Position numbers and translations under genes: made by a program
Notes under the pieces: generated by a model
What the model saw: only the letters and a program-made list of their open reading frames with translations
The model's database searches: none
What the model was told of the DNA's origin: nothing
In this document: positions 1-33,861 of the stretch, piece after piece
How the letters are laid out: each line of letters starts with the position of its first letter
How positions within the stretch are numbered: the stretch's first letter is position 1
NCBI GenBank assembly: GCA_024277175.1
Contig: JAJRVT010000427.1
Location: forward strand, 1-33,861
Reading direction: 5' to 3'
DNA: 33,861 nt
Origin: Chloroflexota bacterium
GTDB taxonomy: Bacteria; Chloroflexota; Anaerolineae; Caldilineales; Caldilineaceae

Positions 1-52
1 ACGGCCCATCTGGTCTACTTATGTCTCCAGTAAGCGTATCCAGTTTGGTGAA

Positions 53-127
53 ATGAGGCAAGATGGACCTATCTACGAAGCAAGTTCGATTCATCTTCAG
101 GTGCGGCTCGGCCTCTTCTTGCCTCAT
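53..127. repeat. short inverted repeat in a gene-free left margin
   Basis: The first 203 bases hold no gene that I can support. They contain an 11-base inverted repeat, ATGAGGCAAGA at 53-63 and its complement at 117-127. A second weak pair (AGGTGCGGC near 99 and its complement near 190) is also present. The region lies just downstream of the TlpA-like gene on the minus strand and could be a remnant of a palindromic intergenic repeat. No function can be assigned. Confidence 0.3.
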
Positions 128-203
128 CTATAAGATACCAGATGCGGCTTGCAGCTGCACCTACGGATCGAGGCGATTGTGCGGTAAGGATGCCGCACCT
201 ACT

Positions 204-812
204 CTACGACGCCGTCATGGATGCGATCCGATCTTCGATGAATTGTTTGGTGACCGGTCCGTAGAAGATGGTGTCGATCACGCCATCGGGGGCGATGAAA
301 ACCGACGCCGGTTGACCTCGCACTTCGTATAGAATCGCGACGTCGCCCTCTTTGTCCAGCACTACAGGGAAGGTGACGCCGAACTCGTCCACGAACGCGG
401 CCACGGCCTCCAGGTTGGGGTCGCGTTTGGTCAGGTTGACGCCCAGTACCACCACGCCATCATCACCGCGGGTCGCGTACGTCTCCTGGAGGTGGGGCAT
501 CTCCAGCCTGCAGGGCCCACACCATGACGCCCAGAAGTTAACGATCACTGGCTTGCCGCGGAAGTCGCTCAGGCTGACGCTCTCTCCGTCCAAGGTTTGA
601 AGGGTAAAATCAGGCGCCGGCCGGCCCGCAATGGGCGCCGGGGGCAGCGAATTGGCCTCGGTCGCCTGGCTGTCTGACGCCCGCGCATCGCCCACTCCTC
701 CTTGCAGAAAGACAACCAGCGCTGCAATCGCCACCATCGCCACACCACCCAATAGCCACAACCCGATCCGACTTGTCTTTTTCTCTGCGCTCTCCCTCTG
801 ACGCTCACTCAT
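204..812 (-). CDS. TlpA-like membrane-anchored thiol-disulfide oxidoreductase
   Basis: A 202-residue thioredoxin-fold protein of the TlpA/ResA/AhpC-TSA-Redoxin group. It probably reduces or exchanges disulfides on the outer side of the membrane, for example in cytochrome c maturation. Residues about 18-38 form one hydrophobic anchor. The thioredoxin domain follows from about residue 62 (PAPDFTLQTLDG) and carries the active-site motif WCGPC with cysteines 98 and 101. The downstream cis-proline region reads GQPASVFI, as in TlpA proteins. I chose the ATG at 812 because a GAGGTG ribosome binding site sits about six bases upstream; an in-frame GTG nine bases earlier overlaps that site. No cytochrome biogenesis gene is adjacent, so the partner is unknown. 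The fold and active site are certain; the exact substrate is not. Confidence 0.9.
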   Translation of the reverse strand: MSERQRESAEKKTSRIGLWLLGGVAMVAIAALVVFLQGGVGDARASDSQATEANSLPPAPIAGRPAPDFTLQTLDGESVSLSDFRGKPVIVNFWASWCGPCRLEMPHLQETYATRGDDGVVVLGVNLTKRDPNLEAVAAFVDEFGVTFPVVLDKEGDVAILYEVRGQPASVFIAPDGVIDTIFYGPVTKQFIEDRIASMTAS

Positions 813-1010
813 ATCACCCACCTCACAGATTCATGTTTCACATATTCACACGCCTTACGTTTTACGTCTTCACATTTTACGCCTTGACGAAGGCTGTGCG
901 CGCCCTCCGCTGCCTGGCCGGCTAGCGGTTATCATGTGGGCGTACAACGTTCTTGCTGTAGGACGTGGTGGCGGGGACATCTCTTACGTGCGACAATCGT
1001 TGCTACGCGC

Positions 1011-1016
1011 TATAAT
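1011..1016 (+). promoter_or_regulatory. -10 element (TATAAT) for the small lipoprotein gene
   Basis: A perfect TATAAT lies 95 bases before the lipoprotein start. The best -35-like sequence, GCGACA at 990-995, leaves a short 15-base spacer, so this is a plausible but unproven sigma-70-type promoter. The implied leader is roughly 88 bases and includes the ATCC tetranucleotide tract. The remainder of 813-1010 holds no gene; it has a short AT-rich patch of TTTTACG-like words near 850-885. Confidence 0.4.
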
Positions 1017-1050
1017 GACGAGCGTAAGCATCCGGCAGGAAAACGGATCT

Positions 1051-1081
1051 ATCCATCCATCCACCCATCCATCCATCCATC
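1051..1081 (+). repeat. ATCC tetranucleotide microsatellite in a 5' leader
   Basis: About seven and a half units of ATCC with one variant unit (ACCC near 1063-1066) lie between the predicted promoter and the AAAAGGA ribosome binding site of the lipoprotein gene. Tracts of this kind can change length by slippage and alter the leader. Whether that matters here is unknown. Confidence 0.75.
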
Positions 1082-1110
1082 AAATTCACTCAAAAGGAAC
1101 AGATATCATC

Positions 1111-1560
1111 ATGTCACATCGAATCTATCGACTTCTTCCGTTGGCGGCGATGGCCCTCTTCGCCCTTGTCCTCGCAGGCTGCGCGCCGCTGGTTGCGCCC
1201 ACCCCGGAGGCCGAACAGTCATCTTCCGCCGGACTGGCCAACCCCGCCTCAGAAAACTGCATCGCCCAGGGCGGGACCCTTTCCATCGAGAGCCGGGATG
1301 ACGGCGGGCAGTATGGCGTATGTGTTTTCGAAGACAATCGGCAGTGTGAGGAGTGGGCGTTAATGCGGGGCGAGTGCCCGGTGGGCGGCGTCAAAGTCAC
1401 GGGGTATGTGACGCCCGCAGCCCGCTTCTGCGCCATCACAGGCGGCGAGTATGAGGTCACGGGCGACAGCGGCGGGGAAAACGAGCAGGGAACATGCACC
1501 TTCGCCAGCGGGCAGACCTGCGACGCTTGGGCGTACTATAACGGGACCTGCTCACAATAG
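1111..1560 (+). CDS. small DUF333-type lipoprotein with two Cys-rich repeats
   Basis: A 149-residue secreted lipoprotein. Residues 1-24 form a lipoprotein signal peptide ending in the lipobox LAGC. A short linker leads to two tandem copies of a roughly 45-residue DUF333-like unit. Each has the pattern C-x3-GG, then G-x-C-x-F, then Q/T-C-x2-W-A and a final Cys. The first covers about residues 49-90 and the second 101-147, giving eight cysteines besides the lipidated one, which probably form disulfides outside the cell. DUF333 proteins are sometimes labelled hemolysin-like, but the function is unknown. The ATG at 1111 is preferred over the longer in-frame start at 934 because it follows an AAAAGGA site and begins the signal peptide directly. 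The stop codon is the first three bases of a palindromic repeat. Confidence 0.85.
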   Translation: MSHRIYRLLPLAAMALFALVLAGCAPLVAPTPEAEQSSSAGLANPASENCIAQGGTLSIESRDDGGQYGVCVFEDNRQCEEWALMRGECPVGGVKVTGYVTPAARFCAITGGEYEVTGDSGGENEQGTCTFASGQTCDAWAYYNGTCSQ

Positions 1561-1647
1561 AACACGGATTGTACGGATTGGGCGGATCAACGCGGATTTT
1601 CAAAAAATCTGCGTTGATCCGCCCAATCCGCGTCATCTGCGTTCTAT
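1558..1647. repeat. dispersed palindromic element, copy A
   Basis: A nearly perfect 90-base palindrome between two convergent genes. The inner arms are 1575-1600 and 1604-1629, 26 bases with one mismatch around a 3-base loop. Imperfect outer arms start and end with TAGAAC/GTTCTA. The stop codons of both convergent genes (1558-1560 and 1644-1646) are the outermost bases of the element. The transcript would form a long hairpin from either side, so it could act as a shared 3' end or terminator, although no downstream T-run is visible. Its right 29 bases (1619-1647) align without gaps to copies E (25890) and F (31312). Confidence 0.85.
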
Positions 1648-4022
1648 CGCGGTTCCAGCGTGAGCACGTCTCCGTCTACGTTTTCCCGCCCCCATGTCAT
1701 GGGCAGGTATTCCACATTCCGATGGCGTTCGATCAGATCATCATAGTGCTTGCTGAGCACGTTGCCCGACTGGCCGGTGGTGTGGATGAAGAGGCTATTG
1801 TTCAGGTCGGACATGTCGATAATGTGACGCTGGCTGGGCACGTGGTACTGATTGTATAGGTCCGTCTGGCGCACGGGCGCCACGTCCACCGTGTAGCCGT
1901 CGCCGCCGTTTTCGATGCTGCGGTGGAAGATGGGCTTGAGCAGAGGCACTTCGCTGAAGGGGTTGTGGGGATACTGAGTGCGGTGAACGTCGCCCCAGCG
2001 CCACTTCTCCATGTTTTCCCCCATGCGCTCCGTCAGATCGTCCAGGGCCGCGTCCAGGGCTTCGCTGGCCGTGTCCGCGCAGGAGTCGATGGGCGTAGTG
2101 AGCACGTTGTCACACCAGTGGCCGTTGGCGTCTGGGTTGGCCGCAATCTCGGCCAGGAAGATGGAATGGGTGCGGCTGGCCATCTCGTCGTAGAGATCGC
2201 CGCGCAGGTCGTCCTCGAACAGGGCCCGGCCCAGCGCGGTGAACCAGGCCTGGTAGATGGCCGGCGCGGCCGCGTCCATGCTGGAGACGCCATCCCAAGC
2301 CCGTAAGATTTCCAGGGCCTGAGCCTGGCGTTCGTCGGCCGGCTCCACGGTCAGCAGATAGGGCAGCAGGTCCTGGGTCTGGGCGCTGGCCTGGTCGGCC
2401 TGGATCCGCTTGACGTCGTCCACGGAGATGGTTTCGCCGTTGCTGCTCAGCTCCTCGATCAGCTGGGAGATGCGTTCCTCCCGGTAGGGCGGCGCCCACG
2501 TGTTGGAGATGAGATAGGGATAGTCGTCGCCTACGACTTTGTTGTTGGCCGTGGCGATATAGCCCTTTTCGGGGTTGTACGTTCCCGGCAGCTCGTCGAA
2601 AGGGATCCAGCCGGCCCACTCGTATTCGCTGTTCCAGCCGGGGACGGGGAACATGCCGTTGTGGTCGGGATTGGCGCGGATAGGAATTTTGCCTGGAACC
2701 TGATAGCCAATGTTGCCTTCCTTGTCCGCGTAGATGAAGTTTTGGCTCGGCGCCACGTATTCTTTCAGCGCGTCCACGAACTCTTCGAAATTGCTGGCGT
2801 AGTTGACCCGGGCGAAAGCGTTGATGGTGGTGTCCCCCGGATCCAGGGAGACCCAGCGCAGGGCCACTGGCGTCGCGGTCTCGCTGACGTCGCTGATCAG
2901 GGGACCGTGGCGGGTGCTGCGGGCCGCCCAGCGGATAGGTTCGTCCTCGCCTTTGACGGTGATCAACTCCTCTACGATCTCCATGTCCACCCACTCGCCA
3001 TCCACCTCATACTGGTTGGGGTTGGCCGGGTTGATGCGCTCGATATAGAGGTCCTGCACATCCGGCCCCACATTGGTCAGCGCCCAGGCGATATCCTCGT
3101 TGTGTCCGCTGGGCATGAGGGGGAGGCCGGGGAAGGTGACGCCGGTAATGTGTAGCTTATCGCCCTGGATCTCGGCCAGGTACCAGATGGAGGGGATGCG
3201 TGCGCCCAAGTGCATGTCGTTGGCCAGGATCGGCAGGCCGGTGTCGGTGCGCGAGCCGGCGATGACCCAGTTGTTGCTGCCCACGTCCAGACCTCGCAGT
3301 TGGAAATCCTCCTGCAGCATGGAATCCATCTTCAGCAGGCCATCGGCCGCGCTGGCTGAAAACTCGGACTCGTCCAGGATGGTGATCCCGTTTTCAGGAT
3401 ATGCGGGCAGGATCTCGGCCGCGCGCTCCGGCCCCAGGGCCAGGGTCAGGCGGGCGCGCAGGAGTTCCATGTCATAGTCGCCGCCCAGGTCCCAGGACAT
3501 CATCTTGGCCCAGACCAGGGAATCAGTCACGGTCCACGGCTCCGGCTTGACGCCCAGGATCAGAAATTCAGGCGGCAGGGTGTGGCCCTCGTCGATCCAG
3601 GCGTTGACGCCGGCCGCATAGGCCGTGAACGCAGTCTGCACCTCAGGGTCCAGGACGGGCCACACCGTTTCCGCGGCCCGGTATGCACCCAGCGTGCGCA
3701 GGAACTTATCCGTGTCCAGGGTGGCCTCACCCAGGATCTCGCTGAGCCGCCCCGCGCCGATCCGACGTTGAAACTCCAGTTGCCACATGCGATCCTGGGC
3801 CTGGACGTAGCCCAGCGCGAAGAAGGCGTCCTTATCCGTGCTGGCGAAAATATGAGGGACGCCGTCCTTGTCCCGCACCACCTCCACCGGTCCATCCAGG
3901 CCACTGAGTTGCACGCTGCCGCTGGTTTTGGGTAGGCTGGTGCGCAGATAGAGCCAGCCGCCTAAAACGCCGACGACCAATAGGATGACCAGTGTGAGGA
4001 GAATTCGTCCGATCCATTTCAT
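1644..4022 (-). CDS. penicillin acylase family Ntn-hydrolase
   Basis: A 792-residue member of the penicillin amidase family (peptidase family S45), which cleaves amide bonds of N-acyl compounds such as beta-lactams or acyl-homoserine lactones. An N-terminal hydrophobic segment (residues about 5-27) directs export or anchors the precursor. The alpha-chain motif GVPHIFA and the region GYVQAQDRMWQLEFQRR are typical. The autocatalytic site is GSNNW, making Ser249 the predicted first residue of the beta chain and the nucleophile. HNEDIAWALTNVGPDVQDLY is the conserved oxyanion-hole region. The length fits the family. The ATG at 4022 has no strong ribosome binding site. The gene lies downstream of pheS on the same strand but is separated from it by a palindromic repeat, so it is probably an independent unit. 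The substrate cannot be told from sequence. Confidence 0.92.
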   Translation of the reverse strand: MKWIGRILLTLVILLVVGVLGGWLYLRTSLPKTSGSVQLSGLDGPVEVVRDKDGVPHIFASTDKDAFFALGYVQAQDRMWQLEFQRRIGAGRLSEILGEATLDTDKFLRTLGAYRAAETVWPVLDPEVQTAFTAYAAGVNAWIDEGHTLPPEFLILGVKPEPWTVTDSLVWAKMMSWDLGGDYDMELLRARLTLALGPERAAEILPAYPENGITILDESEFSASAADGLLKMDSMLQEDFQLRGLDVGSNNWVIAGSRTDTGLPILANDMHLGARIPSIWYLAEIQGDKLHITGVTFPGLPLMPSGHNEDIAWALTNVGPDVQDLYIERINPANPNQYEVDGEWVDMEIVEELITVKGEDEPIRWAARSTRHGPLISDVSETATPVALRWVSLDPGDTTINAFARVNYASNFEEFVDALKEYVAPSQNFIYADKEGNIGYQVPGKIPIRANPDHNGMFPVPGWNSEYEWAGWIPFDELPGTYNPEKGYIATANNKVVGDDYPYLISNTWAPPYREERISQLIEELSSNGETISVDDVKRIQADQASAQTQDLLPYLLTVEPADERQAQALEILRAWDGVSSMDAAAPAIYQAWFTALGRALFEDDLRGDLYDEMASRTHSIFLAEIAANPDANGHWCDNVLTTPIDSCADTASEALDAALDDLTERMGENMEKWRWGDVHRTQYPHNPFSEVPLLKPIFHRSIENGGDGYTVDVAPVRQTDLYNQYHVPSQRHIIDMSDLNNSLFIHTTGQSGNVLSKHYDDLIERHRNVEYLPMTWGRENVDGDVLTLEPR

Positions 4023-4073
4023 GGCGATGCTCGCTTAAGTTGTGTGGTGTTGTAAGGGTTCAGCGGCTATCAG

Positions 4074-4169
4074 TGGAACGCGGATTTTCACAGATAAAGC
4101 CAGATTCCCACGGATTTTTCAGAGAAAATCCGTGGGAATCCGTTTGAATCAGTGGGAATCCGCGTTCCA
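4074..4169. repeat. dispersed palindromic element, copy B
   Basis: A 96-base imperfect palindrome between pheS and the acylase gene. The outer arms are TGGAACGCGGATT at 4074-4086 and its exact complement at 4157-4169. The inner arms are 4103-4118 and 4125-4140, 16 bases each and perfect. The centre reads GGATTTTTC..GAAAATCC, like the other copies. The 13-base termini are identical to those of copy C at 17292, 13 kb away. Confidence 0.85.
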
Positions 4170-4196
4170 CCGAAGTCTACCTGAAGAGATGTTGTG

Positions 4197-5234
<1,038 letters not shown>

Positions 5235-5291
5235 GATATCCGCTCATCGTGTTCTGGTTTTTATTGCAAACTTTCTTGGAGGTTGGGCCAG

Positions 5292-5373
5292 CATTCCGGG
5301 ATTCGGCCAGGCCATGTCCTGCTGCGGTGCATCTTGTGGCCGAATTCCGGAATGACAGTCACCTTGTCATTCC
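5292..5373. repeat. compound inverted repeat at the mtaB 3' end
   Basis: Two hairpins overlap here. The larger has 18-base arms at 5292-5309 and 5337-5354 (one mismatch; the arm reads CATTCCGGGATTCGGCCA). The smaller has perfect 9-base arms GGAATGACA at 5349-5357 and its complement at 5365-5373. The mtaB stop codon lies in the loop of the smaller one, so mtaB mRNA would end in this structure. This sequence is unrelated to the TAGAACGCGG element. Confidence 0.7.
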
Positions 5374-6732
5374 ATCATCCCAAATAATTTCCCCAAACAA
5401 CGTCTCCCCCCGCAACTCATCCAGCCGCACCGACGTGATCCGGTTCTGGAGATCCATGCCCGCGGGCGCGACCGCCATGACCCGCAGATAGTTGTCGGTC
5501 AGCCCGCTCCACAGCCGGCCGCCGTCGCCATTGCCGTTTCCACCGATGAGCGGCTGGCCCTCCCCTTCCCAGAGGACGGGGCGGACCTGGCCCAGGAAAC
5601 GCCGGCGCTCGGCCTGGCCGGTGCGGGCCACCAGCGCGTGCATACGCCGGGATCGCGCTTTCTTCACCGCCTTGCTCACCTGGCCGTCGAAGCGGGCCGC
5701 GGCCGTGCCCTCCCGCGGGCTGAAGGGGAAGATGTGCGCGTGGGCGAAGCGCATCTCCTCCACAAAGGCCAGCCCTTCCTCGAAGTCGGCGTCGCTCTCG
5801 CCGGGAAAGCCGACGATGATGTCGCTGGTCACGATCAGGCTCGGGATGGCGGACCGGGCCTCCACCACCAGTTGGCGAAAGCTCGCGGTGGTGCAGCGAC
5901 GGGCCATGTGACGCAACTGTTTGTCCGTCCCCGCCTGCAAGGGCAGGTGCAGGTGCGGGCAGAGCCGGTCCGGCCATCGGGCCCACAGGTCGAAAAAGCC
6001 GTCGGCCAGCTCCCACGGCTCCAGGCTGCTCAGGCGCAGGCGGGCGATGCCGGTCTGCTCCAGGATGGCCGCGGTCAACTGCTTGAGATCGGTCCGCTGA
6101 TCCGGGGGCAGGTCACGGCCATAGCTGCCCATGTGTACGCCGGTGAGCACCGCTTCCTGAACGCCTTCCTGGGCCAGCGTCTGAATTTCATCCACGATCT
6201 CGGCCAAACCGCGACTGCGTCCCCGCCCTCGGGCCACGGTGACGATGCAGAACGTGCACTTGTTGTCGCAGCCATCCTGGACCTTGATGAAGGCCCGGGT
6301 GCGGCTGGCGCGACCCGTCGTTTCCCCGGCCACGGGCTGGAAGGGCGTTCCGTCCGGCTGCATGCGGGCCAGGTCATCGGGGTCGTCCAGCTCCGCGCTC
6401 CACGGCTCCAGCAGGGTGTGGAGCAGGTCCTTCTGGCTATTATCGGTCACCAAGGCCACGCCTGGCAATTCGGCGGCCTGCCGGGGTTGCAGTGTGGCCC
6501 AGCAGCCGGTCAGCGCGATGCGCGCGTCCGGGTTAGCGCGGTGAAACTGGCGCACCCGCTGGCGACTCTTGCGTCCGGCCTCCGCGGTCACCGCGCAGCT
6601 GTTGAAAACGATGACCTGGGCCTCTTCAGGCGCGTTCACGGTCATGTGGCCGGCCGCGCGCAGCCGCCCCGCCAGAGTCTCCACCTCGCTGTAGTTCAGT
6701 CGACAGCCGATCTGGTCCAGGTAAATACGCAT
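5359..6732 (-). CDS. mtaB: tRNA t6A37 methylthiotransferase MtaB
   Basis: A 457-residue radical-SAM methylthiotransferase that converts t6A37 to ms2t6A37 in ANN-reading tRNAs. The N-terminal UPF0004 domain has three cysteines for the second iron-sulfur cluster (QIGCRLN near residue 10, FNSCAVT, LTGCWAT). The radical SAM domain has CDNKCTFC, giving the Cx3Cx2C cluster site, followed by the MtaB-type [11 protein letters not shown]-terminal TRAM-like segment covers about the last 70 residues. The subfamily assignment (MtaB rather than MiaB or RimO) rests on the N-terminal [12 protein letters not shown]. The start at 6732 is preferred over an in-frame ATG 18 bases upstream because it begins the domain directly and because an extended -10 box lies just before it, which would make the message nearly leaderless. 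Confidence 0.93.
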
Positions 6733-6740
6733 AGCTTGGC

Positions 6741-6749
6741 AGTATAGCA
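6741..6749 (-). promoter_or_regulatory. extended -10 promoter of mtaB, likely leaderless
   Basis: On the minus strand the bases read TGCTATACT, an extended -10 element (TG-N-TATACT). There is no good -35. Initiation about seven bases downstream would fall one to three bases before the mtaB ATG at 6732. No Shine-Dalgarno sequence is visible, which fits a leaderless message. The stretch 6750-6960 otherwise shows nothing recognisable. Confidence 0.4.
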
Positions 6750-6961
6750 TAAAGAATTAGGCGGGGGGAAACGGGATGGCGATAACTGGAGTGTTAGCTG
6801 AAAGCAGTGGACTGACTTCGCTCTTTATTGTCAGCGCTGTGCTCATTGGACTAACAGATCTCCGCTTTCTATTCATTCGAGCGCTATGGGTCCGTTTGCC
6901 TTCTTCAGATAGCCGGCTATAGCTTCAAGTCGGGCGGCGCAACATGAATATTGTCCGTACA

Positions 6962-7005
6962 GTCGCCCTCTGTCACCCCCTCACCCTGTCACTCCTCATC
7001 TCCTC
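6962..7005. repeat. CTGTCACCCC/CTCATC-type simple-repeat patch
   Basis: A pyrimidine-rich patch of CTGTCAC, CCCCTCACC and TCCTCATC words just downstream of the propeller gene stop. The words are shared, in reverse complement, with the GTGACAGGATGAC-type inverted repeat at 27679-27788. It is probably a diverged half copy of the same repeat type. Confidence 0.4.
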
Positions 7006-9746
7006 ATCAACCCCCCGCCATCCCCACCAACCCAGAGCGCGCCGAACGGATCCATGAGCAGTGTGCTGATGGTGAGCGAGGGCAAGCCGCTCTGGCGGGT
7101 CCAGGCTTTGCCGTCAAAATAATAGAGGCCGTCGCCCTGGGTTCCCATCCAGATCTTATCCCCGCGGGCGACCAGGCTGGCCACGGCCACGGCCGGCGCG
7201 CCTTCCACCGGTATGACCACATTGTCGGCGAAGCGGGTCAGTCCTAACTCGCTGCCTACCAAGATGGAGCCGTCGCCGGCTTGGGCCAGCGCGGTGACCG
7301 TGTCGCTCAGTAGGCCGGCGTGGTCCATGGTGTAGACCCGAAGCTGGTTGTTGGCGTACTGATAGAGACCACCGTTGCTGGTCCCGATCCAGATCGAATT
7401 GTCATCGGCCGCCAGCAGCGCGGTGATGTTGTCGCTGGGCAGGCCATTCTCCCGGGTCAGGTTGAAGAAGCTCTCCCCATTCCAGATGCTCAGGCCGTTG
7501 CGGGTCCCGATCCAGGTGCGACGTTGGCGGTCGGAGGCCAGCGCCTGCACCCGATCGTCAGGTAGACCGTCGGCGCTGGTGTAGCGGGTCCACCGGCCGT
7601 CATCCAGATAGGCCAGGCCGTCGTCACCCCCCAGCCACAGGCCGCGGACAGACCCCGGTGCGATGGCGCGCACATCCGTCAGCGGTATCTTGTTCGACCC
7701 TGTGGGATAGAGGCGCATGACCCCAGGGTTGGAAGGGCTGAACTGCTGCGCGCCATGCTCCGTCGCCACCCAGATGAACCCTTCCTTGTCCAGGGCGAGG
7801 CTACGGATTCGGTTGCCCAGCAGCAACTCGCCGGGCGCGGTGTAGGATCGCCAGGCATCGCCGTCGAAGCGGGAAACGCCGCGGCCGGCTGTGGCGTAGT
7901 AGACTTGCTCGTCGCTCCCCTCCAGGCTCCCCACGAAGAGGCTGGTCACAGGGCCGGCGGCCATGCCTGGCTCCTGGCGGTGGATTTCGGTGCAGCGTTC
8001 GGCCACCGGATCGAAACGGCAGATGGCCGCGTTGGCGTCGGCCAGCCAGACCGAGCCGTCCGCGGCCACATCCAGGCCGGCCAGGGGCGCGCTGGGGAAC
8101 GCCAAATCCTCGCCGCCCAGGTTGGCGGCGTCATAGACCGTCCACTCGTCCCCGTCCACCCGATAGAGCTTGCGACCGCCCGCGATCCAGACAGCGCCGT
8201 TGTCGTCTGCAGCCAGCCCCGTCAGTTGGGCCAGTTCTAAGGGGCTGTTGGCTGCGTTGTAGAGTTGCGCTGTTCCATCCGGCAAGCCGCCGTTTTCCAG
8301 AACCGACAGCCCCGCGCCCGAGGAAACCCAGATGCGCTCCCGGTCGCCGATGACGGCCACATCGCGGACGATGTCCGCGCCCAGGCCGTTGTTGCGGTCG
8401 AGGTGGGTCCACGAATTGGCGGACACGTCGAAGATATCCAGGCCGTGGCGCTGGTAGCCGATGACTAGGAAGCCGTTATCGACGTCGCAGAATAAGGTGG
8501 AGACGTCGTCGAAGCTGATGGCGCTGTTGCCGGTGTTGAGCGCGTTCCAGCGTCCCGTGCGCGTGTCAAAGATCTGCAACCCCGCGTCGCCGCCAAAGAC
8601 TACGCCCAGGCCGGGCAGAGGACAGATTGTGACCGCGTTGAACTGGTTGCTGGCCAGCCCGTCCAGGGGCGTGAACTTGACGAAGCCGTCGTTTTCCTGG
8701 CTCCAGACCGTGACGCCGCCATCGGTGGCCGCCCACAGGTTGTCGTTGGAGAGCGTAACCCGGTTGACGATATTGGCGTTGGCCAGGAGCAGTGATCCCA
8801 GCGCTGCGGCTTCTTCCGCTGAGGGGGTGGGCAGAGCCGCGCCCGCGGGGATGGCCGTGACCGTCGGCGGCGCGGTGGGCAGGGGCGTGAGCGCCTCAGT
8901 GGCCGTGGCTGGGGGCGTCGATGGTGTGGGCGTCGCCTCCGATGACGGAGTCATGCCGGCCGCGAGTGCAGGGCCGGTCGCGGTGGAGACCACGGTAACG
9001 ATTTCAGTGACAGTCGTGGGAGGAGTAGCGGCCGCTGTCAGCAAATGCACCGAGTCCAGGGTCTCCTGATAGGCGGCTTCGGTCTCCGTGCGCCACCGTT
9101 CCTCCGGGGCCACACCCACCATGACGAAGAGAGTGTCCGGCGCCGGCTGGGCCATGACGATGCGTCCGGCAAAACGGTTCGCCTCATCCCGGCTGAGCAG
9201 GTCCACGGCCAGGGCCGGCGCGCCATCCACCGTGAGCGGGACCGGCTCAGTCGCGTCGAAGTCGTCTTCCTGGGAAAAGTAGGTCACGAAGCTGTCCAGG
9301 ATCGCGCCCAACTCCGGCGGATCGGGGACCCGGTCCGCGCCCACGAACTGGGCCGGCGTCCCGCCGCTGAGGAGCAGGACCGGAGCCAGCCCGCCGTCCG
9401 TCGCCTGGCCGGTCAGGGTGGCGGAGACGTCGGTCTTGGTCAGGTTGAAGCCGGGCAAGGGGCGGAAGGCGAAGCCGCCCCGAGGCAGTTCCTCTTCCGG
9501 CGTCGCCGGCGTGGCCTCCTGGGCCGTCTCCAGGACAGCGGAAGTCGCGGGCGCGCTAGGCGTGACGGCCATGCGCGGAACCACAGATGCGGTCGCGGGG
9601 ATGGATTGGGCCGTGGGCGGCGGGCTGGAGAGGACGAACCAGACCGCGAAGACCAGCGCGGCCATCAACCCCAGGAGCACCAGGGAGGAGACCAGGCGAA
9701 ATGCGTTGGATGACGGTTGGTTCGATTTCCCTGAGCGTGGCGGCAC
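6996..9746 (-). CDS. membrane-anchored beta-propeller protein (two-component-regulator-propeller type)
   Basis: A 916-residue exported protein. Residues about 17-40 are one membrane anchor. Residues about 90-245 form a domain resembling the PsbP/DUF1795-like fold (FTLT-like start GFAFRPLPGF, later FVMVGVAPEERW). A Pro/Thr-rich linker follows (about 250-305). From about residue 320 to the end come many propeller blades with the signatures LWAATDGGVTVW, WIGTRNGLSIW, GLPSDNITALL and IWIGTSNGGLYQY, typical of Reg_prop repeats. These repeats usually occur in hybrid sensor kinases, but here no kinase or DNA-binding domain follows. It is therefore probably an extracellular ligand- or partner-binding protein. 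The start is GTG at 9746 with AGGAG-like bases about ten upstream; no ATG fits before the anchor. It lies downstream of the split regulator, separated by a strong hairpin. Confidence 0.85.
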   Translation of the reverse strand: MPPRSGKSNQPSSNAFRLVSSLVLLGLMAALVFAVWFVLSSPPPTAQSIPATASVVPRMAVTPSAPATSAVLETAQEATPATPEEELPRGGFAFRPLPGFNLTKTDVSATLTGQATDGGLAPVLLLSGGTPAQFVGADRVPDPPELGAILDSFVTYFSQEDDFDATEPVPLTVDGAPALAVDLLSRDEANRFAGRIVMAQPAPDTLFVMVGVAPEERWRTETEAAYQETLDSVHLLTAAATPPTTVTEIVTVVSTATGPALAAGMTPSSEATPTPSTPPATATEALTPLPTAPPTVTAIPAGAALPTPSAEEAAALGSLLLANANIVNRVTLSNDNLWAATDGGVTVWSQENDGFVKFTPLDGLASNQFNAVTICPLPGLGVVFGGDAGLQIFDTRTGRWNALNTGNSAISFDDVSTLFCDVDNGFLVIGYQRHGLDIFDVSANSWTHLDRNNGLGADIVRDVAVIGDRERIWVSSGAGLSVLENGGLPDGTAQLYNAANSPLELAQLTGLAADDNGAVWIAGGRKLYRVDGDEWTVYDAANLGGEDLAFPSAPLAGLDVAADGSVWLADANAAICRFDPVAERCTEIHRQEPGMAAGPVTSLFVGSLEGSDEQVYYATAGRGVSRFDGDAWRSYTAPGELLLGNRIRSLALDKEGFIWVATEHGAQQFSPSNPGVMRLYPTGSNKIPLTDVRAIAPGSVRGLWLGGDDGLAYLDDGRWTRYTSADGLPDDRVQALASDRQRRTWIGTRNGLSIWNGESFFNLTRENGLPSDNITALLAADDNSIWIGTSNGGLYQYANNQLRVYTMDHAGLLSDTVTALAQAGDGSILVGSELGLTRFADNVVIPVEGAPAVAVASLVARGDKIWMGTQGDGLYYFDGKAWTRQSGLPSLTISTLLMDPFGALWVGGDGGGLMRR

Positions 9747-9845
9747 GGAGAAGCGCTCCTTGGCTGCGGTGGCGCGGGATAACTGGATGGATGAATTGTA
9801 TCATTGGCCGCAAGGTGAGCAAAGATCAGGGGAGGAGCTTCCGCG

Positions 9846-9915
9846 TAACGTCCCCGGCACTGCCCGGATGCACTCCGGCAAACGACGAAATTTATAGGCA
9901 GTGCCGGGGACGTTA
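9846..9915. repeat. perfect 19-base inverted repeat between regulator and propeller genes
   Basis: The arm TAACGTCCCCGGCACTGCC at 9846-9864 is exactly complemented at 9897-9915. The loop contains a small second hairpin (CCGGA..TCCGG near 9864-9878). The stop codon of the regulator gene (9913-9915) is the outermost triplet of the right arm. The message of the regulator would end in this stem. The GTGCCGGGGAC core resembles REP-like palindromes mobilised by RAYT transposases in other bacteria, but no such transposase is in the window. Confidence 0.85.
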
Positions 9916-12624
9916 ATCAGCTACTTCCTCCCAGGCCTCTATGATCTGGCGGTGGACCGGGATCTGGGTCAGGAAGCGGCGGTGGCTGGCCGCGTCGGTG
10001 ATGCGCGCGGCCTTGGCCATCAGTTTTTCGTAGGCGCGTTCCAGGAGCGACCGGGCCCGGGGATCGCCGGTCGCGTCGAACGCCCGGTAACAGGTGAACG
10101 CGATCTGCATGGGTTCGTCTACGCCATGGATCCCCTCCCGTTCGCTCCATTCGACAACCTTCGTCGCCCACTGCAAGGCCTCGTCCAGATCACCTGTGGC
10201 CAGGGCCACCGCGGCCAGCCCCGCCTCGGCTTCCATGGCCATCGGATCCCGATCCATGGCTCGCCAGCCGTCCCTGGACTTCCGGAAAGCATTGGCGGCC
10301 AGGGAGTGTACGCCCTGCTCCAGCCAGACGTAGCCCAGATGGAGCCAGGCGTAACTTTCGGGATCGGCCGTCCCATACTCCTGGGCCAGTGCTAACGCCC
10401 GGCGCCCACAGGCTTCGGCCTTTTCCAGACGTCCTAACTTGCGATTCACCGTACACAGGTTGTGATAGGCGTGGCTTTCCTGGTAAGGATCCTGGAGTTC
10501 ATGGCTGAGATCCCGGGAGCGTTCATGATAGCCGAGTGCGCCCTTCAGATCGCCCAACGCGCCGTGGACGAAACCCATGGCGTTAATGACGCGCGCCTCC
10601 AGGGGGCGGTTGCCCATGGCTTCGATCAGATGCAGGGCTTGGGCCAGATAGCGTTCGCCTGCCGAATAGTCGCCATGGGTGATCTTGATGACGCCCAGAT
10701 AGAGAAGCGCAGCCTGCTCTTCGCTGCGATTGCCCAGCGCTTGCTGGATCGCCAGGGCCTCGCGCAATGCGGCCTCGCCCGCCTCATGTTCGCCGACGTG
10801 CATCAAGGCCCCGCCCAGGTAGCGGAACGCCAAGCCTGCCATGTCCAGATGTCCACTCCTCTGGCCCATGTCCGCCGCGCGCCGTAACGGATCTAGGGCC
10901 TGGGGCGCCTCTCCGTATTGGATCAGGGTGCGTCCCATCAGCAGAAGCCCCCACGCCTCCATCCGCTCGTCACCCAGGGCGCGGGCCAGGGTCACCACTT
11001 CCTCCGCCCCTTGGAACGCCTTATCGAAACGGGCGAGGCGGATGCGGGCGTGGGTCAGTTCAGCCAGCAGATGGAGGCGAAAGCGCGTCAAAGCGTCCTG
11101 ATCCAGGTCCCACTTTTTGTTCGACGCCATGACCTCCACCGCGCGCAGCGTCTCGGCAAAGACCGCTCCGGCTTCGGTGAACGCGCCGTTCAACCTGTAA
11201 TAGCCGGCCAGGGCGGGCAGGCTGGCGTCCAGGTCCGCCAGCTTACCATGGGCCACGGCGACGCGCCACGCCTCCCGGATGTTGTCCACGTCCTGGTGGA
11301 GCGCTTCGTCTGTCCAGACTCCGTCATATTCGCTCAACCAGCCCAGAAAGTAATGGCTGTGGCGCAGGGAGATGGCGTCGGCCTCCCCACTTTTGCCCAG
11401 TTTGACGGCGGCGAACTGGGCCAGCAACGGGTGCATGTCATAGCGGCCCGGCCCGGCGCTTCGCAGCAGCGATTTGTAACGCAACTGGGTGAGGATGAGA
11501 AACGAGGCCCCGGCCACCTGCTGCGCGGCCCGACTGCTGACGCCCCCCCGGAAGACCGACAACCGCCCCAGCGCGCGCTGCTCGCCCGGGGTGAGCAGAC
11601 GCCATGACGAGGCGAAGATGGCCTTCATGCTGCGGTGCTGGGAGGGCGTATCCCGGTCCTGGGTGGTCAGCAGACTCAGGTCCTGCTCCAGCGCCGCGGC
11701 CACGCCTTCGGGCCCCAGGTCCTGGAGCCAGGTGGTGGCCAGCTCGATGCCCAGGGGCATCCCCTCCGTCAGTTCACAGATGCGCACCACGCTGGCCACG
11801 TTGTCCGGCGTCAATTTGAAATGTTTGCTCCGCCGGTAGGCTCGTTCACAGAAGAGGCGGACGGCCGGATATTGACCGGCGCGATCCAGTTGATCGGGCA
11901 GCGGCGCAGGCAGCCCCCGCAGGCGGAAGAGATCCTCCCCCTGCACGTTCAACTGCTCCCGGCTGGTGACCAGGAGCGTCACACCCGGCGCGCGGTGAAG
12001 AATGGCGAGAATCAGATCGATGACCGCGTCTCCCCCCGCCGCGTCCGGCTCCGGGGACGTGAGGAGGTGCTCCAGGTTGTCCAGGATCAGGAGCATGCGG
12101 CGGTTCCGCAACGTCCTCAGCAGCAGATCGCGGGGGGCGACATCGCCTTCGGCGAAGGTGAGCCCGATGGCTTCGACCAGGGCCGCCGGCAACTCTTGGG
12201 GAAGCTTATGTCCGGCCAGGGCCACGAAATAGGCGCCATGGTCGAAGAGATGACGGTTCTGGCGCGCCGTCTCCACCGCCAGGCGGGTCTTGCCGATGCC
12301 GCCCGGCCCCGTCAGGGTAATCAGGCGAGCGTCGCCCGCTTCCAGCCGTTGCCGGAGTTGGGCCAGCTCTGCTTCGCGTCCGAAGAAAGGGGTCAGGCTT
12401 TCGGGCAGGTTGTGCTGGCGAGCGGCGTCCATGCCCGGCGCTGGTTGGCGCGGATCGTCGGACGGGTGCGGGGGCGCATCCAACTTCCCGGCGCGGATCT
12501 GCTCGTGGAGCATGACCGTGTCCGGCTCCGGCTCCACGCCCAACTCCTCCGTCAACACCGTGGCGCAGGATTGGTAGACGGCCAACGCGGCCGTACGGCG
12601 TCCCTGATAACAGAGTAGGCGCAT
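9913..12624 (-). pseudogene. C-terminal ATPase/TPR part of the split SARP/BTAD regulator
   Basis: Reading frame continuous with the N-terminal part at 12643-13263 but separated from it by a single TAA. It begins with the last helices of the BTAD domain (MRLLCYQGRRTAAL, ELGVEPEPDT). An NB-ARC/AAA-type ATPase follows, with a P-loop LTGPGGIGKTRLA (about 12285-12320) and a Walker B MLLILDNLEHLL. About ten TPR-like repeats (for example GNRSEEQAALLYLGVIK) run to the C-terminus. This architecture matches large SARP/LuxR-like signal-integrating activators. The ATG at 12624 has no ribosome binding site, so independent translation is doubtful. If the TAA is genuine and not read through, this half is probably a broken gene part, although its frame is otherwise fully intact. 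Confidence 0.75.
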
Positions 12625-12642
12625 CAATTGACGGTAGGCGTC

Positions 12643-13263
12643 TTAGTGGAAAGCGTCGAGTTCGATCTGGCGTCGGGCGTAGCCAGCGGCGATGCTGTAC
12701 TCCCCCATCCGCTCGAAGGTCCGGATCAGACGGTCGAACAACTCCATGGCCTGAATGCGCAGCCGCTCCCGCTGCACCGCCATCCACTCATCGAACACCA
12801 GACAGTCGGCCAGGTGGAACCCGGCCAGAAAGTCGCCCTGGTACAGGTCTGCGGCCCGGGCCATGCGTTGGCGGCAGTCGGGGCACGCATTCAGGTCGCC
12901 GTGATCATGGGCGGCGCAGGCGTCAAGCAACGTCTGAAATTCGGCCACATCCAGCCACAGCCCATTGTCCGGATCGATCCACACCTCGTGGCGGTCGCTC
13001 AGGAGGGGAGAGGGCGCACCGTCGTCGCGCGCCAACTGTTTTCGCAGGCGGTTCAGGGTGACGCGTAGGTTGTTGCGCGCGTTGGACAGGGGCAACTCCG
13101 GCCAGAGCAGGCCCAGCAGGCTGTCCCGGCTGTGGGGCCGATGCTTCTCCACGGCCAGGTAGGCCAGAAGGGCGCGCGCCTTGAGCCCGCGCAGGGTTAG
13201 GGGCTCGTCACCGGCGGTTACGGCGCGCCATCCGCCAAGCAGAAAGAGTTTTGGCTGCGTCAT
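12643..13263 (-). CDS. N-terminal DNA-binding and BTAD part of a SARP-type activator, cut by in-frame TAA
   Basis: A 206-residue product. Residues 1-95 form an OmpR/SARP-type winged helix (LTLRGLKARALLAYLAVEKH, then LWPELPLSNARNNLRVTLNRLRKQL). Residues about 105-206 are the start of the BTAD domain (DLYQGDFLAGFHLADCLVFDEW). The last residues RRQIELDAFH run straight into a TAA where relatives have a Glu codon, followed in the same frame by DAYRQLMRLLCYQG. The start at 13263 has GGGAG about ten bases upstream and a strong promoter 50 bases upstream. The intact protein would be about 1116 residues. By itself this half has the DNA-binding and part of the BTAD domain, like a short SARP missing its final helices. 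It may control the divergent operon beginning at 13408. Confidence 0.8.
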   Translation of the reverse strand: MTQPKLFLLGGWRAVTAGDEPLTLRGLKARALLAYLAVEKHRPHSRDSLLGLLWPELPLSNARNNLRVTLNRLRKQLARDDGAPSPLLSDRHEVWIDPDNGLWLDVAEFQTLLDACAAHDHGDLNACPDCRQRMARAADLYQGDFLAGFHLADCLVFDEWMAVQRERLRIQAMELFDRLIRTFERMGEYSIAAGYARRQIELDAFH

Positions 13264-13313
13264 CTAGCGATAGCTCCCTGGAAACGCGTGTAATGCTCCG
13301 TTAATGGCGTCCC

Positions 13314-13342
13314 ATTATACTGTGAATCGCGTAGGGAGTCGA
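13314..13342 (-). promoter_or_regulatory. sigma-70-type promoter of the SARP regulator, overlapping a plus-strand -10
   Basis: On the minus strand the -35 is TCGACT (13342-13337), then a 17-base spacer, then a perfect TATAAT (13319-13314). On the plus strand TATACT at 13316-13321 overlaps the same bases and could be the -10 of the divergent small gene and BNR operon, although its -35 is poor. This places two divergent starts within a few bases of each other. Confidence 0.6.
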
Positions 13343-13407
13343 TGCGTGCAAACCCGGTCCGGCGGATGGTTGCTGAGATCGCACAGCCCCAGGGCGGGAG
13401 CGAAACC

Positions 13408-13626
13408 ATGATCGACCCCAAAGACGGGGCGTCACCCTATCGATCGTTCGTGCTGCGCCTGTGGCCAGCGAGCCGTAGCGGCCAGGCCTGGCGGATCACC
13501 CTCCAGGAAATTGGACGGGAGGAGCCGCGCCATCACTTCCCTGATCTGGATGCGCTCTTCAGTCACCTGATCGCCCTCACTCAAGTGGGCGGATCGTCTG
13601 CCGAAGGCGGATCCGATCAGGCGTGA
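13408..13626 (+). CDS. small conserved-looking protein of unknown function next to the SARP gene
   Basis: A 72-residue protein. The central part reads SFVLRLWPASRSGQAWRI and then HHFPDLDALFSHL. I recall short proteins with this RLW...WR..L...FxxLxxLF pattern encoded near BTAD-type regulators in Chloroflexota and Actinomycetota, but no function is known to me. There is no signal peptide and no cysteine. I chose the ATG at 13408 because GGGAG lies seven bases upstream and because the longer in-frame start at 13342 overlaps the divergent promoter. The gene is 52 bases upstream of the large BNR lipoprotein and probably shares its transcript. It is divergent from the regulator, which suggests it may be a target or accessory of it. 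Confidence 0.6.
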   Translation: MIDPKDGASPYRSFVLRLWPASRSGQAWRITLQEIGREEPRHHFPDLDALFSHLIALTQVGGSSAEGGSDQA

Positions 13627-13678
13627 ATTGAGCACGATGTCCTGTCCTGAACAACCTATCGACAACAAGGAGAATGGC

Positions 13679-16600
13679 ATGAAAGGGTTCAAGCATCCTA
13701 GACGATTTGGATTGATCTTGCTGTTATTGACGCTTGTGCTGGCGGCCTGTAGCGCGAGCCAGTCAGAAGCGCCCGCCCAGGTGGGAGACCAGGCGCTACA
13801 GGCGGTGGCGATCCTGCGTACGAACGGCGGGGAGGCGTCTTCAGCCGCGGCTGAGGACGCAGACGATTCGGAAGAGGCCGACGGCGGCATGAGCAAGAAG
13901 GAGGCGCGCTTCGACTGGTTCTGGCGTCAGCGAGCCTATCCCCTGACGACAGTCCCGTTTATGGCCAGCAACCGGGCCCTGGAGCAGACGATGCGCATGC
14001 GCGCCGCCGCCCAGAACGCGCCCTGGCAGAGCCTCGGCCCGGCCCCGCTGCTGGAGGAGTACCAGAACGACGATCCCCAGACCGGGGATGAAGTGCGCAC
14101 CACGGCCAGCGGGCGCGTGACCAGCGTCGCCTTCGATCCGAGCACCCCCAACACCCTCTATGTGGCGACCGCCGGCGGCGGCGTCTGGAAGAGCGTGGAC
14201 AAGGGCGCGAATTTCACATCGATCACATCGAGCCGGCCGGAGTTCGCCTACGCATCCGTGACCGTGGACCCCAACAATTCGAACGTCATCTACGCAGGGA
14301 CGGGCGACCTGACCGGCTATTATGGCAACGGCGTGCTCAAATCCAGCGACGGCGGGGCTACCTGGACGCTCTACGGGGCGAACGAGTTTGGCGCCAACGC
14401 GGTCATGCAGGTGATCGTCGATCCCACCAACAGCAACCGGCTCTACGCGGCAACCGCCTGGGCGTCCCAAACTCCATCCAGGGAGGCTCCGCCCAACAAG
14501 GGCGTCTTCCGCTCGAATGACGGCGGCGTCACCTGGCAGCGGGTGCTGGAGTGCAATCCGTGCAACACGGGCTTCACCGATCTGCTCATAGATCCCGGCA
14601 ACCCCCAAACCCTCTACGCGGGCAACGCCGGCGTGGGCGTCTTCAAGAGCGTCAACGGCGGCGACTCCTGGGCCCCGCTCCCTGACTTCAGCGCCAAAGT
14701 GGGACGTCAGAATTATTCGCGCCTGGAGATGGCCATCGGCGCCGGCGCGGGGTCGAGCACGCTCTACGCCGGCATCGACGGCAACCGCAATGTGAACGGC
14801 AACCTCGTCCCCTGGGGCTTCGTCTACCGGAGCGTCGATGGCGGTCAGACCTGGCAGATGCTGGACCCGAACAGCACGCCCAACTACTGCGACACTCAGT
14901 GCTGGTACAACAATGTCATCGCCATCAACCCCGCCAATCCGAATGAGGTATTCCTGGGCGGGGTGGACATTTTCCGCACCACCAACGGCGGCCAAAACTG
15001 GACGAACATCCGCCAGGGCGTGCATGTGGATCAGCACGCCGCGGCCTTCGATCCGACGGACGCCGGCGCGGTCTGGGTGGGCAATGACGGCGGTCTCTTC
15101 CGCTTCAAGGACGGCCAGTGGCAGGCGTTCAACACCGGGATCACTTCGCTTCAGTTCACCGGTCTGGGCGTCCATCCCACCAACCCCAATCTGGCCGTGG
15201 GCGGCATGCAGGATAACTCCCACGCCATCTTCGACGGGACTGACTGGAAGGGGTTCTCGCTCGCCGATGGCAACAAGGCCGAGTTCGATCCCTTTGATCC
15301 CAGCATCATCTACCACGGCGATCAGCAGATTTCCTTCAGCGCCAACCAGGGGAGCACAGTCGAGGAGATGCGCCAGAACGCCCAGGAGCGGCTGAACGGG
15401 GTCGATTTCAACGACAACTCCCAATTCTACATTCCCTTCGAGGTCGACCCCAACAGCGAGGGCGCGCTCTATCTGGGCACGGACAAGATCTATCGCACGG
15501 CGAATCGGGGCGTACAGTGGACCGCCATCAGCCAGGTGCTGGAGGATCAAAGCAGTGTGCAGTCCATCGGCGTTTCATCCAGCGACGCCAACACGATCTA
15601 CGCCGGCACGACCGGCGGGCTGATCTTCAAAGGAAGTCGAGACCCCAACGGCCAGTGGACCTGGGCCAATCTGATCAACGCCCCCTTGCCCAACCGCTTC
15701 CTGTCCGACATCGCCGTTCATCCCACCAACGCCAACATCGTCTATCTGGCCTACAACGGCTTCAGCGCCAACACACCGGCCCGGCCCGGGCACGTCTTCA
15801 AGAGCGAGAATGGCGGCGTAACCTGGACCCGTGTCGACGGTGCGGGCGCGAGCGCGTTCCCGGACGTCCCCGCGCTGACCATTCTCATGGATCCTGATAA
15901 TCCCGCCAACCTCTACGTGGGCACGGACATCGGCGTCTTCCGCTCCACCGACGGCGGCGCGTCCTGGGCTCCGTACAGCGAGGGTCTGCCGCCCGTGCCG
16001 GTGACGGACCTGCAATACACGCAGAGCAACAAGCTCCTGTGGGCAGCCACCTATGGGCGCAGCATCTATCGCACCTCGCTCGCGGCAGGACCTCCCCCGC
16101 CTACGCCCACGGACGGACCCACGCCCACGCCAACCATGACGCCTCCGAACACGCCCACGCCAACTATGACGCCCACCGCACCGTCCGCCGGCGTCAGGCC
16201 GGGCGGGTGGGTGGGTGACGTCGTGGGCTTCCAGGTGGCCAGCAACCAGATGCAACTCTTCAACTTCCGCGTCGAAATCGACTTCGGGAACTGCACCCAA
16301 CCCGTGCAGTTCAACGGCCCGGTCACCATCGACGGCGGCGGGAACTTCTCCTTCACCGTCGACGATCGCAACAGTAGTTGGCGCGCGACCGGACAGCTCG
16401 GCAACCAGAGCGCCAGCGGCTCGGCCACCTTCAACAACGTGGCGCCCGGCACTTCCATGTGCGGCGCTCCCTTCACGGAAACCATGGAGTGGACCGCGAA
16501 TTGGTCCGCGTCCGCGCCGGACCCGACGCCTACGCCCATTCCGCCCGCACCCACGGCCACGCCCATGCCGGTGAGCGCAGATGGCATCAACGGGCAGGTG

Positions 16601-17263
16601 CGCTTCAACGGCCAGGGGCTGCCGGGCGTCGAGCTGGGCCTCTTCATCTGCCCGACGGATGACAACGCCCCCTGCAACCCGGAGGAGGACGCGCCCTTCG
16701 ACGCCACGATGACCGACGCCGGCGGCTTCTACGACTTCACGGACGAACCTGCGCTGGGGGCGGATGAGGAGTATTTCGTCTTCTACCTGAACGATGAAAG
16801 CGGCGGCAACCCGGCCAACGACATCTATCTCTATCGCTGGTTCGGCGAGTCGATCCCCGGCTATGCCGGCGGCAGCCGCAGCGGCGGCGACTTCGAGATC
16901 GGCGAGGTGCGCCTGCTTGCGCCGAGCGATAACGTCACAGCCGCCCTGCCCCTCACCTTCGAGTGGACGCCGCGGCCGGCCGCGCCCGGCGAACGCTACG
17001 CCTGGCAGTTGTTGGACCTGAACACGGGCGCAAACGTCTGCGAGAGCGCGCCGGCGACCACGACCAGTTTCATCCTGGATCAGGCGTTCTTCGACGCCAA
17101 CTGTGGGGACGTCACAAACGGAACCGAATACGGCTGGCTCGTCTGGGCCATCGACGGCGCGGACTTCGACACAGCCCGCGGCTTCGGAGACTCCTACTAC
17201 GTGGGCATGCTGACCTTCGGGGACGGCCAGGTGCGGGTCTTCATGCCGGTTGTGCGTCGATAG
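13679..17263 (+). CDS. large secreted BNR/sortilin-like lipoprotein
   Basis: A 1194-residue exported lipoprotein. Residues 1-24 are a signal peptide with lipobox LAAC (Cys24). From about residue 110 to 800 there are many BNR/VPS10-like propeller repeats with Asp-box-type motifs (GGGVWKSVDKGANF, SSDGGATW, RSVDGGQTW, RTTNGGQNW, RSTDGGASW). A Pro/Thr linker (about 806-838) follows, then a beta-sandwich domain, a second Pro/Thr linker (about 948-966), a CnaB/SdrB-like domain (GINGQVRFNGQGLPGVELGLF), an Ig-like domain and the terminal VRVFMPVVRR. Such propellers bind carbohydrates or proteins; some are glycosidases (xyloglucanase-like), but I see no convincing catalytic pair. The start at 13679 is set by AAGGAG six bases upstream; an in-frame ATG at 13628 lacks one and precedes a poor signal peptide. 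It is downstream of the small gene and followed by a palindrome. Confidence 0.88.
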   Translation: MKGFKHPRRFGLILLLLTLVLAACSASQSEAPAQVGDQALQAVAILRTNGGEASSAAAEDADDSEEADGGMSKKEARFDWFWRQRAYPLTTVPFMASNRALEQTMRMRAAAQNAPWQSLGPAPLLEEYQNDDPQTGDEVRTTASGRVTSVAFDPSTPNTLYVATAGGGVWKSVDKGANFTSITSSRPEFAYASVTVDPNNSNVIYAGTGDLTGYYGNGVLKSSDGGATWTLYGANEFGANAVMQVIVDPTNSNRLYAATAWASQTPSREAPPNKGVFRSNDGGVTWQRVLECNPCNTGFTDLLIDPGNPQTLYAGNAGVGVFKSVNGGDSWAPLPDFSAKVGRQNYSRLEMAIGAGAGSSTLYAGIDGNRNVNGNLVPWGFVYRSVDGGQTWQMLDPNSTPNYCDTQCWYNNVIAINPANPNEVFLGGVDIFRTTNGGQNWTNIRQGVHVDQHAAAFDPTDAGAVWVGNDGGLFRFKDGQWQAFNTGITSLQFTGLGVHPTNPNLAVGGMQDNSHAIFDGTDWKGFSLADGNKAEFDPFDPSIIYHGDQQISFSANQGSTVEEMRQNAQERLNGVDFNDNSQFYIPFEVDPNSEGALYLGTDKIYRTANRGVQWTAISQVLEDQSSVQSIGVSSSDANTIYAGTTGGLIFKGSRDPNGQWTWANLINAPLPNRFLSDIAVHPTNANIVYLAYNGFSANTPARPGHVFKSENGGVTWTRVDGAGASAFPDVPALTILMDPDNPANLYVGTDIGVFRSTDGGASWAPYSEGLPPVPVTDLQYTQSNKLLWAATYGRSIYRTSLAAGPPPPTPTDGPTPTPTMTPPNTPTPTMTPTAPSAGVRPGGWVGDVVGFQVASNQMQLFNFRVEIDFGNCTQPVQFNGPVTIDGGGNFSFTVDDRNSSWRATGQLGNQSASGSATFNNVAPGTSMCGAPFTETMEWTANWSASAPDPTPTPIPPAPTATPMPVSADGINGQVRFNGQGLPGVELGLFICPTDDNAPCNPEEDAPFDATMTDAGGFYDFTDEPALGADEEYFVFYLNDESGGNPANDIYLYRWFGESIPGYAGGSRSGGDFEIGEVRLLAPSDNVTAALPLTFEWTPRPAAPGERYAWQLLDLNTGANVCESAPATTTSFILDQAFFDANCGDVTNGTEYGWLVWAIDGADFDTARGFGDSYYVGMLTFGDGQVRVFMPVVRR
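16121..16173 (+). repeat. 30-base period direct repeat encoding the Pro-Thr linker
   Basis: The 23 bases at 16121-16143 recur at 16151-16173 with one mismatch, encoding two copies of TPTPTMTP in the linker of the BNR lipoprotein. This is a within-gene duplication typical of low-complexity linkers. Confidence 0.6.
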
Positions 17264-17291
17264 GATAGAACGCAGACCAGGCAGGCTCCGT

Positions 17292-17412
17292 TGGAACGCG
17301 GATTGACGCTGTTCACGAAGTGGGCGCAAAGCGCCATTCAAACGAATTTTCACGGATTTTTTCTGAAAAAATCCGTGAAAATTCGGCTTCATCCGATAAA
17401 ATCCGCGTTCCA
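17292..17412. repeat. dispersed palindromic element, copy C
   Basis: A 121-base element between two large secreted-protein genes. The outer arms are TGGAACGCGGATT at 17292-17304 and its exact complement at 17400-17412, identical to copy B. The inner palindrome has perfect 21-base arms at 17343-17363 and 17365-17385 around a single base, with the centre GGATTTTTTC..GAAAAAATCC. A 5-base hairpin (GGCGC AAA GCGCC) lies in the left half. A half-element start, GATAGAACGCAGA, directly follows the stop codon of the upstream gene at 17264. Confidence 0.85.
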
Positions 17413-17455
17413 TCGGCGCTCGCTGAATAGATACGTCTTGAGAAAGGACAACGAT

Positions 17456-20400
17456 ATGTACAGTCACAGTCATGCTACACGTCACGCCAAAGCTGGACAC
17501 AGTTCGCATTCCAGAATGAGGATAGGGGTGTGGAGATCACTACTCTCTCTATTCTTTGTTCTCACATTGTTCTTGCCAGCCTCGATGCCCGCGCTGGCCG
17601 AGTTGGCGGGCGGCGACGCTCTTCAGCAGAGCAGCGAATCGGGTTTGACCCTTGATCTGGATTCCCTGGAATTCGTTGCGTTTGATGACACGCCGCCCGA
17701 TCCTCAAGCCTTCACACTTAGCAGCAGCGATGAGTCGACTATCGACTGGGAGGCGTCTGTTTTCACCGATGATGGCGAAGGGTGGCTGACGCTCAGTGCT
17801 GAATCGGGTCAGGTCTCTGATACGCCGGTTATAGTTGATGTAGGCGTGGACCCCACCGGATTAGTCGAGGGTCTCTACTTTGCCAGCATCTATGTTGAGG
17901 ATGTCAATGCATTGTTCGAATTGGAAATCTCTGTCGTCCTGGAAATTGGCAATATGGACGAGCCGATTCTGACCGTCGATCCCTATCGCTTGACCTTTCA
18001 GGTTGCCGAGGGCGGCGCCAATCCGGCCGGGCAGAGCTTCATGGTGAGCAATGAGGGTTCGGTCGCGTTTGACTACACCGTAATCCCGCTGGACGATTGG
18101 GTCCAGGTCGATTCGGAATCTGGTAGCGCCACCCAAGACGCACCAGGCACGGTCAACGTAACCGTCGATGCCAGCGGGTTCACCAGCGGTGTTTACTCGA
18201 CCGAAATCGACATTGTTGATACTGAAACGTACTACTATGAAACGATCCTGATTGACCTGATTGTCACCGGAGACGCCGCGCTGCAGGCTTCGCCCGCGTC
18301 AATGAATTTTACGGTCGTCGAGGGCCAGAACTCAAGCGAAACCCAGACTTTGACCGTCACCAATGGCGGCGCGGGTGATCTTGAGTGGTATGCCTACAAT
18401 GATCAGGCCTGGCTTGTGCTCGAGTATAGCGAGGATGACGACAGTCAGTTGACGGTCGGACTCTTCAGCGAATGGCTGGATGCCGGCGTCTACACGGACA
18501 CTATCTACTTTGAAAGCAACGGTGGCTTTAAGGAGATCCCGGTGACGCTCTCGGTCCAGAGTGCGGCTCAAGCCAATATGACGCAGCCGGCGCCCAACCT
18601 GGCAATTACCGATTTTCGCATCGAACCGGCCAACCCGACGGCCGGCGCGCCGGCTGTATTTGTCGCCACGATTACCAACAACGGGGCCATCGCGACCACG
18701 AATGCGGGATTCTATGTTGACCTCTTTTTCAATCCTAGCCAGCAGCCCCGGGGAGGCGTCGATTGGTATGCGATTGACAGCTCGCTGAATCCAAAACAGG
18801 GCATCGAGTGGGGCGTCTTTACCGGCTCGTTGGCGCCAGGGCAGTCCATAACTATGCGCTCAGATGGGGCTAATGGCGCGTTGGCGCCGGATGATCAATA
18901 CACCAATTACGATGGAAATTTCCCCGCCAACGTGACTGATGTTGTACTCTACGTGGATAGCTGGGAGCAGAACGGTTCTCCGAACGGCGCTCTGCTGGAG
19001 AGCAATGAGGCCGATAATCTGGCCAAGATCACCATCAATGGCGGCGCGCCGCCGGCCCCGCCAACCGGAAACTTGGAGATCTTTGGACTTGAGGTGACGC
19101 AAGCCATTCAGGACCTAAAGAACAGCGTGCCGCTGGTCAGCAACAAGCAGACCTACGTGCGCGCCCATGTGCGCAGCCTGGGGACGGCCATCCCCGGTGT
19201 GCAGGCGCGCTTGATTGGCACGCGTAACGGGCAAGCGTTGCCCGGCTCGCCATTGACGCCCGTCAATGATCCGTTGGCCATTACCGTGCTGCCCACCCCC
19301 AACCGGGCCGTCAAGAACGAGTCGTTCCTCTTCAAACTGCCCGCAACGTGGATCGGCGACGGCAACCTTACGTTGGAATTTCAAGGATCCAACCAGCAGT
19401 TCCAATGCGCCGAGCTTGGCGAAGACGCGGCAGCTCGGGACTGTAAGGTGACGGTCACGTTCGAAAGCGTGCCCAATATCCCGCTTCGCTACTATGACAT
19501 TCAGTGGACCGATGCGCAGGGAACGCATTCACTGACGCAGGGGGTTCAGGATCGCAACACGCGCGCGCTGATGGCCCAGTTCCCGGTGTCCGGTATCAAT
19601 TTCCAGCCCACACAACCGCTGCGCGTCACCGGTAATCCGACCTCTGCCGGCGGGACATCCACCTTCTTGGAGCGTGTGCTGGATCAGATCAATGTGCTGC
19701 ATCGGCAGGACCCGTCCTATGTTTACTACTATGGACTTGCTGCCGACACGGCTGGCAACGGTTGGGGCTATACGCCCCGTGACACCGATTATGGATTCTT
19801 TACTGGAGACGGTAGTGCTGAATTCCCGGGCATTACCGTGCATGAGTTGGCGCACATGCATGGACGCCAACATACGAATTGCTCAGGTGCGGAAGCAGCG
19901 CCGGATGGGAATTATCCTCACCCTGGCGGGCGCATCAGCACCCAAACTGAGACGCTGAACCCGGACACCTTTTTCGGTTTCAACATCTATACGCAGCAAA
20001 TCTACCCACCCACCGTTGGTGACGTGTTGAGCTATTGTCCGCAGACATGGGTGTCGGGTTATAACTACAAACTGATTCTGGACGCGATCAAGCGCCGGCA
20101 GAAGGCTTGGGATGACAGGCAGAACAATCCGCTCTTCCAAGCCGCCGCGCTGGATGAACCCCAAGATGTGCTGATTGTCCATGGCGCTGTCGGTGATGAC
20201 GACAACGTGACGATTGGCGGCGTTGTCTCGACAGAGGCCCCGGCAACGCTGGGTCTGCCAGAACCAGGCGATTACGTCCTGCAAGTACAGGACGCTGTTG
20301 GCGCAGCGATCGCGAGTTATCCCTTCGCAACGGGCCGGGCCATGAATCAGAATGAGGTGTTCAACGTGGCCGTCCCGCGTACAGACAATATCCGGCGCGT

Positions 20401-21400
20401 CGTGGTGCTAAAGGATGGCGTTGTACTGGACCAGGTGGCGGCGTCGGCCAATGCGCCTGAGATCACGCTCAACAGCCCCAATGGTGGTGAAACCTTTGGA
20501 CGCACATCGATCCAGGTCGATTGGACGGCCAGCGACGCCGACGGGGATGACCTGACCGTCAATATCGAGTATAGCACCGACGACGGCGCGACCTGGTCAG
20601 TCATCAGTACGGACCTCACCGGCAATAGCGCTGAACTGGATCTGAGCAAAGTTGCCGGGTCGGACCAAGCCCGTCTGCGGGTGCGGGCCTCGGATGGGTT
20701 CAATGGCGCAACGGATCAAAGCGATGGGTCATTTAGCGTACCCAACGCCGCGCCCGATGCCACCATCGCAACCGCGAGCGGACAGCGTTTCGTCCGCAAT
20801 CAGGCGATCGTCCTGGATGGCAGCGGCGTCGACCTGGAAGATGGAGCGATAACTGGCTCCGGCCTGACCTGGCGGTCGACGCGTAATGGTCAACTGGGCA
20901 ATGGAGAGCGCCTCGAACTCGACGCCTTCATGCTCAAAGAAGGCAAGCACACCATCACGCTTTCGGCCCGCGATAGCGCCGGCGCCACCGCTGTGGCCAG
21001 CATCAATCTGATCGTCACGCGCAACCCGGTGGTGATTCCCGCCGTTCTCAACCTGTATCCAGCCGAGGTGGGGGCGGTCGTGGAGTTCGACGCCACGAAT
21101 AAGACCGTTACTGAGAACGTGCGCGTAGCCAATGATGGTGACAGCAATCTGCAGTGGACCGCCGTCGCGCAGGACGATTGGGTGAAGATCGATAAGTCGA
21201 ACGGCGCCGCGCCTGAGGATGTCAAGGTGACCGTCGATGCCACAGGCTTTGAGCCGGGCTACTACGCCAGTGCAGTGGTGTTCAAGAATAGTCGTACGGA
21301 TGAGGAGACGACGCTGACGGTGAAGTTGTTGGTGAATAAAGCGGCCAGCGATCCCGGCGGCCACGGTACAACCATCTTCCTGCCATTGATCACCCGGTAG
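17456..21400 (+). CDS. large secreted multidomain zinc metalloprotease (HExxHxxGxxH)
   Basis: A 1314-residue protein. A signal peptide covers about residues 21-49 (RSLLSLFFVLTLFLPASMPALA), after a short basic lead. Three BACON-like beta-sandwich repeats follow (about 55-370), then a CARDB-like domain (PNLAITDFRIEPANPTAGAP). The protease domain carries HELAHMHGRQH at residues 796-806, the metzincin-type zinc site with Glu797 as the catalytic base. Downstream come an Ig/PKD-like region (SPNGGETF, then DGATWSVIS), a fourth BACON-like repeat near 1190-1280, and the terminal TTIFLPLITR. The Met-turn position reads DVLSYC, with Leu858 where relatives I know have Met. The start at 17456 follows GAAAGGA; an earlier in-frame ATG at 17291 lies inside palindrome C and is rejected. 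Base composition is visibly less GC-rich than in the BNR gene. It is probably an extracellular protease with adhesive domains. Confidence 0.85.
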   Translation: MYSHSHATRHAKAGHSSHSRMRIGVWRSLLSLFFVLTLFLPASMPALAELAGGDALQQSSESGLTLDLDSLEFVAFDDTPPDPQAFTLSSSDESTIDWEASVFTDDGEGWLTLSAESGQVSDTPVIVDVGVDPTGLVEGLYFASIYVEDVNALFELEISVVLEIGNMDEPILTVDPYRLTFQVAEGGANPAGQSFMVSNEGSVAFDYTVIPLDDWVQVDSESGSATQDAPGTVNVTVDASGFTSGVYSTEIDIVDTETYYYETILIDLIVTGDAALQASPASMNFTVVEGQNSSETQTLTVTNGGAGDLEWYAYNDQAWLVLEYSEDDDSQLTVGLFSEWLDAGVYTDTIYFESNGGFKEIPVTLSVQSAAQANMTQPAPNLAITDFRIEPANPTAGAPAVFVATITNNGAIATTNAGFYVDLFFNPSQQPRGGVDWYAIDSSLNPKQGIEWGVFTGSLAPGQSITMRSDGANGALAPDDQYTNYDGNFPANVTDVVLYVDSWEQNGSPNGALLESNEADNLAKITINGGAPPAPPTGNLEIFGLEVTQAIQDLKNSVPLVSNKQTYVRAHVRSLGTAIPGVQARLIGTRNGQALPGSPLTPVNDPLAITVLPTPNRAVKNESFLFKLPATWIGDGNLTLEFQGSNQQFQCAELGEDAAARDCKVTVTFESVPNIPLRYYDIQWTDAQGTHSLTQGVQDRNTRALMAQFPVSGINFQPTQPLRVTGNPTSAGGTSTFLERVLDQINVLHRQDPSYVYYYGLAADTAGNGWGYTPRDTDYGFFTGDGSAEFPGITVHELAHMHGRQHTNCSGAEAAPDGNYPHPGGRISTQTETLNPDTFFGFNIYTQQIYPPTVGDVLSYCPQTWVSGYNYKLILDAIKRRQKAWDDRQNNPLFQAAALDEPQDVLIVHGAVGDDDNVTIGGVVSTEAPATLGLPEPGDYVLQVQDAVGAAIASYPFATGRAMNQNEVFNVAVPRTDNIRRVVVLKDGVVLDQVAASANAPEITLNSPNGGETFGRTSIQVDWTASDADGDDLTVNIEYSTDDGATWSVISTDLTGNSAELDLSKVAGSDQARLRVRASDGFNGATDQSDGSFSVPNAAPDATIATASGQRFVRNQAIVLDGSGVDLEDGAITGSGLTWRSTRNGQLGNGERLELDAFMLKEGKHTITLSARDSAGATAVASINLIVTRNPVVIPAVLNLYPAEVGAVVEFDATNKTVTENVRVANDGDSNLQWTAVAQDDWVKIDKSNGAAPEDVKVTVDATGFEPGYYASAVVFKNSRTDEETTLTVKLLVNKAASDPGGHGTTIFLPLITR

Positions 21401-21421
21401 GTATTTGTTCAGCCAGGCTTC

Positions 21422-21453
21422 GGGGGAACGCGGATTCCCGCGTTCTATCCCCC
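21422..21453. repeat. dispersed palindromic element, minimal copy D
   Basis: A short hairpin between convergent genes. GAACGCGG at 21426-21433 is complemented at 21438-21445 around the 4-base loop ATTC, flanked by GGGG and TATCCCCC. This is the outer arm of the TAGAACGCGG element without the internal segments, as if the interior had been lost. It abuts the stop codon of the DUF58 gene. Confidence 0.65.
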
Positions 21454-22649
21454 TACCGCTCCGCGGCCAACTGATCCAGATCCTGCTCCCAGATGGTGCG
21501 GTAGACGGTCACGCCCAGCCGCTCGGCCTGGGCGTGCATGGCGTGATAGTCGGCCTGGGGCGCGCAGATCAGGACCAGCGCGTTGGAGCCGCGACGGTAC
21601 GCGCCGTGGAGCTGCCAGAGGACGTCCTCGTTCAGGTGGGGCGTGACCAGGATCAGGGTCGTTCCCCAAGCCAGGTCCGCGAGCCTGGGCGGCAGCCACG
21701 CGGCCAGGGTCGCGTCCGATGTGTCCAGCTCCACCCGGGCCAGCAGGCTGAGGATGTTCATCAACTGCCCCTGGCCGTGGTGGACGGGAACGGGTGATGC
21801 CGTGGCCTCGGCCAGGGGATCGTGACCGTTGCAGATCAGGCCCACGGGCTGGCGCTGGTCGACCACGTAGCTGGCCAGCGAGGCCGCGACCGTGATGGCC
21901 CACTCGCTGTAGCCGATGATCCCCCGACCCACTGGCTCATAGCCGGCCCGGTTCAGGTCCAGGGCGATGGTCACATCCAGGGCGATGGCCGGCTGGAATT
22001 TCTTGACCAGCAGCGAGTCCTCGTGTGCGCTGGCCTTCCAGTGGACGTAGCGCAGGCTGTCGCCGGTCACGTAGTCGCGCACGCCTGCCATGCGCGCCGG
22101 GTCCTCGAAGAGACGTTGGCGGCTGGGCAACGCGCCAAAGGGAGAGCGGCTGGGCAGGCCCAGCTTCTCCAGGGGCAGCACCTGGGGATAGACGGTCACG
22201 TGCCGGCCGCCCAACTCCTCCCAGTTCACCGTGGAAAAGCCGAAGAGATCGCCGGCCCGCAGTTGCAGGGGACCCAGCGGATAGTAGCCCCGCCGCTTGC
22301 AGTAGAGTTGATAGTCGTAGACAGCCTGGGTGTGGCCGCCCACGCTCATGACCACCCGATAGTTGGGCTGGTCTTTCAGGTCCGGGGTCACCTGCTCCTG
22401 CACCTGGAGCCAGGGCAGGGGCAGCAGGCTATGGTTCTGGATGGTCACCCGGACAGGGAGCTTCTCGCCGGTGAAGGCCCGATCCAGCATGTGGCGCTCC
22501 ACCGTCATCTGTTTGAGCACCCGGCGCACCCACCAATAGCTAAACACCCAGACGCCCGCCACCACATAGACCAGGTAGTAGATCCAGTCCTGGCGCAGGA
22601 ACGCGGCGAAGAGGAAGAGGACGAGCAGGGCCCAGAAGATGCGGTGCAT
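21453..22649 (-). CDS. DUF58 domain membrane protein, partner of MoxR
   Basis: A 398-residue protein. Residues about 5-38 contain one or two hydrophobic segments (FWALLVLFLFAAFL, YYLVYVVAGVWVFSYWWV). The DUF58 signature lies centrally: RDYVTGDSLRYVHWKASAHEDSLLVKKFQ. A vWA-like C-terminal part starts at about residue 225 (LDVTIALDLNRAGYE). DUF58 proteins are consistently paired with MoxR AAA ATPases and are thought to take part in chaperone-like maturation of envelope or metal-containing proteins, though the target is usually unknown. The ATG at 22649 is only 12 bases after the moxR stop, so the two form one operon. No separate vWA-domain or transglutaminase genes follow as in larger MoxR clusters. 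Confidence 0.9.
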   Translation of the reverse strand: MHRIFWALLVLFLFAAFLRQDWIYYLVYVVAGVWVFSYWWVRRVLKQMTVERHMLDRAFTGEKLPVRVTIQNHSLLPLPWLQVQEQVTPDLKDQPNYRVVMSVGGHTQAVYDYQLYCKRRGYYPLGPLQLRAGDLFGFSTVNWEELGGRHVTVYPQVLPLEKLGLPSRSPFGALPSRQRLFEDPARMAGVRDYVTGDSLRYVHWKASAHEDSLLVKKFQPAIALDVTIALDLNRAGYEPVGRGIIGYSEWAITVAASLASYVVDQRQPVGLICNGHDPLAEATASPVPVHHGQGQLMNILSLLARVELDTSDATLAAWLPPRLADLAWGTTLILVTPHLNEDVLWQLHGAYRRGSNALVLICAPQADYHAMHAQAERLGVTVYRTIWEQDLDQLAAER

Positions 22650-22661
22650 GGGGCCGTCCCC

Positions 22662-23627
22662 CTATTCCACGCCGCCCAGGTCCAGGGGCGTCTGCTCCAG
22701 GATCTCGGCGATGATGGCCGGAGATGTGCGCCCCCGCAATGCGCTCTCCGGGCGCACGATGCAGCGGTGGGGCAGGGCCAGGGGAACCAGAGCTTGCACA
22801 TCGTCCGGCAGCGCGTAGTCCCGCCCCTGGATGGCGGCCCGGGCCTGCGCGCCCCGGTAGAGGGCCAGGGAGCCGCGCGGGGACGCGCCCAGGGCCAGGT
22901 CGGGGTGGTCACGCGTGGCCTGGACCAGGGCGACGATGTAGTCGCGCAGGCTGTCGTCCACGCGCACGGACCAGACCTGCTCGCTCAGGCGGGGCAGTTG
23001 GGTTCCGTCCACGGCCGGGGCCAGGGTCTCGATGGGGTGGCGACCGCCCAGGTTCAGCAACATATCGCCCTCCTGGGCCGGGGTCAGGTAGCCCAGGCTG
23101 AGCTTGAAGAGGAAGCGGTCCAGTTGGGCTTCGGGCAAGGGGAAGGTGCCCTCGTACTCGATGGGGTTCTGGGTGGCCAGGACCAGGAAGGGGCGGGGCA
23201 GCGTGCGCGTGCGCCCGTCCACGGTCACCTGGCGTTCGCCCATGCATTCCAGGAGTGCGGCCTGCGCGCGCGGCGTGGCCCGGTTGATCTCATCGGCCAG
23301 CAGAACGTGGGTGAACGCGGGGCCGGGCATGAACTCGAAAGTCCGGCTCGCCTGGTTGAAGACGCTGACGCCGGTGATGTCGCTGGGCAGGAGGTCGGGC
23401 GTGCACTGGAGACGGCGGAAGTCCACGTCCAGGGTGATGGCCAACGCCCTGGCCAGCATGGTCTTGCCCAGGCCGGGCGCGTCCTCCAGCAGCACGTGGC
23501 CTTCGCAGAGGAGGGCGATGAGCAAGTCTTCCATGACGTCGCGCTTGCCCACGATGACCTGGCCCACGTTGTCCAGGACCGCCTGGGCGAACTGCTGAAT
23601 TTCTTCGGTGTTGAGCGAATGATCCAT
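22662..23627 (-). CDS. MoxR family AAA+ ATPase
   Basis: A 321-residue AAA+ ATPase of the MoxR family, first gene of a two-gene operon with the DUF58 protein. Walker A is EDAPGLGKT (about residues 48-56). Walker B is HVLLADEINRATPRAQAALLECMGE. Sensor 1 is FLVLATQNPIEYEGTFPLPEAQLDRF, which is highly conserved in MoxR. The C-terminal lid contains ASPRGSLALYRGAQARAAI. Function is inferred from the family: ATP-driven remodelling linked to the DUF58 partner. The frame is open for another 63 codons upstream, but that segment covers a simple inverted repeat and has no resemblance to MoxR. I therefore place the start at the ATG at 23627, preceded by GAGG and followed by the typical VGQVIVGKRDVMEDLLIALL. 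Confidence 0.94.
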   Translation of the reverse strand: MDHSLNTEEIQQFAQAVLDNVGQVIVGKRDVMEDLLIALLCEGHVLLEDAPGLGKTMLARALAITLDVDFRRLQCTPDLLPSDITGVSVFNQASRTFEFMPGPAFTHVLLADEINRATPRAQAALLECMGERQVTVDGRTRTLPRPFLVLATQNPIEYEGTFPLPEAQLDRFLFKLSLGYLTPAQEGDMLLNLGGRHPIETLAPAVDGTQLPRLSEQVWSVRVDDSLRDYIVALVQATRDHPDLALGASPRGSLALYRGAQARAAIQGRDYALPDDVQALVPLALPHRCIVRPESALRGRTSPAIIAEILEQTPLDLGGVE

Positions 23628-23675
23628 AGGGCCTCGGTTGGCGTATGAGCGATTGCGGGCGCTGGTGGGGGGTGA

Positions 23676-23735
23676 GAGATTGGAGATTGGGGAGATTGGA
23701 GATTGACATTCAACCGCATCCCAATCTCCAATCTC
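23676..23735. repeat. GAGATTGG-type inverted repeat upstream of moxR
   Basis: The arm GAGATTGGAGATTGGG at 23676-23691 is perfectly complemented at 23720-23735. Extra GAGATTGGA units lie in the left part of the loop. Related but degenerate words (CCCCAATCTC, TTAATCTCC) recur at about 24629-24660 beyond the AT-rich gene. The type is distinct from the TAGAACGCGG element. Apart from this repeat, 23628-23850 contains nothing recognised. Confidence 0.7.
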
Positions 23736-23854
23736 TTCAACCTCATGCTCTCTGTTAGGCATCAGTTTAACCCAAAATCCAGCTCTGTGCCACCCGGCGC
23801 AAAGGACGCATTTCACGAATTCACGAGTGACTCGTCACGGGTCATGTTCACGTC

Positions 23855-23884
23855 TTGACGACAACGAACGCTCTATGCTATGTT
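23855..23884 (+). promoter_or_regulatory. promoter of tRNA-Arg
   Basis: TTGACG at 23855-23860 (-35), an 18-base spacer, and TATGTT at 23879-23884 preceded by TGC (extended -10). Predicted initiation near 23891 would be about 28 bases before the mature tRNA. Confidence 0.6.
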
Positions 23885-23918
23885 ATCAGGGGTGGAAAAA
23901 ATCAGGCGGGACCATCAC

Positions 23919-23991
23919 GCCCCCTTAGCTCAGAGGATAGAGCATTGGTTTCCTAAACCAAGTGTCCCAGGTTCGAGTCCTGGAGGGGGCG
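23919..23991 (+). tRNA. tRNA-Arg (anticodon CCU)
   Basis: A 73-base tRNA with a full cloverleaf. The acceptor stem is GCCCCCT pairing with AGGGGGC. The D stem is GCTC/GAGC. The anticodon stem is TTGGT/ACCAA with loop TTCCTAA, so the anticodon CCT is at 23952-23954. The T arm is CCAGG TTCGAGT CCTGG, with discriminator G at 23991. It reads the AGG codon. The 3' CCA is not encoded and must be added. A good promoter lies upstream, and an AT-rich orphan gene begins 34 bases downstream. I found no second copy of the tRNA 3' end within the window. Confidence 0.97.
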
Positions 23992-24025
23992 CCTACATCA
24001 TCTTAAATCACATGAGCCGTCCCCT

Positions 24026-24490
24026 ATGCCCCATATCGTCTATGTTGATTTGAGCGCCAAGGTGGAACAATGGACAAAGGCCAGCGCCATTGCGGTATCA
24101 AACGATACCAGCAAAGTTATTCTGGCGCCATCCAAAGTGAAGCAAAAGGCGAGGCGTTTGCTATCAGAACAATATGGAGGTAAGTCTACGCAATATCGGG
24201 TATTGGCCGTGCTAATCTATCTGGCTGTCAGAGATGATTTATGGAATATCCGTCAGCTTGTAATTGATCAGGACTATAGCGGCCATCAAGCCGAAGCTAC
24301 AATCAAAAATTTGTTGTTGCACTTATTGAGAAGAGACAAACCCAGCATCAAAGCTGGATTTATACGCTTTGAGGAAGTCGCTGGAAGTCACGCCGATATC
24401 TTGGCCCGGAGCGTATACCAAGGGAAGACCACCCCTAACCATGTGATACGTTTTATGGAGATAGAGCAACTGCTGAAAAAAGAAAGATGA
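24026..24490 (+). CDS. AT-rich orphan protein next to tRNA-Arg, unknown function
   Basis: A 154-residue protein that I do not recognise. It starts VYVDLSAKVEQW and has a basic central part (KVKQKARRLLSEQYGG), then LAVLIYLAVRDDLWNIRQLVIDQDYSGHQAE and a C-terminal part with HADILARSVYQGK. There are acidic residues at the end of a first strand (D8), in IDQDY, at AE and in HAD. Order and spacing are reminiscent of an RNase H-like nuclease or resolvase fold, but this is speculative. There is no signal peptide or membrane segment. Its base composition is much more AT-rich than all other genes here and it directly follows a tRNA, a common integration site, so recent acquisition is likely. The start at 24026 has no clear ribosome binding site. 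The region 24491-24663 after it holds no gene. Confidence 0.65.
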   Translation: MPHIVYVDLSAKVEQWTKASAIAVSNDTSKVILAPSKVKQKARRLLSEQYGGKSTQYRVLAVLIYLAVRDDLWNIRQLVIDQDYSGHQAEATIKNLLLHLLRRDKPSIKAGFIRFEEVAGSHADILARSVYQGKTTPNHVIRFMEIEQLLKKER

Positions 24491-24663
24491 CTGGGGAAGT
24501 CTTACGACATACACGCTGCACGGTCAAACTTCCGTCTGCTATCCTTCAACAGGACACTCATTGCCATGCAGCCACCCAGTCATTCTGACTAAATTATACC
24601 ACAAGTTGTCAAGGCGCATATTCCCCAATCTCTCTAATTTCCTTAATCTCCGATCTCCTTACC

Positions 24664-25851
24664 TTACCCTGCAATGCTATACTCATACTGCCCACGCACC
24701 GGATCCCCTTCCGCGAACCGGCTGAGCCGGAACGCGCGGGAATCGAACTGGGGCTCGCCGACCCCCGTGACCCGGTCCGCCATCATCAGGCCCACGGCCG
24801 GGCCCAGTTTGAAGCCATGGCCGCTGAAGCCGCTGCACGTGTAGAAACCGCTGCCCGCGGGCGTCTCGTCCACAATGGGATGCCAGTCCGGCGTGATGGC
24901 GTAGAGGGAGGCGTAGCCGCCCGTGCTCTGGCTGCGCTCCATGGCCGGGTAGCGAACCACCAGCCGCTCGCCCGCCTCCAGGATGAAGTCGCGGTCCGCT
25001 CCCTCTGGAAAGCGATCCGGGTCCACGATGGCGTTGGCCTCCTCGGGGTCGATCAGCCCCATCAGGGTCAGCCCGCCGGTCTCGGAGCGGAAGTAGGTGG
25101 CGTTGATGAAGTCGCCCACCACCGGATGGGGCGCTTCGTGGCCGGGCGGGCGGCGGAAGAAGGCCACCTGGGCCCGGCAGGAGTCGATGGGCGCGTCCAC
25201 GCCCGCCAGCCGCGCCACGCCCGCGCCCCAGGCCCCGGCCGCGTTGATCACCACCGGCGCGTCAAAGCGGAGCGGGCCGGAAGGCGCGCTCGCGTCCACA
25301 CCCGTCACCTGATCGCCGTCGAAACGCAGCCCCGTCACCTGGCAATGCTGGAAGATTTTCACGCCCTGGTCACGCGCGGCCCGCGCGTAGGAGGTCACCG
25401 TCAGGTACGGGTCCGCGTAGCCGCTCTCCGGTTCATAGGCCGCCACCACCAGATCACCCGTCTCCAGCCCAGGCATGAGCGCACCCACCTCCTCGGCGGA
25501 GAGGAGCCGGGTCTGGATGCCCACGCGCTGTTGCAGGGCCACGTTGGCCTCCAGCCCCGCGCGGTCCGCGGCCGAAGCCAGGGCCAGGAAGCCGGTCTCG
25601 GTGAAGCCGCACTCGCCGCCCACCCGCTCATCGAAGTGCTGGAAGACCCGCAGGCTGTAGAGCGCCATGCGCGCCGTCAGCTCGTTGGAATAGTGCTGGC
25701 GGATGATGGCCGACGATTTGCCCGTGGGCCCCTCGCCGATGGTCTTCTGCTCCAGCAGAGCCACGTCCAGCCCCCGCCGGGCCAGCTCCAGGGCCGTGCT
25801 GCACCCCATGATCCCTCCGCCGATAATGATGACGTCGAATGTCTGCGACAT
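24664..25851 (-). CDS. FAD-dependent oxidoreductase, sarcosine oxidase beta/glycine oxidase-like (DAO family)
   Basis: A 395-residue DAO-family flavoprotein. The dinucleotide-binding motif IIIGGGIMGCSTALELARRG lies at residues 8-27. GKSSAIIRQHYSN follows, resembling the FAD-contacting part of the SoxB/glycine-oxidase group. The substrate-binding half ends with the family signature YTCSGFSGHGFKLGPAVG near residue 340. It probably oxidises a secondary or N-methyl amino acid such as sarcosine, passing electrons to oxygen or to the electron transfer flavoprotein encoded just upstream. The start at 25851 has GGAGA five bases upstream. It is the last gene of the four-gene minus-strand unit, after etfA and a repeat half-element. 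No SoxA, SoxD or SoxG subunit genes are present, so it is not a heterotetrameric sarcosine oxidase. Confidence 0.85.
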   Translation of the reverse strand: MSQTFDVIIIGGGIMGCSTALELARRGLDVALLEQKTIGEGPTGKSSAIIRQHYSNELTARMALYSLRVFQHFDERVGGECGFTETGFLALASAADRAGLEANVALQQRVGIQTRLLSAEEVGALMPGLETGDLVVAAYEPESGYADPYLTVTSYARAARDQGVKIFQHCQVTGLRFDGDQVTGVDASAPSGPLRFDAPVVINAAGAWGAGVARLAGVDAPIDSCRAQVAFFRRPPGHEAPHPVVGDFINATYFRSETGGLTLMGLIDPEEANAIVDPDRFPEGADRDFILEAGERLVVRYPAMERSQSTGGYASLYAITPDWHPIVDETPAGSGFYTCSGFSGHGFKLGPAVGLMMADRVTGVGEPQFDSRAFRLSRFAEGDPVRGQYEYSIAG

Positions 25852-25889
25852 GTCTCTCTCCTGCGCGTAACGCTTGTGAATTCATGGTT

Positions 25890-25918
25890 CCGCCCAATCC
25901 GCAAAATCCGCGTTCTAT
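25890..25918. repeat. dispersed palindromic element, half copy E
   Basis: A 29-base sequence that aligns without gaps to the right arms of copies A (1619-1647) and F (31312-31340). It begins CCGCCCAATCCG and ends ATCCGCGTTCTAT. The matching left arm is missing. It ends on the base adjacent to the stop codon of etfA (25919-25921). Confidence 0.75.
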
Positions 25919-26893
25919 TTATCCTTGTCGTTCCCGAACCGCCTCACTAATGGCCGGCACCACCTCGTGCAGATCGCCGATGATGGCGTAGTCCGCCTGG
26001 GCCAGGATGGGCGCTTCCGGGTCGTTGTTGATGACCAGGATGTGCTTGGAGCCGGTGCATCCCGCCATGTGCTGGCTGGCCCCGCTGATGCCGCAAGCGA
26101 TGTAGATCTCCGGCGCAACCCGCACGCCCGTCTGCCCCACCTGATCCGAATGGGGACGCCAGCCGTTGTTGGTGACGACGCGCGAGCAACCCACCGCACC
26201 GCCCAGCAGCGCGGCCAGCACGTCCAGGCTCTCGAAGCCTTCCGCACTGTCCACGCCCCGGCCGCCAGCCACTACCACCGGCGCTTCAGCCAGGGAGACG
26301 CCCTCCCGCTGGGGCGCGATGCGGGCCGTGACCCGCACGCGCAGGTCCGCCTCATCCAGGACGGGCGCGACGGTGACCAGGGAGGGCGTCGAGGCGCCTT
26401 CCGCTTCCTGCGGCTCGACGACGAAGGGCGCCACGGTCAGCAGCTTGGGTGCGCCGTGGAGACGGGCCTCCTCCAGCACAGTGCCCCCCCAGCGCACCCG
26501 GGTGACGAAGTACGCGTCCCCCTCTGGCTGGATTTCCGTGCAGTTGACGGCCAGGGGCAGGTTGGCCCGCGCTGCCGTTCGCGCCAGCACCTCGTTGCCC
26601 CGGTCGGAGCCGATGGCCATCACGGCCTGGGGCTGCTTCTGTTCCATGAGTTGGACCAGAGCGCCGGCCCAGGCGTCGGGTGCATACTCGTCCAGGCGCG
26701 GGTCCTCGACCAGGTAGACGGTCTCCAGCCCCCAGTCGCCCAGGGCGTCCGCCACCTGCCCCGGCCGGTCGCCAATGACCACGCCGGCCAGGGACGTTCC
26801 CAGGTTCGCGGCCAGTTCCCGGGCCAGGGTGATCATCTCCAGGGTCTGGGCGTTGAGTTCGCCCCGATCGTGTTCAATCAGTCCCAGTATCAT
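25919..26893 (-). CDS. etfA: electron transfer flavoprotein alpha subunit
   Basis: A 324-residue EtfA, which with EtfB forms the FAD-containing heterodimer that accepts electrons from flavin dehydrogenases. The N-terminal half is an adenine-nucleotide-hydrolase-like fold. The C-terminal FAD domain has the conserved GGRGVDSAEGFESLDVLAALLGGAVG, SDQVGQTGVRVAPEIYIACGISGASQHMAG and the end motif INNDPEAPILAQADYAIIGD. The start ATG at 26893 overlaps the etfB stop by four bases (ATGA), showing translational coupling. The neighbours are an amine-type dehydrogenase and a second FAD oxidoreductase, so this ETF probably serves them. The usual membrane acceptor, ETF-quinone oxidoreductase, is not in the window. 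Confidence 0.96.
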   Translation of the reverse strand: MILGLIEHDRGELNAQTLEMITLARELAANLGTSLAGVVIGDRPGQVADALGDWGLETVYLVEDPRLDEYAPDAWAGALVQLMEQKQPQAVMAIGSDRGNEVLARTAARANLPLAVNCTEIQPEGDAYFVTRVRWGGTVLEEARLHGAPKLLTVAPFVVEPQEAEGASTPSLVTVAPVLDEADLRVRVTARIAPQREGVSLAEAPVVVAGGRGVDSAEGFESLDVLAALLGGAVGCSRVVTNNGWRPHSDQVGQTGVRVAPEIYIACGISGASQHMAGCTGSKHILVINNDPEAPILAQADYAIIGDLHEVVPAISEAVRERQG

Positions 26894-27663
26894 GACAGCA
26901 ACCCCAATTCTTCCAGAATGTCCGCCACCTTGGGTGCGGCTTCCGGACCATGGCCCAGAATTTGAGCCTGCTTTTTCTCCGTTTCAGGAACCTTGAGCCG
27001 AATCTTCTCCAGCCCGTCCTCACCCCGGTTCGGTGCGATGGTCTCCGGTTTGCGCCGACGCGCGCGCAGCTTGCCGGGGATGGAGGGATAGCGGGGCAGA
27101 TTGAGGCCTTCTTTGACGGTGAAGACTGCCGGCAGGTCCACTTCATAGACCTCCCAGCCGCCACCGCCTTCCCGCCGCGCGGTGGCATGCCCATCGCTGA
27201 TCTCCAGCCCTTTGACGCCGGTCACCACGGGCAGGCCCAGCGCGTACGCAACCCGCACGCCCACCTGGAAGCCGCCCGCGTCCGCGGAGTCATTGCCGAA
27301 GAGCAGGATATCGAACGCGTCGCCCTCGGCCTCCTTCTGCCGGATCGCGTCCACGATCGCGCCCGCCGTGGCCATGGGACCCCAGTCGCTGTCGCCGTCC
27401 TCGGTTTCCAGCAGGATCATCTCGTGTGCGCCCATGGCCAGGGCATAGCGCAACTGCTCCACCGCGTCGGCCTCGCCCAAGGTGAGGACCGTGACGTCAC
27501 CGTCATACTCCTCGGCTATCTGCACCGCAGCCTCGATGGCGCATTCCTCATGCGGTCCCACGGCGAAGGAAAGATAACGGGCGTCGATGGCCTGCTCGTC
27601 CGGGGTCAACGTCACCCTGGCCCCGGTCGCCGGCACCCGCTTTACACAAACAAGCGTGTTCAT
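26890..27663 (-). CDS. etfB: electron transfer flavoprotein beta subunit
   Basis: A 257-residue EtfB. It starts MNTLVCVKRVPATGARV, the usual KRVP N-terminus, and contains DAVEQLRYALAMGAHEMILLE and DILLFGNDSADAGGFQVGVRVAYALGLPVVTGV, the AMP-binding signature region. The ATG at 27663 is preceded by AAGGAGG at ideal spacing, so a longer in-frame start at 27723, which would translate part of a simple inverted repeat, is rejected. It overlaps etfA by four bases. It lies 133 bases downstream of the FAD-GcvT dehydrogenase gene, the gap being filled by that inverted repeat, so an uninterrupted operon is likely but not proven. Confidence 0.96.
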   Translation of the reverse strand: MNTLVCVKRVPATGARVTLTPDEQAIDARYLSFAVGPHEECAIEAAVQIAEEYDGDVTVLTLGEADAVEQLRYALAMGAHEMILLETEDGDSDWGPMATAGAIVDAIRQKEAEGDAFDILLFGNDSADAGGFQVGVRVAYALGLPVVTGVKGLEISDGHATARREGGGGWEVYEVDLPAVFTVKEGLNLPRYPSIPGKLRARRRKPETIAPNRGEDGLEKIRLKVPETEKKQAQILGHGPEAAPKVADILEELGLLS

Positions 27664-27678
27664 GGCAAAGCCTCCTTT

Positions 27679-27788
27679 TTGACAAGATGACAGGATGACG
27701 ATGAGGGGGTGACAGGATGACAAGGTGAGGGGGTGACAAGATGACAGGGCGACCGTTCACCCTGTCATCTTGTCATCTTGTCATCCTG
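27679..27788. repeat. TGACARGATGAC-type inverted repeat between etfB and the dehydrogenase
   Basis: Tandem words of the form GATGACARG on the left and their complement on the right form a long imperfect palindrome. The inner perfect arms are GACAAGATGACAGGG at 27735-27749 and its complement at 27760-27774, around a 10-base loop. The left side carries an additional GTGAGGGG insert. It lies inside a putative operon, so it could reduce read-through or stabilise an mRNA end. A related patch lies near 6962. Confidence 0.8.
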
Positions 27789-27796
27789 TCACCCAA

Positions 27797-30313
27797 TCAT
27801 CCCTTCATCCGTTCGTTCTTCGGATCAAAAAGCGGCCGACTGCCAACCACGGCCACGGTGACCGGATACTGTTCGGCCATGTACTCCACCAGCAGCTTTT
27901 CGCCTTCCTTGGCGTACTCCGGCGGCAGGTAGCTCATGAGGATGTACTTGCCCACCGACGGCCCGGCCCCGGCCGAGGTCACGTAGGAGCCGCGGCCGTG
28001 CGCGTCCACAATGCGCTCGCCGTCCGGGGTCAGGATAGGCTCGTTGCCCTGCATGTAGCGCTTGATCCCCGACGCCGAGGTGTGGTCGTCTACGGTCAGG
28101 GTGCAAAGGATGGCGGCCGGTTCCTCCGCCAGAGCCCTCACATAGGCCTCCTTGCCCACGAAGTCTTGCTCCTTGACCTTCCTGCGCGCCAGGCCGGCCT
28201 CCATGGGCGTGTACTCCGAATCCAGCTCCGCGCCGAAGAGACGGTAGCCCTTCTCCAGGCGGCCCGTGGTCCCATAGACGCCGATGCCCGCGGTGGAGAC
28301 GCCCAGGGGCTGGCCGGCCTCCCAGAGGATGTCCCAGACATGGAGCGCGTACTCGGTGGGGATGTAGATTTCCCAGCCCAACTCGCCCACGTAGGAGATG
28401 CGGAAGGCGTGGACGGTGATGCCGCCGATGCGGATGGGCTTGACCCGGCCGTAGCGAATGGCCTCGTTGGAGACGTCGTCATCCGTCACAGACTGGAGCA
28501 GGTCCCGGGCCTTGGGTCCCCAGACGCCAATGGTGGAGACGCCGGAGGTCACATCGTGAAGCTGGGCCGAGCCGTCCTCGGGCAGGTGATCGACGAACCA
28601 CTTGCGATCCCGCGCGCCATCGCCGCCGCCGGAGACCACCCGGAAGTGATCCTCGCCCAGGCGCATGATGGTCAGGTCAGATTTGAAGCCGCCGTTTGGC
28701 AGCAGCAGAGGCGTGTAGACGCCGCGCCCCACGGGCACGTCCATCTGCGCCACGGCCACCTGCTGCACCACATCCAGCGCGCCCGGCCCCTTGATGTCGA
28801 AGAGCGCGAAAGCCGACAGGTCCACCATGGCCACCCGCTCGCGCATGGCCAGGTGCTCGGCGTTGATGATGGGCGACCACCAGCGTGCGTCCCATTCGTG
28901 GGGCCGCTGGTTGACCCGGTCGCCGAACTCCTCCAGCAATTTGGCGTTGGATTCGTACCACTGGGGGCGCTCCCAGCCCGCGGTCTCGAAGAAGACCGCA
29001 CCCAGATCCTGCTCCCGGCTATAGAAGGGGCTGACGCGCACGTTGCGGTTGGACTCCCACTGCTCGCGCGGGTGGACGATGCCGTAAGTCTTGTTGAAGG
29101 CCTCGCTGGTGCGAGCGCGAATGTGATGCTCGCTGCGGGCGTAGTCGTAGAAGCGGGAGATGTCCGAATGGTGGGCATCGATCTCCGAGTAGCCGTCGGT
29201 CATCCACTCCGCGATCATGCGCCCCACGCCCGGCCCTTCCTTGATCCAGACCGCGGCCGCGGACCACAGGTTCTTGACCTCCACCGTCTCGCCCAGGAGC
29301 GGGAAGCCGTCGGGTGTCAGAGAGAGGAGGCCGTTGATGGCGTGGCGAATCCCGGCCCGCTCATCGCCCAGGATGTCGGGCATGAGCTCCAGCGCCTGCT
29401 CCAACTGAGGATCGAAGTCCTCTTCGGTGAAGGGCAACTCTGTGGGCGAGAGTCGGGCCTCTTCGATGGAGGGGATATCGTCGGCCCGCATGAGGATGGG
29501 CCGGTGGGCGTAGGAGCCAACCTCCATGTCGCTGCCGTTTTGGCGCTCGTACATGAAGGTGTCCATATCGCGCACGATGGGGTACTTGATCTCGCCGCCG
29601 GTCTGCTCCAGGATGGGAATGGGGCCGACGGAGATCATCTGATGGACCGCGGGCGTCAGGGGAATGGTCGCGCCGGCCATGCGCGCCAGCCGCGGGCTCC
29701 ACACGCCGGCGGCGATGAGCACGTAGTCAGCGGCCACCCGGCCCCGATTGGTCACCACAGCGGTCACGCGGCCGTTTTTGACCTCGATGTCCAGCACTTC
29801 CGTATTGGGCGACAGGGTGAGCGCGCCCTTGTCCACCGCGTACTCGCGCATCAACGTGCCCGCGCGCAACGAGTCGACCACGCCCACGCCCGGCGTGTAG
29901 AAGCCGCCGAGGAGGATCTCTTCGTTGATGTAAGGCACAAGCTCCTTAATTTCGGCCGGGGTGATCAGATAGGATTCGATGCCCCAGGCCTTGGAGGAGG
30001 CCATACGTCGTCGGAATTCCTCCATGCGCGCCTCGGTGCGCGCGACCTCGATGCCGCCACTCTGGGTGAAGACGCCCAGATCTTTGAACTGCCGGGTGCT
30101 GTCCAGGGTTAGCGCCGCCATCTCCTTGTTGTGATCCACCAGGAAGATGAAGTTGGAGGCGTGACCGGTGGAGCCGCCCGGGTTGGGCAGCGGTCCTTTG
30201 TCGATCAGCACCATGTCCGTCCAGCCCTTGCGGGCCAGGTGATAGACGACGCTGTTGCCGACAATGCCTGCGCCGATAATAACAACGTTCGCGTGCTCTG
30301 GTATTGTGCTCAT
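27797..30313 (-). CDS. FAD-GcvT fusion dehydrogenase, dimethylglycine/sarcosine dehydrogenase type
   Basis: An 838-residue fusion of a DAO-type FAD domain (about 1-375), an FAO/DUF1989-like bridging segment and a GcvT-like aminomethyltransferase domain (about 430-838). The FAD motif is VVIIGAGIVGNSVVYHLARKG. GSTGHASN places His51 at the position where dimethylglycine and sarcosine dehydrogenases bind FAD covalently. The GcvT part has GGFKSDLTIMRL with Asp546, corresponding to the folate-site acid. The likely reaction is oxidative N-demethylation of an N-methyl amine, with the C1 unit passed to tetrahydrofolate and electrons to ETF. The start at 30313 is preferred because AGGA lies at proper spacing; an in-frame ATG three bases earlier is too close to it. 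It is the first gene of the unit with etfBA and a second oxidase. The exact substrate (dimethylglycine, sarcosine or an analogue) cannot be read from sequence. Confidence 0.9.
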   Translation of the reverse strand: MSTIPEHANVVIIGAGIVGNSVVYHLARKGWTDMVLIDKGPLPNPGGSTGHASNFIFLVDHNKEMAALTLDSTRQFKDLGVFTQSGGIEVARTEARMEEFRRRMASSKAWGIESYLITPAEIKELVPYINEEILLGGFYTPGVGVVDSLRAGTLMREYAVDKGALTLSPNTEVLDIEVKNGRVTAVVTNRGRVAADYVLIAAGVWSPRLARMAGATIPLTPAVHQMISVGPIPILEQTGGEIKYPIVRDMDTFMYERQNGSDMEVGSYAHRPILMRADDIPSIEEARLSPTELPFTEEDFDPQLEQALELMPDILGDERAGIRHAINGLLSLTPDGFPLLGETVEVKNLWSAAAVWIKEGPGVGRMIAEWMTDGYSEIDAHHSDISRFYDYARSEHHIRARTSEAFNKTYGIVHPREQWESNRNVRVSPFYSREQDLGAVFFETAGWERPQWYESNAKLLEEFGDRVNQRPHEWDARWWSPIINAEHLAMRERVAMVDLSAFALFDIKGPGALDVVQQVAVAQMDVPVGRGVYTPLLLPNGGFKSDLTIMRLGEDHFRVVSGGGDGARDRKWFVDHLPEDGSAQLHDVTSGVSTIGVWGPKARDLLQSVTDDDVSNEAIRYGRVKPIRIGGITVHAFRISYVGELGWEIYIPTEYALHVWDILWEAGQPLGVSTAGIGVYGTTGRLEKGYRLFGAELDSEYTPMEAGLARRKVKEQDFVGKEAYVRALAEEPAAILCTLTVDDHTSASGIKRYMQGNEPILTPDGERIVDAHGRGSYVTSAGAGPSVGKYILMSYLPPEYAKEGEKLLVEYMAEQYPVTVAVVGSRPLFDPKNERMKG

Positions 30314-30423
30314 CATGTCCTCGCTTTGCATGGTTGAAAAGAAGGTTCGTTACGAATTGCAAAGACCGAATACACCTTCCTGGAAGACATCCATGCTGCT
30401 GCCCAGCGCCACAGGGAATGAAA

Positions 30424-30458
30424 AATCTGTGCAATCCGTGTAATCCGTGGCTAATTTT
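30424..30458. repeat. possible diverged half copy of the ATCCGCG element
   Basis: Words AAAAATCTG, CAATCCGTG and TAATCCGTGG in the leader of the dehydrogenase gene resemble the right arms of copies A and B, but no matching left arm is present. It is probably a degenerate half element. The rest of the divergent gap from 30314 to 30510 shows nothing else recognised. Confidence 0.4.
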
Positions 30459-30517
30459 CAGGGCAGCTCCCAGCTCCCAGGAAGGGTAAGCGCATATTTG
30501 GGAGTGAAGCGCCTACT

Positions 30518-30545
30518 ATGATAACATATATCTCAGATATATCAA
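30518..30545 (-). promoter_or_regulatory. dehydrogenase promoter with an operator-like palindrome in the spacer
   Basis: On the minus strand the -35 is TTGATA (30545-30540), followed by a 16-base spacer and -10 TATCAT (30523-30518), each five of six to consensus. The perfect palindrome ATATATCTCAGATATAT at 30526-30542 fills the spacer and overlaps the -35. A related half site, TATATC, recurs at about 30550-30555. A GntR dimer bound here would block RNA polymerase. The site is in the gap between the divergent regulator and the catabolic unit, which fits local autoregulated repression. Confidence 0.6.
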
Positions 30546-30583
30546 TAGTATATCAACCTTTGATCAAAAAAAGAGACGCGCCC

Positions 30584-31270
30584 ATGCTCCTGAAAACCGA
30601 TCCACCCGCCTCCCGCAGCATGGAGGCCTACCAACGCATCAAACAACAGATCGTCTCGCTGAAGCTGCCCCCCGGCGCGATCATCGTCGAGGCCGATCTA
30701 CAGCGGGAACTGGGGCTGGGGCGCACGCCCATCCGCGAAGCCCTGCAACGGCTGGCCCAGGAACGGCTGGTGGTGGTGCTCCCCCGCCGGGGCATGTTCG
30801 TGTCCGACATCGGCATCACCGACCTGCAACGGCTTTTCGAGATGCGGCTGGCGCTGGAGGATCTGGCGGTGCGGCTGGCTGCACAGCGGGGGACGGAAGC
30901 CCACTGGCGGCGGATGGAAGCGGCCCTGGCCGGCATGCCCCCGGAAGATGACGGGACGGACGGGAACGGCGCCATCGACAACGAAGCCCTCATCGCCATC
31001 GACGAAGCCTGCCACGAGATCATCTACGACGCGGCCGACAACGTCTTCCTGCGCGACACCCTGGTCACCACCTACGCGCTGAGCCTGCGCCTCTGGTATT
31101 TCTCCCTCTCTCGCATCGGCGACATGCGCAACGCGCTGGCGGAGCACCGGCGCATCCTGGACGCGCTGCGGGCCGGCGACGCCGACGAGTCCGCGCGCCT
31201 CATGCGCCAGCACATCCAGGCCTTCCAGGCTGAGATTCAGGCGGAATTGATAGACCGCGGATTGGGCTGA
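30584..31270 (+). CDS. GntR family (FadR/FCD subfamily) transcriptional regulator
   Basis: A 228-residue regulator. The N-terminal winged helix covers about residues 13-75 (AYQRIKQQIVSLKLPPGAIIVEADLQ, then GLGRTPIREALQRL and VVVLPRRGMFVSDI), a classic GntR signature. The C-terminal all-helical FCD domain has candidate metal/ligand residues in IDEACHEII and in EHRRIL and RQHIQAF, as in FCD proteins that bind small carboxylates. It is transcribed divergently from the demethylation unit and probably represses it until its substrate is present. The start at 30584 begins the domain directly; a longer frame from 30518 overlaps the operator. The final six residues (IDRGLG) and the stop are encoded by the left arm of palindrome F, so the original C-terminus may have been replaced or extended. 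Confidence 0.9.
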   Translation: MLLKTDPPASRSMEAYQRIKQQIVSLKLPPGAIIVEADLQRELGLGRTPIREALQRLAQERLVVVLPRRGMFVSDIGITDLQRLFEMRLALEDLAVRLAAQRGTEAHWRRMEAALAGMPPEDDGTDGNGAIDNEALIAIDEACHEIIYDAADNVFLRDTLVTTYALSLRLWYFSLSRIGDMRNALAEHRRILDALRAGDADESARLMRQHIQAFQAEIQAELIDRGLG

Positions 31271-31340
31271 TTGGGCGAAAAGAGCCGGATTTTTTTGAAA
31301 TCCGCGCTGATCCGCCCAATCCGTTAAATCCGCGGTCTAT
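31250..31340. repeat. dispersed palindromic element, copy F
   Basis: A 91-base palindrome between convergent genes. The outer arms are ATAGACCGCGGATT at 31250-31263 and its exact complement at 31327-31340. Compared with copies A-E, the usual GAACGCGG is GACCGCGG and the other arm has changed in step (GTTC to GGTC). The centre reads GGATTTTTTTGAAATCC. It overlaps the last codons of the GntR gene. A second TAGAAC word lies at 31345-31350, just downstream of the VCBS gene stop on the other strand. Confidence 0.85.
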
Positions 31341-31355
31341 TGACGTTCTACCCCC

Positions 31356-33861
31356 TCAACACCCAATCTCATATGAGATCGTCGGCAGATAATACTGATG
31401 ATCATAGACCCGGTCCACGTTGCGGCGGCCGGGCGTGGGCGCGTCCATGGGGATCCAGTTGTCCTCGCCGTCCCGGAAGCGCCCTTCGGAGACGTCGACC
31501 TCCTGCGCGCCGAAGGCGTGGACGTCGATGGCCTGGTTGGCCCCGGCGTCTGTGTCGAAGAGGCCGATGCTCTCCCCGTCCTTGCTCAGGCGGAAGTTGG
31601 TGTGGAGCGGCCCCTGGGTGAACTCGCCGTCCACGATGAAGACCAGATAGCCGCGCGCGGGAACCTGCACCCCCTCCGGAATGCGGTACTGGGTCGGCTT
31701 GTCCGGGTCGTCGCTGAGATACAGGCCACCCAAATCCGCGGGCGCAGCCCCTGGGTTGTAGATCTCCACCCAGTCCGGGTATTCGCCCGGCTCGTCGGGA
31801 TCCTCCATGCCGCTTTCATTGGCGGCCATGAACTCGTTGATGAAGAGTTTGGTCGGCTCCGGCTCGCCCACATCCACCCCTTCCTGGTCGATGCCGCGGG
31901 CCAGTTCGGGCAACAGGGGCAGGTTGGCGCTGGCGTCCCGGGCGCTGCCGCCGGTGACGATCAGCGCAGCGTCAAAGGGCGGATAGGCGTCGCCGCACGC
32001 GCCCGCGATCTGGGTGACCACGAAATAACGCTTCATGGTCCGGGGCGCGAGGCGGACGTCGGGATTGCGGACGTCCAGGGAGAGGGTCACCCGCCCGCGC
32101 TCGTCCGGCGCCAGATCATCCACCCGCGCCAGCAGCCGGTCCCCATCGGGGTCGAAGCGCCCGTCGTCGTTGACGTCCCGATAGACGGCCAGGAAGTCGA
32201 ACATGCCGTTCATCTCCAGCCCTTCCATGGGCGCGCCCTCCTGGTTGTGAAATTCCACTGTGAACGAACCCAGCGCGATCTCAGCGTCGCCGGCCCGGCC
32301 CCGATGGGCCGGCTCCACCGTCATCAGGTTGGCCGGCCGACCGGGCGTCAGGTCGCCGCTGCCGTCTGCGGTCACGTCCATGCTGTACTGCCCGCCCAGG
32401 TTCTCGAACCAGAGCACCTTGCCGTCCTGGCGGGACGCGGCCAGCGCGTCCAGATCGCCGTCGCCGTCCACATCCGCGGCGTCGATGGCGTGGGCGACGA
32501 TGGCCCGGTTGTAGAAGGGGTGATAGATGAAGTTGGGCGGCTGCTGGCCGTCGTTTTCATACCAGGCGATGGTGTTGTTGTACTCGATGGCCGCGAGGAC
32601 GTCCATATCGCCATCCTGATCCACGTCCGCAGCTGTGACCGCGTGGACGCCCGGCGCGTTCCGGGTGACGAAACGCACGCTGAAACTTGGGTCCGCGGCG
32701 CCATCGTTTACGTACCAGGCGATGGTGTTGTCATGTTCCGAAGCCGAGAGCACGTCCATGTCGCCGTCGCCGTCCATGTCCGCGGCGTAGACATGCTGCG
32801 CGCCGTCCGGGGCGAAGCCGTCAAGCGGCTGGTGGATATTCGCGATCACGTGGCGCTGGAATGAAGGCCACTGTGCGCCGTCGTTTTCATACCACGCCAC
32901 TTCGTCCGTGACCTGCCCGGTCGAGAGCAGGTCCAGATCGCCGTCGCCGTCCACGTCCGCGGCGTAGGCGGAACGGGCGTACTCAGCTTGATCCGTGACC
33001 AGATAGCGGGTGAACTGGGGCGGCTGTCCGCCGTTGTTGGCGTACCAGTTGATGGAGTTGTCCTCGTCGGACGCGGAGTAGACGTCCATCCAACCGTCGT
33101 TGTTGAGGTCCGCAGCCAACACCGCGCGCGGCCTGCGGGCGTCTCCGGTCAGGAAGTGCTCGTTGAACGTCGGCGGCGTTCCGCCCCGGTTTTCATACCA
33201 GTAGATGCTGTTGTTCTTCAGCGAGGCCGCCAGGATATCCGGATCGCCGTCGTTGTCCAGGTCGGCGGCGTACACCCAGCGCCCGCCGTCGATGCTGGTG
33301 GAGATGAGGTGATCCGTGAATCCTGGCGGGCGCTGGCCGTCGTTTTCGTGCCAGCCGATGTTCTTATCGTTGATGGAGATCAGGTCCAGATCGCCGTCCA
33401 GGTCCAGGTCACTGGCCGCGACGTGGCGGGAGCCGATGCGGGTGGCCACCACGGACCCCGGGCCCGCTGGGTAGCGGGCGCTGCGGTGAATGGTCTGATT
33501 GGGGAACCAGATCACCTGGCCCGACTCGCGGGCGGTGGCCAGGATGTCCGGGTCGCCGTCGCCGTCCACATCCGCGGCCGCGACCGAACGCGCGCCGTCG
33601 GCCGCGTTGGTCACCACATGCTGGACGAAGGCGGGTGGTTGCTGGCCGTCGTTGTCGTACCAGGCGATGACGTTGTCGCCGCTGGAGGCGGAAAAGAGGT
33701 CCATGTCGCCGTCCAGGTCCATATCCGCGTCAAAGACGAACTTGACGTGGTCCAGGTTGGTGGCGACCACGTGCTGGATAAACTCAGGCGGCTGCTGGCC
33801 ATTGTTCTCATACCAGCCGACTTCATTGGCGTTCTCAGAACCGTAGACGATATCCTGAGCG
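31356..33861 (-). CDS. secreted VCBS/FG-GAP repeat protein with lamin-tail domain (5' end off the window)
   Basis: At least 834 residues. The frame stays open to the right edge, so the start and signal peptide are missing; an internal GTG at 33770 lies within a repeat and is not the real start. Nine full FG-GAP/VCBS-like repeats of about 45-60 residues are visible, each with a calcium-loop motif such as ADVDGDGDLD followed by xxIAWYENDGQQPP, plus a partial tenth at the edge. One copy reads ADLNNDGWMD and is degenerate. These repeats normally build a seven-bladed propeller, so more than one propeller or more repeats upstream are possible. An unassigned beta-rich region follows, then a lamin-tail domain (FINEFMAANESG, DWVEIYNPG, PARGYLVFIVDG). 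The C-terminus YYLPTISYEIGC resembles the end motif of the two other large secreted proteins. Role: probably cell-surface adhesion. Confidence 0.88.
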   Translation of the reverse strand, partial: AQDIVYGSENANEVGWYENNGQQPPEFIQHVVATNLDHVKFVFDADMDLDGDMDLFSASSGDNVIAWYDNDGQQPPAFVQHVVTNAADGARSVAAADVDGDGDPDILATARESGQVIWFPNQTIHRSARYPAGPGSVVATRIGSRHVAASDLDLDGDLDLISINDKNIGWHENDGQRPPGFTDHLISTSIDGGRWVYAADLDNDGDPDILAASLKNNSIYWYENRGGTPPTFNEHFLTGDARRPRAVLAADLNNDGWMDVYSASDEDNSINWYANNGGQPPQFTRYLVTDQAEYARSAYAADVDGDGDLDLLSTGQVTDEVAWYENDGAQWPSFQRHVIANIHQPLDGFAPDGAQHVYAADMDGDGDMDVLSASEHDNTIAWYVNDGAADPSFSVRFVTRNAPGVHAVTAADVDQDGDMDVLAAIEYNNTIAWYENDGQQPPNFIYHPFYNRAIVAHAIDAADVDGDGDLDALAASRQDGKVLWFENLGGQYSMDVTADGSGDLTPGRPANLMTVEPAHRGRAGDAEIALGSFTVEFHNQEGAPMEGLEMNGMFDFLAVYRDVNDDGRFDPDGDRLLARVDDLAPDERGRVTLSLDVRNPDVRLAPRTMKRYFVVTQIAGACGDAYPPFDAALIVTGGSARDASANLPLLPELARGIDQEGVDVGEPEPTKLFINEFMAANESGMEDPDEPGEYPDWVEIYNPGAAPADLGGLYLSDDPDKPTQYRIPEGVQVPARGYLVFIVDGEFTQGPLHTNFRLSKDGESIGLFDTDAGANQAIDVHAFGAQEVDVSEGRFRDGEDNWIPMDAPTPGRRNVDRVYDHQYYLPTISYEIGC

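Follow-up and report, generated by a model that had tools for sequence, protein, structure and literature searches.

A lone TAA codon interrupts a large regulator gene on the minus strand of the Caldilineaceae contig studied here (33,861 nucleotides, analysed at full length and called the window below), and it is very probably an ordinary nonsense codon, whether a real recent allele or an artefact of the consensus, these two being counted jointly. Of the pair, the most likely is a real nonsense allele of recent origin in the lineage or strain that dominates the assembly, while a consensus artefact is the less likely. Readings in which the stop serves a function, or is read as sense, fare much worse against the evidence presented below.

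A lone stop codon in a large regulator gene

The minus-strand frame from 13263 to 9913 comprises 1,117 codons, of which codon 207 is the TAA at 12645-12643; the sole other stop is the terminal TAA at 9915-9913. This bears out the preliminary description, which had placed the stop at exactly this position and had called the rest of the frame continuous, and its account of the domains and of the text flanking the stop holds as well. Pfam recovers the winged helix, BTAD, ATPase and TPR matches (Table 1). Third-position G+C is 83% upstream of the stop and 80% downstream. When the stop is read as X, the BTAD domain is a single unbroken match over residues 104-257 (83.7 bits, cut-off 22.1), and scanning each side alone returns partial matches of 23.3 and 39 bits. 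Because this match runs unbroken across the stop, the observation does not come from two unrelated frames lying side by side by chance, and the regulator frame with its lone internal TAA is a real feature of the consensus sequence.

Table 1. Positions, in the window, of features of the interrupted gene, and loci of the neighbouring small-ORF family.
Feature	Position	Strand	Basis
Lone in-frame TAA, codon 207	12643..12645	-	sequence and translation
Open frame of 206 aa ahead of the stop, beginning with ATG; DNA-binding winged helix and about two thirds of BTAD	12643..13263	-	
Frame continuing past the stop: BTAD end, AAA/NB-ARC-type ATPase, TPR region, terminal TAA 9915-9913	9913..12642	-	
Trans_reg_C (winged helix) match, residues 28-84	13012..13182	-	Pfam
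BTAD domain, broken by the stop	12493..12954	-	Pfam
AAA_16 match (STAND-type ATPase)	12058..12390	-	Pfam
TPR_MalT match within the TPR region	10027..10584	-	Pfam
TTG-ATG, nearest possible restart codons; best 4/6 and 2/6 to AGGAGG, both at spacing 11	12622..12627	-	
GGAGGAG-TTGGGC-GTG, of all starts scored the one most like a restart site; 5/6 to AGGAGG, spacing 8	12535..12550	-	
Small-ORF family loci	13366-13626 (+); L004, L010, L011, L012, L013, L016, L018, L020, L022, L024		

The N-terminal Trans_reg_C match scores 29.5 bits (cut-off 26.2), and the part downstream of the stop carries AAA_16 (35 bits, cut-off 32.6), TPR_12 (77.1, cut-off 30.1) and TPR_MalT (47.8, cut-off 45), with NB-ARC at 23.2 bits slightly below its cut-off of 23.5. 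The order expected of a large, AfsR-like SARP is thus present, namely an N-terminal winged helix of the OmpR/PhoB type, then BTAD, then a STAND/AAA ATPase and TPR body; the single unbroken reading frame that should hold all these domains is absent, with TAA at codon 207. On these predicted domains the interrupted gene is to be classed with the large AfsR-like activator genes of SARP/BTAD-STAND-TPR type.

Conservation of the interrupted residue and consequences of truncation

In a MAFFT alignment the interrupted column is Glu at all 28 distinct places compared (seven paralogues from the same genome and 21 places in other genomes), these being the best-scoring places with sequence at hand and hence a subset of all relatives, after the removal of six duplicate loci; an earlier count had been made on 34 loci including duplicates (L013/L087, L015/L088, L017/L089, L019/L090, L020/L091, L023/L092 and L002/L005). 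The preliminary description had expected Glu encoded by GAA in relatives, and the residue is as it said, the codon only in part: GAG occurs at 18 of these places and GAA at 10, and the closest relative found has GAG. The same column corresponds to E213 of AfsR and to Glu 205 in the 2fez chain of EmbR, again by MAFFT; a HMMER alignment to AfsR was gapped at the stop, and we preferred the MAFFT alignment with relatives, which placed the stop ungapped on E213.

The stop itself is confined to this gene in every comparison made. A search of 46 genomes of the order, with no congener among them, returned 63 matches at E <= 1e-60 from 20 genomes, and none of the 62 matches other than the target carries the stop; this is the comparison with close relatives that had been proposed as a check. 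The 61-genome and 16-genome searches agree, no other relative among the matches listed having the stop, and within the genome itself the codon-207 regulator is alone among 18 BTAD places. Three distant Nocardiopsis loci returned by the genome-contig search for relatives, in which 26 to 102 of the 904 query residues matched, were left out.

The closest relative among the matches listed is a likely orthologue in the same family (G009:C24:647-3154), which is 53-56% identical and likewise has the divergent small ORF, and which is open at the stop site and as far as its contig reaches, the contig ending before the gene does. Identity to this relative is 53.2% on the N side of the stop and 53.6% on the C side, and first, second and third codon positions differ at 32, 31 and 48% of sites upstream and at 32, 29 and 53% downstream. 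Given such similar values on either side, both parts have been equally constrained during most of the period that separates the gene from this relative.

The nonsense TAA most likely arose recently, in the lineage or in the dominant strain of the assembly. As for a possible pseudogene, which would be expected to lose its function and to gather lesions, the frame has one nonsense codon and zero other internal stops over 3.3 kb, and so gives no sign of decay beyond that codon, a point against the nonsense reading. How much time this allows can be bounded: of the 10,035 single-base changes possible across the remaining codons, 311 make a stop, so that about 104 x d extra stops are expected under neutral change at divergence d. 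With zero extra stops observed, the 95% upper limit on the neutral divergence accumulated after the stop arose is about 2.9%, assuming uniform substitution and ignoring indels. The bound is a weak one, and it fits a recent event.

From the observed stop and frame, translation is predicted to end after 206 residues, giving a product that would consist of the winged helix and the beginning of BTAD and would lack the BTAD end, the ATPase and the TPRs. The published AfsR transcription complex gives some measure of that loss. According to excerpts of PMC10936776, E213 is among six residues enclosing His499 of sigma region 4, a contact carried by helices 3 to 7 of the BTA domain, and R240, L243, D245, E246, L247, V249, D250 and R252 make contacts with sigma or the alpha-CTD. 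In our own alignment these last eight all fall downstream of the stop, with V172, E176 and L211 upstream and L263 outside the aligned segment; compared with AfsR, the truncated product would therefore lose much of its surface for contact with sigma region 4 and the alpha-CTD. The same excerpts describe E176, L211 and L243 mutants as insoluble and the alanine changes E246A, L247A and V249A as having no obvious effect (PMC10936776), so by analogy the loss of any single contact may be tolerated; the truncated product would lack the entire segment. They also report that the SARP domain alone (Met1-Ala270) activates in vitro, the NOD being required in vivo (PMC10936776), and a product ending at the equivalent of E213 is therefore shorter than the active domain described there. 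By analogy with AfsR, we infer that the 206-residue product is inactive as an activator, and it may be unfolded or act as a weak DNA-binding competitor.

Reading of TAA in the genome

That the frame stays open downstream of the stop would also be expected if TAA at codon 207 were read through, suppressed or reassigned, and recoding of a stop does seem to occur in this genome, though the stop concerned is TGA, with a tRNA-Sec and a likely UxxC selenoprotein (L073:15623). Among 33 tRNA places found (32 with anticodons assigned by ARAGORN and the tRNA-Sec with anticodon tca) we detected no UUA anticodon able to read UAA, in a draft that is 89.49% complete and whose tRNA set is accordingly incomplete. 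TAA ends 53 of the 208 long frames in a 420,480-base sample of the genome, and the 30 codons that follow 52 terminal TAAs score as non-coding (mean -0.165), as do those past TAG (-0.178) and TGA (-0.253), against +0.121 for the 30 codons before stops. TAA terminates normally in this sample, and it is also the terminator of the regulator gene itself. Programmed readthrough would be expected to yield a full-length product and to leave the stop and its context conserved in relatives; none of the other 62 matches of the order, from a set of genomes without a congener, shares the stop. The recoding observed in this genome looks like a matter of TGA and not of TAA, and sense reading of codon 207, unsupported by tRNAs, by the non-coding stretches past terminal TAAs or by the gene's own ending, is the least probable of the explanations considered.

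Possible division into two proteins

The stop could instead mark a functional split, in which the DNA-binding part of 206 aa and an ATPase-TPR part produced by re-initiation would both be made, working as two proteins or in opposition. Both sides of the stop are conserved, and candidate starts exist at TTG 12627, ATG 12624 and GTG 12537, the last with GGAGGAG 6 nt upstream. Against this, the stop interrupts BTAD itself and replaces an invariant Glu, and the TTG and ATG that are the first restart codons, 15-18 nt past the stop, have poor matches to a ribosome-binding site. The restart-like sites also have a plainer origin: of 30 aligned sequences, 27 have Met at codon 214, and the bases of the GGAGGAG-GTG site encode a conserved EELGV stretch, in which codons 240 to 243 specify Glu in 28, Leu in 28, Gly in 26 and Val in 24 of the 30. 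Since relatives conserve both the Met and the ELGV stretch, the sites follow from the protein and call for no special explanation, and none of the other 62 matches of the order has a split of this kind. We regard such a split as very unlikely, and its stricter form, in which the stop is fixed and functional and yields a short DNA-binding protein along with a separate ATPase-TPR sensor started at GGAGGAG-GTG or at a nearer restart, as exceedingly so. If it were true that the stop is fixed and both parts are made, a one-piece activator would have become a two-piece or self-competing switch, and the case would illustrate the way in which an activator of the STAND type, made in one piece, comes to be divided into parts.

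Lone stop codons elsewhere in the draft

To return to an ordinary nonsense codon, its weight depends on how often such codons occur in this genome. Our scan covered the 420,480 bases mentioned above, made up of 20 stretches of the same genome and the window, a non-random sample of contigs already encountered. A first pass with 100-codon flanks gave 13 candidates and missed the codon-207 target, which shows that such scans miss cases; a looser pass with 60-codon flanks gave 109, many of them probably shadow frames. A filter that required each flank to score >= 0.1 and to be the best of the six frames left 15 candidates, the target included: 11 gene junctions judged by eye, the target, the likely Sec codon at L073:15623, a nonsense codon at L078:9077 and an uncertain case at L080:3540. 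Ten of the junctions have an ATG or GTG within 9 codons, and the start in L083 is 26 codons off. Pfam supports the L083 junction, where an OmdA domain ends ahead of the stop, and that of an AAA/DUF58 pair in the window; the other nine were judged from the peptides alone, and the target too has an ATG 7 codons on, so that distance by itself does not discriminate.

The second lone in-frame TAA, at L078:9077-9075 (-), lies in a gene for a DUF2142/PMT-like membrane protein (both Pfam matches below cut-off), which is open in all other relatives among the matches listed in a 41-genome search; its stop column is variable in nine aligned relatives. A lone in-frame TAG at L080:3540-3538 (-) separates two coding-like stretches without a Pfam match and may be either a nonsense codon or a junction.

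One to two lone nonsense codons per 386,619 bases outside the window would correspond to some 13 to 27 in the 5.2 Mb draft, an extrapolation from a non-random sample. None of the 127 ABC_tran matches in the genome contains a stop, from which lone stops are rare in the draft. The lone nonsense codon is thus a small background class in this draft.

These observations also bear on the possibility that the TAA is a consensus or assembly artefact, or an allele of a minor strain, in a population that mostly has the sense codon. The assembly is a draft of 440 contigs, 3.76% contaminated, and presumably a metagenome bin; a further gene of the sample also carries a lone TAA, and the regulator gene has no other stop. 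The stop-free ABC_tran matches speak for point errors being infrequent, and we consider this possibility, which overlaps with the joint reading given at the outset, plausible only to a limited degree, somewhat less than an even chance. Among the four readings offered by the preliminary description, a fresh nonsense mutation and a sequencing or assembly error both fit, while stop readthrough and a natural split are disfavoured. As it stands, the interrupted gene is of limited importance, for lone nonsense codons in genes of draft genomes are to be expected, and this one affects one of 18 BTAD places. More useful are two by-products, an uncharacterised small ORF that lies divergently beside many such regulators, and a likely UxxC selenoprotein accompanied by a tRNA-Sec.

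Neighbouring features and by-products

The small ORF at 13366-13626 (+) encodes 86 aa, is divergent from the regulator, and belongs to a family whose member in the window has no Pfam match above cut-off. Aligned rows of this family are 57-86 aa long with the consensus YxSYLLRLWx..WRASLEx..FAxLxxLF. A search of 16 genomes with an 11-row alignment found 89 places, eight of them with a stop inside the match. Among the best 60 of the 89, at least 43 lie divergently no more than 1.2 kb from a listed BTAD gene, a lower bound given that only part of the 283 BTAD matches in the 16 genomes was compared; 4 lie within 3 kb of a BTAD gene but farther off or non-divergent, and 13 have no listed BTAD gene nearby. 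The rows of the alignment were chosen beside BTAD regulators, which biases the top places towards adjacency. The small ORF could be a partner or modulator of SARP-STAND regulators.

The selenoprotein candidate, L073:15830-15129 (-), has an in-frame TGA at 15623-15621 and is related to redoxins and deiodinases, with a U-P-Y-C motif. It matches Redoxin at 27.8 bits (cut-off 26.6) and NF038285 at 53 bits, below the cut-off of 250, and a tRNA-Sec with anticodon tca is found at G000:C204 (67.5 bits, gathering score 47). UxxC selenoproteins of the deiodinase-like and redoxin kinds are listed in PMC13188914. From its sequence the L073 product is likely a UxxC selenoprotein.

At the other end of the regulator gene lies a palindromic repeat (9846-9915) with perfect 19-base arms at 9846-9864 and 9897-9915, the outer TAA of which doubles as the terminal stop of the regulator. 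The genome has 25 places with the core pattern of this repeat and none with the reversed control, marking it as a dispersed repeat. Two further large ORFs lie beside the regulator at 13628-21400 (+), one of 1,211 aa that matches Sortilin-Vps10/BNR and one of 1,369 aa that matches BACON and TPPII Ig-like.

Comparison with known regulators

EmbR of Mycobacterium tuberculosis (2fez, 2ff4) shares with the regulator described here the winged helix and BTAD, and it has Glu at the interrupted column. It carries an FHA domain and is not known to have the ATPase-TPR body. Also comparable is AfsR of Streptomyces coelicolor, a large SARP (8k60, 8jke, 8hvr) with the same order of winged helix, BTAD, nucleotide-binding domain and TPRs. 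Similarity of the regulator to AfsR is weak (43.3 bits to 8k60 over query residues 9-256), and the regulator here falls far under the NCBIfam AfsR cut-off, its downstream and upstream parts, scanned apart, scoring 120.9 and 26.6 bits against the AfsR equivalog NF053617, with a cut-off of 1430. Of the two, it is the regulator from this genome, and not AfsR, whose frame is interrupted.
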